Source: Psychromonas sp. SP041 (GTDB lineage: Bacteria; Pseudomonadota; Gammaproteobacteria; Enterobacterales; Psychromonadaceae). Taken from it: a DNA stretch of 62,106 nucleotides. Made by a program: the position numbers and the translations under genes. The notes under the pieces were generated by a model, which saw only the letters and a program-made list of their open reading frames with translations, made no database searches and had not been told where the DNA came from. The stretch lies in contig NZ_CBRF02000029.1 in the NCBI RefSeq assembly GCF_000470315.2, positions 1 to 62,106 on the forward strand, written 5' to 3'. Shown here piece by piece: positions 1 through 62,106 of the stretch (position 1 is the stretch's first letter; each line of letters starts with the position of its first letter).

Positions 1-1
1 T

Positions 2-97
2 GTAATAGTGAAACTCAATGAAAGACCAAGAAAGAAATTAGATTACAATACGCCAGCCAAATTAATGGCTGAACATATGGCAGCTATAGCTGTTTAG
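2..97 (+). mobile_element. IS30-family transposase, C-terminal end (partial)
   Basis: An open frame enters from the left edge and stops at the TAG at 95-97. It encodes 31 residues containing KLNERPRKKLDYNTPAKL, the hallmark C-terminus of IS30-family transposases (an NxRPRKxLgyxTPxe pattern). Only this tail lies inside the window, so activity cannot be judged. The right terminal repeat should lie in the following ~30 bases (about 98-122), but the partner end is outside the window and I could not confirm it. The element abuts the broken PEP-CTERM gene that follows. Confidence 0.75.
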
Positions 98-118
98 TCG
101 TTATGCACTTCAGACTTG

Positions 119-307
119 AATCTGCCTTATATTAATGATGGTGCATATGGAATTTATGAGGAAGAATGGATCTTTGGTGGTTCAGAATCATTTAACCCAA
201 ATCAAGGTGGAATAGTATTAGTACGAGTACCTGCTCCTAGTACTTCAATTCTATTTGCTATATTCTTAGCGCTTATTATTACAGCTAGATATAAATCTGC
301 CGTTTAA
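119..307 (+). pseudogene. 3' remnant of a PEP-CTERM sorting-domain protein gene
   Basis: About 62 codons run in frame from just after the IS30 end to the TAA at 305-307, with no ATG/GTG start or ribosome site. The C-terminus carries VPAPST followed by a hydrophobic stretch and then ARYKSAV. This is the architecture of PEP-CTERM exosortase substrates: VPxPST, one transmembrane helix, basic tail. The motif has A where E is usual. The upstream part of the gene is missing, most simply through insertion of the IS30 element, so this is called a truncated gene. It implies that the genome has or had an exosortase system. Confidence 0.6.
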
Positions 308-356
308 TTAGTAATGTTAGACTAATTAATAAGCAATATTTTAGTTGATATATTTT

Positions 357-385
357 AAAACCACGTTTAGAGCGTGGTTTTTTTT
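357..385 (+). terminator. Rho-independent terminator
   Basis: The stem AAAACCACG/CGTGGTTTT is followed by a run of T. It ends the truncated PEP-CTERM gene and sits directly before the yaeQ ribosome site. Confidence 0.75.
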
Positions 386-397
386 TGGAGAAACAAA

Positions 398-937
398 ATG
401 GCGTTAAAGCCTACTATTTTTAAAATGAACATTAATGTATCGAATTTAGATAATGATGTTTATGAAACGATTGCCATGACCGTCGCACAACATCCTTCTG
501 AAACCACAGAACGTATGGTGACGCGTATCTTAGCGTTTGTATTAAACAATCAAGAGTTCTTAAGTTTTACCACAGGGTTGAGTGAAGCGGATGATCCTGA
601 TATTTGGGCAAAAAATTACAGCGATGAATTTTTACTGTGGGTTGATGTGGGTGAGCCTGCTTTTGATCGTATCAAAAAAGCATGTCGTCAAGCTAAAGTA
701 GCTAAAGTGTATACGTTTAATACTAAATCTGGTGTGTGGTGGAAGCAGTCGCAAAAAGATTTCTCAACCATTAAAGCGGAAGTCTATCAATTTGAATTTG
801 AGCAAATTCAAGCACTCGCGGCTTTGGTTGAGCGAACAATGGATTTTAGTATTACTATTACAGATAATGTTTTTTATATAGCCGCTAATAAAGGTAGTTG
901 TGAAGTTAACTTTACCGTTTTACAGCAGCCTGATTAG
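398..937 (+). CDS. yaeQ: YaeQ family protein
   Basis: This gene encodes 179 aa, close to the ~181 aa of E. coli YaeQ. The family (PF07152) has a PD-(D/E)xK nuclease-like fold. Its cellular role is not settled; it was first noted for suppressing the hemolysin defect of rfaH mutants. The family-typical opening MALKPTIFKMNINVSNLDN and the segment FLLWVDVGEP are visible. The ATG at 398 is chosen over an in-frame ATG at 374 because it follows GGAG at 387-390 with good spacing and matches the family N-terminus, whereas the upstream ATG lies inside the terminator. No operon partner is evident. Confidence 0.9.
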   Translation: MALKPTIFKMNINVSNLDNDVYETIAMTVAQHPSETTERMVTRILAFVLNNQEFLSFTTGLSEADDPDIWAKNYSDEFLLWVDVGEPAFDRIKKACRQAKVAKVYTFNTKSGVWWKQSQKDFSTIKAEVYQFEFEQIQALAALVERTMDFSITITDNVFYIAANKGSCEVNFTVLQQPD

Positions 938-1018
938 TATAATCATTGCGCACGACCAAGTAGTGCGTATAATTCGCACTTCAAAATTTATACAGTCCTG
1001 AATCCAAGAGTGGTACCC

Positions 1019-2473
1019 ATGAAATTTATCGTTAAACTTTTTCCTGAAATTATGATGAAAAGTAAACCTGTGCGTAAGCGCTTCAGCAAAATGTTACAGG
1101 GCAATATCCGTAACGTACTGACTCGTCATGATGAAGATATTAAAGTGATACTCGAATGGGATAAAATTATTGTTCGTAGTGAAAATGATGATCCTGATAA
1201 TAAAGCAAAAGTGATCCATTATTTACAAAGTACGCCTGGTATTGCGTTTTTCTTGGAAGTGACTGAATCTACTTTTACTGATATTCATGACATATACGAG
1301 CAAACAAAAGCATGTTTTGGGGATAGTCTTGCAGGCAAAACATTTTGTGTTCGTGCAAAACGTATTGGTACCCATGACTTTGGATCAAATGAAGTTGAAC
1401 GTTATGTCGGTGGTGGCTTAAATCAACACACTGATGCACTTGCTGTTAAATTAAAAAATCCAGATATAACAGTTAATATTGAAATCAACCAAGATAAATT
1501 ATTTATGGTTGATCAACGTCATAAAGGATTAGGTGGTTTCCCATTAGGAACACAAGAATCTGTTTTATCATTAATTTCGGGCGGTTTTGATTCAGGTGTC
1601 TCTAGTTACCAATTATTGAAACGAGGCTCACGTGTTCACTATTGTTTCTTTAATTTAGGCGGCGCCGCACATGAAATTGGTGTGAAACAAGTCGCTTATC
1701 ATTTGTGGGAGCGTTTTGGTGCATCACATCGTGTTAAATTTATTTCTGTTCCATTTGAACCCGTTGTTGCTGAAATATTAGAAAAAGTCGACAACGGTCA
1801 AATGGGCGTTGTATTAAAACGTATGATGATGCGCGCGGCGGCAAAAGTAGCTGCGAATTTAGAAATAGAAGGGTTAGTAACTGGGGAAGCATTAGGTCAG
1901 GTTTCAAGCCAAACCTTACGTAACTTATCAGTGATTGACCAAGTAACTGACACGCTTATTTTACGCCCATTAGTGGCTACTGATAAACAAGATATTATTG
2001 ATTGTGCGCGTGAAATTGGTACCGCTGAAATATCTGAAACAATTCCTGAATATTGTGGTGTTATCTCACAGCGTCCGACTGTTAAAGCAGTGATGACTAA
2101 AATTCAGAAGGAAGAAGCTAACTTCGACATGTCTCTCATTGATAAAGTTGTTTTTGATGCAAAAGTCTTAGATATTAAAGATATTGCGACGGATGCAAAA
2201 GAGCAGTTGGTAGAAGTTGAATCTGTTTCTGCTTTTGAAGCTAATGAAGTGGTATTAGATATTCGTTCTGCTGACGAAAGAGATGAAAAACCATTAGAAA
2301 TTGAAGGGGTTGAAGTACAACATTTGCCTTTCTTTAAATTAAGTAATCAATTCGAAACACTTGCACAAGAAAAAACCTATTTACTTTACTGTGATCGTGG
2401 TGTGATGAGTCAATTACAAGCGCTTTATTTAAAAGAAGCTGGATTTGATAATGTTAAAGTATACCGTCCTTAA
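1019..2473 (+). CDS. thiI: tRNA 4-thiouridine synthase / thiazole biosynthesis sulfurtransferase ThiI
   Basis: ThiI activates U8 of tRNA with ATP and inserts sulfur relayed from IscS, giving s4U, a near-UV sensor. It also supplies sulfur for the thiazole of thiamin. The product is 484 aa. An N-terminal ferredoxin-like/THUMP region is followed by the PP-loop ATP pyrophosphatase signature SGGFDSG near residue 187. A C-terminal rhodanese domain carries the persulfide cysteine in YCDRGVMSQ at about Cys458, so this is the long enterobacterial form able to serve both pathways. The start at 1019 ([10 protein letters not shown]) matches the family better than the in-frame ATG nine bases earlier. A terminator follows, so it appears monocistronic. 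Confidence 0.95.
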
Positions 2474-2520
2474 TTAGGATTGTATTAACTTACATAAGAT
2501 TGTTCATTTCGAATGAAAAG

Positions 2521-2543
2521 AAACGGCTATATGCCGTTTTTTT
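2521..2543 (+). terminator. Rho-independent terminator after thiI
   Basis: The stem AAACGGC/GCCGTTT has a 5-base loop and is followed by a T run. Confidence 0.85.
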
Positions 2544-2648
2544 GTACATCTAAGTTGTTGATTCACAAATTTTTTGAGTAATAATATGCCTTTGAAGTGA
2601 ATAGTTGTATGCTGATTTCATTCAATAGGCTTCATACAAGGGGTTAAT

Positions 2649-2831
2649 ATGCCAAATTCAATTGAAAGTTATAAATTAATTACAGGTAAGGATGATGCTG
2701 AGTTCTGTAGCAAAGTCACTAAAGTATTAAAAGAAGGTTATGAGCTTTATGGCTCTCCTACTATGACCTTTAATGGTGAGAGTGTTATTGTCGGACAAGC
2801 GGTTATTAAAAGACCATCACAATTAGTTTAA
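2649..2831 (+). CDS. DUF1737 domain small protein
   Basis: This gene encodes a 60-aa soluble protein with the pattern YKLITGxDDxEFCxKVxxxLxxGYELYGSPxxxFNG, which I recognise as DUF1737, a small domain of unknown function common in Proteobacteria. It has its own ribosome site (AAGGGG at 2638-2643) and promoter-length spacing from thiI, so it is probably transcribed alone. No catalytic residues are apparent. Confidence 0.75.
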   Translation: MPNSIESYKLITGKDDAEFCSKVTKVLKEGYELYGSPTMTFNGESVIVGQAVIKRPSQLV

Positions 2832-2896
2832 AAATTTAAATTAAGGTATTTAGCGGTCATCGCTATCTTAATGTTAATAACGATATCAACATTAAG

Positions 2897-2960
2897 ATTA
2901 AAGCATTAAAGCATTAAAGCATTAAAGCATTAAAGCATTAAAGCATTAAAGCATTAAAGC
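2897..2960. repeat. 8-bp tandem repeat, ATTAAAGC x 8
   Basis: Eight perfect head-to-tail copies of ATTAAAGC lie in the spacer after the DUF1737 gene. The unit is not a codon multiple and no gene crosses it. Slippage-prone arrays with similar 8-9 bp units recur elsewhere in the window. Confidence 0.95.
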
Positions 2961-2980
2961 GAATATCAATATATTAAAAC

Positions 2981-3032
2981 GCCTGTCATTGATTTGCTCA
3001 TAGTAAGAGTAACGTCAGTAACAGGCTTTTTT
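2981..3032 (+). terminator. Possible terminator
   Basis: GCCTGT pairs with ACAGGC across a 34-base loop and is followed by six T. The loop is long, so this is a weaker call than the other terminators. It could end transcription from the DUF1737 gene. Confidence 0.45.
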
Positions 3033-3051
3033 ATACCTAAATTTCAATTGC

Positions 3052-3218
3052 TTATACCAATGGGATTAAATAAGTGATCAGAGATTGCGCAGGAAAAATT
3101 AACACTAATAAGGCGTGAGTTGTAGGAGATAGTTGTTCTCACTTCAAAACTCACAATGCAGTTAGGGGTGATTTTAACCAGCAAGAATGGTCACCTTATT
3201 AATTCTTTTGGTATTATA
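3052..3218. mobile_element. MITE-like palindromic element
   Basis: The left end, TTATACCAATGGGATTAAAT, is mirrored with mismatches by the right end, TTATTAATTCTTTTGGTATT. The ~167-bp interior has no coding capacity. From memory, sequences beginning TATACCAAT..GGATTAAATAAG are dispersed intergenic repeats in Shewanella and related marine genera. That family link is recollection; the inverted ends are directly visible. Confidence 0.5.
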
Positions 3219-3270
3219 TAGATATTATCCTTGATCAAACGTTCACAGCGGCAAATTTTTGTTTCACTTA

Positions 3271-3462
3271 ACCTCAATTCTGGTTAATGAAAGCGGAATT
3301 ACACTTAACATCATAAGGTACTATTTTTTACTCTACAGTGCCGTTAGTTTTTCGTAGTCAAGACGAATTATTGAAGCAATAACTGGTTATTGAGAGATAA
3401 TTTAACGCAGAAATCCGCGGAAATAGCGATGTTGTATCGCTTTGCTTAGCCAGAACTGAGGT
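3271..3462. mobile_element. MITE-like element, copy 1
   Basis: This ~190-bp unit has near-perfect terminal inverted repeats: ACCTCAATTCTGG on the left and CCAGAACTGAGGT on the right. ACTTA lies just outside each end, offset by one base on the right, and may be a target duplication. It contains the internal palindrome TTATTGAAGCAATAA and no ORF. A diverged second copy in the same orientation lies at 4587-4795, so elyC is bracketed by the pair. Confidence 0.6.
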
Positions 3463-3484
3463 TACTTACCTAATAAAAAACTAT

Positions 3485-4258
3485 TTACTTAGAAGTCGTA
3501 TTAGAGACAAGCCATTGTTGAAGTAGTCCTAAATATTCATGTAATGCTATTTGTGATTTATACAACTGATAAGCGGAAGGGATGTAATTGTATGAAGGTA
3601 ATTCCTTTGAGTTCTCTTTTGCTAAGTACATTGCTGGTGCTGGAATAGGAGATTGTTGATATTTTTTAAATAGGGACATTGCGCGAGGCATATGTGTTGC
3701 TGATGTCACCAATGCCGCTTTCTTACCCTTAATGATTGCTGACATCTGCAGGGCTTCTTGATTGGTATCTTGAGCATTATCTAGACGAATTATTTTTTGT
3801 TCTGAGATATTGAACGCTAAGGCTAGTTGCTGTAAAAGCTGTGCATGGCTTTTACTGTCTCCAAAAGCGGATCCAGATACAACGATAGAGGCATTTGGAT
3901 TGGCATAGTAAAGACGTAATGCTTCACTAAATCGGCTCAATGCTGTGGCTGAAAGCCGTCCTGTAATCGGTAATTTCTGGTCATTAATCCCTGATGAACC
4001 AAGTACTAAAATATAATCTAAAGATTGCTCGGGATCTAATAAAGGGGGATATTGCCTTTCAAGTGGTTTGGCTAGGTGGTAAGCGGTCGGTAATAGGCTA
4101 AAACCGAATAAAATTAAAAAGCTGAACAGTGTTAATGATTTCGCTAACGTTTGATGTTGGCTAAAAAAGAGCAATAATAGACTAACAAATAACAGTGCTA
4201 AAGAGAGGGGCAAGGGCATTAATAAACCTCCTAGCCATTTTTTAATTAGAAATACCAT
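3485..4258 (-). CDS. elyC: Envelope biogenesis factor ElyC (YdcF/DUF218 family)
   Basis: This gene encodes 257 aa, close to E. coli ElyC (259 aa), an inner-membrane protein required for normal peptidoglycan assembly at low temperature and affecting undecaprenyl-phosphate lipid carrier supply. Two N-terminal hydrophobic helices (about residues 10-32 and 38-58) precede a periplasmic DUF218 domain. Visible motifs are DYILVLGSSG, the family HMPRAM signature in TSATHMPRAMSLF, and PIPAPA. In E. coli elyC lies beside cmoM (smtA). Here the divergent neighbour is a cmoM pseudogene, so the old neighbourhood is recognisable. MITE-like repeats lie on both sides. Confidence 0.88.
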   Translation of the reverse strand: MVFLIKKWLGGLLMPLPLSLALLFVSLLLLFFSQHQTLAKSLTLFSFLILFGFSLLPTAYHLAKPLERQYPPLLDPEQSLDYILVLGSSGINDQKLPITGRLSATALSRFSEALRLYYANPNASIVVSGSAFGDSKSHAQLLQQLALAFNISEQKIIRLDNAQDTNQEALQMSAIIKGKKAALVTSATHMPRAMSLFKKYQQSPIPAPAMYLAKENSKELPSYNYIPSAYQLYKSQIALHEYLGLLQQWLVSNTTSK

Positions 4259-4586
4259 TCTTTAGCCTTTCGTTGTTTGTTATTAATGCCGTTTGTAAAA
4301 TAACATGTCTTAATTGCCTATAGAGTAAGTAGGCTTATTATGAATAGATTTAATGGCGTTTAGCGCTTTATCTATAAAACCAGTCCGCCTGTTGCAAATT
4401 TGATAAAGCGGCTTCTGTTTAATAGGGATTGAACACTTCATTTAATGATGCCATACAATTACTTATTACCATAATCACATATAGCGAATTGACATAGCTA
4501 ATTGGTATATTGACTTTAAAAATCGTCTTAGAACTTATTCAATGTAGGTTAATATTCAATAATAAGTCACGTATAATTAATATCTA
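4259..4586. other. Spacer between elyC and MITE copy 2
   Basis: About 330 AT-rich bases hold no credible ORF on either strand. The segment must contain the elyC promoter on the minus strand, but I could not single out a convincing -35/-10 pair. Confidence 0.5.
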
Positions 4587-4795
4587 ACCTCAATTCATTC
4601 TAGTTAATGAAAGTGGAATTATATTTAAAACCATAAGGTTATATTTTTTGATTGTTTTTTTAATTATACAGTACCGTTAGTTTTGCGTAGTTCAATACGA
4701 GTTATTGAAGCAATAACGGATTATTGAGAGGTAATTTAACGCAGAAATCCGTGGAAATCGCGTGTTGTATTACTTTGCTTATCCAGAAGTTAGGT
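4587..4795. mobile_element. MITE-like element, copy 2 (diverged)
   Basis: This is a second copy of the element at 3271-3462, in the same orientation. It shares long blocks such as TAATTTAACGCAGAAATCCG, GTTAATGAAAG and TTATTGAAGCAATAAC. Its terminal inverted repeats have decayed (ACCTCAATTCATTCTAG on the left, CCAGAAGTTAGGT on the right), so it is probably the older insertion. Confidence 0.55.
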
Positions 4796-4831
4796 TACTT
4801 ATCACCGTATTAAAGTAAATGAGAATATTAA

Positions 4832-5630
4832 GTGACTGACCATCATTTTGACCCTATTGCTCAAAAATTTGTTAACAATATTTATGGTAATCATAAAGGT
4901 GAAATTCGAAAAGTAATTGTGTGAGTTGCTTAGTTGTCTTCAATGTTTAAATAAACCAAGATTAAGCGTGTTAGATACAGGCGGAGGGCTTGGCTATTTT
5001 AGTCAAAAACTAGTTGCATTAAAGCATCGAATTGTATTGTGCAATATTTCTGATGGATTTTTATCAATTGCTAAAAAAAAGTAACTGATAAACCTTATAA
5101 AGACAATATATAAATAATACATTGCTCCATTCAGACGCGACATAATCATATTGATGGACAGTTTGATCTTATTTTTAATCATGCCGTATTGGAATGGCTA
5201 GTAGAGCCTAAGCAAACATTACACTCTTTATTAGATTAGTTAAATGTTGATGGTTTAGTGTCATTAATGTTTTATAACAAATAGACACAACGTTTTTTAA
5301 ATCTTGTCTTTGGTAACTTCAATTTCGTTGAATTGGATATACTACGTGAAAAAGTAGCGTGTTTATCGCCTACTATTTGTTGTTTGAAGCAGACCTGTTA
5401 GCTTGGCTAAAAGAAGGTGATTGCAAGTTTTTGTAAAAACAGGTGTATGCATTACATAGTTATAACTACATAACTACATAACTACATAACATAGCTACAT
5501 GAAATCAGTTGATTTTGCAGCAGATAATGTTGAATAACTGTTAATGATGGAGAAAGAGTATTGTCAACAAAAAGCCTAGGCATCATTAGGGCGTTATACT
5601 CATTTGACCATGGCTAAAGAGGTATTATGA
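4832..5630 (+). pseudogene. cmoM: Degenerate cmoM (tRNA 5-carboxymethoxyuridine methyltransferase)
   Basis: Successive frames reconstruct a CmoM/SmtA-like SAM methyltransferase. FDPIAQKFVNNIYGNHKGE is the N-terminus. VLDTGGGLGYFS is the SAM-binding loop. HIDGQFDLIFNHAVLEWL and LVSLMFYN follow, then NLVFGNFNFVELD, and the tail LGRYTHLTMAKEV ends at a TGA overlapping the next gene. At least five in-frame stops and several frameshifts interrupt it, and three 8-bp CTACATAA copies sit inside. The intact enzyme methylates cmo5U at the tRNA wobble base to mcmo5U. A sequencing artefact cannot explain so many lesions. Confidence 0.88.
5466..5490. repeat. 8-bp tandem repeat, CTACATAA x 3
   Basis: Three perfect copies of CTACATAA plus a partial copy lie within the cmoM pseudogene. 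This looks like post-inactivation slippage. Confidence 0.85.
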
Positions 5631-5851
5631 AATCCTATTATTTTAGAATAAATATTAGTTATCAAGAGTTTGAAAAATTATACAGAACACCTAATGTCGC
5701 AGTGAAAGTTAGAAGTGATCAAGGTGCTATGATTCAATTGCCTGCAATGCGTTTTGTTCCTTTTTTTACACAGTTGGGTGTGCGTGGTTATTTTGAACTA
5801 CAATTGAGCGATGAAAACAAGTTTCAACATTTAGTTTGTTTGCATGCTTAA
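5627..5851 (+). CDS. DUF2835 family protein
   Basis: This gene encodes a small 74-aa protein. The pattern YYFRINISYQEF, then DQGAMIQLPAMRFVPFFT, then GVRGYFELQ fits DUF2835 (PF11197), found in Vibrio, Pseudomonas and relatives with no known function. Its ATG overlaps the stop of the cmoM remnant (ATGA), suggesting it was once translationally coupled to cmoM. An AGAGGT ribosome site precedes it. The frame is intact while its former partner has decayed, which suggests continued selection. Confidence 0.75.
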   Translation: MKSYYFRINISYQEFEKLYRTPNVAVKVRSDQGAMIQLPAMRFVPFFTQLGVRGYFELQLSDENKFQHLVCLHA

Positions 5852-6037
5852 TATATTTTTGTGTATTACTTTTTATATCTAATTCAATGTACTTATCGTG
5901 CCGATATTTTAAGTAAGTGGTTAACTTATAATAAATAATATTGTGTAAATGATTTAAATTTTGTAATTTATATTTTTTATATAAAATACAAGGGTTTCAA
6001 CGTATAATCCGGAGTCATTCTAGTACGTGATCGAGAT

Positions 6038-6055
6038 GATAAACTTAAGTTTATC
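6038..6055. promoter_or_regulatory. Perfect 18-bp palindrome upstream of wecB
   Basis: GATAAACTTAAGTTTATC is a perfect dyad about 80 bp before wecB. No T run follows, so an operator is more likely than a terminator. No cognate regulator is evident. I saw no ops/JUMPStart element. Confidence 0.4.
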
Positions 6056-6136
6056 TATTTATGAGTAATTAAATGCCGCATGAATCTCTCGTTACTTAAA
6101 CCTATTAAATATCGTAATAACTTGTAAGGCTATTCA

Positions 6137-7258
6137 ATGAAGAAAGTGTTAACCGTGTTCGGTACACGACCTGAAGCTATTAAAATGGCTCCATTAGTGC
6201 ACAAACTTGCTGCTGAAGCAGGAATTGAGAGTAAAGTTTGTGTGACGGCTCAACATAGAGAAATGCTAGATCAAGTTTTACAGCTTTTTGATATTATGCC
6301 TGATTATGATTTGAACATCATGAAACCAGGACAAGATCTGTTTGATGTTACTGAAAATATTTTAAGTGGCCTGAAAGGGGTACTTGATGATTTCAAACCC
6401 GATGTAGTGTTAGTTCATGGTGATACTACAACGACTTTTTCTGCGTCTTTAGCTGCCTTTTATAAGCAAATTAATATCGGGCATGTCGAAGCAGGGTTAC
6501 GTACTGGCAACTTATATTCACCTTGGCCTGAAGAAGCTAATCGAAAATTAACTGGGGTATTGACTCGTTTCCACTTCGCTCCGACAGACTTATCGAAATC
6601 AAACTTATTAAAAGAACAAGTACCGCAAGATCGTATATTTGTCACTGGTAATACGGTGATTGATGCTTTGTTATGGGTTAAACAAAAACTAGAATCTGAT
6701 ACTGGTTTGCAAGACTTACTCGATAAACAATTTCCATTTTTAGATAAAAGCAAAAAAATGGTGCTCGTTACTGGCCATCGACGTGAAAGTTTTGGCGGCG
6801 GTTTTGAACGAATATGTGAAGCGCTAGCGAATATCGCAAAAGCGCAACCGGATGTTCAAATTGTTTATCCAATGCACATGAATCCAAATGTAAGAGAGCC
6901 TGTTAATCGCTTATTAAGTAAGTTGGATAACGTGTTCTTGATTGAACCTCAGGATTATTTGCCGTTTGTTTATTTAATGAATCGTTGTTACTTGATTATT
7001 ACCGATTCAGGCGGCGTTCAAGAAGAAGCGCCTTCATTAGGCAAGCCAGTATTAGTCATGCGCGATACAACAGAGCGACCTGAAGCTATTGAAGCGGGAA
7101 CCGTGAAACTAGTGGGTACCGATGTACAGCGTATTACCTCTGAAACCATTTTATTATTAACTGACCCTACTAGCTATCAAACCATGGCCAAAGCTCATAA
7201 CCCTTATGGCGATGGTTTAGCATGCACACGAATTGTTAAAGAATTATTAAAGGATTAA
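6137..7258 (+). CDS. wecB: UDP-N-acetylglucosamine 2-epimerase (non-hydrolysing)
   Basis: This enzyme converts UDP-GlcNAc to UDP-ManNAc, the first step toward UDP-ManNAcA used in enterobacterial common antigen, capsules and O-antigens. The product is 373 aa, the family's usual length. Motifs include [14 protein letters not shown] at the N-terminus, [22 protein letters not shown], and the UDP-binding [18 protein letters not shown]. It is followed after 2 nt by wecC, making a tight pathway pair. The rest of the ECA cluster is absent, so the sugar may feed a surface glycan made elsewhere. Confidence 0.95.
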
Positions 7259-7260
7259 TT

Positions 7261-8511
7261 ATGCCATTTCAAACTGTTTCTGTTATCGGCTTAGGCTATA
7301 TCGGATTACCTACTGCTGCTGTGATTGCATCTCGTGGTATCGACGTTATTGGTGTCGATGTTAATGAAAATGCCGTGAATACGATTAACGCTGGGCAAAT
7401 TCATATTGTAGAGCCTGATCTAGATATCGTAGTACGAAGTGTTGTAACTACTGGGAAATTACGAGCAACCACCACTGCAGAGCCTGCTGATGTATTCATG
7501 GTGGCTGTACCGACACCTTTTAAACAAGATGCGAGTTCATCTCATTCTCCTGATTTATCTTATATTGAATCTGCTGCCAATATGATTGCACCGGTATTAG
7601 TAAAAGGTAATTTAGTTATCTTAGAGTCAACATCTCCTGTCGGAACGACTGAGAAATTAGCTGGATGGCTAAAGTCAGCGCGCCCTGATTTGTCATTTCC
7701 ACAGGATAAAGGGGATGCGGCTGATATTAAAGTAGCCCATTGTCCTGAACGTGTGTTACCTGGTTATGTATTACAAGAACTCGTTTCAAATGACAGAGTT
7801 ATTGGTGGTATGTCAAGTGCTTGTAGCCAACTTGCTACTCAGCTATATGAAAAATTTGTGCGTGGTGAATGTATTGTTACTAATGCTCGCACCGCGGAAA
7901 TGGCTAAATTAACAGAGAATTCATTCCGTGACGTTAATATTGCATTTGCTAATGAACTGTCGGTTATTTGTGACAAGTTAAAAATTAATGTGTGGGAGCT
8001 AGTTAAATTAGCGAACCGTCATCCACGCGTTAATATTCTTAATCCAGGCCCTGGTGTGGGTGGTCATTGTATCGCTGTTGACCCATGGTTTATTGTTGAT
8101 AGCTGCCCTGAAGAAGCCAATATTATCAGACAAGCTAGATTAACCAATGATGCCAAGCCTCATTACGTTGTTGAACAAATTTGTAAAGCGGCAGATGAGT
8201 TTAAACGACCTGTCATTGCTTGTCTTGGACTTGCTTTTAAAGCAGATATTGATGATCTACGTGAAAGTCCTGCGCTAGAAATAGTAAAAGACCTAGTTGC
8301 GAAAGAAGTCGGTGAAATAATTGCAGTAGAGCCTAATATTAAGCAACTGCCTAGTGCGTTGTCTGACTCAGGTATTACATTAACGTCACTTGAAGATGCG
8401 TTAGATAAAGCGAATGTAGTCGTAGTGTTAGTTGACCATAAGCAATTTAAAGCAACAGATCGTACACAATTTGCGACTAAAGTTGTTATTGATACTCGCG
8501 GAATAATTTAA
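7261..8511 (+). CDS. wecC: UDP-N-acetyl-D-mannosamine dehydrogenase
   Basis: This enzyme oxidises UDP-ManNAc to UDP-ManNAcA with two NAD+, the step after WecB. The product is 416 aa (E. coli WecC is 420). An N-terminal Rossmann fold opens with GLGYIGLPTAAVIASRG. The central domain carries the catalytic cysteine in GPGVGGHCIAVDPWF (Cys270). A C-terminal UDP-binding domain begins near GLAFKADIDDLRESPA. The HCIAVDPWF signature favours the ManNAc enzyme over UDP-glucose dehydrogenase. It is translated directly after wecB, with 2 nt between stop and start. Confidence 0.94.
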   Translation: MPFQTVSVIGLGYIGLPTAAVIASRGIDVIGVDVNENAVNTINAGQIHIVEPDLDIVVRSVVTTGKLRATTTAEPADVFMVAVPTPFKQDASSSHSPDLSYIESAANMIAPVLVKGNLVILESTSPVGTTEKLAGWLKSARPDLSFPQDKGDAADIKVAHCPERVLPGYVLQELVSNDRVIGGMSSACSQLATQLYEKFVRGECIVTNARTAEMAKLTENSFRDVNIAFANELSVICDKLKINVWELVKLANRHPRVNILNPGPGVGGHCIAVDPWFIVDSCPEEANIIRQARLTNDAKPHYVVEQICKAADEFKRPVIACLGLAFKADIDDLRESPALEIVKDLVAKEVGEIIAVEPNIKQLPSALSDSGITLTSLEDALDKANVVVVLVDHKQFKATDRTQFATKVVIDTRGII

Positions 8512-8577
8512 TTGAAGTAAGCCAATCAATAGATATTGCTTGGCTTACCTTAATGTTGAATTTTTAAAGGGATTTAA

Positions 8578-9978
8578 ATGTCTGATCAACACTATGTTAA
8601 AGATAGTGAAAATGCGTATTCGGCATTGTGCCGCTGTATTGATTTTTTTGTTATACAAGTAAGTTTATTTTTTATACTTTATTTTCAACATGAAGAGTTA
8701 ACCAATCTTTACCTTGTGGTTGGCTTGATTGCCTCGATAGGATTTGTTTTTGCTGCCGACAGCCATAACCTTTATCGTTCATGGCGTCTTGGTGAGTTTT
8801 CTCGTGTCGCAAGCTATACTTTTTTATGCTGGGTTGCTGGCATATTCAGTGTTGTCATTTTTTTATTTTTTAGTAAAACTAGTCTTGATATCTCTCGCTT
8901 AGTGATTGGTGTTTGGATGTTGTTTAATTGCATTGCATTAGCTGGCTGGCGTTTGTTGTTTTATGTGTTTTTATTTAAACGTCGTCGAGCAGGGTATTAT
9001 ACTAAAAAAGTGGCTATATTCGGTTTAACGTCATCGGGGGAGTTGTTAGCAGATCAGTTCGTTAATAAACCCGAAACAGGTTATACGCTGTCTGGTTTCT
9101 ATGATGATCGAGCTGATACTCGGACAGAAAGTAAATATACAGAGCAGGTATTAGGTGGTATCAATAAAGGGATTGAATTCGCTAAAGCAGGTGATATTGA
9201 TGTTATTTATATCGCATTACCATTGGCTGCTCAAAAACGTATAGAAAGTGTATTAAGAGCGTTAGGAGATACAACGATTGATGTGTTTCTTGTTCCTGAT
9301 TTCTTTACGTTTAACTTACTCAACGCGCGTTTATCTCATGTCGGTTCGATACAAACGATTAGTGTTTATGAATCTCCTATGACTGGACCATCAAGATTAC
9401 TTAAACGTATTGAAGATGTAGTAGGGGCCTCATTAATATTATCTATTATTGCTTTGCCTATGCTGATTATTGCGTTACTGATTAAGTTGGACTCAACGGG
9501 ACCTGTTTTATTTAAACAGTTACGTTATGGATTAGATGGCAGAGCCATTAAAGTTTGGAAATTCCGTTCTATGAGTTCAATGGATAATGGCGATGTTATT
9601 CAACAAGCAGTGCAAGGTGATAGTCGTATCACTAAACTTGGTGCTTTTTTAAGAAAAACATCATTGGATGAATTGCCACAGTTAATTAATGTATTGTCTG
9701 GCAGTATGTCATTAGTAGGGCCTCGACCTCATGCGGTTGCGCATAACGAACAATATAGAAAGCTGGTGGATTTTTACATGTTACGCCATAAAGTTAAGCC
9801 AGGTATCACTGGATGGGCTCAAATTAATGGTTGGCGTGGTGAAACAGATACATTAGAAAAAATGGAAAAACGCGTTGAATTTGATTTGGAATATATTAGA
9901 AACTGGTCAATTAGTTTTGATCTTAAAATACTAGTCTTAACGGTATTTAAAGGGTTTATTCACAAGAACGCCTATTGA
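8578..9978 (+). CDS. Undecaprenyl-phosphate hexose phosphotransferase (WcaJ type)
   Basis: This is a polyisoprenyl-phosphate hexose-1-phosphate transferase that starts a surface polysaccharide by loading a sugar phosphate onto undecaprenyl phosphate. The product is 466 aa. Four hydrophobic segments within about residues 20-145 are followed by a CoA-binding-like domain starting near KKVAIFGLTSSGELLA. The C-terminal bacterial sugar-transferase domain has KRIEDVVGAS, a membrane re-entrant helix, FRSMSSM, LRKTSLDELPQL, VGPRPHA and KPGITGWAQINGWRG. The ending KGFIHKNAY is typical of WcaJ. The donor sugar cannot be read from sequence. It lies 66 nt after wecC and is probably co-transcribed. Confidence 0.88.
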   Translation: MSDQHYVKDSENAYSALCRCIDFFVIQVSLFFILYFQHEELTNLYLVVGLIASIGFVFAADSHNLYRSWRLGEFSRVASYTFLCWVAGIFSVVIFLFFSKTSLDISRLVIGVWMLFNCIALAGWRLLFYVFLFKRRRAGYYTKKVAIFGLTSSGELLADQFVNKPETGYTLSGFYDDRADTRTESKYTEQVLGGINKGIEFAKAGDIDVIYIALPLAAQKRIESVLRALGDTTIDVFLVPDFFTFNLLNARLSHVGSIQTISVYESPMTGPSRLLKRIEDVVGASLILSIIALPMLIIALLIKLDSTGPVLFKQLRYGLDGRAIKVWKFRSMSSMDNGDVIQQAVQGDSRITKLGAFLRKTSLDELPQLINVLSGSMSLVGPRPHAVAHNEQYRKLVDFYMLRHKVKPGITGWAQINGWRGETDTLEKMEKRVEFDLEYIRNWSISFDLKILVLTVFKGFIHKNAY

Positions 9979-9991
9979 TAACAGTTAATAT

Positions 9992-10022
9992 CATGAGTCT
10001 TGTTTATGTAACAAAACTCATG
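9992..10022. terminator. Hairpin between convergent genes
   Basis: CATGAGT pairs with ACTCATG and the inner TTGTT with AACAA. It lies between the convergent wcaJ-like gene and rsmF. Neither side has a strong T run, so efficiency is uncertain. Confidence 0.5.
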
Positions 10023-10032
10023 ATGTTAATGG

Positions 10033-11499
10033 CTACTCATCAAACAAATTTTTATCGATAATTAAATCTCTTGGTAAACTATTTTTAACTCTATTATCTA
10101 ACGACTTCCCTAAACCAATTACATGGCCTTGATAACATAACATGACTTCACCTTTTGAGTTGTTAGTATCAATGTCATGGATATCTCGCCCTTGGTAATA
10201 CTCTCTTGCTTGGTGCGCTAATAACTCTATTGCTAGAGGACTTTGTTGGCCAAAACAAGTGGCAAATTCGTGAGTAGATTTAAAGCCTGACTTACGTCCT
10301 TTACCAAATTTTTCTGCTATCTTTATACCTAATCTAGAAAAGCGTAATTCATTAATTAAAGGGATAATGTTTTCTGGGAATAACCAAAATTCATCATCTC
10401 TTTGATACAGCACCCCTGTTAATTCTGTTATAGAGAACTGGTTTTCAAAGTAGTCATATAAATTACTCCTCACTGTTTGTGTCGTTGGCTGAAAAGGAAA
10501 TTTTCTGAGTCGTTTTTGTGCAGGTTCAACTGCTACTTCAGCCGTTTTTTTAATAGCAGCAACAAAAAAGCCTTCCGTATCGTAAATTTGTGGCCAAATA
10601 TGTAAAAAACCTTCAGGTGTTAAGGTTTTATCTGCGTCTTTAAATAAATTGTTTAAAGAAAGGAATTCAACGCTATCAGGGTAAGCTTGTTTCAGATGCA
10701 AACAAACATCTTGGTTTTCTTCTAGGCTTAAAGTACAAGTCGAATAAACCATTACCCCACCAGTTTTAAGTGCTTTAAATGCACTTTCTATTAATGTTTT
10801 TTGTACCGTTGATATTGATTCTATTGCGGTTTGATCCCAGTTCTTCATCGCCTGTTTATCTTTACGTACCGTGCCTTCACCAGAACAGGGCGCATCGAGT
10901 AAAATAGCATCAAAGGTGTTGGGTAACCATTGCCCAAAGACGGCCGCATCAAAATGCGTGAGGGCAACATTTTTAATACCACAGCGTTGAATATTTGAAT
11001 GCAACATCTTAATTCTGCTAGACGAATACTCATTCGCAATGATTAAACCTTGGTTATCAATAGCCGCTGCGAGTTGCGTTGTTTTTGAGCCAGGTGCTGC
11101 CGCTGCATCTAACAGTGTTGCATTATCCGTTGCATTATCTGTTGCTTGGAAATAATGTAACAGCGCAGAGACAGGCATCATTGAACTGGCTTCTTGAATA
11201 TAAAATAGTCCTGCTAAATGTTCAGCACTGTTGCCTAAAGGAGAGGTTTCGTTGTCTGTTGCATTACCTATTTCAATCCAAAAACCTTCTTTACACCAAG
11301 GAACAGGAGTTAATTGCCAGTTTTTTTTATCAGCGATAACATGAAAGTCTTCAATGTTAATTTTTAGTGTATTAACACGAATAGCACGACGTAAAGGACG
11401 TCGACAAGCGGCAACCAGTTCATCGATATTTAAATTATCAGGTAAAATGGTCGACATTTTATCTATAAATGCTTGGGGTATAAAAGTATTGCTATCCAT
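10033..11499 (-). CDS. rsmF: 16S rRNA (cytosine-1407-C5)-methyltransferase RsmF
   Basis: RsmF (YebU) makes m5C1407 in the 30S decoding region. The product is 488 aa. The N-terminal segment PLRRAIRVNTLKI and AGLFYIQEASSMMP are family-typical. The SAM loop is DAAAAPGSKTTQLAA, motif IV is LLDAPCSGEGTVRKD, and the catalytic cysteine is in YSTCTLSLEENQ. A PUA-like C-terminal region ends with the conserved KNSLPRDLI. The ATG at 11499 is preferred because AAGGA precedes it and it aligns with the E. coli start; the frame stays open 13 codons further. As in E. coli it follows letB. Confidence 0.94.
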   Translation of the reverse strand: MDSNTFIPQAFIDKMSTILPDNLNIDELVAACRRPLRRAIRVNTLKINIEDFHVIADKKNWQLTPVPWCKEGFWIEIGNATDNETSPLGNSAEHLAGLFYIQEASSMMPVSALLHYFQATDNATDNATLLDAAAAPGSKTTQLAAAIDNQGLIIANEYSSSRIKMLHSNIQRCGIKNVALTHFDAAVFGQWLPNTFDAILLDAPCSGEGTVRKDKQAMKNWDQTAIESISTVQKTLIESAFKALKTGGVMVYSTCTLSLEENQDVCLHLKQAYPDSVEFLSLNNLFKDADKTLTPEGFLHIWPQIYDTEGFFVAAIKKTAEVAVEPAQKRLRKFPFQPTTQTVRSNLYDYFENQFSITELTGVLYQRDDEFWLFPENIIPLINELRFSRLGIKIAEKFGKGRKSGFKSTHEFATCFGQQSPLAIELLAHQAREYYQGRDIHDIDTNNSKGEVMLCYQGHVIGLGKSLDNRVKNSLPRDLIIDKNLFDE

Positions 11500-11555
11500 T
11501 TGGATCCTTACAAAAACGCGCACTGAAAGTGCGCGCAAGATAACATAAAGTTAAA

Positions 11556-14225
11556 TTAATTACTTTTAGGAATTTTCAGTTTCCATTGTAACCAATCGTC
11601 GTCAAATTCTGATTTTAATTTAAACGTTGAAAAAGACTGGCTCTGAGGTTGTAAAGCTTCGTCATCTGGAGTGCTCATATTAATACCGCCTTTGATTAAA
11701 GAGGTAAGAGAAGTCGATTTTAGGGAAGCACCTGTTATTCCTATATCTAAGTTAAAGCCAGAAGCTGGCCAAAAGATACTATTAGCACGAATCAAATGAG
11801 TATATTCAGGATAAATGTTAATCACTATTTCAACACCCGATGCATCATCATTTAAGCGTTTTTCAGTGACTTCACCAATTTGTATTTGACGATGATAAAC
11901 CGGGCTTGCAGTATCAGTAGAGCCTGCATTATTCGCCGCTAAAATAATAGATAAACCTGTTTTATGTTGTGCGAGTATTGGTGCGTTACGTTCACCTTTA
12001 AACTCAATATTTTTATCGCCATTGCCAGTTTGAATATTAATAAATACTCCGCTGATCAAGGTTGATAAGTTTTTAGCACCAGACAATGAAATCTCACTTC
12101 TTACCACCCAAAAGCGACTGCCTTTTTTTGCTACTTTATCAAAATACTCTGGGGCAATATCTAATGTCACCATTATTTTATTATTTTGATTAAGGGTTAG
12201 TTGGCTTACTTTACCTACTTCTAGTCCTTTTAACTTTGCTTTGTTACCGACTTTTAAGTCAGATGCATCATCATAAATCAAAGTAATTTGCTTCGGTGGT
12301 TGTGTTGCTTGTTGGTAACTATCAAATAAACGGTATTGACCTTCGCTAGTGATGTTAGCGGTGGCCGATGGAGAAAACTCTAAAGCAATACCGCCAGTGG
12401 CAAGTGCGAGTAATGATTCTGTATTTACTTTTATGCCAGAAAGGCCAGCATCAATTTCAAAACCACTCACATTCCAAAAGATAGTTTGTTTGCTAATTAA
12501 ATGTTTGAATTTAGGATTAATGTTAATGCTCGTTTGCATTAAGCTAGAGTTATGTAATCGCAAGTCACTGACTTCACCAACCTGTAATTTATGATAATAA
12601 ACGGGAGAACCGATACTAACAGAGGGTAAGTTTTTACTTAGTAACTTTAAATTTAATGGTTCAGCAAAGGCATCTTTACCTAGTTTTGCCATCTCTTTAG
12701 ACGCGTACAAATAGAAAGGACGTTTGCTTTGATAAAGTGTTTGAACGTTTTTCTTTGTTATTGGCGACTCATTATAAAGTGCAATACCACCTTGAATAAT
12801 ATTCTGTAATGGTTTGCTATCCACTTCAATGCCTTTTAAAGAGGCTTTAAAGTTAATACCGCTTAATAGGTGGAATTTACTGTTTTTATTCACTAAGTAA
12901 CTAAATTTTTCATTTATGCTTAAAGTCGCTTTAATATTCTTGCTATCTTCAGTTAATGTTATCGCGTTGACCTTACCGATATTAAGTCCTTTATAGCTGA
13001 TTGGGGCTCCATCAGTTAATCCGTTTGCATTATCTGCAATTAATTCAACTGATAAACTATTATCTTCCAGAAAAGATTGTTCTGTCTTTATTACAAATTC
13101 AGTACGTAACTGTTCTTTCTGATAATTGTCGCCGTGTGAAAAACTAATGTAATCACCAGTAATCAGGTTACTTAAGTTGTCAATTTTAGAAAAAGAAAAA
13201 GAGGTCTTTTCAATCCAAAATCGAGCACTTTCTGTAATTAAATTGCTAAATGCTGGATTGATTGTTGCTTTTGCAATAAAAAGTTGGCTTTTCGAGTCAT
13301 AATTGATGGTATCAATACGTCCAATACCGTGTCCTTTAAATAAAATACCTGCACGCTCTGGTAAATTATTGGTATTCGTTAATTTAAGAGTAATACTTAA
13401 CCCTTCTTCACTGGCATCGATATCATTATACAATTGATATTGTTGTTTTTCTAAAGAAGCGGGAGAGGAATCTGGGCTACTGAAAGTAACCCCGCCTGCA
13501 ATTAAAGTTGTCAGGCTATCGAGTTTAAGGTCAATACCTGTACGTGATATATTTGCATTCAAACCACTAATGTTCCAAAACTTACTTTGTTGTTTAACTA
13601 AATGGCCGTATTTACTCTCAATAAAGGCTTGGATATTGACAAATTGACCTGTTTTATCAAGACGTACTCGCGCTATTTCACCTACTTGTATTTTTTTAAA
13701 AAAGATAGGGGTGCCAATATTTATAGAAGCGGCATTATCGCTTTTTAAATTAATTAATAATGCTTTGTCTGGAATAGTAATAGGTTGCTCTCTTGTCGCA
13801 ATAAATTCAGTAGCTTCTTCACCTTCACCTGGTAACAAGTTAATGTAACTACCTGAAAATAAAGTATCTAAACCAGTAATGGAAGTTAAAGAGGCTTTTG
13901 GCGAAACTAACCAAAATTTACTTTTATCTCTTAATAAAAAAGTCGCATGAGACTCTATTTCTGCAATGACATTAACGCCATCGACTTCATCTAATTCTAT
14001 TTTCTTTACGGTCCCTACAATCACGCCTTTATAACGAACTTTGGTTTTATCAACGATAATACTCCCAGCATTCGTAAAGTGGATATTAACCCGCATATTT
14101 TTATGAGTGATATTTTGAAATAAGATCCAAAGAGCTAACAATGTAGCAATAAAAGGTAGAAACCAAACAGGTGAAATATACTTTGATTTAGTTACGATCG
14201 GTGTTGTAGAAGGGTTATCTTGCAT
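11556..14225 (-). CDS. letB: LetB (YebT), seven-MCE-domain intermembrane lipid transport tunnel
   Basis: LetB hexamers form a periplasm-spanning tube that moves phospholipids between the inner and outer membranes. The product is 889 aa (E. coli 877). One N-terminal transmembrane helix (about residues 18-36, VWFLPFIATLLALWILFQ) precedes seven MCE domains. Each is recognisable by a G(x)VxxIxL core and a following loop of the LTSITGLDTLFSGSYI or LTTLIAGGV type that lines the pore. It overlaps the upstream letA second half by 11 nt and precedes rsmF, reproducing the E. coli yebS-yebT-yebU order. Confidence 0.93.
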   Translation of the reverse strand: MQDNPSTTPIVTKSKYISPVWFLPFIATLLALWILFQNITHKNMRVNIHFTNAGSIIVDKTKVRYKGVIVGTVKKIELDEVDGVNVIAEIESHATFLLRDKSKFWLVSPKASLTSITGLDTLFSGSYINLLPGEGEEATEFIATREQPITIPDKALLINLKSDNAASINIGTPIFFKKIQVGEIARVRLDKTGQFVNIQAFIESKYGHLVKQQSKFWNISGLNANISRTGIDLKLDSLTTLIAGGVTFSSPDSSPASLEKQQYQLYNDIDASEEGLSITLKLTNTNNLPERAGILFKGHGIGRIDTINYDSKSQLFIAKATINPAFSNLITESARFWIEKTSFSFSKIDNLSNLITGDYISFSHGDNYQKEQLRTEFVIKTEQSFLEDNSLSVELIADNANGLTDGAPISYKGLNIGKVNAITLTEDSKNIKATLSINEKFSYLVNKNSKFHLLSGINFKASLKGIEVDSKPLQNIIQGGIALYNESPITKKNVQTLYQSKRPFYLYASKEMAKLGKDAFAEPLNLKLLSKNLPSVSIGSPVYYHKLQVGEVSDLRLHNSSLMQTSININPKFKHLISKQTIFWNVSGFEIDAGLSGIKVNTESLLALATGGIALEFSPSATANITSEGQYRLFDSYQQATQPPKQITLIYDDASDLKVGNKAKLKGLEVGKVSQLTLNQNNKIMVTLDIAPEYFDKVAKKGSRFWVVRSEISLSGAKNLSTLISGVFINIQTGNGDKNIEFKGERNAPILAQHKTGLSIILAANNAGSTDTASPVYHRQIQIGEVTEKRLNDDASGVEIVINIYPEYTHLIRANSIFWPASGFNLDIGITGASLKSTSLTSLIKGGINMSTPDDEALQPQSQSFSTFKLKSEFDDDWLQWKLKIPKSN

Positions 14226-14847
14226 CGGTATTTGCGTCCCATATTAGACGAGTATCGAAACTCTGCGCTGCGAATAATGTAGTAATAACAACCACCGTGA
14301 AGGAGGTTGCTGCGATCCCTGGGTAAACGGATAAGAAGTTTCCTTTATCGAACACCGCGACCATTATTGATATAACAAATAGGTCTAATACTGACCAACG
14401 ACCAATCCAGTCGACTAACGTAAAAGCAATAAGTTGTTTTTTAGGGTTAAATTGCCATTTAAAATGAACGGCGAGTGAAATAAAAGCTAACACAACAATT
14501 TTTAATATAGGCACGACGATAGATGCGATAAAAACAATAAATGCTATACCAGACATGCCGCTGGATAATAAGCTTACAATACCTGAAAAAATAGTATCAG
14601 GGTAACGTGTCCCATTTTTTAATAAGTAAGTAATAGGGTAAAGATTAGCAGGAAAGATGAAAATAAATGCCGTGAACAATAATGCCCATGTTTTTTGTTG
14701 GCTGTTTTTAATGCGGGGTGAAATAGGACTGCCACAATAAGGGCAACATTCTTGATTATCATTGATAGAAGAATGCCTTTCACAAATTCGGCATAGTTGC
14801 CTGCCTTGTCGTATCGCACTTATCCCTGCTATTAGTGGTTTATTCAT
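14215..14847 (-). CDS. letA: LetA C-terminal half (PqiA domain protein)
   Basis: This gene encodes 210 aa, the second PqiA module of LetA, the inner-membrane partner of LetB. A zinc-ribbon-like module CRICERHSS...CCPYCGSP with paired CxxC motifs precedes four transmembrane segments and the conserved LDLFVISIMVAVFDKG. The ATG at 14847 overlaps the end of the first-half gene by 8 nt (ATGAATAA), implying translational coupling. E. coli encodes both modules in one ~427-aa protein; the two halves here total 407 aa. Both frames have proper ends, so this reads as a natural split rather than a frameshift. Confidence 0.85.
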   Translation of the reverse strand: MNKPLIAGISAIRQGRQLCRICERHSSINDNQECCPYCGSPISPRIKNSQQKTWALLFTAFIFIFPANLYPITYLLKNGTRYPDTIFSGIVSLLSSGMSGIAFIVFIASIVVPILKIVVLAFISLAVHFKWQFNPKKQLIAFTLVDWIGRWSVLDLFVISIMVAVFDKGNFLSVYPGIAATSFTVVVITTLFAAQSFDTRLIWDANTDAR

Positions 14848-15433
14848 TAAGTAAATATTTCCAATTTTGAGCATTATCATATTCGCTGATCATAGTCATA
14901 TTTAATATTAAAAATCCGACTAGGAAGTACAAACCACTATTAAAATAAAGTTCTGCATAACTTGTTAATTTAAAAACGGCGACCATAAAGCTGACTAAAT
15001 AAACTTCCAACATAGACCAATGAATGATGATGCTGGTTAGTTTAAGCACATAGTTAAGTAACCAAGGGCGCTTTTTAAACATCATACACGCACTGCTAAA
15101 TACGATACAAATAGTTAATAGCGTAGGCGCAACGACCGCACAAAATAACACAACAAAAGAGACTACAGGGGCTATATCAATCATCATTATAGCACCTTGT
15201 AAGAGGTTGGTTTGTTCTGTTATGCCTAATAAATGGATTGAAACTAGTGGAAATAAAAAGGCGGGAATACAAACTAATAGTGCTGCCAGAGCCAAAGCAA
15301 AAATCTTATTAGGTTTACTTGTTATGCTTTTGCAAAACACATGATTACAACGAGCACATTTTGCAACGTAGCCTTTTGGTATATTAGGTTGTTGTGAAAC
15401 CATGTCACAATGGCTACAAATTATCGTTTTCAT
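14840..15433 (-). CDS. letA: LetA N-terminal half (PqiA domain protein)
   Basis: This gene encodes 197 aa. It begins with a CSHCD...CARCNHVFC zinc-ribbon-like motif, followed by four hydrophobic helices and the PqiA signature MLEVYLVSFMVAVFKLTSYAEL. It corresponds to the first half of LetA. In the LetAB system it should sit in the inner membrane at the base of the LetB tube. It starts the minus-strand operon letA(N)-letA(C)-letB-rsmF. The promoter must lie in the ~130-bp spacer shared with the divergent yebG. Confidence 0.85.
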   Translation of the reverse strand: MKTIICSHCDMVSQQPNIPKGYVAKCARCNHVFCKSITSKPNKIFALALAALLVCIPAFLFPLVSIHLLGITEQTNLLQGAIMMIDIAPVVSFVVLFCAVVAPTLLTICIVFSSACMMFKKRPWLLNYVLKLTSIIIHWSMLEVYLVSFMVAVFKLTSYAELYFNSGLYFLVGFLILNMTMISEYDNAQNWKYLLNE

Positions 15434-15518
15434 TCTTACTTATCAGTAATTTTACAGGGTTATAAGATAGCAAACTAATTATAGTCTGACAAAAGTTGCA
15501 TTATCACATAAGCAGTAG

Positions 15519-15538
15519 TACTGTATGTAAAACCATGT
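15519..15538 (+). promoter_or_regulatory. Candidate LexA (SOS) box upstream of yebG
   Basis: TACTGTATGTAAAACCATGT has a perfect left half-site (TACTGTAT) but a poor right half. It matches 14 of 20 positions of the E. coli-type consensus by eye. yebG is an SOS gene in E. coli, and the site lies 28 bp before its start, which supports the call. Confidence 0.45.
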
Positions 15539-15565
15539 TTAATTTGAAATTAAAAAGAGGCCACC

Positions 15566-15838
15566 GTGGCAGTCATCATTAAATACATTGTAGAAAGAAA
15601 GGGTGTTGAGAAAATGACCTTTACCAGTAAAAAAGAAGCCGATGCATACGATAAGATGCTAGATAGCGCCGATCAAATCGCATTATTCTTAAGTGAAAGT
15701 CCTGTTTCTCTAGATGATCAACAGCTTGAAGAATTAGGGCTGTATGTCGCAAGCAATAAAGATGTGTTGCAAAACCTATTTAAAGGGCAAGTGTTTAACT
15801 CAGAAAGTATCGATAAAGTAGAGCCATCAGATAGTTAA
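15566..15838 (+). CDS. yebG: YebG family DNA-damage-inducible protein
   Basis: This gene encodes a 90-aa protein resembling E. coli YebG (96 aa), a LexA-regulated SOS protein of unknown biochemical role. Family identity is clear from FTSKKEADAYDKMLDSAD and the preceding KYIVxRKGxEKM. The start codon is GTG at 15566, giving MAVIIKY as in E. coli (MAVEVKY); AGAGG lies upstream. It is divergent from the letA operon and stands alone before thrS. Confidence 0.9.
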   Translation: MAVIIKYIVERKGVEKMTFTSKKEADAYDKMLDSADQIALFLSESPVSLDDQQLEELGLYVASNKDVLQNLFKGQVFNSESIDKVEPSDS

Positions 15839-15938
15839 ACCTCATTAAATAAATAGGAGTAACAATAAATTAACCTTTAGTGTCTTTTATTGTGCTCCTT
15901 AATGCAGTAAAATGCGCTCCTCTTTTTAATTAATACAA

Positions 15939-15959
15939 ATGCTTTTTGGTTGGAAGCAT
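15939..15959 (+). promoter_or_regulatory. Hairpin in the thrS leader
   Basis: ATGCTT pairs with AAGCAT around a 9-base loop just before the thrS ribosome site. E. coli thrS is autoregulated through tRNA-Thr-like hairpins in this position. No threonine anticodon is obvious in this loop, so the function is speculative. Confidence 0.3.
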
Positions 15960-15976
15960 CACTGTGAGGAATTCGC

Positions 15977-17884
15977 ATGCCAATTATTACTCTTCCCGAT
16001 GGAAATCAACGTCAATTTGACACTACTACTTCAATTATGGATATCGCAGCAGATATCGGTCCTGGTTTAGCGAAAGCTTGTATTGCAGGTCGCGTTAACG
16101 GACAACTTGTAGATGCTTGTGATCCTATTGAAACTGATGCAGACGTATCAATTATCACCAATAAAGATGATGAAGGTCTAGAAATATTACGTCACTCTTG
16201 TGCGCATTTGTTAGGTCATGCAATTAAACAATTGTACCCAGAAGCAAAAATGGCAATAGGACCAACCATTGATAATGGTTTTTACTATGATATTGATCTT
16301 GATGTAACCATCAATGATGAAGAGTTAGCTAAAATTGAAAAACGCATGCAACAGTTGGTAAAAACAAATTACCAAGTGGTTAAAAAGAAAGTATCTGTTG
16401 ATGAAGCAATTGCGGTATTTAAAGAACGTAACGAACCTTATAAGTTAGAAATATTAGAAGGTATCGATAAAGACGACCGTCCTGGTTTATATCATCATGA
16501 AGAATATGTTGATATGTGTCGTGGTCCACACGTACCGATGATGAAATTTAGTCAATGGTTTAAATTGATGAAAGTATCGGGTGCTTATTGGCGCGCAGAC
16601 TCAGACAACAAAATGTTACAGCGTATTTACGGCACTGCATGGGCTGATAAAAAGCAATTAAATGCTTATTTAAAACGCTTAGAAGAAGCCGCTAAACGCG
16701 ATCACCGTAAAATCGGTAAGCAATTAGATTTATACCATATGCAAGAAGAAGCACCAGGTATGGTGTTCTGGCATCCAAATGGTTGGACTATCTTCCGCGA
16801 GCTTGAAAGTTATATCCGTGAACAAACGGTTGCTTTCGGCTATCAAGAAGTAAAAGCACCACAAATTTTAGATCGTTCTTTATGGGAAAAATCAGGTCAT
16901 TGGGATAAATACAAAGACGGTATGTTCTGTACTTGTAGTGAAAACCGTGACTATGCAATTAAACCAATGAACTGTCCGGGGCATGTACAAATCTTTAATC
17001 AAGGTTTGAAATCTTACCGTGACTTACCATTACGTTTATCTGAATTTGGCTCATGTCATCGTAACGAACCATCAGGTTCATTACATGGATTAATGCGAGT
17101 TCGTGGTTTCACACAAGATGATGCACATATATTCTGTACAGAAGCACAAATTCTTGAAGAAGTTTCTGCTTGTATCAACATGGTCTTTGAATGTTATAAA
17201 ACATTTGGCTTTGATGATATCGTGGTTAAATTATCTACTCGTCCTGAAAAACGAGTTGGTGATGATGCAACGTGGGATAAATCTGAAGCAGCTTTAGCGA
17301 ATGCATTAGATGAAAATGGTGTTAAATTTGAGTATTTACCAGGCGAAGGTGCTTTCTATGGTCCAAAAATAGAATTTACTTTGTATGATTGTTTAGGTCG
17401 TGCATGGCAATGTGGTACAATACAGTTAGATTTTTCAATGCCGGGTCGTTTAGATGCCACTTATGTTGGTGAAGACAACGAACGACATACTCCAGTAATG
17501 ATTCACCGAGCTATTCTTGGTTCGTTAGAGCGTTTCATTGGTATCTTAACTGAAGAGTATGCGGGTATTTACCCAACTTGGTTATCACCTCAACAGGTGG
17601 TTGTGATGAATATTACTGATAAACAGTCGGATTTTGTCACTGAAGTTGTAAATAAATTGAAAAAATCGGGTATTAGAGCAATTTCGGACTTGAGAAATGA
17701 GAAGATAGGCTTTAAAATCCGCGAGCATACATTAAAGCGTGTTCCTTACTTATTAGTTATCGGAGACCAAGAGGTCGAAGCAAACGAAGTAGCAGTAAGA
17801 ACTCGTAAGGGTGATGACCTTGGTAAGATGCAGGTTGATAATTTCATTGACTATGTAAAACAAGAAATCATCACACGTTCATAA
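15977..17884 (+). CDS. thrS: Threonyl-tRNA synthetase
   Basis: This class II aminoacyl-tRNA synthetase charges tRNA-Thr. The product is 635 aa (E. coli 642). It has an N-terminal TGS domain ([15 protein letters not shown]) and an editing N2 domain with [10 protein letters not shown] and the DMCRGPHVP metal-binding motif. The catalytic domain has motif 2 [23 protein letters not shown], the zinc cysteine in [10 protein letters not shown], and motif 3 near [13 protein letters not shown]. The C-terminal anticodon-binding domain starts around PTWLSPQQV. It heads the conserved thrS-infC-rpmI-rplT cluster; infC begins 20 nt after its stop. Confidence 0.97.
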
Positions 17885-17904
17885 ATAACTTGGAGGAATT
17901 TGTT

Positions 17905-18447
17905 ATAAAAGGTGCAAAAAAAGCCCCGCAAACGGGCAATAAACATCGTTTAAACGATGAAATAACTGGTACTGAAGTACGTCTTTCTGATTCAGAAGGC
18001 AAGCCAGTTGGTATTGTTTCTTTAGAAGAAGCAAAAAATATGGCATTTGACGCAGATTTGGATTTAGTTGAAATTAGTCCAAATGCTGAGCCGCCAGTTT
18101 GTCGCATCATGAACTATGGCAAATTTCTCTTTGAAAAGAGTAAATCCGTTAAAGAACAACGGAAGAATCAGAAACAGGTTCAGTTGAAGGAAATAAAATT
18201 CCGTCCTGGGACTGATGATGGCGATTATCAGGTAAAACTACGCAGCCTGACTCGCTTTCTTGAAGAGGGTAACAAAGCCAAAGTAACGCTACGTTTTCGT
18301 GGTCGTGAAATGGCGCATCAATCACTTGGGATGGAATTATTAAATCGCGTTAAAAACGATTTAGTTGAAATCTCTACTGTCGAATCTTTCCCTAAACTGG
18401 AAGGTCGTCAAATGGTGATGGTACTTGGCCCTAAACGTGCTAGCTAA
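17905..18447 (+). CDS. infC: Translation initiation factor IF-3 with AUA start codon
   Basis: IF-3 binds the 30S subunit, prevents 50S joining and proofreads the initiator tRNA-start codon pair. The product is 180 aa, the length of E. coli IF-3. The N-terminus (M)KGAKKAPQ aligns with E. coli (M)KGGKRVQT only if translation starts at the ATA at 17905-17907. GGAGG at 17892-17896 lies 8 nt before it. The in-frame TTG at 17890 cannot be used because it overlaps that Shine-Dalgarno. E. coli uses the similarly poor AUU for autoregulation by IF-3. Core motifs are [20 protein letters not shown] and [17 protein letters not shown]. Confidence 0.93.
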
Positions 18448-18466
18448 GGCATAAAGTAGTATTGAT

Positions 18467-18501
18467 GTGCGAGTATGAAAATATTCGCACTATTTACTCG
18501 C
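18467..18501 (+). promoter_or_regulatory. Mutually exclusive hairpins in the rpmI leader (L20 operator candidate)
   Basis: GTGCGA (18467-18472) pairs with TCGCAC (18485-18490). Alternatively GCGAGTA (18469-18475) pairs perfectly with TACTCGC (18495-18501). The two share bases and cannot form together. In E. coli ribosomal protein L20 represses rpmI-rplT translation through a structured RNA in this position. The link here is by position and structure only. Confidence 0.45.
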
Positions 18502-18542
18502 CTTACTGGTTTAATTTAAATTTTAACAATGCGGAGTTCGCA

Positions 18543-18740
18543 ATGCCTAAAATGAAATCTAACAAAGGTGCTGCAAAGCGCTTTAAAAAGACTGCTTCTG
18601 GTGGTTTTAAACGTAAGCAATCTCACTTACGTCATATCCTTACTAAGAAATCTACTAAACGTAAACGCCATCTACGTGCTCAAAGCATGGTAGCTAAAGT
18701 AGACGTACCTAGTATTAACAGAATGTTACCATTCGCTTAA
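18543..18740 (+). CDS. rpmI: 50S ribosomal protein L35
   Basis: This gene encodes 65 aa, the standard L35 length. The sequence [20 protein letters not shown] is diagnostic, as is the basic stretch [15 protein letters not shown]. The ATG at 18543 follows GCGGAG; an upstream in-frame start would add a non-homologous 27-residue extension. It lies between infC and rplT as in E. coli. Confidence 0.97.
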
Positions 18741-18756
18741 GTAAGGAATATATAAA

Positions 18757-19113
18757 ATGCCAAGAGTAAAACGCGGTGTACAAGCTCGTGCACGCCATAA
18801 AAAAGTCTTAAAACAAGCTAAAGGTTATTACGGAGCTCGTTCACGTGTTTATCGCGTAGCGGTTCAAGCAGTAACTAAAGCTGGTCAATACGCTTACCGT
18901 GACCGTCGTCAACGTAAACGTCAGTTCCGTCAACTATGGATTGCACGTATTAACGCTGCATCTCGTATTAGCGGATTATCTTACAGCCGTTTCATCAATG
19001 GTCTTAAAAAGGCTTCTGTTGAAATCGATCGTAAGATCCTAGCTGACATAGCTGTATTTGATAAAGCAACATTTGCTCATTTAGTAGAAGTTGCAAAAAA
19101 AGCGCTAGCTTAA
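18757..19113 (+). CDS. rplT: 50S ribosomal protein L20
   Basis: This gene encodes 118 aa, the full family length. L20 is an early assembly protein of the 50S subunit and, in E. coli, the autogenous repressor of rpmI-rplT. Conserved blocks are [35 protein letters not shown] and [19 protein letters not shown]. It begins 16 nt after rpmI and is followed by a terminator closing the operon. Confidence 0.97.
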
Positions 19114-19138
19114 TCATTATTGATTAACAGTATTGAAG

Positions 19139-19166
19139 AAGGAGGCATTTTGTCTCCTTTTTTTTG
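19139..19166 (+). terminator. Rho-independent terminator after rplT
   Basis: The stem AAGGAG/CTCCTT is followed by a run of T to 19166. It ends the thrS-infC-rpmI-rplT cluster. Confidence 0.85.
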
Positions 19167-19320
19167 ATCTGAAATTTGCTTTAATTATTCTTTAAACCCA
19201 TCTTAATATTCGCGCTTATTCAAATTCTGATTATTTGTCATTAACCTTATTGTATTTTCCCTTAATTATTTATACCCAATGGATTGTTTTAACTCCCCCA
19301 AGTTGATCATTTTTACATAT

Positions 19321-19388
19321 CATTAATATCATTAATATCATTAATATCATTAATATCATTAATATCATTAATATCATTAATATCATTA
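19321..19388. repeat. 9-bp tandem repeat, CATTAATAT x 7
   Basis: Seven perfect copies of CATTAATAT plus a partial one lie between the rplT terminator and the pst promoter. The remainder of this 388-bp spacer shows nothing else except the Pho box region. Confidence 0.95.
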
Positions 19389-19438
19389 GGTCCTTAACTC
19401 TATCTGCTCGAACATCCTAAATATCACTATTATGACAG

Positions 19439-19472
19439 CTGTAATATTACTGTCATAAAAGAGTCCTATAAT
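19439..19472 (+). promoter_or_regulatory. Pho box and -10 of the pst operon
   Basis: CTGTAAT (19439-19445) and CTGTCAT (19450-19456) are direct repeats with an 11-bp period, the PhoB-binding arrangement. TATAAT follows at 19467-19472, ten bases downstream, which is the normal geometry for a PhoB-activated promoter in which the box replaces the -35. An inverted ATGACAG lies immediately upstream. Induction by phosphate starvation is therefore predicted. Confidence 0.85.
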
Positions 19473-19501
19473 CTTTTCATCAATTATGTTGGAGATAGTA
19501 A

Positions 19502-21727
19502 ATGGAACGTGATTTAGCGACCACGCTGCAAGCGAATAAAAAGCGAGTAGTTAAGGATAAATTAGTTAAATATGGTGTAACAATAGGCGGCACGTCAGTG
19601 TTAGTCACTTTGTTATTAATTTTTGGGTATCTTTTATATGTTGTTTTACCCATTTTTGCACCTGTTAGTATTGAACAAAAACAATCTTTTCAACGTCAAG
19701 ATTCAACACCGATTTATGCTTTGGGTATAGATGAGCAGAATGAAGTTGCTTATCAGATGGACGACCAAGGTTTATTAAGTTTTTATTCTTTAAGAGAGGA
19801 TGACTTAGGTAAGTCGCTTCTTAAGTATCAAGCATTTACAGAGACACATAATATAACTAAAACGATGCCAGTGAACGGTATGTTTGCTTTAGCCAATAAT
19901 AGTGGTGAAGTGAAAGTTATTAAACCTAGTTTTGTCACTTCTTATCCAAACGATAAACGATTAATTACACCAGAGGTTAGTTTTCCACTAGGTGAAGAAC
20001 GTTTTGTTGTTTCTGAAGATAAACAAGCGTTAACTCATTTGTCATTTGAAATGAATTCAGAATATGCAGGTATTGCTGCTGTTAAAAGTAATGGAGAAGG
20101 TGTGTTTCTTCTCTTAACTGCAGAAGAAGACTTCATGACTGATGAGGTTGTTTGGCAACAAGAGAAGTTCAAGTTACCTTCATTTCCTAATAAAGTTGAT
20201 CAGTTGCTGTTAACACCAAACCTAAGTAAGTTATTTGTACGCAGTGGTAATGATTTACTGGTCTACGATATCTCTGAGAGTGACGATATCCATATTTCAT
20301 CAGTATTTAAAATTAATGCTACAGGTAGTAATGTTAATGATGTGCAATTACTGACGGGGGCTAGTTCATTATTAGTCGCTAATGAGAATGGTGTTATAAG
20401 CCAGTGGTTTGAAGTGCTCAGTGAAAATAAACGCGAGTTTACTTATATCCGTGACTTTAAAGCACCAGCGGAAGTCACAAGTATTGTCCCGGAGTTTTTC
20501 CGTAAAGGTTTCTTAACAACAACCAAAGCTGGCGATTTATCTATCTTCCATTCTACGGGTGAAACAGAACTATTAACTGAGTCGATTTCTAAAGTTGGCT
20601 CTTTAGTGATTGCTATCTCTCCTCGTGCTAATGCTATTTTGGTTGCTGATAAAGATGTGATTAAACTTTATCACGTTGATAATGAACATCCTGAAATAAC
20701 GTGGTCTGCGTTATGGCAAGAAGTTTGGTATGAAGGATATCCTGAACCACAATATGTTTGGCAATCAACTTCTGCGAGTGATGATTTTGAAGCTAAAATG
20801 AGTCTTGTTCCTATTTCATTTGGCACAATCAAAGCCGCTTTTTACGCGATGTTATTTGCTGTACCCATTTCTATCTCAGCCGCTATTTATACTGCGTATT
20901 TTATGGCACCAAGTATCAGAACCTATATCAAACCAACTGTTGAAATAATGGAAGCATTACCGACGGTTATTTTAGGGTTCTTAGCAGGTTTATGGTTAGC
21001 ACCGATTGTTGAAAATCAATTACCAGGGATTATCTTATTATTGATAAGCCTGCCGGCTAGTGTACTCGTTGCCGCTATCATTTGGACTAACTTACCAACA
21101 TCATTAAGTGAAAAAGTAAGCGAAGGTGTATTGCCATTAGTATTATTGCCAATTCTTATTGCTACTGGTTACTTTTCGATGGCATTCAGTGAAACACTTG
21201 AAATTTGGTTATTTAATGGTGATACCCGTATGTACTTAACCAATGAGTTAGGTATTAATTTTGACCAACGTAACTCGTTAATTGTTGGTATCGCAATGGG
21301 GTTCGCGGTTATTCCAACTATTTTCTCAATTGCTGAAGATGCCATATTTAGTGTACCTAAGAGTTTAACCATGGGGTCATTAGCATTAGGTGCAACACGT
21401 TGGCAAACACTCGCTAAGGTCGTTATTTTAACGGCTAGCCCAGGTATTTTCTCTGCTGTCATGATGGGCATGGGACGGGCGGTTGGTGAAACGATGATTG
21501 TATTAATGGCGACAGGTAATACACCAATCATGGATTGGAACATCTTCGAAGGGATGCGTTCTCTATCAGCAAATATTGCAGTGGAAATGCCGGAATCGGA
21601 AGTAGGCAGTTCACATTACCGAGTCTTATTCCTCGCTGCATTTGTGTTGTTTCTCTTTACCTTCTTCTTCAACACCATTGCTGAGTTTATACGTCAGCGT
21701 TTGCGTGAAAAATATTCAAGCCTATAA
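19502..21727 (+). CDS. pstC: Phosphate ABC transporter permease PstC, long form
   Basis: This is one of two membrane subunits of the high-affinity phosphate importer. The product is 741 aa, more than twice E. coli PstC (319). A transmembrane helix at about residues 25-50 is followed by ~390 residues predicted to be extracytoplasmic and beta-rich, probably a WD40/propeller-like insert. The permease domain occupies about residues 440-735 and contains the EAA-loop sequence SLTMGSLALGATRWQTLAKV. Long PstC proteins are also found in Vibrio and Shewanella. It follows the Pho box and is 17 nt before pstA. Confidence 0.9.
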   Translation: MERDLATTLQANKKRVVKDKLVKYGVTIGGTSVLVTLLLIFGYLLYVVLPIFAPVSIEQKQSFQRQDSTPIYALGIDEQNEVAYQMDDQGLLSFYSLREDDLGKSLLKYQAFTETHNITKTMPVNGMFALANNSGEVKVIKPSFVTSYPNDKRLITPEVSFPLGEERFVVSEDKQALTHLSFEMNSEYAGIAAVKSNGEGVFLLLTAEEDFMTDEVVWQQEKFKLPSFPNKVDQLLLTPNLSKLFVRSGNDLLVYDISESDDIHISSVFKINATGSNVNDVQLLTGASSLLVANENGVISQWFEVLSENKREFTYIRDFKAPAEVTSIVPEFFRKGFLTTTKAGDLSIFHSTGETELLTESISKVGSLVIAISPRANAILVADKDVIKLYHVDNEHPEITWSALWQEVWYEGYPEPQYVWQSTSASDDFEAKMSLVPISFGTIKAAFYAMLFAVPISISAAIYTAYFMAPSIRTYIKPTVEIMEALPTVILGFLAGLWLAPIVENQLPGIILLLISLPASVLVAAIIWTNLPTSLSEKVSEGVLPLVLLPILIATGYFSMAFSETLEIWLFNGDTRMYLTNELGINFDQRNSLIVGIAMGFAVIPTIFSIAEDAIFSVPKSLTMGSLALGATRWQTLAKVVILTASPGIFSAVMMGMGRAVGETMIVLMATGNTPIMDWNIFEGMRSLSANIAVEMPESEVGSSHYRVLFLAAFVLFLFTFFFNTIAEFIRQRLREKYSSL

Positions 21728-21743
21728 ATAGGAGTTAGTTATT

Positions 21744-23402
21744 ATGGGTAAATGGTTTAAATCAGGCACACCGTGGATTTGGATGACAGGTGGTGCTGTA
21801 AGTTTGAGTTTGATTGCAGTTATTGGGTTATTTCTACTGATTGGTTGGAGAGGGTTAAGCTTCTTTTGGCCTGCGACAGTGTATGAATTCTCAATGCAAA
21901 ATGAGCAAGGTCAACAGTCAGTGTTAATTGGTGAAATTTATGACCAAGAACATGTGTTAAAACAACAGTTAATTGATGGTGGTGTGACGGGATTAGAAGA
22001 CTATCCTGAATCATTAGAACGTTTTTTAATTAAAACGGGTAACCGTGAATATGTTGATTTAGATTTCCAATGGATTTTAGAAACGATTATTAAAGGGAAG
22101 AAAGTTGCCCACGACGTTGTTGTTTTTGAAAGAACTAAAAATGGTAATTTTTATGGCTATATTGATTCAATCATCGAAGGTGAAAATAAGCTCAATATCA
22201 CTAAAAGTGATTTACTTAATGAATTAAATGGTCGCCTTGCTCGTGCCCTTGAGTTTCGTGATAAGGAGCATGGCTTACTAACGGGTGATATCGGTCGCAT
22301 TAACAATGATTTAGATCGTATTCGCTTAAAACAACGTAAATTAGAACTCGATGGTGAGTTAACAGAGCAAAAGATTACTGAGTTTAAAGCAAGCAGTGAT
22401 GCGTTACGTGCCGAATACTTAGGGTTAGAAAACGAACTATTCGGTTACCGTGACCAAGCAAAGCGTGACAGTGTGGTAGTGAAAGATATGACAGGGCGTT
22501 TAGTGACGATGCCGTTATCTTATATCTTAGATTTCTATCAACCCAATGATATGAACTTTATGCAAAAAGTAGGGCATTGGTTCCATCAAGTTTATAAATT
22601 TGTCAGTAGCGACCCACGTGAAGCCAATACAGAGGGTGGTGTATTTCCTGCTATTTTCGGTACTGTATTTATGGTGATGTTAATGGCTGTGATTGTGACG
22701 CCATTTGGTGTGGTTGCTGCTATTTATTTGCATGAATATGCAGGTAAAAATAACATTACTAAATTTATTCGTATCGCTGTAATCAATCTATCTGGCGTAC
22801 CGTCTATTGTTTATGGTGTATTTGGTTTAGGTTTCTTTGTTTATATTCTAGGTGGCAGTATCGATCAGTTACTTTACCCTGAAGCATTACCATCACCGAC
22901 ATTTGGTTCACCTGGTGTGTTGTGGTCAGCGTTAACATTGGCTATTTTAACCTTGCCAGTGGTTATTGTATCGACGGAAGAAGGGTTAAGCCGTATACCA
23001 AGTACCTTACGTGAAGGTTCATTAGCATTAGGCGCAACAAAGTCAGAAACGTTATGGCGAATTGTTATTCCAATGGCAAGTCCTGCTATTATGACTGGTT
23101 TGATTTTAGCCGTTGCACGTGCAGCTGGTGAAGTGGCCCCGTTAATGCTGGTCGGAGTGGTGAAAATTGCACCGACATTGCCCGTTGATGGAAACTTCCC
23201 GTTCTTACATTTAGACCGTAAGTTTATGCATTTAGGTTTCCATATCTATGATGTTGGTTTCCAAAGTCCAAATGTTGAAGCAGCACGTCCATTGGTTTAT
23301 GCAACCTCGTTTTTATTAGTTACCGTTATTATTGGTTTGAATTTAGCAGCCATTGCTATTCGTAATAACTTACGTGAAAAGTACCGAGCACTAGAGCACT
23401 AA
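21744..23402 (+). CDS. pstA: Phosphate ABC transporter permease PstA, long form
   Basis: This is the second permease subunit of the Pst importer. The product is 552 aa against 296 in E. coli. After an N-terminal helix (about residues 13-35) there is a ~250-residue extracytoplasmic insert with a coiled-coil-like segment around INNDLDRIRLKQRKLELDGE. The permease core starts near residue 305, with the EAA loop TLREGSLALGATKSETLWRI. Parallel enlargement of PstC and PstA suggests that the two extra domains meet in the periplasm. The order pstC-pstA-pstB-phoU is standard. Confidence 0.9.
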   Translation: MGKWFKSGTPWIWMTGGAVSLSLIAVIGLFLLIGWRGLSFFWPATVYEFSMQNEQGQQSVLIGEIYDQEHVLKQQLIDGGVTGLEDYPESLERFLIKTGNREYVDLDFQWILETIIKGKKVAHDVVVFERTKNGNFYGYIDSIIEGENKLNITKSDLLNELNGRLARALEFRDKEHGLLTGDIGRINNDLDRIRLKQRKLELDGELTEQKITEFKASSDALRAEYLGLENELFGYRDQAKRDSVVVKDMTGRLVTMPLSYILDFYQPNDMNFMQKVGHWFHQVYKFVSSDPREANTEGGVFPAIFGTVFMVMLMAVIVTPFGVVAAIYLHEYAGKNNITKFIRIAVINLSGVPSIVYGVFGLGFFVYILGGSIDQLLYPEALPSPTFGSPGVLWSALTLAILTLPVVIVSTEEGLSRIPSTLREGSLALGATKSETLWRIVIPMASPAIMTGLILAVARAAGEVAPLMLVGVVKIAPTLPVDGNFPFLHLDRKFMHLGFHIYDVGFQSPNVEAARPLVYATSFLLVTVIIGLNLAAIAIRNNLREKYRALEH

Positions 23403-23493
23403 TATAACGCTATATGTTAAAAGTGACATATTACGAATTGAATATTATAAATCCGCGCACCTCAGTGTGCGCGAATAAAGATTAGGAAAGACA

Positions 23494-24306
23494 ATGATTG
23501 ATTTTTCAAATATAAATCCGAAAGGTGCTGATTTAAGTGAGCTAACTGCTGAAAATACGGCATTAGAAATTAAAAACTTAGACTTATTCTACGGTGATAA
23601 GCAAGCCTTACATAATGTATCGATGAAGATACCTAAAGGTAAAGTGACGGCTTTCATCGGTCCATCTGGTTGTGGTAAATCAACGTTACTACGTTGTATC
23701 AATCGAATGAATGATTTAGTGGAAATTTGTCGTGTTGATGGGAATATCGAACTACAAGGTATTAACATCTATGATAAGTCAGTTGATGTTGCTTCGTTAC
23801 GTCGTCGTATCGGGATGGTATTTCAACGTCCGAATCCTTTCCCTAAGTCTATTTATGAAAATGTCGTGTATGGGTTACGTCTACAAGGTATTAATGACAG
23901 ACGCACATTAGATGAAGCCTGTGAAACATCACTGCGTGGTGCTGCTTTGTGGAATGAAGTAAAAGATCGATTACATGATAATGCCTTTGGTCTTTCTGGT
24001 GGTCAGCAACAACGTTTGGTGATTGCACGTGCCATTGCCATTGGCCCTGAAGTGTTATTATTAGATGAACCTACCTCGGCGTTGGATCCAATCTCAACGT
24101 TAACGATTGAAGAATTGATCACTGAACTGAAGAAAAAATTCACGGTTGTTATCGTGACACATAATATGCAACAAGCGGCTCGAGTATCAGATCAAACTGC
24201 CTTTATGTATATGGGTAAATTAATTGAATATTCAGATACTAATACCTTATTCACGTCTCCAAAACAAAAACAGACAGAAGATTACATTACTGGCCGTTAC
24301 GGTTAA
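23494..24306 (+). CDS. pstB: Phosphate ABC transporter ATP-binding protein PstB
   Basis: This ATPase subunit powers phosphate import. The product is 270 aa. Walker A is [13 protein letters not shown], the Q-loop is [11 protein letters not shown], the ABC signature is [14 protein letters not shown], Walker B is [13 protein letters not shown], and the switch histidine is in [11 protein letters not shown]. The 91-bp gap after pstA contains a small CGCGCAC...GTGCGCG hairpin that might modulate downstream expression. With PhoU it forms the phosphate-sensing complex that inhibits PhoR in E. coli. Confidence 0.97.
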
Positions 24307-24319
24307 ATAAGGAAATAAA

Positions 24320-25024
24320 ATGGAAAACTTAAATTTAAACCGTCATATTTCAGGGCAATTTAATAATGAGCTTGAAAGTGTGCGTAACCAAGTTATGCAA
24401 ATGGGCGGGCTGATAGAACAACAATTAGCAGATGCATTATCTGCTATGGCTGAAAATGACTTAGAGCTAGCACGTAAAGTTATTATTAAAGACAACGAAG
24501 TCAATGAATTCGAAACCAAAGTAGATCAAGATTGTTCGCGTATTATTGCGAAGCGCCAGCCAGCTGCGTCAGATCTACGTTTAATTTTAACGATCATGAA
24601 AACGGTGACTGAACTTGAACGAGTAGGCGACAGTATTACTGCGATTGCTAAAACAGTTATCGAAAATCACGGTAAAAAAGTACCATCGTTAATCGGCCTA
24701 GAGAATATGGGGCAGATCACAATGAAAATGTTGCATAATGCGTTAGATGCCTTTACTCGCTTAGATCTTCATGCAGCTATTGCAGTACATAACGAAGACA
24801 AAAAAGTAAATCGTCAATACGAAAGTATTTTACGTGAGCTAATGACGTTTATGATGGAAGATCCTCGTTCAGTACCGTTTGTACTTAACGTTTTAGCCTC
24901 AGCACGAGCAATTGAACGTATTGGTGACAGATGTCAAAATATTTGTGAACAAATTGTATATTTAGTGAAAGGGATTGATGTCCGCCATGCGACTGAAGAA
25001 GAGATTAATTCTTTAATTGAATAA
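24320..25024 (+). CDS. phoU: Phosphate signalling regulator PhoU
   Basis: PhoU connects Pst occupancy to the PhoR kinase and restrains phosphate uptake. The product is 234 aa. It is the usual duplicated three-helix bundle with metal-binding repeats visible as LERVGDSITAIAK and IERIGDRCQNICE. It starts 14 nt after pstB and is followed by a strong terminator, closing the operon. The phosphate-binding protein PstS and the PhoBR regulators are not in this window. Confidence 0.96.
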   Translation: MENLNLNRHISGQFNNELESVRNQVMQMGGLIEQQLADALSAMAENDLELARKVIIKDNEVNEFETKVDQDCSRIIAKRQPAASDLRLILTIMKTVTELERVGDSITAIAKTVIENHGKKVPSLIGLENMGQITMKMLHNALDAFTRLDLHAAIAVHNEDKKVNRQYESILRELMTFMMEDPRSVPFVLNVLASARAIERIGDRCQNICEQIVYLVKGIDVRHATEEEINSLIE

Positions 25025-25055
25025 CGGTTAATAGGTTATTTAAAGCGTCTCTTAT

Positions 25056-25092
25056 AAAAAGCCTAGATAAATTTATTTATCTAGGCTTTTTT
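25056..25092 (+). terminator. Strong Rho-independent terminator after phoU
   Basis: An 11-bp perfect stem (GCCTAGATAAA/TTTATCTAGGC) is flanked by A5 and T6 runs. It could act in both directions. Confidence 0.93.
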
Positions 25093-25165
25093 CATTTTAT
25101 CGAGAAACCTTTGCAGCCTATATAGCATCAGGTATACTGCGCGTTTTATTGAGTGGAACTGTTAC

Positions 25166-26212
25166 ATGAAAGTTGCTGATTTTTCTTTTCACCTTCCTGA
25201 AGAATTGATTGCGCGTTACCCAATGCCAGAACGTACGAATAGTCGCTTACTTTCATTAGAGGCTAATTCTGGTGAATTAAGTCATTTAAACTTCACCGAT
25301 ATAATTGATTTAGTAAATCCAAATGATCTACTTGTTTTCAATGATACGCGTGTTATCCCTGCGCGTTTATTTGGCACCAAAGAAACCGGTGGCAAAATTG
25401 AAGTACTCGTCGAACGTGTATTAGATGAAAAAAGCTTCCTTGCACATGTACGTAGTTCTAAATCACCTAAGCCTGGTTGTAAATTACTGCTTGAAAATGA
25501 TGTCAATGCGGAGATGGTTCAACGCCAAGGTCCATTATTTGAAATCAAAGTCGATAGCGAAGAAACCGTCTTACAAATCTTAGAACGTATTGGTCACATG
25601 CCGTTACCGCCATATATTGATAGACCTGACGAAGATGCTGATAAAGAGCGTTACCAAACCGTTTATAATAAAAACCCTGGTGCAGTCGCTGCACCAACGG
25701 CTGGTTTACATTTTGACCAAATAATTTTAGATAAGCTCACCGCTAAAGGAACTGATTTTGCTTTTGTTACTTTACATGTTGGTGCGGGTACTTTCCAGCC
25801 AGTTAAAGTAGATAATATACTCGATCATCAAATGCACAGTGAGTATGCAGAAGTCTCTCAAGAAGTAGTTGATAAAATCACTGCAACCAGAGCGGCAGGC
25901 GGGCGTGTTATTGCAGTAGGAACTACCTCGGTACGATCTATTGAAAGTGCGGCTAGTGTTAGCTTAGCAAAAGGCCTTGAATTAGCGCCTTTCTTTTCAG
26001 AAACCAGTATCTTTATTTACCCAGGGTATGAGTTCCAACTGGTTGATGCAATGATCACGAATTTCCATTTATCAGAATCAACCTTGTTGATGCTGGTAAG
26101 TGCTTTCTCAGGCAAAGCAAATATTGATCATGCTTACCAAACTGCCATTGAGAAAAAATACCGTTTCTTTAGTTACGGCGATGCCATGTTTTTAACTAAA
26201 AAAACAAATTAG
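25166..26212 (+). CDS. queA: S-adenosylmethionine:tRNA ribosyltransferase-isomerase QueA
   Basis: QueA transfers and isomerises ribose from SAM onto preQ1 in tRNA, giving epoxyqueuosine. The product is 348 aa, the usual length. Motifs include [20 protein letters not shown] at the N-terminus, [24 protein letters not shown], and APTAGLHF followed by [10 protein letters not shown]. It precedes tgt, the enzyme that inserts preQ1 into tRNA, but with a 256-bp gap, so the two may have separate promoters here. Confidence 0.96.
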
Positions 26213-26234
26213 ACTGCGATATAAGCAGTATTTT

Positions 26235-26343
26235 AAAAGTATTAAGTCTCAAACTAATTTAAAATCTTTTAAAATTAATCATTTAATTTGAAAAGTATTA
26301 AATCTCAAACTAATTTAAAATCTGTTTAAAATTAATAATTTAA
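26235..26343. repeat. Two-copy direct repeat (period 56 bp) between queA and tgt
   Basis: The block starting AAAAGTATTAAGTCTCAAAC recurs 56 bp later as AAAAGTATTAAATCTCAAAC, with the following AT-rich ~30 bases also duplicated. It is very AT-rich, contains no ORF, and could add UP-element-like promoter DNA before tgt. Confidence 0.85.
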
Positions 26344-26435
26344 ATAGTTAATTTAAGTAAAGTAGAATATAAAGCCTAAAGAGTTGATGAAGATCAATCG
26401 ACATCATTTAATTAGCTTTAATAATTGTTCAATAA

Positions 26436-27593
<1,158 letters not shown>

Positions 27594-27665
27594 TAACACA
27601 ATACTATTACCATACTATTAGATAATTTATAGATAGTTTAATTTTTATACAATAAAGGATATAAC

Positions 27666-28004
27666 ATGAGTTTATTTATCTCTCAAGCACACGCAGCAGC
27701 AGAAGGCGCTTCAGCTGACGGCGGCGGCATGCAAATGATTTTTATGTTAGTTGTTTTTGCAGCTATTTTCTACTTTATGATTTACCGCCCTCAGGCGCGT
27801 CGTACAAAAGAACATAAAAACCTAATGGATAACATTGGTAAAAATGATGAAGTGTTAACAACAGGCGGTTTGATTGGTCGTGTTGCTAAAATTAGTGCTG
27901 ATAGTGAATATGTTCAAGTAGAATTAAACGAAAATAACATTATTCTAATCAAAAAAGATTTTATTACAGCGGTACTACCAAAAGGTACGCTTAAATCAAT
28001 CTAA
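27666..28004 (+). CDS. yajC: Sec translocon accessory subunit YajC
   Basis: YajC is a single-helix inner-membrane protein that associates with SecDF-YidC. The product is 112 aa. The helix IFMLVVFAAIFYFMIYRP is followed by the conserved QARRTKEHKNLMDNI and a beta-rich cytoplasmic tail with DEVLTTGGLIGRV. It is separated from secD by two consecutive hairpins rather than being tightly linked. Confidence 0.95.
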   Translation: MSLFISQAHAAAEGASADGGGMQMIFMLVVFAAIFYFMIYRPQARRTKEHKNLMDNIGKNDEVLTTGGLIGRVAKISADSEYVQVELNENNIILIKKDFITAVLPKGTLKSI

Positions 28005-28009
28005 ATAAA

Positions 28010-28035
28010 AAAGGCAGGTTATCCTGCCTTTTTGA
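28010..28035 (+). terminator. Rho-independent terminator between yajC and secD
   Basis: The perfect stem AAAAAGGCAGG/CCTGCCTTTTT has a 4-base loop and a T run. It should stop much of the transcription coming from tgt-yajC. Confidence 0.85.
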
Positions 28036-28039
28036 TATA

Positions 28040-28087
28040 CCTTCATCGCTTAATCGTTTTTTAATTAAGTAGTGAAGGTATTTTTAT
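28040..28087 (+). promoter_or_regulatory. Second hairpin in the secD leader
   Basis: TACCTTCA pairs with TGAAGGTA, with an inner CTTAAT/ATTAAG pair, followed by TTTTT. It sits immediately before secD. It could be a second terminator or an attenuator-like leader. Confidence 0.5.
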
Positions 28088-28117
28088 TACCTTTAGCGTC
28101 AAATAAAGGACATTATC

Positions 28118-29980
28118 GTGTTAAATAAATACCCTCTTTGGAAGTATCTACTACTAGGGTTCATAGTTTTATTTACTTTAGTTTATGCCGCTCCAAATCT
28201 GTATGGCGAAGATCCTGCTGTACAAGTTTCTGCTACTCGTGGTGCTACTGTTGAACTATCTACTTTAGATAAAGTACAAGACATCCTTAAGCAAGCGAAT
28301 ATCTCACCAAAATCAACTGTGCTAGAAAACGGTCAAATTTTAGTAAGACTGTCTTCAAGTGAAGAACAATTAATTGCACGTGAAACAATCAGCGCACAAA
28401 TAGGCGATGGTTTTGTTACGGCATTAAACTTAGCAGCCGCAACCCCTGCTTGGTTAGAAGCGATTGGCGGTAGCCCATTAAAACTAGGTCTTGACCTTCG
28501 TGGTGGTGTTCATTTCTTAATGGAAGTGGATATGGAAGAAGCGATCAGTAAAGAACAAGAACAAATGGTTCAAGACTTACGAGCTGATTTAAGAGAACAA
28601 AAAATTCGTTACCGTGGTATCGAAAAAGCGTCTACAGAAACGGGTGTCATACTACGTTTTACGTCGCAAGAAATTCTAGACAGTGCTGTTGATTATTTGA
28701 AACCGATTAATCCTGGTTTTACATTTGACGAAAAAGAAACAAGTGGCTCTTTCTACTTAACTATCAGCATGACTGCAGAAAAGTTAAAAACAGCAAAAGA
28801 AGATGCACTACAACAAAACTTAAGCATTTTACGTAACCGTGTTAATGAACTTGGTGTTGCTGAACCATTAGTACAGCGTCAAGGTACTGACCGTATCGTT
28901 GTTGAACTGCCGGGTATTCAAGATACTGCTCGTGCTAAAGAGATCTTAGGTGCAACGGCAACGTTAGAATTCCATGCTGTTGACTCTGATACTGATGTGT
29001 CTGATGCATTAGCAGGGCGCGTTCCCGCTTCTTCTGCACTTTATAAAGAGCGTGATGGTCAACCGGTTGTTGTTAAGAAAAAAATCATCTTAACGGGTAA
29101 TCATATTGTTGATGCACAATCGAGTGCTGATGAGTATGGCCGTGCACAAGTAAACATCTCTTTAGACTCGCAAGGTGGCAGTAAAATGTCGCGCTTCACT
29201 AAAAACAATATCGGTAAACCAATGGCAACATTGTTTATTGAATATTTACCAACGGGTAAAAAGAAAGCAAACGGTAAATCTGAAACTGAAAAACGTATTG
29301 AGGTTGCGAATGTTGCAACGATTCAAGCACAGTTAGGACGTAGCTTCCGTATCACTGGTTTAGATAACACTGCTGAAGCACATAACTTAGCGCTATTATT
29401 ACGTGCAGGTGCACTAACAGCACCGATTCAAATTGTAGAAGAACGCACTATTGGCCCAAGCTTAGGTCAACAAAACATCGACAACGGTATTAAAGCCATG
29501 GTTTATGGTTTATTAGCGGTTGTTCTGTTTATGTTTGTTTATTACCGTAAGTTTGGTGTAGTAGCGAATACCGCATTACTATTCAACATCGTAATGATTG
29601 TTGGTTTAATGTCGTTGATTCCTGGTGCGACCTTAACGCTACCGGGTATTGCAGGTATCGTATTAACAATTGGTATGGCAGTTGATGCCAACGTATTGAT
29701 ATTTGAACGTATCCGTGAAGAATTAAATGCTGGTAAATCAATTCAGCGTTCAATTAATGAAGGTTACTCAAATGCATTATCAACGATTGCTGATGCGAAT
29801 ATTACTACCTTTATTACCGCGGTTATCTTGTTCGCAGTTGGTACTGGCCCAATTAAGGGTTTTGCAGTAACGCTTGCACTTGGTATTTTAACTTCAATGT
29901 TTACTTCTATCTTCGGCACACGTGCGATTGTTAATGCACTGTGGGGTGGACGTAATGACATTAAAAAACTTTCAATCTAA
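28118..29980 (+). CDS. secD: Protein translocase subunit SecD
   Basis: SecD with SecF uses the proton gradient to pull exported proteins into the periplasm. The product is 620 aa (E. coli 615), starting at a GTG after AAAGGA. One N-terminal helix precedes the large P1 periplasmic domain, which contains [17 protein letters not shown]. Five C-terminal helices include the proton-path region [17 protein letters not shown]. It is followed 12 nt later by secF. Confidence 0.96.
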
Positions 29981-29992
29981 GCAGGGTTAACT

Positions 29993-30940
29993 ATGTTGGA
30001 ATTAATTAAGTCGAAGCATACTATTAGCTTCATGAAATATTCAAAACCTGCAACCTGGTTATCAATGTTGTTATTGGTTATCTCTTTAGGGTCTTTGAGT
30101 ATTAATTGGCTAAACTGGGGGTTAGATTTCACCGGCGGTACGTTAATCGAAGTTGGATTTGAACAACCTGCAAACCTAACAGAAGTACGTGAAACATTAA
30201 CTGCAGCTAACTTCTCTGATGCAGTAGTACAGCATTTTGGTACAAGCCATGAAGTGATGGTACGTTTAGCACCTCGTGAAGGCGTTAAAGGACAAGTCAT
30301 TGGTAATCAAATACTAGATGCTTTAACAGCCGCTGATTTTGGCAATGTTGATATGCGCCGAATTGAGTTTGTTGGTCCTAATGTAGGTGCTGAATTAGCA
30401 GAGAATGGTGGTATTGCTATTATCATCGCGCTTATTTGTATCATGCTTTATGTGAGCATGCGCTTTGAGTGGCGTTTAGCAACCGGTTCAGTGTTAGCTT
30501 TGGCGCATGATATTATTATTACGTTAGGTGTGTTTTCGTTATTTCAAATCGAATTCGATTTAACGGTTTTAGCGGCGTTACTTGCCGTTGTCGGTTACTC
30601 GTTAAACGATACAATCGTTGTATTTGACCGTATTCGTGAAAACTTTCGTTCAATGCCTAATTTAACGCCTGAAGAGATTGTAGATAAATCGTTAACACAA
30701 ACCTTAAGCAGAACAATTATTACGTCGGGTACGACTATTTTTGTATTAGTTTCATTGTTTGTTGTTGGCGGTGAGTTGATTCACGGTTTTGCTACGGCAT
30801 TACTCATTGGTATCTTCGTTGGTACTTATTCATCTATCTATGTTGCGAGTGCATTAGCGATTCGCCTAGGTGTTGAACGTGAACACATGATCCCTGAAGT
30901 AATTGAAAAAGAAGGTGCTGATCAAGATCCATTGATGTAA
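29993..30940 (+). CDS. secF: Protein translocase subunit SecF
   Basis: SecF is the partner of SecD. The product is 315 aa. An N-terminal helix is followed by a short P1 head with WGLDFTGGTLIEVGFE, then five helices including YSLNDTIVVFDRIREN, the counterpart of the SecD proton-relay motif. It is co-transcribed with secD and followed by a strong terminator. Confidence 0.96.
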   Translation: MLELIKSKHTISFMKYSKPATWLSMLLLVISLGSLSINWLNWGLDFTGGTLIEVGFEQPANLTEVRETLTAANFSDAVVQHFGTSHEVMVRLAPREGVKGQVIGNQILDALTAADFGNVDMRRIEFVGPNVGAELAENGGIAIIIALICIMLYVSMRFEWRLATGSVLALAHDIIITLGVFSLFQIEFDLTVLAALLAVVGYSLNDTIVVFDRIRENFRSMPNLTPEEIVDKSLTQTLSRTIITSGTTIFVLVSLFVVGGELIHGFATALLIGIFVGTYSSIYVASALAIRLGVEREHMIPEVIEKEGADQDPLM

Positions 30941-30970
30941 CTATCAATCCTTAGCACATTCTCATCTTAT

Positions 30971-30996
30971 AAAGCACTGCATCGCAGTGCTTTTTT
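30971..30996 (+). terminator. Rho-independent terminator after secF
   Basis: The stem AAAGCACTGC/GCAGTGCTTT has a tight loop and T6. Confidence 0.92.
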
Positions 30997-31134
30997 GTTG
31001 ATAGTCATCAGCAATGTCAATTTAAGTTCTTTTTTGGCTTCAACTGTCGATTAATTAGTTAAACGAATTGCTAAAACTTTACATTATCATAGATATAGTA
31101 CACTCTTGAAACTCTTGTCTAGAAGGGTTAAATC

Positions 31135-32091
31135 ATGCGATTATCATATAATAAGTTACTTATAGTCCTCTCTTTTGTCACTCTTACTGCGTGTTCAAAT
31201 AATCAAAGTCAAAATGAAAGCTATACATTAGCTGCTACCGGCTATGGCAGTTCTGTCTTTCCTCTTGCGACACCAATCCAAGTTTCCTACCAAGATGAAG
31301 TTAAACTTTTACGCATCAATCAATTGATTGCTGATAAAAGCAAAGTCGATGATAAACAACGAGCGATATTATTATACGAACGTGGTTTGATTTACGACAG
31401 AATGGGGCTTAATGCAAATAGCCGTTACGACTTTACGCAATCAATCAGTCTTGATCCAACACTGGCTGCATCATACAACTCATTAGGTGTTTATTTGTTA
31501 ATGGGCGAAGCTTATGATGAAGCCTTTGATGCCTTTGACTCTGCAATAGAGCTGTCAGACCAGATGGATTATAGTTATCTACATCGCGCTATTGGCTTAT
31601 CGTTAGTCAATCGTTACGACGGTGCACAGGCAGATATCGAACACTTCTATGAGCTAGATAAAAGTGACCCATATCGTTCATTATGGCGTTATATTATTAA
31701 CTCTCATGTTGATTTAAAAGCAGCAGAACAACAATTAGAAACCGCACAAGCAACAGAAGAAGATAACCGTTTTGCTTGGGCCATTGTTGGTGTAATGAAT
31801 GGTGACATCTCTGAAAGAGACTTTTTCGATAACATTGGAAATGGTATTAAGTCTAATGAAGAACTAGCGCAGCGTTTATGTGAAGCTTATTATTACTTAG
31901 CTCACTGGTATATGAATAATGATAACTTAACGAAAGGTATCTATTACTTAAAACTAAGTGCAGCAACTAATGTGAAAGATTTTATTGAATATAAATATGC
32001 GTTAATTGACCTGAATAATATTCAAAACAAATTACAACAGCAGGCTTTAAAACTACAACAAGCTCAGCAAGCCAATAATCCAAGCAGCTAA
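31135..32091 (+). CDS. nlpI: NlpI-like TPR lipoprotein
   Basis: This gene encodes a 318-aa lipoprotein. The signal peptide ends in the lipobox LTAC (Cys20). TPR-type helical repeats follow (ILLYERGLIYDRMGLNANSR, PTLAASYNSLGVYLLMGEAY, AFDAFDSAIELS). This is the composition of NlpI (E. coli 294 aa), an outer-membrane lipoprotein that scaffolds peptidoglycan hydrolases and adapts the protease Prc. Asn at +2 and +3 does not give an inner-membrane retention signal. The Gln-rich C-terminus (residues ~295-318) is an extension relative to E. coli. The gene is monocistronic, with a terminator. Confidence 0.85.
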   Translation: MRLSYNKLLIVLSFVTLTACSNNQSQNESYTLAATGYGSSVFPLATPIQVSYQDEVKLLRINQLIADKSKVDDKQRAILLYERGLIYDRMGLNANSRYDFTQSISLDPTLAASYNSLGVYLLMGEAYDEAFDAFDSAIELSDQMDYSYLHRAIGLSLVNRYDGAQADIEHFYELDKSDPYRSLWRYIINSHVDLKAAEQQLETAQATEEDNRFAWAIVGVMNGDISERDFFDNIGNGIKSNEELAQRLCEAYYYLAHWYMNNDNLTKGIYYLKLSAATNVKDFIEYKYALIDLNNIQNKLQQQALKLQQAQQANNPSS

Positions 32092-32101
32092 GCTGAATTA
32101 A

Positions 32102-32126
32102 AAGCTCACTCCGGTGAGCTTTTTTA
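32102..32126 (+). terminator. Rho-independent terminator after nlpI
   Basis: AAGCTCAC/GTGAGCTT with a 4-base loop is followed by T6. Confidence 0.92.
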
Positions 32127-32162
32127 GTTTTATTGTTCTGTTTTATGCCTAGAATGATAGGA

Positions 32163-32279
32163 TTATTTGGCAAATAAGAAGTCAGTAACAAAGCGGTTAA
32201 AGGCTAAACTATCTATCTTAATTGCTTCTGTTATTGTCGCTGCTTCAATTTTATCTTGTTGAAATATATCTAAACCCAT
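32163..32279 (-). pseudogene. Unidentified C-terminal gene fragment
   Basis: A 38-codon open frame (MGLDIFQQDKIEAATITEAI... ending FLFAK) has no ribosome site and an in-frame stop two codons upstream, so it looks like the tail of a gene cut by the repeat region to its right. The composition is protein-like, but I do not recognise the family. It may be chance. Confidence 0.3.
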
Positions 32280-32304
32280 CGCTCATACTCGACATCCATG
32301 TATC

Positions 32305-33148
32305 GAAATAAGCTAGCAACGGCAAAGGGCACGCAGAGGTTAGCTCGCTCATTGTATTATGCTGTCCCATAATTAGCTCTATGCCTTTACTTGCTGAAGT
32401 CAACAATTGATTCAGAAAAACTCAACGGGAGAGTTGTCGCAGCCACATTGAGTTTCGTATTATATTGTTAACTAATTGATATAATTAAATTTATAAAGTG
32501 ACTGTCCAACACTTTTCGGTGGATAGACTGAATCCGTCAGGATCTGGTTTTTTTGGTTTCTCTTTAGCACTGTTTAGGTTTACTTTAGTTCGTCTACGCT
32601 CGTCAGGGCATTATTATATTGATCAACAGTGTTTTCGCCCTGTCGGCGACATACTTTTTCTTACCAGAAGAATAAAGTAAGCAAAAAGACTGGCTCCCAA
32701 TTCATTTTTTAATCTGAATAAATTACTGCCTTCTAAACGCACCGTTCATACGGCGCGTCCATGCGCCGAGCTGAACTAGCAACGGCATCCATGCCTTAAG
32801 CTTGCTGAAGTCAGTAATTGATTCAGAAAAAAATCAACGGGAGAGTTGTCGCTGCCACGTTGAGTTTCGCGTTGTATTGTTAACTAATTGATAAGGTTGG
32901 GCTTATAAAGTGGCTGTCCAACACTTATGTCTCGAAATTAGCTAGCAACGGCTAAGGGCACGCAGAGCTTAGCCCGCTCATTGCACTATGCTGTCGCATA
33001 ATTCGCTCCATGCCTTAAGCTTGCTGAAGTCAGCAATTGATTCAGAAAAACTCAACGGGAGAGTTGTCGCTGCCACGTTGAGTTTCGCGTTGTATTGTTA
33101 ACTAATTGATAAGACTGGGCTTATAAAGTGACTGTCCAACACTTTATT
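32305..33148. repeat. Three-copy hairpin-rich dispersed repeat (R1-R3)
   Basis: A ~200-bp unit occurs at about 32305-32505, 32780-32925 (shortened) and 32930-33148. Shared blocks are CTAGCAACGGC, TTGCTGAAGTCA, the hairpin ACTCAACGGGAGAGTTGTCG...CGTTGAGT, TTGTTAACTAATTGATA and AAGTGACTGTCCAACACTT. Nearly every block is self-complementary (for example GGCTAAG/CTTAGCC and TTGCTGA/TCAGCAA). There is no coding capacity. A reversed relative of the CTCAACG hairpin lies at ~37738. The element family is unknown to me. Confidence 0.75.
32589..32776 (+). repeat. Left copy of an inverted dispersed repeat
   Basis: This segment contains GTTTTCGCCCTGTCGGCGAC and the hairpin GTTCATACGGCGCGTCCATG. It matches the reverse complement of 37822-38009 with scattered differences. 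The two copies face each other around the gene array at 33162-37530. They could be independent insertions of a common repeat or the arms of one unit. Confidence 0.75.
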
Positions 33149-33161
33149 TCCAAAATTTTAT

Positions 33162-33202
33162 TGGTGTGGGGGCTGGAGGTTAGATACCTCCGGCTACCCG
33201 AT
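33162..33202 (+). mobile_element. Group II intron 3' tail, shortest copy (E)
   Basis: TTGGTGTGGGGGCTGGAGG begins in the 3' strand of domain V and continues through domain VI to CCGAT. It matches the last ~41 bases of the long repeats at 33883-36902. Everything upstream of mid-domain V is missing, so this end of the array is truncated. It lies directly against the stop codon of the LysE gene. Confidence 0.85.
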
Positions 33203-33840
33203 TAGCCGTTTTTTATGAAAGCTAGTTTTGAGCCAAAAGCAATAAAAACGACTCCTGTAATTGAGTTTAACCACACTTTAAACTTTGCTCCACTTGTAAT
33301 GCCTTTAACTTTTGAAAGCATTATAATCATCATTGAAAACCATAAAAAATTAACAATTGCATGAGTAGTAACTAGAGTATATGCACTGAGTGCTGTTTCA
33401 CTTGCAGGCATAAATTGTGGAAATGCAGCTAAATAAAACATTGATACTTTGGGGTTTAATACATTGGTTAGAAAACCTTCAAAAAAGGCTATGCGCATTG
33501 AAGTGTTTTTGCTGAAGCTTTGATGAGTATTTTCAGTAGAGCTTTCAGTTTGCTTGAAAGCACCAATAATCGCTTTAATACCAATCCAAATTAAGTAAGC
33601 CGCACCTAACATTTTAAAGATAAAAAATGCTTGAGCAGATTGAACTAATAGCACAGAAATACCAAAAATTGATAGAGTGCCATGCACATAAAATGCTGCT
33701 ACGAATCCCCATATATTAGCAAAACCTGCTTTCCTACCTGAAACAGGAACAGTTTTTGCTATAAGGAACCCGTTAGGTCCAGGTGAAACAACAAGTAATG
33801 TGGCTACTGCTATAAAAGTTAAAATATTATTTATATCCAT
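33202..33840 (-). CDS. LysE/RhtB-family amino-acid exporter (cassette gene 1)
   Basis: This gene encodes 212 aa with about six transmembrane helices. The family signature is at the N-terminus (VVSPGPNGFLIAKTVPVSGR), with FLTNVLNPKVSMFYLAAFPQF in the middle. Members export amino acids such as homoserine, threonine or lysine; the substrate is unknown here. The ATG at 33840 is preferred over one at 33846 because GGAG then has proper spacing. The TAA stop lies inside ACGGCTAAT, the complement of GTTAGCCGT on the 5' side of the gene, so the ORF fills its cassette-like unit completely. Confidence 0.88.
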   Translation of the reverse strand: MDINNILTFIAVATLLVVSPGPNGFLIAKTVPVSGRKAGFANIWGFVAAFYVHGTLSIFGISVLLVQSAQAFFIFKMLGAAYLIWIGIKAIIGAFKQTESSTENTHQSFSKNTSMRIAFFEGFLTNVLNPKVSMFYLAAFPQFMPASETALSAYTLVTTHAIVNFLWFSMMIIMLSKVKGITSGAKFKVWLNSITGVVFIAFGSKLAFIKNG

Positions 33841-33882
33841 ATACATCTCCTATTTTAAAATGATGAACCTATAAAGACGGCT

Positions 33883-34293
33883 AACAGCTTTATTAACTCA
33901 CAAAATGTCATTTTAACGGTGAAAAAACGACAAGAGTTAATGATTAAAATATTATTATTACTTTACGTTCATTTATCTATAAAACAAAGAGATATAGTTC
34001 ACTTGTGAATTTCTAATCATCTAAAAACGTGGGATGTTGCAATATTTACGGTGGAAATACTGCAGGTGAGAGAGATATCAAAAAAGTTTTGGACTGCCAT
34101 TCATTGAAGTTAGTTCGAAAACCAAAGGGATCAATATAGCGATCAGTAATGCGTTTTTAGCCAGACAAGGTTTGATATCATTAAAGGATTTGTGGATTAA
34201 TATTCACTATTAATCATAAGATGAACCTTCCTGTGCGGAGCCGCATGCAGGTTGGTGTGGGGGCTGGAGGTTAGATACCTCCGGCTATCCGAT
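33883..34293 (+). mobile_element. Composite repeat A: attC-like hairpins plus group II intron 3' end
   Basis: Order on the plus strand: AACAGCTTT; hairpin 1 (ATTAACTC 33892-33899 / GAGTTAAT 33934-33941); hairpin 2 (34038-34064, TGCAATATTT/AAATACTGCA around ACGGTGG). A 42-codon remnant then ends FLARQGLISLKDLWINIHY-stop (34085-34213), as expected for the C-terminus of an intron-encoded reverse transcriptase. Domain V follows from ~34228, then domain VI ending CTATCCGAT. In this copy the catalytic triad region reads ACCTTCC instead of ACCGCCC, so this domain V is damaged. Confidence 0.8.
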
Positions 34294-34302
34294 TAGGTGA
34301 AT

Positions 34303-34761
34303 TTATACTTGTACCATATAGAAACAGTTTTCCAGTGGAATTTCTTCCGGATAATCAGCCATAAAAAAGCCAAGTTTTGTATAAGCTTGAATTGCACTTT
34401 TATTGTGCCCTAATACAAATAGTGAGCATGAATCAGTTTTTAACTCTGTTTTACCCAGAACACCCAACTTTTGTATTAAGTGGGAAGCGATACCTTGCCC
34501 GCGAAAATTAGGGTTAACAATTAATCGACCAAGATGACACTTATCAAGTCTTAGATAATATTGCCCAAATGCCAATAAATTTCCTTCAACCGAAACCAGA
34601 GAGAATGACTTTAGTGAATCAAGTTTTAAGTCACTCTTAAAAGAACTTAAATCAAATGGATATCTAAAACCAGGTCCAGACCAAATACTTAATTCTTCCT
34701 CGGTCGAAAACCAAGACATGATTTCAATAAAATTTGCATCAGAAGGTTGATTTAAACGCAT
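34303..34761 (-). CDS. GNAT-family N-acetyltransferase (cassette gene 2)
   Basis: This gene encodes 152 aa. The acetyl-CoA-binding core is recognisable as LGRLIVNPNFRGQGIASHLIQKLG (motif A, R/QxxGxG/A), followed by LFVLGHNKSAIQAYTKLGF (motif B). The substrate is not predictable. The ATG at 34761 is chosen; a GTG two codons earlier lies in the boundary box. The unit is bounded by ATTAGGTGAAT on the left and ATTCACCTAAC on the right, perfect complements over ten bases. Gene-private inverted boundaries are the signature of a cassette. Confidence 0.82.
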   Translation of the reverse strand: MRLNQPSDANFIEIMSWFSTEEELSIWSGPGFRYPFDLSSFKSDLKLDSLKSFSLVSVEGNLLAFGQYYLRLDKCHLGRLIVNPNFRGQGIASHLIQKLGVLGKTELKTDSCSLFVLGHNKSAIQAYTKLGFFMADYPEEIPLENCFYMVQV

Positions 34762-34769
34762 ATTCACCT

Positions 34770-35178
34770 AACAGCTTTATTAACTCACAAAATGTCATTT
34801 TAACGGTGGAAAAACGACAAGAGTTAATGATTAAAATATCATTATTACTTTACGTTGGTTTATCGATAAAACAAAGAGATATAGTTCACTTGTGAATTTT
34901 TAATCATCTAAAAGCGTAGGACGTTGCAATATTTACGGTGGAAATACTGCAGGTGAGAGACATATCACAAAATTTTTGGATAGCCATTCATTGAAATTAG
35001 TTCGAAAAATAAAGGGATCAATATAGAGATCAGTAATGCGTTTTTAGCCAGACAAGGTTTGATATCATTAAAGGATTTGTAGATTAATATTCACTATTCA
35101 TCATAAGATGAACCGCCCTGTGCGGAGCCGCATGCAGGGTGGTGTGGGCTGGAGGTTAGATACCTCCGGTTACCCGAT
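34770..35178 (+). mobile_element. Composite repeat B: attC-like hairpins plus group II intron 3' end
   Basis: This has the same structure as repeat A. The reverse-transcriptase remnant has two in-frame TAG codons in this copy. Domain V is intact (ACCGCCCTG/CAGGGTGGT). The linker to domain VI is two G shorter (GTGGGCTGG) than in copies A, D and E. Confidence 0.8.
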
Positions 35179-35188
35179 TATACAAATT

Positions 35189-35611
35189 TTAACAATGTGT
35201 GAATATCGCATTTTTAACTTGATTGATTAACTCATCAAAGTCTTCTCTAGACTTTCTATTTTTATCTATTGAACCACGATTACCAGATATCTTAGTTATA
35301 AAAAGTGTATATTTTGCGCGTAACATAAAACCTAAAAAGAAAAATAAAAGCATACAACTAGCGCTTATATATTCTTGTGCATTCTCAACGCCAGAGATGG
35401 AAAATAATACCGTAAACAAAAAGCCAGGCATAAAAGAGAATACAAGCCCCCAAAAACTTAATGTTAAACCTGCAATACACTTTTGCTTAAATTGAGCTTC
35501 AACAACTTCTAAATCTGCAATGTTTTTTAGGTTTTCTGTATGCCCCTGATAACTAAAACTTTCATTTGTTAGTTTATACTTTCCTTTTTGGTACAGCACT
35601 TCATCGGTCAT
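35189..35611 (-). CDS. Small membrane protein, cassette gene 3 (first copy)
   Basis: This gene encodes 140 aa. A soluble N-terminal segment with the pattern YQKGKYKLTNESFSYQGHTEN is followed by two hydrophobic helices (about residues 47-72 and 80-98) and a basic, polar tail. The layout resembles DUF6232-type membrane proteins, but I am not certain of the family and assign no function. The ATG at 35611 follows AAGGAT. The cassette boundaries are ATTATACAAAT (35177-35187) and ATTTGTATAAC (35624-35634), complementary over ten bases. The protein is identical to that of the copy at 36050-36472. Confidence 0.75.
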   Translation of the reverse strand: MTDEVLYQKGKYKLTNESFSYQGHTENLKNIADLEVVEAQFKQKCIAGLTLSFWGLVFSFMPGFLFTVLFSISGVENAQEYISASCMLLFFFLGFMLRAKYTLFITKISGNRGSIDKNRKSREDFDELINQVKNAIFTHC

Positions 35612-35631
35612 CAAATATCCTTATTTGTATA

Positions 35632-36039
35632 ACAGCTTTATTAACTCACAAAATGTCATTTTAACGATGGAAAAACGACAAGAGTTAATGATTAAAATAT
35701 TATTATTACTTTACGTTGGTTTATCGATAAAACAAAGAGATATAGTTTGCTTGTGAATTTTTAATCATCTAAAAGCGTGGGACGTTGCAATATTTACGGT
35801 GGAAATACTGCAGGTGAGAGACATATCACAAAAATTTTGGACAGCCATTCATTGAAGTTAGTTCGAAAAATAAAGGGATCAATATAGCGATCAGTAATGC
35901 GTTTTTAGCCAGACAAGGTTTGATGTCATTAAAGGATTTGTGGATTAATATTTACTACTCATCATAAGATGAACCGCCCTGTGCGGAGCCGCATGCAGGG
36001 TGGTGTGGGCTGGAGGTTAGATACCTCCGGCTACCCGAT
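35632..36039 (+). mobile_element. Composite repeat C: attC-like hairpins plus group II intron 3' end
   Basis: It is closest to copy B (same short GTGGGCTGG linker) but keeps an open reverse-transcriptase tail (GQPFIEVSSKNKGINIAIS). Domain V is intact. Confidence 0.8.
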
Positions 36040-36049
36040 TATACAAATT

Positions 36050-36472
36050 TTAGCAATGTGTGAATATCGCATTTTTAACTTGATTGATTAACTCATCAAA
36101 GTCTTCTCTAGACTTTCTATTTTTATCTATTGAACCACGATTACCAGATATCTTAGTTATAAAAAGTGTATATTTTGCGCGTAACATAAAACCTAAAAAG
36201 AAAAATAAAAGCATACAACTAGCGCTTATATATTCTTGTGCATTCTCAACGCCAGAGATGGAAAATAATACCGTAAACAAAAAGCCAGGCATAAAAGAGA
36301 ATACAAGCCCCCAAAAACTTAATGTTAAACCTGCAATACACTTTTGCTTAAATTGAGCTTCAACAACTTCTAAATCTGCAATGTTTTTTAGGTTTTCTGT
36401 ATGCCCCTGATAACTAAAACTTTCATTTGTTAGTTTATACTTTCCTTTTTGGTACAGCACTTCATCGGTCAT
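36050..36472 (-). CDS. Small membrane protein, cassette gene 3 (second copy)
   Basis: The encoded protein is identical to that of 35189-35611. By eye the coding sequences differ by a single synonymous base in the last codon (TGC versus TGT). The duplicated unit also includes the flanking repeat. Its 5' boundary reads ATTTTTATAAC, one base different from the other copy, while the 3' boundary ATTATACAAAT is unchanged. This indicates very recent duplication of a whole cassette or repeated capture of the same one. Function is unknown. Confidence 0.75.
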   Translation of the reverse strand: MTDEVLYQKGKYKLTNESFSYQGHTENLKNIADLEVVEAQFKQKCIAGLTLSFWGLVFSFMPGFLFTVLFSISGVENAQEYISASCMLLFFFLGFMLRAKYTLFITKISGNRGSIDKNRKSREDFDELINQVKNAIFTHC

Positions 36473-36491
36473 CAAATATCCTTATTTTTAT

Positions 36492-36902
36492 AACAGCTTT
36501 ATTAACTCACAAAATGACATTTTAACGGTGGAAAAACGACAAGAGTTAATGATTAAAATATTATTATCACTTTACGTTCATTTATCTATAAAACAAAGAG
36601 ATATAGTTCACTTGTGAATTTTTAATCATCTCAAAGCGTGGGGCGTTGCAATATTTACGGTGGAAATCCTGCAGGTGAGAGACATATCGCAAAAGTTTTG
36701 GACAGGCATTCATTGAAGTTAGTTCGAAAAATAAAGGGATCAATTTAGCTATCAGTAATGCGTTTTTAGCCAGACAAGGTTTGATCTCATTAAAGGATTT
36801 GTGGATTAATATTCACTATTCATCATAAGATGAACCGCCCTGTGCGGAGCCGCATGCAGGGTGGTGTGGGGGCTGGAGGTTAGATACCTCCGGCTATCTG
36901 AT
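36492..36902 (+). mobile_element. Composite repeat D: attC-like hairpins plus group II intron 3' end
   Basis: This is the best-preserved copy for the intron. Domain V spans 36834-36865: ACCGCCCTG pairs with CAGGGTGGT, the upper stem TGCGG-loop-CCGCA is present, and the two-base TG bulge lies on the 3' side. The triad is CGC. Domain VI spans 36866-36902 with a GGAGGT/ACCTCC stem and an unpaired A about 8 bases before the 3' end (CTATCTGAT). The upstream intron domains I-III and most of the reverse transcriptase are absent. Confidence 0.82.
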
Positions 36903-37504
36903 TATGGCTGTGTTTCTAGTGCAGACATAGAATCAAGCCTCAACTTAATCGCTTGAGCTAATTTCTTAGAGTGATAGTGATAATTAACTGATATTTGGTC
37001 AAACTCTCTTTTTGCTACTTCGGCTAGTTGGTCAGTCGATTTGATACTGTCACCCGTTGCTAATAATTGCATCAATTTGAAAGATGACTTATGACAAGTT
37101 AGAGCACTTTCATAAACTTCATTATCGATAAATGGATAAACATTATTCGTAAGAGCGCCTAAATCACAACGCATTTCATGAAGAGTTTGGAAAGTTAAGT
37201 ACAATTTTTCAGGATCATTTACTCTTTTAATGGCAGAGGACATCAATGAAGAAATTTCACTTGTAGCCTCCCATATTTTGCGGTAACGAGAAAATTCGAA
37301 TTCAGCTTGCTCTCGATTAATGTGAACAACTGGCTCATTTTGAGCAGCTAATACTGACAACTTTGAGTCGACCAATTCTTTGAGTTTTGTAGTTTCTTTG
37401 GTTTCAATGCGTTTAGTCGCTATAGCGCCCAAAAATGCACATAATCCCATTAAAATAACGTTACCTTCAAAATATACAAAGAGATCTTTTAATATCTCGA
37501 ACAA
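36902..37504 (-). CDS. N-terminally anchored helical protein of unknown function (cassette gene 4)
   Basis: This gene encodes 200 aa. One N-terminal transmembrane segment (about residues 14-30, GNVILMGLCAFLGAIA) is followed by KRIETKETTKLKELVDSKLS and a ~160-residue, almost wholly alpha-helical domain. No catalytic motif is visible and I do not recognise a family. The start is TTG at 37504, seven bases after GGAG. The TAA stop overlaps the boundary box GCCATAAT. The 5' box is GTTATACC, so the two boundaries match over only five bases, less well than for the other cassettes. Confidence 0.7.
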   Translation of the reverse strand: MFEILKDLFVYFEGNVILMGLCAFLGAIATKRIETKETTKLKELVDSKLSVLAAQNEPVVHINREQAEFEFSRYRKIWEATSEISSLMSSAIKRVNDPEKLYLTFQTLHEMRCDLGALTNNVYPFIDNEVYESALTCHKSSFKLMQLLATGDSIKSTDQLAEVAKREFDQISVNYHYHSKKLAQAIKLRLDSMSALETQP

Positions 37505-37533
37505 TTATTATCTCCTAATTAAGGTATAACAGT

Positions 37534-37605
37534 GTAACTAAGCCTAATTATTCCGTATTTACGGCGGAAATACGGAATAGTTTAATTTGATAAATTAGAG
37601 GTTAC
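37534..37605. other. attC-like cruciform upstream of cassette gene 4
   Basis: A 72-base imperfect palindrome has nested stems: GTAAC/GTTAC, CCTAATT/AATTAGAGG with one bulge, and a perfect TTCCGTATTT/AAATACGGAA around the apical loop ACGGCGG. Length and shape fit an integron attC site, and TATAAC abuts it (rc GTTATA). The apical motif TTTACGGCGGAAA recurs, as TTTACGGTGGAAA, in all four long repeats. A weaker relative lies at 37681-37708 (ATATTTACGGCAGAAACAC). Confidence 0.5.
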
Positions 37606-37821
37606 TTTAGTGTAATAAAGCATTAAATCAATCAATTAAATAAAAACATAAAACCTTTCTCATGTGGAAAGGCGGAAAAATTCTATATTTACGGCAGAAA
37701 CACGGAATTGAGTTTTCTGTAGATAATAAAATATTACTCAACGCGGCCACAATTCTCCACCGTTGAGCTTTCCCAAGCAATGAATACCTTTCAGCAACAG
37801 CAAACAGGACGTTTGCTGTAA

Positions 37822-38009
37822 GTTCATTCGGCGCATGGACGCGCCGTATGAACTGGTGCGTTAAGAAAGGTATTTATTGATTGGATTAGAAAGCGATTCG
37901 GTGTCAGTTTCTTTGCCTACTTTCTTTTCTGATAAAAGAAAGTAGAGTCGCCGACAGGGCGAAAATACTGCAATTAATAATCTAAATGCCACAACGAGCG
38001 AAGACGAGT
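37822..38009 (-). repeat. Right copy of an inverted dispersed repeat
   Basis: This is the reverse-complement counterpart of 32589-32776. The hairpin GTTCATTCGGCGCATGGACG is followed by GTCGCCGACAGGGCGAAAAT. Just left of it the nested stems ATACCTTTC/GAAAGGTAT and AGCAAAC/GTTTGCT make a cloverleaf-like palindrome over ~37783-37874. Confidence 0.75.
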
Positions 38010-38050
38010 TAAAGGGCAATCAAATCAGTCAATAATATCGTAGAAATATG

Positions 38051-38127
38051 AATTCCCACGCGGAGCATGGGAATTAGGAGATCCCCACGTAGGCCATGGG
38101 GACTAGCAACGCTGGAGTACGGGAACT
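38051..38127. repeat. Three tandem short palindromes
   Basis: Three related units, AATTCCCACGCGGAGCATGG..., ATCCCCACGTAGGCCATGGG... and AGCAACGCTGGAGTACGGGA..., each form a small hairpin with TCCCACG/ATGGGA arms, the third being degenerate. Such REP-like hairpins are common intergenic repeats. They lie just downstream of nspC. Confidence 0.65.
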
Positions 38128-38165
38128 AAAAAGCAGTACCATTCCTGCGCTGAATTCTTATCTCA

Positions 38166-39293
38166 TTATCTCCCTAATGTCGCTTTAAAATCCTCATAGC
38201 CAAACTCATTTAATACTTCAATTTCACCATTAATTCTTTCAAAATAAATACTCGGCATTTTTAGACCATTAAACCAATTTAGTTTCACCATGGTATAACC
38301 AGCACTGTCTAAAAGGTGTAGCTTTTGACCTATTTGTAACGGTTTTTCAAATTGTGTTTCACAGAACTGATCCCCCGCTAAACATGAACATGAACCAATC
38401 ACATAGTTATGTTCAGCGCCTTCGGTTGCTTCTTTAACTGAGGCTGGTTCGTTGTAAATTAGCGTGTCTAAACGATGAGCTTCAGTGGCACTATCAACGA
38501 TCGCGGTCTTTTTGTCATTTTCAACAATATCAATCACACTAACCACTAAATCTGCAGTACGTGTAATGATTGCTTCCCCTGGCTCTAAATAAACTTGTAC
38601 GTTATGTTTTTTAGCAAATGCTTTTAACGCTAAGCCTAGCTTTTCTATTGGGTAATCAGGGTAAGTAAAAAAGATACCGCCACCTAAACTAAGCCAAGTT
38701 AATTGCTCAAGATATTCAGTGAAGGTCGTTGATATATGGTCGAGTACTCGAATAAACGCATCGACATCTTTGTTTTCACAGTTCATGTGAAACATAAAAC
38801 CATCGACTTTATTGAGAACGTCTAAGTTTAAAAGATCTTGTTTAACACCTAAACGAGAATAAGCACGAGCTGGATTGGCTAGGTCTTGCCCTGCAACACT
38901 CATTTCAGGGTTGATGCGTAAACCTAATGAGGCACTGTCTTTACAGTTATCGTAATGTGCTTCAAGCTGTGAAAGAGAGTTAAAGATGATTTTATCTGAA
39001 AGGGGCTTAACTGCTTCAATATCCGCATTGGAATAACCCACGCTGTAGGCATGCGTTTCACCACCAAACTTTTCATGCCCCAATCGTACTTCATAAGGCC
39101 CTGAGCTTGTTGTGCCGTCTAAATAAGGTTTGATGGTATTGAATGTTCCCCAAGTTGAAAAACACTTTAAAGCGAGCACTAATTTAGCGCCTGAAATCTC
39201 TTTCAACTGTTTCGCTTTTTCTAGATTATTAATCAAAGCTTGTTCGTTGATCATAAAGTAGGGCGTATTAAGATTTTCTTTTTGTAATGACAT
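38166..39293 (-). CDS. nspC: Carboxynorspermidine decarboxylase
   Basis: NspC decarboxylates carboxynorspermidine to norspermidine, a polyamine that in Vibrio acts in biofilm signalling. The product is 375 aa, a fold-III (alanine-racemase-like) PLP enzyme. The PLP lysine lies in [12 protein letters not shown] near residue 43. SLGGGIFF is the glycine-rich phosphate loop, and YLEPGEAI and [10 protein letters not shown] are family blocks, the last with the catalytic cysteine. It is the last gene of the norspermidine cluster. A terminator separates it from the preceding gene, so it may have its own promoter. Confidence 0.92.
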
Positions 39294-39309
39294 GTTAGCT
39301 ACTCGGTTC

Positions 39310-39425
39310 TTATTTTTATATATAGGTTTTATATCTATATGTCTTATATATAGTTTTATATGTATAGGTTTCTATAAATAGGTTCTGAGATATAGGTTCT
39401 AGGATACAGGATCTTATGTATAGAT
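39310..39425. repeat. Degenerate TATATAGGTTT repeats upstream of nspC
   Basis: About eight imperfect copies of a TATATAGGTTYTA-type unit (10-14 bp) fill the nspC leader. They are AT-rich without coding potential and may contain the nspC promoter. Confidence 0.6.
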
Positions 39426-39462
39426 TTTGCGTTATAAATACTAAGACATAAAGACTATAAAC

Positions 39463-39490
39463 AAAAAAGGCGAAGCCATTAGCTTCGCCT
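39463..39490 (-). terminator. Rho-independent terminator after the carboxynorspermidine dehydrogenase gene
   Basis: AGGCGAAGC/GCTTCGCCT has a short loop, with T6 on the minus strand. Confidence 0.88.
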
Positions 39491-39513
39491 CAAAATGATG
39501 CTATTGCTAAAAA

Positions 39514-40734
39514 CTATTCAACATCAAGTTCCATGACTTCCCAACTAAGGCCAATTTTAGGCATTAATGCTAAGAAATGGTCTGGGTTTAGTTGCTCAAC
39601 GTTGTATAAGCCTTTGTCGCTCCATTTACCTTGAAAGTAAAGTAATGCCGCAGTGATCGCTGGAACACCGGTTGTGTACGAAATGGCTTGATGCTCTACT
39701 TCATTGTATGACTCTTTATGGTCACAAATGTTGTAGATAAAGATGCTTTTCGCGACACCGTCTTTTTTACCGCGTAACCAAGTACCAATACACGTTTTAC
39801 CCGTGTAGCCAGGTGCTAAAGAAGTTGGGTCTGGCAAAATAGCTTTCAATACTTTAAGCGGTTCAACAGTAATACCATCGCAGGTTGTTACAGGTTTGGT
39901 ATCTAATAAGCCGATAGTACGCATTACGTTGAAGAAGTTTAAGTAGCTGTCTGAAAAGCCCATCCAAAACTCAATACGTTTAGCGGGAATAAATTCTGCC
40001 ATTGAACGTACTTCATCATGTGCCATAGAGTAAACTTTTTGTTTACCGACGACTGGAAAATCAAATTCCATCATACGGCTATGGCAAGGAACTTGATTCC
40101 ATTCGCCATTTTCATAATAGAAAGAGTCGCCTTGAATTTCTAACATATTGGTTTCAGGGTCAAAATTAGTCGCAAATTTTTGACCGTGATCACCGGCATT
40201 CACATCCATTACATCGATACTATCGATCTCATCGAATAAGTGTTTATGAGCGTAAGTAGCAAATACGCTGACGACACCTGGATCAAAACCTGCGCCTAAA
40301 ATACCCGTGATACCGGCTTCTTTAAATCGGTCTGCAAAAGCCCATTGTGGATCGTATGCTTCAGGTACTTGTTGTCCTGGACTACAAAGGTCAGTAGCAA
40401 CTGATGTATCTAGGTAAGCTGTTTTCGTTTGCACGCAAGCTTCCATAATGGCAACGTTCACCCATGGAGGGCCTGCATTAATCACTAAGTCAGGTTGTAC
40501 TTGTTTAATGAGTGCGACTAGCGCGTCGATATCGTCTGCATTGATAACTTGTGCGGTAATCGTTTTGCTAGTGTCTTTAAGGTTGTTACGGCCTTTAATT
40601 GAGGTAATAATTTTTTCACATTTAGATAAAGTACGTGAAGCAATAGTAATATCACCAAATACATCATTATTTTGAGCACATTTATGTGCGATCACCCATC
40701 CTACGCCACCGGCGCCAATTTGTAATACAGACAT
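39514..40734 (-). CDS. Carboxynorspermidine dehydrogenase (saccharopine dehydrogenase family)
   Basis: This enzyme condenses 1,3-diaminopropane with aspartate semialdehyde and reduces the imine with NADPH to carboxynorspermidine. The product is 406 aa. The N-terminal Rossmann motif is IGAGGVGWVIAHKCAQN, followed by DLVINAGPPWVN and GILGAGFDPGVVSVFA, all saccharopine-dehydrogenase hallmarks. Its place between ddc and nspC specifies the polyamine role rather than lysine metabolism. AGGAA precedes the ATG. It corresponds to Vibrio cholerae VC1624. Confidence 0.9.
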   Translation of the reverse strand: MSVLQIGAGGVGWVIAHKCAQNNDVFGDITIASRTLSKCEKIITSIKGRNNLKDTSKTITAQVINADDIDALVALIKQVQPDLVINAGPPWVNVAIMEACVQTKTAYLDTSVATDLCSPGQQVPEAYDPQWAFADRFKEAGITGILGAGFDPGVVSVFATYAHKHLFDEIDSIDVMDVNAGDHGQKFATNFDPETNMLEIQGDSFYYENGEWNQVPCHSRMMEFDFPVVGKQKVYSMAHDEVRSMAEFIPAKRIEFWMGFSDSYLNFFNVMRTIGLLDTKPVTTCDGITVEPLKVLKAILPDPTSLAPGYTGKTCIGTWLRGKKDGVAKSIFIYNICDHKESYNEVEHQAISYTTGVPAITAALLYFQGKWSDKGLYNVEQLNPDHFLALMPKIGLSWEVMELDVE

Positions 40735-40846
40735 TTTTCATTCCTATTCTTTAATTCTTAATTCGTATTTTTTAGCTAACTACTACTTAGTAACCTTAAG
40801 TCAGTGTTAGTAATCTCATTTGTCGTTAATGTATTGATTTAATCAA

Positions 40847-42325
40847 TTAACGACTCTTAATTAATCTTAGTGCTGTATCTTCAATTTTTGCGATCAGTGA
40901 ATCAAAATCACTGATGCGTAAACATGGGTTTAATAAGGTAAATTTTAGTACTAATTTACCATCCACTTTTGTTTCTGCAATAACGGCTTCGCCACTGGTT
41001 AACATCGTTAAGCGTAATTGTTGATGTAACTGATTAAACTCAGTGTCACTTAAATCACCTTGTAATAATGGTGATAAACGGAACAATACCGTTGATAATA
41101 ATGGTGTGCAGCATAGTTCAAAGTGTTTGTTCTGCTCAAATTTGCTCGCCACTTCTTGCGTTAGTAATAACAGGTAATCGTAAAACTCACCTAATTGCTT
41201 TTCACCGACTGCTTTGAGTGTCATAAACATTTTTAGTGCATCAAATCGTTTGGTTGTTGCAATACTTTTATCAACTAAATTAGGTAATTCATCACCTTCT
41301 CGATTCAAGTAATCGGCATGATGTAGTAACGTATTAAAGTTAGCTTTATTTTTGATCAATAGGGCACCACAGCTGATTGTTTGGTAGAAAAGCTTATGGA
41401 AATCAACACTGACTGAGTCTGCTAATTCAATCCCTTTAAGGCGTGATTTATGTTGTTGGCTTAACTGTAATGCTGCACCGTAAGCACCATCAACATGAGA
41501 CCAACAACCTGCTGCTCGAGCAATGTCAACGACGGCGGTTAAATCATCAATCGCACCATGATCAGTGGTACCTGCCATTGCAACAACCGCGAAAGGTAAT
41601 AAATCCTGTGCTTTTAAGGCATCAATCGTTAACTGTAGTTCTTGGACATCAATTTGCCCTTGAAGATTGGTTTTAACTAAGACAACACAGCGTTCACCTA
41701 AGCCCATTAAAGAGGCTGATTTTTGTACGGTAAAATGGCTTTTGTCAGAACAAATAATACGCATTTTTTGTGCATATTCAGGTAAACCATCTTGTTGCAC
41801 ATCATGTTGAGAACGGTTAGCCGCAAACCAATCACGCGCTAACAATAAACCCATTAAATTGCTTTGCGTACCACCACTCGTAAACACTCCGTCAGAGCGC
41901 TCACCAAGTTGGTAGGTTTTACATAACCAATCTACCATTTGCTGTTCTACAAAGGTGGCAGCCGGAGCTTGGTCCCATGAGTCCATTGACTGGTTTAACG
42001 CAGCAATAAAATGCTCAGCAACAATCGATGCAATGAGTGGCGGTGTATGTAAATGCGCAATGGTATGCGGATGTTGTACTAACAATGAATTTTTGGCGAT
42101 AAGCTCATTAGTGCTTTCAATCACTTCTTCTAAAGAAGCGGGTTGTGAAAAATCCACCGCATTAATTTGTTGTTTTAATAAAGCAGGTTCAAGCCCAGAG
42201 TAGGGCTTGTCTGTATTTTTAAATAAACTATTTATGGCTTGTTGAGTTTGCGCTGTCGCTTGCTCGAAAGCTTGGTTTTCACCAAGCTGAGCAAAGTAAT
42301 GTGACCAGTTATTACCTTGAGTCAT
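40847..42325 (-). CDS. ddc: L-2,4-diaminobutyrate decarboxylase
   Basis: This group II PLP decarboxylase forms 1,3-diaminopropane from diaminobutyrate. The product is 492 aa. Motifs are HPHTIAHLHTPP, GVFTSGGTQSNLMGLLLARD, HVDGAYGAALQLS, and SVDFHKLFYQ with the Schiff-base lysine. Its ATG overlaps the stop of the aminotransferase gene (TAATG), indicating translational coupling. In V. cholerae the two activities are fused in one protein (VC1623); here they are separate, as in Acinetobacter. Confidence 0.9.
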   Translation of the reverse strand: MTQGNNWSHYFAQLGENQAFEQATAQTQQAINSLFKNTDKPYSGLEPALLKQQINAVDFSQPASLEEVIESTNELIAKNSLLVQHPHTIAHLHTPPLIASIVAEHFIAALNQSMDSWDQAPAATFVEQQMVDWLCKTYQLGERSDGVFTSGGTQSNLMGLLLARDWFAANRSQHDVQQDGLPEYAQKMRIICSDKSHFTVQKSASLMGLGERCVVLVKTNLQGQIDVQELQLTIDALKAQDLLPFAVVAMAGTTDHGAIDDLTAVVDIARAAGCWSHVDGAYGAALQLSQQHKSRLKGIELADSVSVDFHKLFYQTISCGALLIKNKANFNTLLHHADYLNREGDELPNLVDKSIATTKRFDALKMFMTLKAVGEKQLGEFYDYLLLLTQEVASKFEQNKHFELCCTPLLSTVLFRLSPLLQGDLSDTEFNQLHQQLRLTMLTSGEAVIAETKVDGKLVLKFTLLNPCLRISDFDSLIAKIEDTALRLIKSR

Positions 42326-43737
42326 TATTTTGCATCCACCGCAATAGCAATTGCTTTTGCCATTGTTTCAGCAACAAAGTTAATTTGTACTTCACTGATG
42401 ATTAATGGTGGTAAGAAACGCAATACGGCACCTTGACGTCCACCTTTCTCAATGATCAAACCTAACTCTAACGCAGCACGTTGAATTTTAATGGCTAATT
42501 GAGGATCCGCTTCTGCTTGACCTAGTGAATTAAATTCACCAGGTTTTACAATTTCAATACCGTTCATTAAACCACGGCCACGAACATCACCTATTTGAGG
42601 GAAGTCAGTTTGAATTTTACGTAATGCTTCACGTAATTGTTCACCGCGTTCAGCTGCATTTTGCGCTAAGTTATCACGTTGAATAATTTCTAATGTTTTT
42701 GCACCACTTGCCATTGCTAATTGGTTACCACGGAACGTACCCGTGTGTTCACCGGCATTCCAGCAGTCAAATTTTTCATTATATAAAATAACTGACATTG
42801 GCATCCCGCCGCCAATCGCTTTAGACAAGATAAGAATATCTGGTTCAATACCTGATTCTTCAAAGGCAAAGTGATCGCCACTACGTGCAATACCACATTG
42901 TACTTCATCAAAAATCAACAAAATACCATGTTCAGTGGTGATACGGCGTAACTCTTGTAGCCATTTTTTCGGTGCAGGTATTACGCCGCCTTCACCTTGG
43001 ATTGGCTCAACAATAATGGCTGCAGGTTTAGTAATGCCTGACTCGTCATCACATAATACAGATTCGATGTAACGGATGCTTTGTTTAGCGCCTTCTTCTC
43101 CGCCTAAACCAAATTTACAACGGTAATCGTATGGGAATGGCATAAAGTGCACATCAGACATTAAACCAGTGCGACGGCTTTTAGAGCCAAGGTTACCAGT
43201 CAGTGCTAACGCACCATTGGTCATACCGTGATAAGCACCGTGGAAAGACATCATGGTATTACGTTTAGTGTATAATTTAGCTAATTTAATTGATGCTTCA
43301 ACGGCATCAGCGCCCGATGGACCACAAAATTGAATACGTGCTGTTTTAGCAAAGTTAGCCGGTAAAAATTGCATCACTGCTTTAATGAATGCGTCTTTAC
43401 TTGGCGTTGTTAAATCTAACGTTTGGTACGGTACACCAGTATTAATTTGGTTGATTAATACTTGGTTTATCTCACTGTGATTATAACCTAGCGGTAATGC
43501 ACCAGCACAGGCTAGACAGTCAAGATATACCTGGCCTTTTGTATCTTCAATGATAGCACCGCGACCACTTTTAATAGCGATCGGTAAACGTCGTGGATAT
43601 GAACGAACTTCAGATTCATAGTGTTCTTGACTTAATAACACTTCATCGGGTGTTAAATCATATGGAGAAGTCACAACAGGGATTTCTGAATCGTTTATTA
43701 GGTGACATTCTGGTGCTAAATTTAGGACGTTTGGCAT
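42325..43737 (-). CDS. dat: Diaminobutyrate-2-oxoglutarate aminotransferase
   Basis: This class III PLP aminotransferase makes L-2,4-diaminobutyrate from aspartate semialdehyde and glutamate, the entry step of norspermidine synthesis. The product is 470 aa from the ATG at 43737, which follows GGAG; a longer frame reaches 43821 but encodes an AT-rich, non-homologous extension. Motifs are CGPSGADAVEASIKLAK, FHGAYHGMT, LIFDEVQCGIARSG and LSKAIGGGMP with the PLP lysine. It is first in dat-ddc-dehydrogenase(-nspC). Confidence 0.92.
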   Translation of the reverse strand: MPNVLNLAPECHLINDSEIPVVTSPYDLTPDEVLLSQEHYESEVRSYPRRLPIAIKSGRGAIIEDTKGQVYLDCLACAGALPLGYNHSEINQVLINQINTGVPYQTLDLTTPSKDAFIKAVMQFLPANFAKTARIQFCGPSGADAVEASIKLAKLYTKRNTMMSFHGAYHGMTNGALALTGNLGSKSRRTGLMSDVHFMPFPYDYRCKFGLGGEEGAKQSIRYIESVLCDDESGITKPAAIIVEPIQGEGGVIPAPKKWLQELRRITTEHGILLIFDEVQCGIARSGDHFAFEESGIEPDILILSKAIGGGMPMSVILYNEKFDCWNAGEHTGTFRGNQLAMASGAKTLEIIQRDNLAQNAAERGEQLREALRKIQTDFPQIGDVRGRGLMNGIEIVKPGEFNSLGQAEADPQLAIKIQRAALELGLIIEKGGRQGAVLRFLPPLIISEVQINFVAETMAKAIAIAVDAK

Positions 43738-43875
43738 TTTACGCTCCGCTAAATTGGAATAAATAAAGTACATCATTCTATTTATAAAAATATAAATAAA
43801 ATCGATAAATAAGGGTAGCAATAATTGTAATTACAGATAATCGTTAGTGAACTAGGGCTAGATGAATTGGTTAAT

Positions 43876-43977
43876 TCAAGGTTCTACCGCACGTTCTCGA
43901 CATTGTATTAAATACTGATCTTGAGGAGTAAAATAACGCTTTAGAGGTTTAGATGAGTCAATGTAAGTGTGTTGCAT
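43876..43977 (-). CDS. 33-aa ORF upstream of dat (possible leader peptide)
   Basis: This encodes MQHTYIDSSKPLKRYFTPQD followed by QYLIQCRERAVEP, and is preceded by GGAGG at proper distance. It lies 138 nt before dat in the same direction. The strong ribosome site and balanced composition suggest a translated small protein. A regulatory leader peptide for the polyamine operon is one possibility and an independent small protein another. I do not recognise the sequence. Confidence 0.5.
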   Translation of the reverse strand: MQHTYIDSSKPLKRYFTPQDQYLIQCRERAVEP

Positions 43978-44196
43978 TGTAATAAGCCTCCGTAATAGTA
44001 AGTCGTTATAATAAAATAGGTTGAATTGGAAAACGCGCGCATTTTATCATCGTTATTAGTCAGTGCAAGCTTAAAAAACACCTTTATTTAAATTAAACGA
44101 ATAGTGGCAAATAACTAACTGATACTTATATTATTATTGATTTAATTGTTTGAATATTAATCTGAGTGTTTATGGCTTGATAACCACTATTTTGTC

Positions 44197-44237
44197 ATAG
44201 TTTTGAGCGTTGACTCGATACTTGAGCACAAAACTAT
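44197..44237. promoter_or_regulatory. Interrupted palindrome upstream of the two-component operon
   Basis: ATAGTTTTG (44197-44205) and CAAAACTAT (44229-44237) are perfect inverted repeats 23 bp apart. They lie ~90 bp before the regulator gene, in the 591-bp divergent spacer with dat. This may be an operator for the adjacent response regulator. The rest of the spacer, apart from the 33-aa ORF, shows nothing clear. Confidence 0.35.
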
Positions 44238-44328
44238 AATGAATAATGTCCGCTATAACTTATTTGCTTTAAAATAAGTGCCATAAACAAAAAAATCATT
44301 AAATGGTTAACTTTCAAGTAATAAGCGA

Positions 44329-45060
44329 GTGAATGTGGACAATACAAAGCAAATATTAGTGGTTGATGATGATAAATCAATACGTGAATTATTATCTGAA
44401 TATTTAGCTAAAGCAGGCTTCTCAATAATTTCTGCCGAAGACGGTATTGAGATGACGCTGAAGTTGAAAGACAACCAACCAGATTTGATTATTTTGGATG
44501 TAATGATGCCCGGTGACGATGGTTTTACCTTATGCCAACGTATTCGCCAAACCTCTAATGTGCCTATTATTATGTTAACGGCAAATTCAGATGAAGTAGA
44601 CCGAGTCTTAGGCCTTGAGATTGGTGCTGATGATTACATTGCTAAACCTTTTAGCCCGCGTGAATTGCTGGCTCGTATCAAAGCGTTATTACGGAGAAGT
44701 AGTTTTCTTAAAGATGAATCAAAATCTACTCAGCTTCGCTATATTAAGTTTGCGCAATGGAAGCTAGATACGCTTCAACATAATTTAGTGAGTGATTTAG
44801 GTGAAACGTTGACCTTGACCGGGGCTGATTATCAATTGTTGATGCTATTTTTAAATCGTCCTTATAAAGCGATCTCCAGAGATGAGATCTGCCAAGCGTT
44901 ACATGGGCGTGATGCTTTTGCTAACGAACGTGGCATTGACGTGCATTTAAGTCGTTTACGTCAAAGCTTAGGAGATAATGCTAAATTGCCTCAGATTATT
45001 AAAACGGTGCGTGGCGCGGGTTATACCTTCATTGCTGAAGTTCAGCATTTAGCCCAATAA
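44329..45060 (+). CDS. OmpR-family response regulator (GltR-like)
   Basis: This gene encodes 243 aa. The receiver domain has VVDDDKSIRELL, the phospho-acceptor Asp57 in LIILDVMMPGDDGF, the switch residue in MLTANS, and the lysine of DDYIAKPFSPREL. The winged-helix DNA-binding domain spans about residues 140-240 (GRDAFANERGIDVHLSRLRQ). The start is GTG at 44329, with GTG at 44335 as the alternative. The following kinase and sugar-binding genes resemble the GltR-GtrS glucose circuit of Pseudomonas, so a carbohydrate-responsive role is inferred. Confidence 0.88.
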   Translation: MNVDNTKQILVVDDDKSIRELLSEYLAKAGFSIISAEDGIEMTLKLKDNQPDLIILDVMMPGDDGFTLCQRIRQTSNVPIIMLTANSDEVDRVLGLEIGADDYIAKPFSPRELLARIKALLRRSSFLKDESKSTQLRYIKFAQWKLDTLQHNLVSDLGETLTLTGADYQLLMLFLNRPYKAISRDEICQALHGRDAFANERGIDVHLSRLRQSLGDNAKLPQIIKTVRGAGYTFIAEVQHLAQ

Positions 45061-45110
45061 GTGCTTTAGTTTTTTAATCACCTATTTCAATGTAAAAATA
45101 TCAGGCGTGT

Positions 45111-46541
45111 ATGGCATATATTAGAAAACTGTTCGGTTCATTAATCTCGCGAATGTTATTACTGACGATTGTGTCAGTGGTGCTCGCACAAAGTATTACC
45201 AGTATATTTTGGGTAACGCAGATTGCTGACAGTGAAAAGAATGTGGTATTAACCAATGCTGAAAACCTTGGTAATAGCGCCGTCAGCACCATTTCATTTT
45301 TTCAAAAATTGCCTAATACCTATCGACATTTAGTCTTAGAGCAATTACGAGATCTAGGAGGCTCACGATTCTTTGTGTCACTTAATAAACAAATGGTAGA
45401 TATTAACCCCATTAACGATAGTGAATTAAAACAACAAGTTCTCACCGATATTAAAAGCATTGTTTATAAAAAATTAGGCGACCACAGAACATTGTTGTTA
45501 GAGTTTTCAAGCCCTGACGATTTACATGTTATCAACAACAATATTTTACTTAAAGATTTACCGCCATCATGGGGGGCTTATAACCTAATTATTCCCTCTG
45601 TGAGTTCGCCTATTTTAGTCTTACAGATGGAACTTGCTCAAGATGAATGGCTTTACTTAGCTGCTGTATTACCACCTCCCTATTTACTCGATGATTTACC
45701 TGTTATTTCCGCTCAACAGTTTGTGTCTATCATTTTTACTACATTGATTTTGTTGGTACTGATTTACATCGCATTTCATTGGCAAACCAAGCCATTAAAG
45801 AATTTAGCATCCGCAGTGGGGGAGTTTAGTATCGATTTTACTAAGCCACCTTTACAAGAGAAAGGAGCAACGGAAATTGTGGCCGCCACGCGTGCTTTTA
45901 ACCACATGCAACAAAAGCTACAAAGTTATATTAAAGACAGAGAAGTACTGTTTCGTTCGGTATCTCACGATTTAAAAACACCGATCACTCGCCTTCGACT
46001 TCGTTCTGAACTGTTAGATGATGAAAAGCAAACCTCTGCATTCAATGTCGATTTAGAAGATTTAGAGATGTTAGTTAAAGCGGCATTACAAACAGTGAAA
46101 GATACCGATATTCATGAGAACATTGCTGATATTGATATTCAAAAATTATTGTTACAAATAGTCGGTACTCAGCAAGATGTTGTGACGTTGCATATTAATA
46201 CGCACAATAATTTCAGAGGAAAACCGCATGCACTTAAACGTAGTTTATCGAACCTAATTGATAATGCGGTTAAGTATGGTGAGAAAGTGGATATCTATGT
46301 TAAAGATTCAGCACAATCACTAGTGATTGTTATTAAAGATCAAGGCCCAGGGATTGCGGAGTCTGCGCTATCTTCGATTTTTACTCCTTATGTGAGGTTA
46401 CATGATGATCAAGAAGGGCATGGTTTAGGTTTGGGGATTGCACGTAACATCATTCAAGCTCATGGTGGTGATATTCGTATATTTAATCATCCTAAAGGTG
46501 GCTTAGAAGTCTGCGTCATTTTGCCAAGGACATACCGATAA
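45111..46541 (+). CDS. Sensor histidine kinase (GtrS-like)
   Basis: This gene encodes 476 aa. Transmembrane helix 1 is at ~14-34, followed by a ~165-residue periplasmic sensor, helix 2 at ~201-221, and a HAMP domain. The HisKA box is FRSVSHDLKTPITRLRLRSE (His286). The ATPase N box is NLIDNAVKYG, G1 is DQGPGIAE, and G2 is GHGLGLGIARNI. It pairs with the upstream regulator. Its stop overlaps the start of the sugar-binding protein gene (TAATG), implying that kinase and binding protein are made together. Confidence 0.9.
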   Translation: MAYIRKLFGSLISRMLLLTIVSVVLAQSITSIFWVTQIADSEKNVVLTNAENLGNSAVSTISFFQKLPNTYRHLVLEQLRDLGGSRFFVSLNKQMVDINPINDSELKQQVLTDIKSIVYKKLGDHRTLLLEFSSPDDLHVINNNILLKDLPPSWGAYNLIIPSVSSPILVLQMELAQDEWLYLAAVLPPPYLLDDLPVISAQQFVSIIFTTLILLVLIYIAFHWQTKPLKNLASAVGEFSIDFTKPPLQEKGATEIVAATRAFNHMQQKLQSYIKDREVLFRSVSHDLKTPITRLRLRSELLDDEKQTSAFNVDLEDLEMLVKAALQTVKDTDIHENIADIDIQKLLLQIVGTQQDVVTLHINTHNNFRGKPHALKRSLSNLIDNAVKYGEKVDIYVKDSAQSLVIVIKDQGPGIAESALSSIFTPYVRLHDDQEGHGLGLGIARNIIQAHGGDIRIFNHPKGGLEVCVILPRTYR

Positions 46542-47818
46542 TGAATCATTTATTTTGCAAAACGTTTAAAAACTACGCTTTACCCGTGTTGACGGTATCT
46601 TATTTATGGTTAGCTTCCTGCCATCATGCTAGCGCTTTACCTTTTGAAGTCTTGCATTGGTGGACAGAACAAGGCGAGTTAGAATCAAAACAAGTGCTCG
46701 TTGAACATCTAAAAGTGAACGATATTGAATTTGAAGACTTTGCGATTGTAGGCAGTGGCGGCGGTGGCGCGATACACGTTTTACAAATGCGCGCTTTATC
46801 AGGAAACCCACCTGAAGCTGCGCAAATTAAAGGGCCAGATATTGCAGAATGGAACAACTTAAGTATGTTAGTGGGGATTAATGAGTTAACGGATACCAGT
46901 ACTTGGCAGCAGTTTTTACCTAAAGTGGTGTTAGATGATGTTACCGTTGAAAAGCAATATATGGCGGTACCCATCAATATACATCGAGTTAATTGGTTGT
47001 GGTTGAATAGCAAAATATTTAAACAATATGGTTTAGCTGCGCCAACCACTTGGAAACAATTTTTCGCGGTTGCCAATTTTTTAGCTTCTAAAGGGGTAAA
47101 ACCTGTTGTCTTTGGTGGCACACCTTGGCAAGACGCATTATTGTTTGAGTCGATTGCAATATCTGAGCTTGGTGCAGAAAAATATAGACAAGCTTTTGAG
47201 GCGTTTAATCATGACGTTATCTCATCTGATGAAATGATTAATACCTTTAAATTATTTAAACAACTTCATCATTATGCGACGCCTGAACAACAAGGGCAGG
47301 ACTGGACTTGGTCTTCACAGGCTTTTATTAATAATGAAGCCGCTATGTTGTTTATGGGGGATTGGGTCAAAGGGAGTTGGACTGCTATTGGTAAAAAAGC
47401 GATGCAAGATTATCAATGTGTTCCAGTACCCGGTACAAAAGGGGTTTTCAGTTACAATATCGATAGCTTTGTTTTATTTAAAAAAGCACATTCTCCAATC
47501 GATCAGCACAGCCAAAGTATTTTTGTCGATACACTTATGTCGCCTGCATTCCAACAAGACTTCAGTAAGTTAAAAGGATCTATCCCTGCTCGCAATGATC
47601 TTGATTTGTCAGAGTTTGATGAATGCTCACAATTATCTTCTAATGATTTTAAACACGATATTAAAGTCCCTTCTTTTACACAAAACATGGCCACAAGTAG
47701 CCATCAAAAAGCACAAATCATTCAACTGATCAGTGATTACTTTAATAGTGATTCATTAAGCGCAGAGGATGCAGTAAAACAGTTGGGCGTGATGGTTAAA
47801 GCGTTAACCTCAAAATAA
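46541..47818 (+). CDS. Sugar-binding protein of ABC-transporter type (GtsA-like), orphan
   Basis: This gene encodes a 425-aa family 1 extracellular solute-binding protein. FEVLHWWTEQGELESKQVL, GNPPEAAQIKGPDIAEW and PINIHRVNWLWLNSKIF closely follow the Pseudomonas glucose/mannose-binding GtsA pattern. The signal peptide ends LASC, which could be a lipobox, but ASA-LPF further on could equally be a signal-peptidase I site. No permease or ATPase genes follow. It is translationally coupled to the kinase, so presenting sugar to the kinase sensor domain is a reasonable inference. Confidence 0.85.
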   Translation: MNHLFCKTFKNYALPVLTVSYLWLASCHHASALPFEVLHWWTEQGELESKQVLVEHLKVNDIEFEDFAIVGSGGGGAIHVLQMRALSGNPPEAAQIKGPDIAEWNNLSMLVGINELTDTSTWQQFLPKVVLDDVTVEKQYMAVPINIHRVNWLWLNSKIFKQYGLAAPTTWKQFFAVANFLASKGVKPVVFGGTPWQDALLFESIAISELGAEKYRQAFEAFNHDVISSDEMINTFKLFKQLHHYATPEQQGQDWTWSSQAFINNEAAMLFMGDWVKGSWTAIGKKAMQDYQCVPVPGTKGVFSYNIDSFVLFKKAHSPIDQHSQSIFVDTLMSPAFQQDFSKLKGSIPARNDLDLSEFDECSQLSSNDFKHDIKVPSFTQNMATSSHQKAQIIQLISDYFNSDSLSAEDAVKQLGVMVKALTSK

Positions 47819-47837
47819 AAATACTTTGATAAGCAAA

Positions 47838-47885
47838 TACCTAGATAAGAAAGTACCTTGATAAGAAAGTACCTTGATAAGAAAA
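47838..47885. repeat. 16-bp tandem repeat x 3
   Basis: Three near-perfect copies of TACCTTGATAAGAAAG lie just after the sugar-binding protein gene. Confidence 0.9.
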
Positions 47886-48016
47886 TAACTAGGATATATT
47901 GATTGTGTATTCTTATCATTCATTAATGCACAATCATTATATCTAACGGCTGGTCAATGAGGTTGCTATTAAGGGTTGTGTAGTTTTATCCTTAAATCTA
48001 TTTAGTACTATTAAAC

Positions 48017-48048
48017 TTATTTAGTTATTTAGTTATTTAGTTATTTAC
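48017..48048. repeat. 8-bp tandem repeat, TTATTTAG x 4
   Basis: Three perfect copies and a fourth with one change lie in the convergent spacer before the minus-strand gene at 48077. Confidence 0.9.
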
Positions 48049-48076
48049 TTATGCACTCTTAATTAATAAGTTATGA

Positions 48077-48595
48077 TCATGCACTGCATTTAGGCATTAT
48101 TACCCGTGCTTTTCCATTCAAGTCAAATGCTGCTTTTAGTACTTTATCACCATGAATATTCACTAACACTGAAGCGTTTGCTATTTCATTGCCTGTGACA
48201 CGTATATTACCCAATTGACTTGTGCTTAATGTATCGTCAACATCAATAGTAAAACTGGCAAAATCATTAGCAGCTATTGCTTTTATATCCAACGATAATT
48301 GTGTATCACCGTCATTCACTTTTGTCGCTGTTTTAAGGGCTATTTGTCCTCTGGTCACTTCAAAAAGTTGAAATACTTCAACGCCTTTGCCCGATTCCGA
48401 TGTATCAAAAATTAAACGTCCTGTACTTTGTAACAAATCGATGGTCATCGATATATCTTTTACATCACATGTACTGGTATTTTTTATTACAAACTCATCT
48501 TTAGGTGCGCCGTCTTTAAAGCTGATTTCGATATCCGCATAGACATTCGCAGATAGCATGGAGATAAGAAGTGTTACGAATTTGATTTTAAACAT
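48077..48595 (-). CDS. Secreted protein resembling bacterial MAFp3-type aggregation-factor-core proteins
   Basis: This gene encodes 172 aa with a cleavable signal peptide (MFKIKFVTLLISMLSANVYA, cut after AYA-type VYA). The mature part is beta-rich: ISFKDGAPKDEFVIKNTSTC, IDLLQSTGRLIFDTSESGKG, VEVFQLFEV and FTIDVDDTLSTSQ. From memory this pattern is annotated in marine bacteria as aggregation factor core protein MAFp3-like; the function is untested. Two cysteines (in STC and near the C-terminus, PKCSA) could form a disulfide. It has its own ribosome site and no operon partner. Confidence 0.6.
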   Translation of the reverse strand: MFKIKFVTLLISMLSANVYADIEISFKDGAPKDEFVIKNTSTCDVKDISMTIDLLQSTGRLIFDTSESGKGVEVFQLFEVTRGQIALKTATKVNDGDTQLSLDIKAIAANDFASFTIDVDDTLSTSQLGNIRVTGNEIANASVLVNIHGDKVLKAAFDLNGKARVIMPKCSA

Positions 48596-49487
48596 TATTT
48601 TATTCCTTTAAATGAATATTCCTTGAAGCTACATTTATTACACAAATTAATAGTGCCGCGATGGGGATTGTTTTAATCGATAGTAAAATTATTTTTATTT
48701 AAATATACACAAGGATTACGTTTATAAAAGCTGATGGGATCAATATGTAAGATAATGCAGGATAAAACATTAGAGTTTTATTCATAAATGTAGGAACAAG
48801 GAGTAATAGGCTGATATTTTTAGTGTCTTTAATATTTATAAAAGCGACATAATGGTGTTTCTACTCTGTCGCTGTTTTATTTATTGTTGAACTGCTTATG
48901 TAATATGACCGTAGATGCTGTGAAATTTAAAGTTATTATCGTCATTATTTACGCAAAGACTCTACTATCGTTATTCCTGTTGATTTAAAGAAAGAAAAAA
49001 GAATTGATACTGAAATGCCTATAAAATCTGGTGAAATGGCGGTGTGGTATTGAGCCGCGCTGATATCGAGAAGCAAGTCGAAGCTCATTGACTGAACATT
49101 ATTATTGAGCCTGAAAACGTTATACCAACATGCAATGAGTAATAATGTGTGAGTCATTATAAAAAAACTTAGTCATACGCGTTTAAGCTGATAGTTAATT
49201 TAAAATCCTATCGGATTGTAGTGGTCAAGTAAAACTGCTCGTCTAACATTAATAGTTGCTGCAGATTTTAAAGTTAGATATTAATACAAGTGGTTGAGTG
49301 TATTAATTTATTTGTCTCATTGTCTCATTGTCTCATTGTCTCATTTTATGGTAATACTAACCTTATTGCTGAATTCAAGCTCCCATAGAAATAGTGTCTA
49401 TTAATCTATTTTATTCATTTATGTTTGTATCAATATCAATATCAATATCAATAACATTTAAAAGTATTGTTAACGGAAAGGGTCAAC
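48596..49487. other. ~890-bp intergenic region with repeats and possible gene relics
   Basis: It contains the hairpin AGCGACA/TGTCGCT (48843-48873), four copies of TTGTCTCA (49312-49343) and four of ATCAAT (49429-49452). Between about 48940 and 49160 the plus strand gives protein-like but stop-interrupted text (for example TIVIPVDLKKEKRIDTEMPI), possibly an old pseudogene of unknown family. Nothing else is convincing. Confidence 0.5.
49312..49343. repeat. 8-bp tandem repeat, TTGTCTCA x 4
   Basis: Four perfect copies lie ~145 bp upstream of the acetyltransferase gene. A separate 6-bp array (ATCAAT x 4) at 49429-49452 is closer to its promoter. Confidence 0.95.
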
Positions 49488-49910
49488 ATGCAAGTACATT
49501 TATTACAATCTAATTTAGAGTTAGGAAAAGTAGCGGAAGTTCTTTTGCAACTTCGACCTCAATATGATCTTCAAGGTTTAAAAGCGCAAATTGAAAAACA
49601 ACAAGAAGCTAGCTATCAAATCGCTTATGTAAAACAAGGTGAAGAAATATTGTGTGTTGCAGGTTTTGTTGTCGGTGAAAAATTAGCATGGGGTAAATAT
49701 ATTTATATTGATGACCTCGTGACTAATGAAGCAACTCGCTCAACAGGTGCGGGCTCTCTTATCATTAACTGGTTCAAACAATATGCTAAAGAAATGGGTT
49801 GCCAACAATTACATCTAGATTCAGGTGTGCAACGTTTTTCAGCGCATCGCTTCTACTTAAGAGAGCGTTTTGATATTGGAAGCCATCATTTTTCAATAAC
49901 AGATATTTAA
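49488..49910 (+). CDS. GNAT-family N-acetyltransferase
   Basis: This gene encodes 140 aa. The central strand-loop YIYIDDLVTNEATRSTGAGS is the acetyl-CoA-binding motif A, followed by HLDSGVQRFSAHRFYLRERF (motif B). The full domain fits the small GNAT class; the substrate is unknown. The ATG at 49488 follows GGAAAGGG; an upstream TTG in frame has no ribosome site. It stands alone, with repeats on the 5' side. Confidence 0.8.
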   Translation: MQVHLLQSNLELGKVAEVLLQLRPQYDLQGLKAQIEKQQEASYQIAYVKQGEEILCVAGFVVGEKLAWGKYIYIDDLVTNEATRSTGAGSLIINWFKQYAKEMGCQQLHLDSGVQRFSAHRFYLRERFDIGSHHFSITDI

Positions 49911-50001
49911 CCGATTAAAAGCCATTAGTAGAGGGATTGAATCTCTCCTCTTTGTTGTCCATTGTTAGATTTTCCTCATCCTAAGATAAATGGAGTTATC
50001 T

Positions 50002-50598
50002 ATGAATATTGCTATTTTAACCTTCGAAGGCTTCAATGAATTAGATTCATTTATTGCAGCAAGCATAATGAACCGTATGAAAGAGTTTGGTTGGAATGTG
50101 CAAATAACCTGTCCATCAGAATCTGTTACTTCGATGAATGGTGTTACTGTAATGGCTCAACAACCACTTGAGTTCGCTAACAGTGCCGATGCTGTTTTAT
50201 TTGGTAGTGGATTACAAACACGCGATGTGTCGAAAGACCCTCGTATTTTAAATCGTTTATCTTTGAATCCTGATAAGCAATTAATAAGTGGGCAATGTTC
50301 CGGTACGCTGTTGTTATCTGTCTTGGGCTTATTGAACGATATTCCTGCATGTACTGATTTAACCACAAAACCTTGGGTAATTGAGTCTGGTGTTGAGGTG
50401 TTAAATCAACCTTTTTTTGCAAAAGGCAATATAGCAACCGCTGGTGGATGTTTAGCCTCGCAGTATTTGGCAACGTGGGTGATTAGTAAGTTAGCAGATA
50501 AAGCCGCTGCAGAAGCTGCAATCCATTATGTTGCGCCAGTTGGTGAAAAAGATGAAACCGTTAAACATTGTTTATCAGTTGTCTCTCAATACCTTTAG
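50002..50598 (+). CDS. DJ-1/PfpI family protein
   Basis: This gene encodes 198 aa of the class I glutamine amidotransferase-like fold. The opening MNIAILTFEGFNELDSFIAA and the nucleophile-elbow cysteine in LISGQCSGTLLLSVLGLL (QCSG) are typical of the ThiJ/PfpI group, whose members include chaperone-like hydrolases, isonitrile hydratase and deglycase candidates. The histidine partner is not obvious. The ATG at 50002 is preferred because GGAG at 49992 is then well spaced. Confidence 0.78.
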   Translation: MNIAILTFEGFNELDSFIAASIMNRMKEFGWNVQITCPSESVTSMNGVTVMAQQPLEFANSADAVLFGSGLQTRDVSKDPRILNRLSLNPDKQLISGQCSGTLLLSVLGLLNDIPACTDLTTKPWVIESGVEVLNQPFFAKGNIATAGGCLASQYLATWVISKLADKAAAEAAIHYVAPVGEKDETVKHCLSVVSQYL

Positions 50599-50930
50599 TA
50601 TTGTGGCTTAGCTTAACGTTGCATTTAAGTTTTATTAGCTTAAGCACAATTGCTCAAGCCTTTTAGCTAACTCGTTTACCTCTACGTTTTATATCGGACA
50701 GATTCAACCTTTCTTGTCTCTCTTAGTTACCTATTCTGAAATCTTTTAACTTATATTTTTTCTCATGATAACAATGAGATAGGAGATGTATTTATTTTTA
50801 AATTGATTTGTAAGTTACAATTTAATGATATAGGTTAGAGGTTAATCTTATTTTCTAAAAATTTGATTGAGTATTTATGCCCGTTTAACGTAACCATAAC
50901 GGTATTTAATTTATCTGTAACAGGAAGAAC
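50599..50930. other. Intergenic region before the gamma-glutamyltransferase gene
   Basis: A weak terminator-like hairpin (GCTTAAGC/GCTCAAGC with a G-T pair, ~50638-50659) lies after the DJ-1 gene, and a small CTCAT/ATGAG hairpin lies near 50763. The remaining AT-rich 200 bp should hold the promoter of the next gene; no specific operator was seen. Confidence 0.4.
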
Positions 50931-52805
50931 ATGATGAAAAAAAAACTATCAAGGATATTTTTAGCAACTTCAGCGGTAATGATGCTAGCTTCGTGTAATG
51001 ACTCTGATGAGACGAGTGTTGAAGCCTCAGTAAACTGTGAAATCGATCAAGCTAATCCTGAGTGTGCCTCTGGTTTTGAAGAAAGAACGGCGGTTATTGC
51101 TAATGATTATATGGCTGTCACTAATAATCCCTTAGCAACAGACGCTGCTTACGATGTACTTAAAAACGGGGGAAATGCTATTGATGCTGCGATTGCCGCA
51201 CAAATGGTCTTAACATTGGTAGAACCTCAGTCATCCGGGATCGGTGGTGGAGGATTCATGCTTTATTATGATGCTGACACTAAGAATATTGTTCATTTTG
51301 ATGGCCGAGAAACGGCACCCTCAGCAGCAACGGGTGATATGTTTTATGTTGATGGTGTTGCGCCATCAGGTTACAACGGTTTCTTTCAAAGAGTGCTTGG
51401 AGGAAAGTCAACGGGCGTTCCTGGTACCTTAAAAATGTTAAAGAAAGCACATGATGAGTACGGCACTAAAGTCTGGAGTGATTTATTTACACCCGCTATA
51501 TCACTTGCAGAAGAGGGTTTTGAAGTCTCAGAAAGGTTAGAAGCTTCGATAGAAGGTGATGCTGTTTTCTGTAAAGATTCAGATAATGCCTCTGATTTTT
51601 ATGTTGACCCTGATGCGAATAGTTATTTCTGTTTAACAGATGAAAGCGGTGAATATACCATTCCTTTACCGGCGGGCTACCTTCTTAAGAATCAACCATT
51701 AGCCGATACATTTAAAGATGTCGCTAATGACGTTGAGCTATTTTATACCGGAACTTATGCGACAAATATTGTGACTAAACTGTCTCAGAATCCTATTCCT
51801 GGCATTTTAACAACAGACGATATTGCAAACTATGAAGCCGTTAAAAATGAACCTGTTTGTAGTGTTTATAGAGGCTATACGGTATGTGGAACACCTCCTC
51901 CATCGTCAGGAGGGATAACAGTTGCACAAATTTTAGGTATTTTAGAGAATCATGATATGAGCCAATGGTTACCAACGGATATTGACCTTAATGGTGGACA
52001 ACCTACGGCGAACGGTATTCATTGGTTCTCAGAAGCCGCTAGACTTGCTTATGCTGATCGAGGCCTTTATATCGCCGATACCGACTTTGTTGCTCTACCT
52101 GGTGGTTCTTGGGAAAGCATGATTGACCCAACTTATTTAACTGAGCGATTTAGCTTAATCGACGCGCAAAGTAGCATGGGGACTGCTGAAGCAGGGAAGC
52201 CTGCTGGTGCTGAAAACTGGTCTCCAGATCAATCTCCAAATTTACCTTCAACAACGCACATGTCGATTGTTGATAAAGAAGGTAATGTTGTGTCTATGAC
52301 GAGCTCAATTGAAACTGGGTTTGGTTCACATCAAATGGTTGATGGATATTTATTAAATAATCAACTTACCGATTTTTCTACGGAATATCAAAGTGCAGAT
52401 GGAACACTTATTGCCAACCGAGTCGAAGGTGGAAAGAGACCGCGAAGCTCTATGGCGCCAACTATCGTACTAGATGCGGATGGTCAGTTCTTTATGGCAA
52501 CAGGTTCTCCTGGTGGCTCAACTATTATCACTTACGTAGCGAAAACATTAGTAGGTGTATTAGATTGGGGGCTCGATGCACAACAAGCAACATCATTAGT
52601 GAATTTCGGTTCAACGAACGGTTCAACGTTTATTGAAGAAGAACGACTTACTGATGAAGCAACGATTGTAAGTGAGCTGGAAGCAATGAATCATACCGTT
52701 GATGTCACTTCTAGAGTGAGTGGTATTGCCACTATTGTTAGTGATAATGATGTATTTGTTGGAGGTGCTGATCCACGACGTGAAGGTGTTGCAAAAGGCG
52801 AGTAA
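50931..52805 (+). CDS. ggt: Gamma-glutamyltransferase, predicted lipoprotein
   Basis: This Ntn-hydrolase cleaves or transfers the gamma-glutamyl group of glutathione and related peptides. The product is 624 aa. The signal peptide ends with the lipobox LASC, followed by an acidic linker (NDSDETSVEAS). AATDAAYDVLKNGGNAIDAA-type sequence starts the catalytic domain. The autoprocessing threonine lies in LPSTTHMSIVDKEGNVVSMT, and the substrate loop is GGKRPRSSMAPTI. Processing gives large and small subunits. A lipid anchor is less common than the soluble periplasmic form of E. coli. It is monocistronic, with a terminator. Confidence 0.9.
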   Translation: MMKKKLSRIFLATSAVMMLASCNDSDETSVEASVNCEIDQANPECASGFEERTAVIANDYMAVTNNPLATDAAYDVLKNGGNAIDAAIAAQMVLTLVEPQSSGIGGGGFMLYYDADTKNIVHFDGRETAPSAATGDMFYVDGVAPSGYNGFFQRVLGGKSTGVPGTLKMLKKAHDEYGTKVWSDLFTPAISLAEEGFEVSERLEASIEGDAVFCKDSDNASDFYVDPDANSYFCLTDESGEYTIPLPAGYLLKNQPLADTFKDVANDVELFYTGTYATNIVTKLSQNPIPGILTTDDIANYEAVKNEPVCSVYRGYTVCGTPPPSSGGITVAQILGILENHDMSQWLPTDIDLNGGQPTANGIHWFSEAARLAYADRGLYIADTDFVALPGGSWESMIDPTYLTERFSLIDAQSSMGTAEAGKPAGAENWSPDQSPNLPSTTHMSIVDKEGNVVSMTSSIETGFGSHQMVDGYLLNNQLTDFSTEYQSADGTLIANRVEGGKRPRSSMAPTIVLDADGQFFMATGSPGGSTIITYVAKTLVGVLDWGLDAQQATSLVNFGSTNGSTFIEEERLTDEATIVSELEAMNHTVDVTSRVSGIATIVSDNDVFVGGADPRREGVAKGE

Positions 52806-52828
52806 TAACTTGTTAGTGTAAAGCCAAT

Positions 52829-52880
52829 AAAAGGTAATCATTTCATTCAATACGTTACATGAATTAATGATTACCTTTTT
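52829..52880. terminator. Rho-independent terminator (convergent ggt/ptsG)
   Basis: A long stem, AAAAGGTAATCATT/AATGATTACCTTTT, is followed by T5. Flanking A and T runs allow it to serve both convergent genes. Confidence 0.88.
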
Positions 52881-52924
52881 TATTTAACTATTTTAGTGAA
52901 TAAATAGTTTTTAATTAGACGTGT

Positions 52925-54331
52925 TTACTTCCCTAAAAAAGCTTCCATATCTGTTTTTAAGTTGTCTGATTTAGTCCCAAAGATAGCTTGTACGCCGTTA
53001 CCAGAAACAACAACGCCAGCAGCGCCTAATTTCTTAAGTCCAGCTTGATCAACAAGTGCAATATCATTAACGCTAATACGTAGACGAGTGATACAAGCAT
53101 CTAAGTTATCAATATTTGCCTTACCACCAAATGCAGCGACTAATGCAGAAGACATCTCTTCGTTGTTCAATACAACAGAGTCAACTTGCTCTTCATCTTC
53201 ACGACCTGGTGTTTTAAGGTTGAGTGCTTTGATTACGATGCGGAATAAAGAGTAATAAACAACCGCGTAAATAAGCCCAATGATAATGAAGTAAGTGATT
53301 TTTTGAGCGTTAGCTGATAGCACTAAGAAGTCAATCAAACCGTGTGAGAATGACGTGCCGTGAACCATACCTAACATGTTTGTTACAACAAATGCAGAAC
53401 CCGCTAATAATGCGTGAATTGCGTATAAAACAGGGGCAACAAACATGAATGAGAATTCAATTGGTTCAGTGATACCTGTTAAGAAAGACGTTAACGCAGC
53501 TGACGCCATGATGCCCATTACTTTTGCTCTATTTTCTGGTTTAGCAGAGTGTGCAATTGCAATCGCAGCAGCAGGTAGACCAAACATTTTGAACATGTAA
53601 CCGCCAGCTAGTTGACCAAAACCATTGCCAGCAGTACGACTTGCATCATCTGCAGATAAGTAACAAGTTAAGATACCGTGTAGTTCTTTACCGTTAGCAT
53701 TAACACAATCACCTGCCTCGAAGAAGAATGGTACATTCCAGATATGGTGTAAACCGAATGGAATTAATGAACGTTCTACCACACCGTAAATACCAAAGGC
53801 AACGGTTGGATTTTGGTGAGCAGCCCATTCTGAGAATGCTGAAATACCAGCACCAATTGGAGGCCAAATAACAGAGAGTATTGCGCCTGCAATAATAGCG
53901 GCGAAACCCGTCATTATTGGTACAGCACGTTTACCTGCAAAGAAACCTAGGTAGTCAGGTAAGGTTATATTATAGAAACGGTTAAACATGGCAGCAGCAA
54001 TACCACCTGCAATAATACCACCTAGTACGCCTGTATTGGCACCTGGGGCTAATGTCTCGATGGTTTGCATCATGATGTAATAACCAACAGCGGCTGCAAG
54101 TGCTGACACGCCATCGTTCTTAGTGAAACCAAGTGCAACACCAATCGCAAATAATAATGCCATGTTACCAAATACCGCACCACCTGCTTGTTCCATTAAT
54201 TGTGAAACTACATCAGGCAATATACTAAATTTAGCAGCACCGACACCCAGTAGTATCCCTGCAATAGGTAATACAGACACAGGTAGCATTAATGACTTCC
54301 CGACTTTTTGTAAGCTTCCAAATATATTCAT
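52925..54331 (-). CDS. ptsG: PTS glucose-specific EIICB (PtsG)
   Basis: This protein imports and phosphorylates glucose. The product is 468 aa (E. coli PtsG is 477). About ten hydrophobic helices form EIIC, with [20 protein letters not shown] and [18 protein letters not shown], the latter containing the ITEPxE sugar site. The C-terminal EIIB domain (from ~residue 390) carries phospho-cysteine 413 in [12 protein letters not shown]. No EIIA domain is attached, so a separate EIIA-Glc is needed. The motif set favours glucose over N-acetylglucosamine. Confidence 0.92.
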
Positions 54332-54410
54332 AAATCACTCCGTTGTGGTTTTTAAGTATTAGTTCGATTAACTCGATGGCGGGAGTGTAACGGTCATGAT
54401 GTATAAAAAA

Positions 54411-54426
54411 TGATAAAATGCTCACA
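54411..54426 (-). promoter_or_regulatory. Candidate CRP site upstream of ptsG
   Basis: On the minus strand TGTGAGCATTTTATCA has a perfect left half (TGTGA) and a poor right half (TATCA against TCACA). It lies ~80 bp before ptsG, which is CRP-activated in E. coli. The call is tentative. Confidence 0.4.
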
Positions 54427-54831
54427 TAAAAAAAGAAGTTACATTTACTTACAATTGAAGATGCATTTTTACAAAATATTACAAATTATTGTTGGAAGCG
54501 TATTTCAATATGATCTAAAGGAAATTTCTTTTTCAGATTCCGTACAGTGAAGCTGTATATCAGCCTATTCTTTTAGTTCTAATTAATGTATGACTGGTGC
54601 TTTGTTTGAAATTAAAATTTGGGTAATAAAAAGGTGAGATTACTGAAGATACTTTTAGTTACTTTAAGGCTGTAGATCATTGTTTAAGCTGAAATTATGC
54701 CTCAAATGTGGTTTTGCTATGTGCCTCGAAATCAATCTAATTTATTAGTTTTTTGTATTGAAAGAAGGTGTTTTTTGATTTTTTTGTCTATAGGGTTTTG
54801 GTTGCAGAGGGTATTGTGTAGAGAAGAAATA
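54427..54831. other. Intergenic region between ptsG and dbpA
   Basis: These ~400 AT-rich bases contain no plausible ORF with a ribosome site on either strand. A long untranslated leader or small RNA cannot be excluded, but I see no specific structure. Confidence 0.4.
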
Positions 54832-54865
54832 TTACCAGTTTAATTTGATCAAATTAAACTGGTAA
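54832..54865. terminator. 34-bp perfect palindrome downstream of dbpA
   Basis: A perfect dyad, TTACCAGTTTAATTTGA plus its exact complement with no loop bases, starts 12 bp after the dbpA stop. In RNA it would make a very stable hairpin and could end dbpA transcription. The T run on the minus side (ATATTTCTTC) is weak, so protein binding is the alternative. Confidence 0.55.
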
Positions 54866-54877
54866 CTGATGTAATGG

Positions 54878-56266
54878 TTAGCCTCTTACAACCATTACTC
54901 GGAAGCTTCTACCTTTTAGCTTTCCTTCACTTAGTTTTTTAAAGGCAATTTTAAGATGATCTCGTTGTACAGCAACGTAAGACCAGTATTCAGATACTGC
55001 AATTTTGCCCACTTGTTGGCCTGTAATGCCATCTTGTCCGGTTAATGCACCAACAATATCACCTGGGCGAATTTTTTGTTTTTTACCACCTTCAATACGT
55101 ATTGTTATCATTTCAGAGGCTGCTGGTGGTGTATCCAATAATGAATCATCAGGTAATGGACTTGGGCTGATATTACGGTCAAGAATATCTTCTAATAACT
55201 TAATTCTATGGTCGTCTTTATTGCTGTAGAAAGTAAATGCTAAGCCTTTGCTGCCTGCACGACCTGTACGACCGATACGGTGTACATGCACTTCTTGGTC
55301 ATGTGCAACATGGAAGTTAAATACCGCACTTAAGTTATCAATATCTAACCCACGCGCCGCTACATCGGTTGCAACGAGAATACGCGCACTTTTATTGGAA
55401 AAGCGGATTAATGCTTGATCGCGATCTTTCTGTTCTAAATCGCCATGAAGGGCAATCGCACTGTAACCGCGGTTTGCAAGTTCTTCAGCAACTTCTTGTA
55501 CTTCACGTTTAGTGTTACAAAATACTACACTCGATTCTGGTTGATGGCGGTTTAATAATAAACGTAACGCTATCATGCGATCTTGGTTGTTTTGTACTGA
55601 GTAAAACGTTTGCTCAATAACGTTGTTATCGTGTGTTGCTTTTACGGTAACTTGCTTTGGCGCATTCATAATACGTTTTGCTACTTTTTCAATTTGTTCT
55701 GGGTAAGTTGCACTGAATAATAGCGTTTGGCGTTGTTTTGGGCTGTGTTCGATAATGCTATCAATAGCATCTTGAAAACCCATTTCTAACATACGGTCAG
55801 CTTCATCAAGTACTAACACACTTAAATGCTCAAGTTTCAATGAACCACGGTTGAGATGATCTTGAAGGCGACCCGGTGTACCCACAATGATATGAGCTCC
55901 ATGCTCTAAAGAAGCCGCTTGTGGGCTAAGTGGTGTACCGCCACATAACGTCATTACTTTAATGTTATGAATAGAGCGTGCTAGTTTTCTAATATCTACA
56001 GCGACTTGATCAGCTAATTCACGAGTTGGGCAAACAACTAATGATTGGATTCTAAATTGCTTAACATTTAATCGGTGTAAAATGCCAAGTGTAAAGGCAG
56101 CCGTTTTACCTGAGCCTGTTTTACCCTGTGCAATGACATCTTCTCCATTTAAAATTAATGGTAAAGATTGTGCCTGTATTTCAGTCATCTTTTGATAGTT
56201 TAAAGATTCTAAATTAGTTAAAAGACTTTTTGATAAAGGTAAGGTTGCAAAAGAGGTGTCGCTCAC
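54878..56266 (-). CDS. dbpA: ATP-dependent RNA helicase DbpA
   Basis: DbpA is a DEAD-box helicase acting in 50S assembly, specifically stimulated by hairpin 92 of 23S rRNA. The product is 462 aa (E. coli 457). The Q motif is near LNYQKMTEIQAQSLP. Motif I is AQGKTGSGKT, followed by PTRELADQ, TPGRL, VLDEADRM (DEAD), SAT, DVAARGLD and HRIGRTGRAG. The C-terminal RNA-recognition domain (~390-462, including IRPGDIVGALTGQDGITG) is the DbpA-specific part. A long, empty promoter region precedes it. Confidence 0.94.
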   Translation of the reverse strand: MSDTSFATLPLSKSLLTNLESLNYQKMTEIQAQSLPLILNGEDVIAQGKTGSGKTAAFTLGILHRLNVKQFRIQSLVVCPTRELADQVAVDIRKLARSIHNIKVMTLCGGTPLSPQAASLEHGAHIIVGTPGRLQDHLNRGSLKLEHLSVLVLDEADRMLEMGFQDAIDSIIEHSPKQRQTLLFSATYPEQIEKVAKRIMNAPKQVTVKATHDNNVIEQTFYSVQNNQDRMIALRLLLNRHQPESSVVFCNTKREVQEVAEELANRGYSAIALHGDLEQKDRDQALIRFSNKSARILVATDVAARGLDIDNLSAVFNFHVAHDQEVHVHRIGRTGRAGSKGLAFTFYSNKDDHRIKLLEDILDRNISPSPLPDDSLLDTPPAASEMITIRIEGGKKQKIRPGDIVGALTGQDGITGQQVGKIAVSEYWSYVAVQRDHLKIAFKKLSEGKLKGRSFRVMVVRG

Positions 56267-57022
56267 GATAATAACTTCCTGATAGGCTGTAAAAATAGGG
56301 TGGTAATAATGGACGCTACCATAACAGTTTGTATAGCATCTAACAAAAAAATGTTATGCGCAGAGACTAAATTAAAAGGTTAAGTCTTTACGCTGATAAA
56401 TGCTTAGTGAATGATTTTTAACAAAGTAACTGAAATATAAGTTAATAAGTTAATTTTATTCCTGCCTAAAAATTTTGTAAATCCTAAAATGTAGTCGTTT
56501 ACTTTTGTAAACACGTCTGACTACTGACTTTTGTAAACACATATTGAGTTAACACAATCGTTCCCATCAAATAGTTTAGCTCCTACCTACTATTCTACAA
56601 ATTTATATTTAATTTTTTATTAAATTATCATTTTTTAATTAAAAAACTGTGATTCAAAATGGGTATTTTAATTATAATGTTTGTTTTTTATTGATAATAA
56701 ACTACTTTTAAAATAGTAGATTACTACTTTTGGAGTGCTTTATTTAAGTAATTATTACAAATATATGTTTTTATTATTTTTTGATGTTATTCTGATTTTA
56801 TGCTCTTAAGTAGCTATTAATGAGTATTTGGTCGAGGTGGTTTAGCTAGGTTTCTGATTTTATTTAGATTGTTATCAGTAAGCAGCAATTTTTAAACGGT
56901 AGCTTCATTAATATTTATTAGATGTATGAGTCAAAATGGAAAGATAAACGGTGTGGTTAGTTTGCTTTTTTTGATAAGCAATAATCAAATTTTTAAAAAT
57001 TAAAAAATGATAAGGAAATAAT
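56267..57022. other. 756-bp divergent intergenic region
   Basis: It is very AT-rich, with no gene. ACTTTTGTAAACAC occurs twice (56501-56514 and 56527-56540, 26 bp apart), and the first copy lies in the small hairpin GTTTAC/GTAAAC. These could be binding sites controlling either dbpA or the secretion operon to the right. No -35/-10 is compelling. Confidence 0.45.
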
Positions 57023-58783
57023 ATGGCTGTTAAAATTAATCGTTGGAAGGGTATATCAATATCATTACTAACTGTTTTAGTTGTCAGTGGGTGTTCCGTT
57101 ACACCAAAACCATGGAAGAAAGGTGAAATAAAAGAAGCTTCACAAAATGATTTTATGGCTATCAACTCAAGTGAAAAAATAGAAGAGCCAATTTCATTAG
57201 AGGATGCTATCTATCGAGGTATCAATTATAACCGTCAAAAGCGCGTTAAAATGTTGGAGTCAGCATTAGCTGATAAACAACTTGATTTACTTCATTACGA
57301 TATGTTGCCTGAATTAACAACAAATGCTGGTTATTCAGGAAGAGATAATTATGCTGCATCAGCTAGTACTATCTTTGAAGATGGAAGACCAGCGGCATTA
57401 TCAGACGATCCTACCTACACTATTAGCCAAGATAAAAGACAGCTATCTGCAGATGTTACTTTTAGTTGGAATATTTTAGACTTTGGTCTTTCTTATGTGC
57501 AAGCACAACAACAATCTGATCGTTACCTTATTTCAAAAGAAGAAGAGCGAAAGGTTATTTTTAATATCGCCCAAGAAATTCGCAAGTCTTATTATCAAGC
57601 CATTACTGCACAAGCATTGTTGAAAAGAATTCGTCCTTTAATGAAGGAGGTACGTATTGCTTTACAAGATTCGGACAAAGTTAAAAGCTTGAGATTAAAA
57701 TCCCCATTAGATGCTTTAACTTATCAACGAGAGCTCTTGGATGTATTAAGAGATCTAACAAGCTTAGAGAAATCTTTAATATTCTCAAAAGTTGAATTAG
57801 CTGAATTAATGGGCATTAAACCGGGCACCAACTTTAGTTTAAAAGACAAAATACAAGATGCTTATGACCTGCCAACTTTGCCATTTAAGTTATCTACGAT
57901 GGAGAAAATTGCGTTAGAAAATAGACCTGAAATATTAGAAGAACGCTATAAAGAACGTATTAGCCAAAAAGAATTGTCAGTAGTGATGTTAAGCATGCTA
58001 CCTGGTATCAATTTATCTGCTGGATATAACTTCAACGACAGTGATTATTTATTGAATAATAACTGGTATAGCCTTGGCGCAAATGTAACTTGGAATCTTT
58101 TCAACATATTTAAGTATGGAGCAATGAGTGACACTGCTGATGCAAAAATTATGTTAGCGAAAGAGAGAAAATTAGCAGTTGCATTAGCGGTTGTGACACA
58201 AGTTCACCTTGCCGACATGAGATACAAACAAACTGTTGGTGAGTATAAATTATCAAAAGATTACTTAAATGTATCGAAAGAAATTTATGAACAAGCGATG
58301 AATGCTAATCAACTAGGTATGAATAGTGATCTGCTTATTATCAAAGAAAAACTGAGCTACCTTCTTGCTACGTTAAGACATTCTGCTGCTTACGCCAATA
58401 TGGAAAATAGCTATGGCAGAGTTTATGCGTCGATGGGGATCATTAATGAATCTGAGGTTGAGTATGAAACAGACAGACCATTTTATGAATATGAAGAAAA
58501 TCTGACTGTTATTGCAGAGCCTATCAGAGAGTTATCTAGTAACAAAGCAGTTGTGATAGAGCAATTACAACCATTAAATACTTCGACTTTGAGTGATACT
58601 TCTAATTATTCCGGAGCATTGATTTATATAGAGGTGGGTGAAACGTTAATCATTAATGGCGAAAATTATATTGTTCAACGTGGGGATACTGTTTCAGAAC
58701 TGGCAAATGATAACAATGAAACAGTTAAGGAAGTTGTTACTAACAATCCTTGGTTAACCACTGACAATAGAATTAGATACTAA
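57023..58783 (+). CDS. TolC-family outer-membrane factor lipoprotein with C-terminal LysM-like domain
   Basis: This is an outer-membrane channel component of a tripartite secretion or efflux system. The product is 586 aa. The signal peptide ends with the lipobox VSGC. Two outer-membrane efflux repeats span about residues 60-480, with the hinge-like LSADVTFSWNILDFGLSYV and YSLGANVTWNLFNIF repeats typical of TolC. After a linker, the last ~40 residues (YIVQRGDTVSELANDNNETV then NNPWLT) match a LysM peptidoglycan-binding motif, unusual for this family. Its stop overlaps the adaptor gene start (TAATG), and a giant adhesin follows. Confidence 0.82.
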   Translation: MAVKINRWKGISISLLTVLVVSGCSVTPKPWKKGEIKEASQNDFMAINSSEKIEEPISLEDAIYRGINYNRQKRVKMLESALADKQLDLLHYDMLPELTTNAGYSGRDNYAASASTIFEDGRPAALSDDPTYTISQDKRQLSADVTFSWNILDFGLSYVQAQQQSDRYLISKEEERKVIFNIAQEIRKSYYQAITAQALLKRIRPLMKEVRIALQDSDKVKSLRLKSPLDALTYQRELLDVLRDLTSLEKSLIFSKVELAELMGIKPGTNFSLKDKIQDAYDLPTLPFKLSTMEKIALENRPEILEERYKERISQKELSVVMLSMLPGINLSAGYNFNDSDYLLNNNWYSLGANVTWNLFNIFKYGAMSDTADAKIMLAKERKLAVALAVVTQVHLADMRYKQTVGEYKLSKDYLNVSKEIYEQAMNANQLGMNSDLLIIKEKLSYLLATLRHSAAYANMENSYGRVYASMGIINESEVEYETDRPFYEYEENLTVIAEPIRELSSNKAVVIEQLQPLNTSTLSDTSNYSGALIYIEVGETLIINGENYIVQRGDTVSELANDNNETVKEVVTNNPWLTTDNRIRY

Positions 58784-59508
58784 TGAATAACACAAAAAAA
58801 CTATTAATGTTAAGTGCGTGTTTTTATCTAATGCCAGGTCATGCAGAGGAGACCGCGAGAGCGGTCATCTCATCATTAGATAGGACAACTATTTCAACAG
58901 AAGTCGCTGGAAAAATACTTTATTTACCTAGTGGAGAAGGAGACAGTTTCAAAAAAGGGGCTGTCTTAGCCAAAATAGATTGCGACCTTTACCGAGCACA
59001 GAAAAGAAAAATACTATTCCAAAAAAATATTGCATATCAACAGTTTAAAAAGAATGAGCAACTAAATAAATTAAACTCAATTGGTGCATTTGAAGTATCG
59101 ATCTCTAAAGAAGAATACAACAAACAAATTGCAGAATTAGATATTGTTTCCGTTAACGTTAAACGATGCAAAATCTATGCACCTTTCACTGGCCGTGTTG
59201 TAGAGAAACTGGCTAATCAATATCAAATAGCAAAAGCACAACAAGAAATTCTTGAAATAGTGGGAACAGGCAACATAGAAGCCAAGATAGTTGTTGATGC
59301 AACTTGGTTAAGTTGGTTAAAAAAAGGTGATGGATTAACGTTAGTTATTGATGAAACCCAAACTGAAATCAAAGCCACAATAAATGAAATAGGCGCAGTC
59401 GTTGATCCGGCTAGCCAAACCGTCTTAGTCAGAGCAAATCTAATTAAACCTTATGACAACATCGCCCCCGGTATGAGTGGCACGGCAAAATTTAATTCTG
59501 AGAAATAA
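58783..59508 (+). CDS. HlyD/RND-type periplasmic adaptor protein
   Basis: This gene encodes a 241-aa protein with a signal peptide (ACFYLMPGHAEE). The biotinyl-lipoyl halves STEVAGKILYLPSGEGDSFK and YAPFTGRVVEKLANQYQIAK flank a very short helical hairpin (about residues 70-125). A beta-barrel region (IVVDATWLSWLKKGDGLTLV) and APGMSGTAKF follow. It is about half the length of toxin-exporting HlyD proteins and has no N-terminal membrane anchor. It is translationally coupled to the outer-membrane factor. The ABC or RND pump is not in the window and may lie beyond the right edge. Confidence 0.82.
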   Translation: MNNTKKLLMLSACFYLMPGHAEETARAVISSLDRTTISTEVAGKILYLPSGEGDSFKKGAVLAKIDCDLYRAQKRKILFQKNIAYQQFKKNEQLNKLNSIGAFEVSISKEEYNKQIAELDIVSVNVKRCKIYAPFTGRVVEKLANQYQIAKAQQEILEIVGTGNIEAKIVVDATWLSWLKKGDGLTLVIDETQTEIKATINEIGAVVDPASQTVLVRANLIKPYDNIAPGMSGTAKFNSEK

Positions 59509-59524
59509 GAATAAGGATCTAACA

Positions 59525-62106
59525 ATGAAAAAGCCAAATAGAATCAAACCAATAATCAGTGCATTAGAGCCGAGAATATTATTTGATGGAGCTGCCGTAG
59601 CAACAGCGGTTGAAGCATTAGATAATTCCAATTTTGATACCGCATTGTTAGATCAAAATGTAACGCCAGCCGCAGTCGAATCACCAACAAGAGATAAAAA
59701 TGAAATTGCTTTTATAGACAGTGGCGTTGATGGCTATGAAAGTATTGTTGATGATTTAGGTGAAGGCGTTAATGTTTACATTCTTAATGCTGATTCTAAC
59801 GGTCTTGACCAAATTGCTTCTATTTTAGAAAATTTAGATGATATAGATGCAATTCATATTATTTCTCATGGTGATGTTGGTGAAGTTACTTTAGGTAATA
59901 CAATTTTAGACGCTGACACAATGGCATCTTCATTAGACGTATTAGCAAGTATTGGCGAGAGTTTAACTGACAGTGGAGATATTTTACTTTATGGATGTTC
60001 AGTTGCAGAAAACGGTGATGGAGAATCATTTGTGGATGCCATTGCTGACGCTACTGGAGCAGATGTTTCCGCATCAGATGATATTACTGGTGCTGAGTCA
60101 TTAGGAGGGGATTGGAGCTTAGAATATGATTCTGGCACTATTGATGTTGCTGATTTAAGTGCAGTTAATTATCAAGGTCAATTAGGTAGTCCTTCTATTT
60201 CTGGCTTAGACGATACAAATATTTTTGTGGAAGGTGGTGGACCAATTGTTATCGATAACGATGTGTTGTTTAGTGGCGGTAATTCATATACTGAAGGCGG
60301 GCTTTTATTTTCATTAGATAACCCTGATACCACTGAAACATTAACATTAACAAGTTCAGATAACTTTAATGATGCAGGCGAAATATCATTAATTGGAGAT
60401 GAAGTTTACCTTGGGAATGGGACTGGTCGCGATAGAATTGGTGTGATTGACAGTACATTTAATGGCGAAAATGGACAAGATCTTAAGATACTTTTTTCTA
60501 TACCATTAGATAATGGTAACTTTGAAGATGGCGATGCATCATGGGACATAGTTTCTGGAGAATATAGAGGAGCCGCATTAGAAGATAATCTTGACCTAGA
60601 TGGTTATGCCATTCCTCTTGCAACAAACTCAGATAGTGATTCGACCTATACAGGTGGAACTGGCACCGTTAATCTTCAAGCGCAAAATTTAAATAGAGGC
60701 GGCGTTGTTTTTACGGGTGAGGTCGTTAGTGATGAAGGTGATAATGCCTTGTTGTTAACAAGTGATGGGCGAATTGTTAATGGCGATCAAGACCCTAGTC
60801 AAGGTGGCATATTCCAAGATGATGGATTTGGTTCTATTCATGGTTCTTATGCAACGAGTAGTGTGGTTGATGTAAAAGATGGGGACTCTATTTCATTAGA
60901 TTTTAAAGCTGTTGGTTCAGGTGATGATTACGAAGTATTTGGTATTTTAAGGAAAGTTGATCCAATTACAGGGGCTTTTCTAGATACTGCAAGTTATGGT
61001 ACGGATAATACTGAAAATAATATTATTCTCTTTGCTGAACGAGGAGCTGACACTAATGGGTATGTTACAGTAGGTTATGAAAACCTATTAGAAGGAACTT
61101 ATAAGTTTCAATTTGTTGGAGGAACTTATGATGCATCAGGCGGTAAAGTTGTAGGGTCAAATTTATATGTTGATAATATAAGATTGTTCTCATCTACAGT
61201 GATAGATGATGCCGTCGTCAGTAAAATTGCACAACAAGTTACTTACGATACAACAGCAGCAGCTATCTCAGAAGTTCAAACAATTACAATTACAGCAACA
61301 TCTGAAGAAGGGTTAAGTGATTCAGATTTTATTATTATAGAAATGGATACACTAGAGAATGATGCACCGATACTGAGTGATGTCACTGAAACAATAACTG
61401 ATACGTCTACTACAGATGTTTTTGCCGATATTACAGGTAACCTAACAACATCTGATGTCGATGATGATACTTTTACTTATGATTTTTTAGATGGTTCTAC
61501 AACACAAACAGGTACTTACGGCACATTAAGTTTATCTAATGATGGGAGTTATACTTTTGAACCTAATGACGATGCGATTAATGCATTGTCAACAAATACA
61601 ACTGAAAGCTTCACTATTAGAGTGACCGATAGTGGAGGGGGTGTGTTAACTGGTGGAGTATTAGGTACAACTACAGAGAGCGATACAGCAACATTTACAA
61701 TCGAGTTAATAGCTGTGAATGATGCTCCCATAGCAACCACTATTCCACCGCAAACAAAATTCGAAGACTTTGCTGATTACAGCATTGATTTAAAAGAATA
61801 CTTCTCAGATGTTGAAACCTCAAACGCAGACCTAACTTACACGGTGAGTGGCAACAGCGACATTGGCGTGACGATTGTGGATGGTATTGCAACGTTTACG
61901 AGCGCTACCGATAATTTCAATGGTGTTGAAAATATTAGCTTCACGGCGACTGATCCAGGTGGTGAGTCAGTGACACAAACGATTGTATTTACTGTTAACC
62001 CAGTGAATGATGCACCGACGTTAGCGGATGTGACCACTGCCATTACTGATACAGCGGCAGCCGATAGCTTCGATGCAACTACAGGTACATTAACCGCAAC
62101 GGACGT
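59525..62106 (+). CDS. Giant DUF4347/cadherin-like repeat adhesin, 5' part (continues past window)
   Basis: The frame is open from the ATG at 59525 (after AAGGA) to the right edge: 860 codons and no stop. The N-terminus has the LEPR-type motif SALEPRILFDGAAV. DUF4347 follows (~60-218), with HIISHG (His115) and LLYGCSVAENG (Cys158), a caspase-like His/Cys arrangement. From about residue 610, cadherin/VCBS-like repeats begin, marked by NDAP linkers and DTATFTIELIAVNDAPI. The layout fits type I secreted surface adhesins. The upstream channel and adaptor genes are its likely exporter. Confidence 0.85.
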   Translation, partial: MKKPNRIKPIISALEPRILFDGAAVATAVEALDNSNFDTALLDQNVTPAAVESPTRDKNEIAFIDSGVDGYESIVDDLGEGVNVYILNADSNGLDQIASILENLDDIDAIHIISHGDVGEVTLGNTILDADTMASSLDVLASIGESLTDSGDILLYGCSVAENGDGESFVDAIADATGADVSASDDITGAESLGGDWSLEYDSGTIDVADLSAVNYQGQLGSPSISGLDDTNIFVEGGGPIVIDNDVLFSGGNSYTEGGLLFSLDNPDTTETLTLTSSDNFNDAGEISLIGDEVYLGNGTGRDRIGVIDSTFNGENGQDLKILFSIPLDNGNFEDGDASWDIVSGEYRGAALEDNLDLDGYAIPLATNSDSDSTYTGGTGTVNLQAQNLNRGGVVFTGEVVSDEGDNALLLTSDGRIVNGDQDPSQGGIFQDDGFGSIHGSYATSSVVDVKDGDSISLDFKAVGSGDDYEVFGILRKVDPITGAFLDTASYGTDNTENNIILFAERGADTNGYVTVGYENLLEGTYKFQFVGGTYDASGGKVVGSNLYVDNIRLFSSTVIDDAVVSKIAQQVTYDTTAAAISEVQTITITATSEEGLSDSDFIIIEMDTLENDAPILSDVTETITDTSTTDVFADITGNLTTSDVDDDTFTYDFLDGSTTQTGTYGTLSLSNDGSYTFEPNDDAINALSTNTTESFTIRVTDSGGGVLTGGVLGTTTESDTATFTIELIAVNDAPIATTIPPQTKFEDFADYSIDLKEYFSDVETSNADLTYTVSGNSDIGVTIVDGIATFTSATDNFNGVENISFTATDPGGESVTQTIVFTVNPVNDAPTLADVTTAITDTAAADSFDATTGTLTATD

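Follow-up and report, generated by a model that had tools for sequence, protein, structure and literature searches.

Organization of the gene array

Four repeats of about 412 bp and one stub are interspersed with five minus-strand genes in the window, the 62,106-nt stretch of Psychromonas sp. SP041 DNA analyzed here (genome G000, contig C29). The full repeat copies (33882-34295, 34769-35180, 35630-36041 and 36491-36904) are 94-97% identical over 300 nt to a reference copy. All four are composites in which the gene-proximal portion of approximately 182 nt is an intron 3' end and the other portion, of about 200 nt, is of attI type. The recovered open reading frames and repeat coordinates agree with the alternation of five minus-strand genes, repeats of about 410 bp and a stub described in the initial annotation. 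The features, starting from the site that heads the array, are as follows.

37527..37740 (+): attI-type site heading the array; crossover at TAAC, 37527; cassettes run leftward from it; no downstream intI
36902..37504 (-): cassette 5; 200-aa protein without Pfam or PADLOC match; poor end match (6/9)
36720..36902 (+): hybrid site 4, intron 3' tail (RT tail, DV, DVI); RF00029, 42.6 bits
36491..36686 (+): hybrid site 4, attI-type half
36050..36475 (-): cassette 4; 141-aa protein, the same protein as in cassette 3
35859..36039 (+): hybrid site 3, intron 3' tail, a mosaic whose breakpoint falls at site positions 318-324
35630..35825 (+): hybrid site 3, attI-type half
35189..35614 (-): cassette 3; 141-aa protein without Pfam or PADLOC match
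34998..35178 (+): hybrid site 2, intron 3' tail
34769..34964 (+): hybrid site 2, attI-type half; this copy belongs to the training set of model R1
34303..34767 (-): cassette 2; GNAT acetyltransferase (PF00583)
34111..34293 (+): hybrid site 1, intron 3' tail; two mismatches in the domain V stem, by eye; no Rfam match
33882..34077 (+): hybrid site 1, attI-type half
33202..33846 (-): cassette 1; LysE-type translocator (PF01810)
33162..33202 (+): stub closing the array distally, final ~41 nt of the intron; 45-nt match at 33161-33205

Promoter-like sites (16, compared to a shuffle mean of 20.0) and terminator-like sites (3, compared to 2.6) were no more common than in shuffled sequence, and no claim about promoters is therefore made.

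The two halves of the composite sites

The gene-proximal part of each repeat is the 5'-truncated 3' end of a IIC-attC group II intron, located exactly at the R'' position of the cassette. An Rfam search matched the group II intron family RF00029 to three of the four full copies: the match at 36833-36902 exceeded the cut-off of 40 bits (42.6 bits), and those at 35972-36039 (35.2 bits) and 35111-35178 (33.9 bits) were below it. Copy 1 had no RF00029 match in this search. DNA folding revealed two hairpins in 36833-36902 (z -3.9). With an open Vibrio albus intron RT (448 aa) as the tblastn query, 33-34 residues near the RT C-terminus aligned to copies 1, 3, and 4; copy 2 had no match at E<=1e-3. 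Domains V and VI and the RT-like tail, both ascribed initially to every repeat, were thus matched by these searches in three copies each, with copy 1 the exception for the domains and copy 2 for the tail. The intron is oriented opposite to the cassette genes, and domain V/VI, the RT tail and R'' insertion opposite to the gene are the marks of a IIC-attC intron. Only its final 41-183 nt remain within the window, short of a complete ribozyme plus RT. The initial annotation was right that the intron points against the genes, in the orientation and R'' position known for IIC-attC introns, and that a 5'-truncated intron was copied together with the cassettes. Across 46 copies, tail length ranged from 40 to about 700-800 nt; because these tails were selected by their DV/DVI end, their intact 3' ends reflect the selection.

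A search of the G000 genome for a full-length parent intron, as the initial annotation had advised, was negative. The maturase family PF08388 had no match, and the sole RT detected with PF00078, on contig C27, was rejected as the parent RT since it shared no more than 29% identity with the intron RT across 168 residues. Among plasmid records, 357 matched the hybrid and none spanned 80% of it; in the best 10 of the 357, the match was confined to the intron tail (query positions 231-414).

Sequence comparison indicates that the other ~200 nt of each repeat is a homologue of attI and the intI leader, not attC. BLAST and alignment showed homology between the window modules and the sequence that immediately precedes intI in other Psychromonas, and the site at 37527 is approximately 71% identical to the intI leaders of L107 (the same locus as L174) and L123. 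This site scored 109 bits with model R1, whose training set contained this copy; overall, its training drew on two of the window's five modules along with several intI leaders, so R1 scores on those modules and leaders are not independent proof. The RNAalifold consensus of the attI-type modules lacked any base pair. An attI at the array locus was also detected in G016, G003 and G023.

The covariance model R2, built from 12 Psychromonas attC, gave no attC match in the window at E<=5, a result that an attC too divergent for R2 could escape. R2 did recover the attC 5' exons of three introns (L154, L162, and L167) that have kept an intact 5' end, all outside its training set. The identification of the spacers as attC-like hairpins was abandoned in view of the lack of an R2 match in the window and the similarity of half of each spacer to the intI leader. 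A CALIN consists of at least two attC without intI, and R2 found none here. The array instead has the predicted arrangement of ΔattI-type cassettes, with attC apparently replaced by an attI that ends at the crossover.

Cassette turnover, integrase genes and dispersed attI modules

Cassette ends matched at 8, 9, 9, and 8 of nine positions in cassettes 1-4, as expected for R' and R'' of a complete integron, and at six positions in cassette 5. Gene ends matched inversely at 8/9 or better in 26 of 46 intron-tail sites, compared to 4.6% of shuffles; the other 20, cassette 5 included, fell below this value. The same level was reached in 36 of 61 attI modules, of which 22 were preceded by attC (3.7% of shuffles) and 14 by an intron (0.4%), and the remaining 25 fell short. 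The LysE and GNAT cassettes with their hybrids are common to G000 and the related genome G016 (98.9%), and the similarity breaks at the R'' boundary, 35180. The attI-proximal cassettes differ between the two genomes and the distal ones are common. An empty site, in which nspC adjoins the TPR gene, was found in G013, G017, G020, and G021. The end matching and the polar turnover between the two genomes argue that the genes are cassettes, as first proposed. Judging by its homology to intI leaders, the site that heads the array would correspond to the attI of a complete integron.

The tyrosine recombinase family PF00589 had 10 matches in the G000 genome, none of them on contig C29, and intI, which lies next to attI in a complete integron, is absent beside the array. 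Within 1.5 kb downstream of nspC in 24 genomes (two of the loci were shorter than this), the only hits were L179 (31%) and L194 (21%), which are weak and correspond to other tyrosine recombinases. Two damaged intI genes and one intI stub were found in the G000 genome away from the array, so the description of the array as integrase-less applies to the locus and the window and not to the genome. Since the assembly yielded no undamaged intI, the array in G000 is probably frozen at present.

At least 26 attI-type modules are scattered through the G000 genome, few with intI sequence. A module lies just upstream of intI at 14 or more loci (13 within about 65 nt and one 413 nt away), 10 of which have a full-length intI, interrupted in two cases by a single in-frame stop. 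Among the modules listed, 13 of 23 full-length intI matches had none upstream. An intI sequence was located to the right of just 9 of the 77 modules studied, and the notion that the module (module A) is exclusive to intI neighborhoods was rejected. Because it occurs at far more places than intI, the module could also be a dispersed repeat that includes attI. Modules also occur in short series, with four within 6.5 kb on contig C24 of G023. Sites with TAAC followed by GAGGCTGTAGAAT (C4, L074, L079, and L086) were first read as another att type, an interpretation that was dropped: those in L079 and L086 represent a short element that has inverted ends and is inserted beside the start of attC, and those in C4 and L074 represent a second type of composite, likewise containing an intron tail.

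Origin and significance of the composite sites

We consider it fairly probable (about 0.65) that the locus is an integron platform without intI, comprising an attI-type site and five cassettes in which attI-intron composites replace attC. Each composite would consist, in order, of R'', the 5'-truncated 3' tail of a IIC-attC intron, a short linker and an attI-leader copy ending at the G^TTA crossover. One attI-tail junction is common to ten copies from three species with different genes, two of the copies having deletions. Three different junctions were detected overall, one based on a 46-nt attI match (E 3.6e-5). Hybrid G000_h3 is identical to G016_h2 at 16 consecutive diagnostic sites and then to G016_h3 at five, with the breakpoint inside the intron tail (0 of 500 permutations); as the best among 360 possible triples of related copies, this mosaic is suggestive only. 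The position of its breakpoint suggests, from sequence, that tails may act as homology handles.

A possible route to such sites would begin with insertion of IIC-attC introns at R'' of cassette attC sites, as seen in relatives that keep both intron ends. Truncated tails would then accumulate, probably via incomplete reverse transcription, and one tail would be joined to an attI copy through an illegitimate event. Thereafter, tails could provide direct-repeat homology for RecA-type recombination between the tail of a new cassette and that of a hybrid, with loss of the intervening DNA and attachment of the new gene to the attI-bearing hybrid. Polar cassette turnover suggests that IntI, acting in trans or in an ancestor, may have added cassettes at the attI end.

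Other origins were considered. Orphan attI-cassette units in tandem, fused by deletions running from a tail into the next leader and with no later exchange, would be in keeping with the short attI series in G023 and with the three different junctions. As the sole process this is unlikely, because the sharing of one junction by ten copies with different genes in three species requires exchange after fusion. If a trans-acting intron RT had inserted a chimeric attI-intron RNA at the R'' positions of several cassettes, this would account for the precise 3' junction at R'', the 5' truncation and the existence of more than one 5' partner. Such retrotransposition should, however, leave the rest of the attC between attI and the gene that follows, whereas the attI of the hybrids meets the next cassette at the crossover; the mosaic breakpoint inside the tail also argues against it, and we regard it as quite improbable.

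The interpretation offered by the initial annotation, that the spacers are attC sites with a fixed truncated intron and move as ordinary attC cassettes, is consistent with the intron tail at R'', its opposite orientation and the cassette end matching. R2 found no attC in the window despite recovering its positive controls, however, and the rest of each spacer shows homology to the intI leader, which makes this interpretation very hard to sustain. Ordinary tandem duplication of a gene with its repeat is retained for cassettes 3 and 4, which encode the same protein. For the whole array it was rejected as scarcely credible, given the unrelated products of the other genes and the turnover at a cassette boundary between G000 and G016.

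With spacers that are attI-intron hybrids, the window cassettes appear closest in sequence to the unusual cassettes called ΔattI-type, known from class 1 and 2 integrons, in which attI sequence likewise replaces the attC downstream of the gene (PMC12901181, citing Partridge 2009); excision of a complete attI1-aadB-attI1 unit by IntI1 was 100% (PMC12901181). The window differs in having an attI piece of about 200 bp joined via an intron tail, a row of different genes, and a chromosomal, marine platform without intI. IIC-attC introns (S.ma.I2 and the truncated UHB.F1; PMC7923331) share the TTGT/T position, the opposite orientation and the occurrence of 5'-truncated copies, one such IIC-attC intron (UHB.F1) and two truncated IIB introns being described in one CALIN (PMC7923331). 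In contrast, the window tail is a repeated, common part of the site fused to attI. CALIN and SALIN of Shewanella (attC clusters and single attC without intI; PMC9229058) resemble the present case in their intI-distant cassettes and genome-wide scatter, but an attI-type site heads the window array and many of the scattered units, and no attC was found in the window array. In the Léon and Roy model, as summarized in PMC7923331, IIC-attC introns form cassettes, and homologous recombination between intron copies links a gene to a recombination site, as envisaged here; the joined site in the window is attI rather than attC, and the truncated intron, lacking domains, would be unable to splice itself out. 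In the literature searched (titles and abstract openings, with few subscription journals), attI-intron composite sites and Psychromonas attI arrays were unreported.

The array is a natural case for how bacteria build and swap gene cassettes, and it bears on the open problem of how integron recombination sites come to be attached to genes, a step for which IIC-attC introns have been put forward as the agent (PMC7923331). Intron tails were found exactly at the joint of gene and site in several species and with different genes, with one mosaic breakpoint within the intron, which makes the proposal testable by genome comparison and simple assays. From the scattered attI-type sites it seems that capture platforms can spread even if they lack an integrase of their own, and attC-based searches would probably miss such arrays. 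As a tentative generalization, which may well prove wrong, truncated IIC-attC tails in Psychromonas would serve as homology handles that make captured cassettes attI-ended, and attI would have spread to give dozens of platforms per genome that lack intI, each with one or a few cassettes and often TwoAYGGAY-capped. If so, integron capture sites would form a dispersed, retroelement-assisted network with integrase supplied in trans.

Composition of the cassette-end repeats

The array lies on C29, the window contig of a 4.8-Mb source genome in 121 contigs, and was compared among 24 family genomes, all of the genus Psychromonas. Four direct repeats of ~412 bp and a 45-nt stub are set between five minus-strand genes, which confirmed the cassette array with intron-derived repeats described in the initial annotation. 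To the left of the array (32298-33147) are direct repeats of 90-126 nt, and a related genome (G016) has similar sequence.

Closest to the gene, each repeat carries ~182 nt from the 3' end of an IIC-attC group II intron. In copy 1 the frame finishes with GINIAISNAFLARQGLISLKDLWINIHY; this stretch and the equivalent ends of copies 3 and 4 align with residues 411-444 of a Vibrio albus intron reverse transcriptase (RT) with an open frame of 448 aa, to which copy 2 showed no similarity at E<=1e-3. Domains V and VI lie downstream of the RT tail, and the proposed group II origin was borne out by the covariance model RF00029 in three of the four copies (one above the cut-off), the fourth being without a match. 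Immediately before the same 3' end, Shewanella, Vibrio albus, Colwellia and Marinomonas carry intron RTs with open frames of 433-464 aa. The intron start, GTGTACGCCCAGC, directly follows an attC in loci L154, L162 and L167 (Psychromonas relative G020), where the attC ends in TTGT (L154, L162) or ATGTT (L167). TARRRY-like sequence continues past the intron 3' end in L154 and L162, and L167 stops at the contig end. The window tails end in C(C/T)GAT followed by the TA of the cassette and, therefore, the insertion position is the known one. Truncated intron tails with a different common 5' partner sequence were found in Shewanella hanedai (L142, L147, L157) and S. nanhaiensis (L158); further genera may thus have composite sites as well.

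The other ~200 nt of each repeat begin with TAACAGC at the crossover and resemble, over up to ~180 nt, the region from TAAC to the intI start of several Psychromonas genomes (module alignment A1). A sequence model of these attI-type modules (R1), built from 24 modules that included two of the five window modules and eight of the intI leaders, scored 94-109 bits at five window sites, namely the four repeats and the array head (37527-37708). By coordinates, the module lies just upstream of at least 14 intI loci, 10 of them full-length (two with one in-frame stop); among the matches listed, 13 of 23 full-length intI genes had no module. An attC covariance model (R2), built from 12 canonical attC, recovered the attC that precede three introns whose 5' ends are intact, all outside its training set, and gave zero window matches at E<=5. 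An attC identity of the spacers, as initially proposed, is unlikely given these zero matches and the resemblance to the intI leader; by sequence comparison, the second half of the repeats is attI-like, not attC. What stands of the original interpretation is an array of cassettes with truncated intron tails on a platform that has no intI. This structure, in which attI-intron hybrids terminate the cassettes of a platform without intI, is well supported and represents a variant of unusual cassettes, with putative recombination activity.

Cassette ends, turnover and possible exchange

The nine bases after each of 46 Psychromonas tails were compared with the reverse complement next to AC at the gene's other end. 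In counts that include orthologous loci of related genomes and are thus not independent, 26 of the 46 tails matched at 8 or 9 positions (4.6% in shuffles) and 20 matched at fewer than 8; of 61 modules compared from the attI side, 36 matched at 8 or 9 positions, with TTGT before 22 and CGAT before 14 (shuffles, 3.7 and 0.4%, respectively), and 25 did not. These 61 remained from 77 modules, picked from strong R1 matches and intron loci rather than at random, after 16 without TAAC or with less than 600 nt on that side were dropped. Window cassettes 1-4 scored 8, 9, 9, and 8, and cassette 5 scored 6.

The locus between the TPR-protein gene and nspC is also present in G016 and P. arctica (G003). 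The LysE and GNAT cassettes and their hybrids are common to G016 and the window (33162-35180, 98.9%), with a break at the R'' boundary, and the attI-proximal cassettes of G016 (locus L072, 7354-11573) differ, encoding AbiH-like, DUF4145, a 140-aa protein and Shedu SduA. Integrons gain cassettes at the attI end; differing attI-proximal and common distal cassettes are thus the turnover expected of integrons. The AbiH-like and Shedu SduA genes are likely anti-phage genes. The P. arctica locus has one hybrid, one further tail, other genes and an insertion element, and its cassettes are unlike those of the window. Four genomes (G013, G017, G020, and G021) have no array, nspC adjoining the TPR gene, and G014 retains an attI remnant between the two genes.

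One junction and linker are common to ten hybrids (five in the SP041 genome, G000, four in G016 and one in P. arctica), two of which have deletions. Contigs C25 and C5 carry two further attI-tail joints with different junctions and a stretch X between, where the attI match covers positions 1-113 (E 1.4e-15) and 1-46 (E 3.6e-5), respectively. Altogether, attI-type sequence is fused to 12 of the 46 tails. Another type of composite cassette end recurs between cassettes in L022 (G000, C4) and L074 (G016); it consists of a fragment that begins with TAACGAGGCTGTAGAAT, a stretch X and an intron tail. Hybrid G000_h3 is a mosaic, identical to G016_h2 at 16 consecutive diagnostic sites and then to G016_h3 at five, with the breakpoint at 318-324 within the intron tail (0 of 500 permutations; best of 360 possible triples). 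This pattern fits, short of proof, homologous recombination in the tail, and tails acting as homology handles would provide a mechanism of hybrid exchange.

Integrase genes and scattered modules

The intI sequences in the SP041 genome are as follows.
C22 (L042), interrupted at about 262-522: open frame without the first ~29 residues; foreign ~260-nt stretch with inverted ends after about 30 codons
C7: intI with one stop and a split N-terminus
C44: intI stub, N-terminal only

C22 and C7 break off close to the intI leader, and the assembly may therefore lack arrays at these ends. Strain SP041 may have an intact intI elsewhere. The intI on C1 of G016 is likewise an open frame without the first ~29 residues.

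Matches to R1 numbered 206 in 20 of the 24 genomes. An exact TAAC start was present in 64 of the 77 modules. In 61, an ORF that starts within 150 nt reads away from the module; 15 have an ORF reading toward it, and nine had intI sequence on the non-cassette side. The TwoAYGGAY RNA (RF01731) was detected within 600 nt on the same strand and the non-cassette side of 17 of the 75 modules scanned; at that range, none of the 75 had it on the opposite strand or the cassette side. The four genomes without modules had no TwoAYGGAY RNA either. Two copies, inverted relative to each other, flank the window array.
32697-32842, minus strand: TwoAYGGAY RNA (RF01731)
37761-37896, plus strand: TwoAYGGAY RNA (RF01731)

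By R2, genomes G006 and G010, which have large attC arrays, contain 82 and 74 attC, with few modules (6 and 3), and the SP041 genome contains 13 attC, with 26 modules. Genomes rich in attC and those rich in modules may represent two opposite lifestyles within one integron family.
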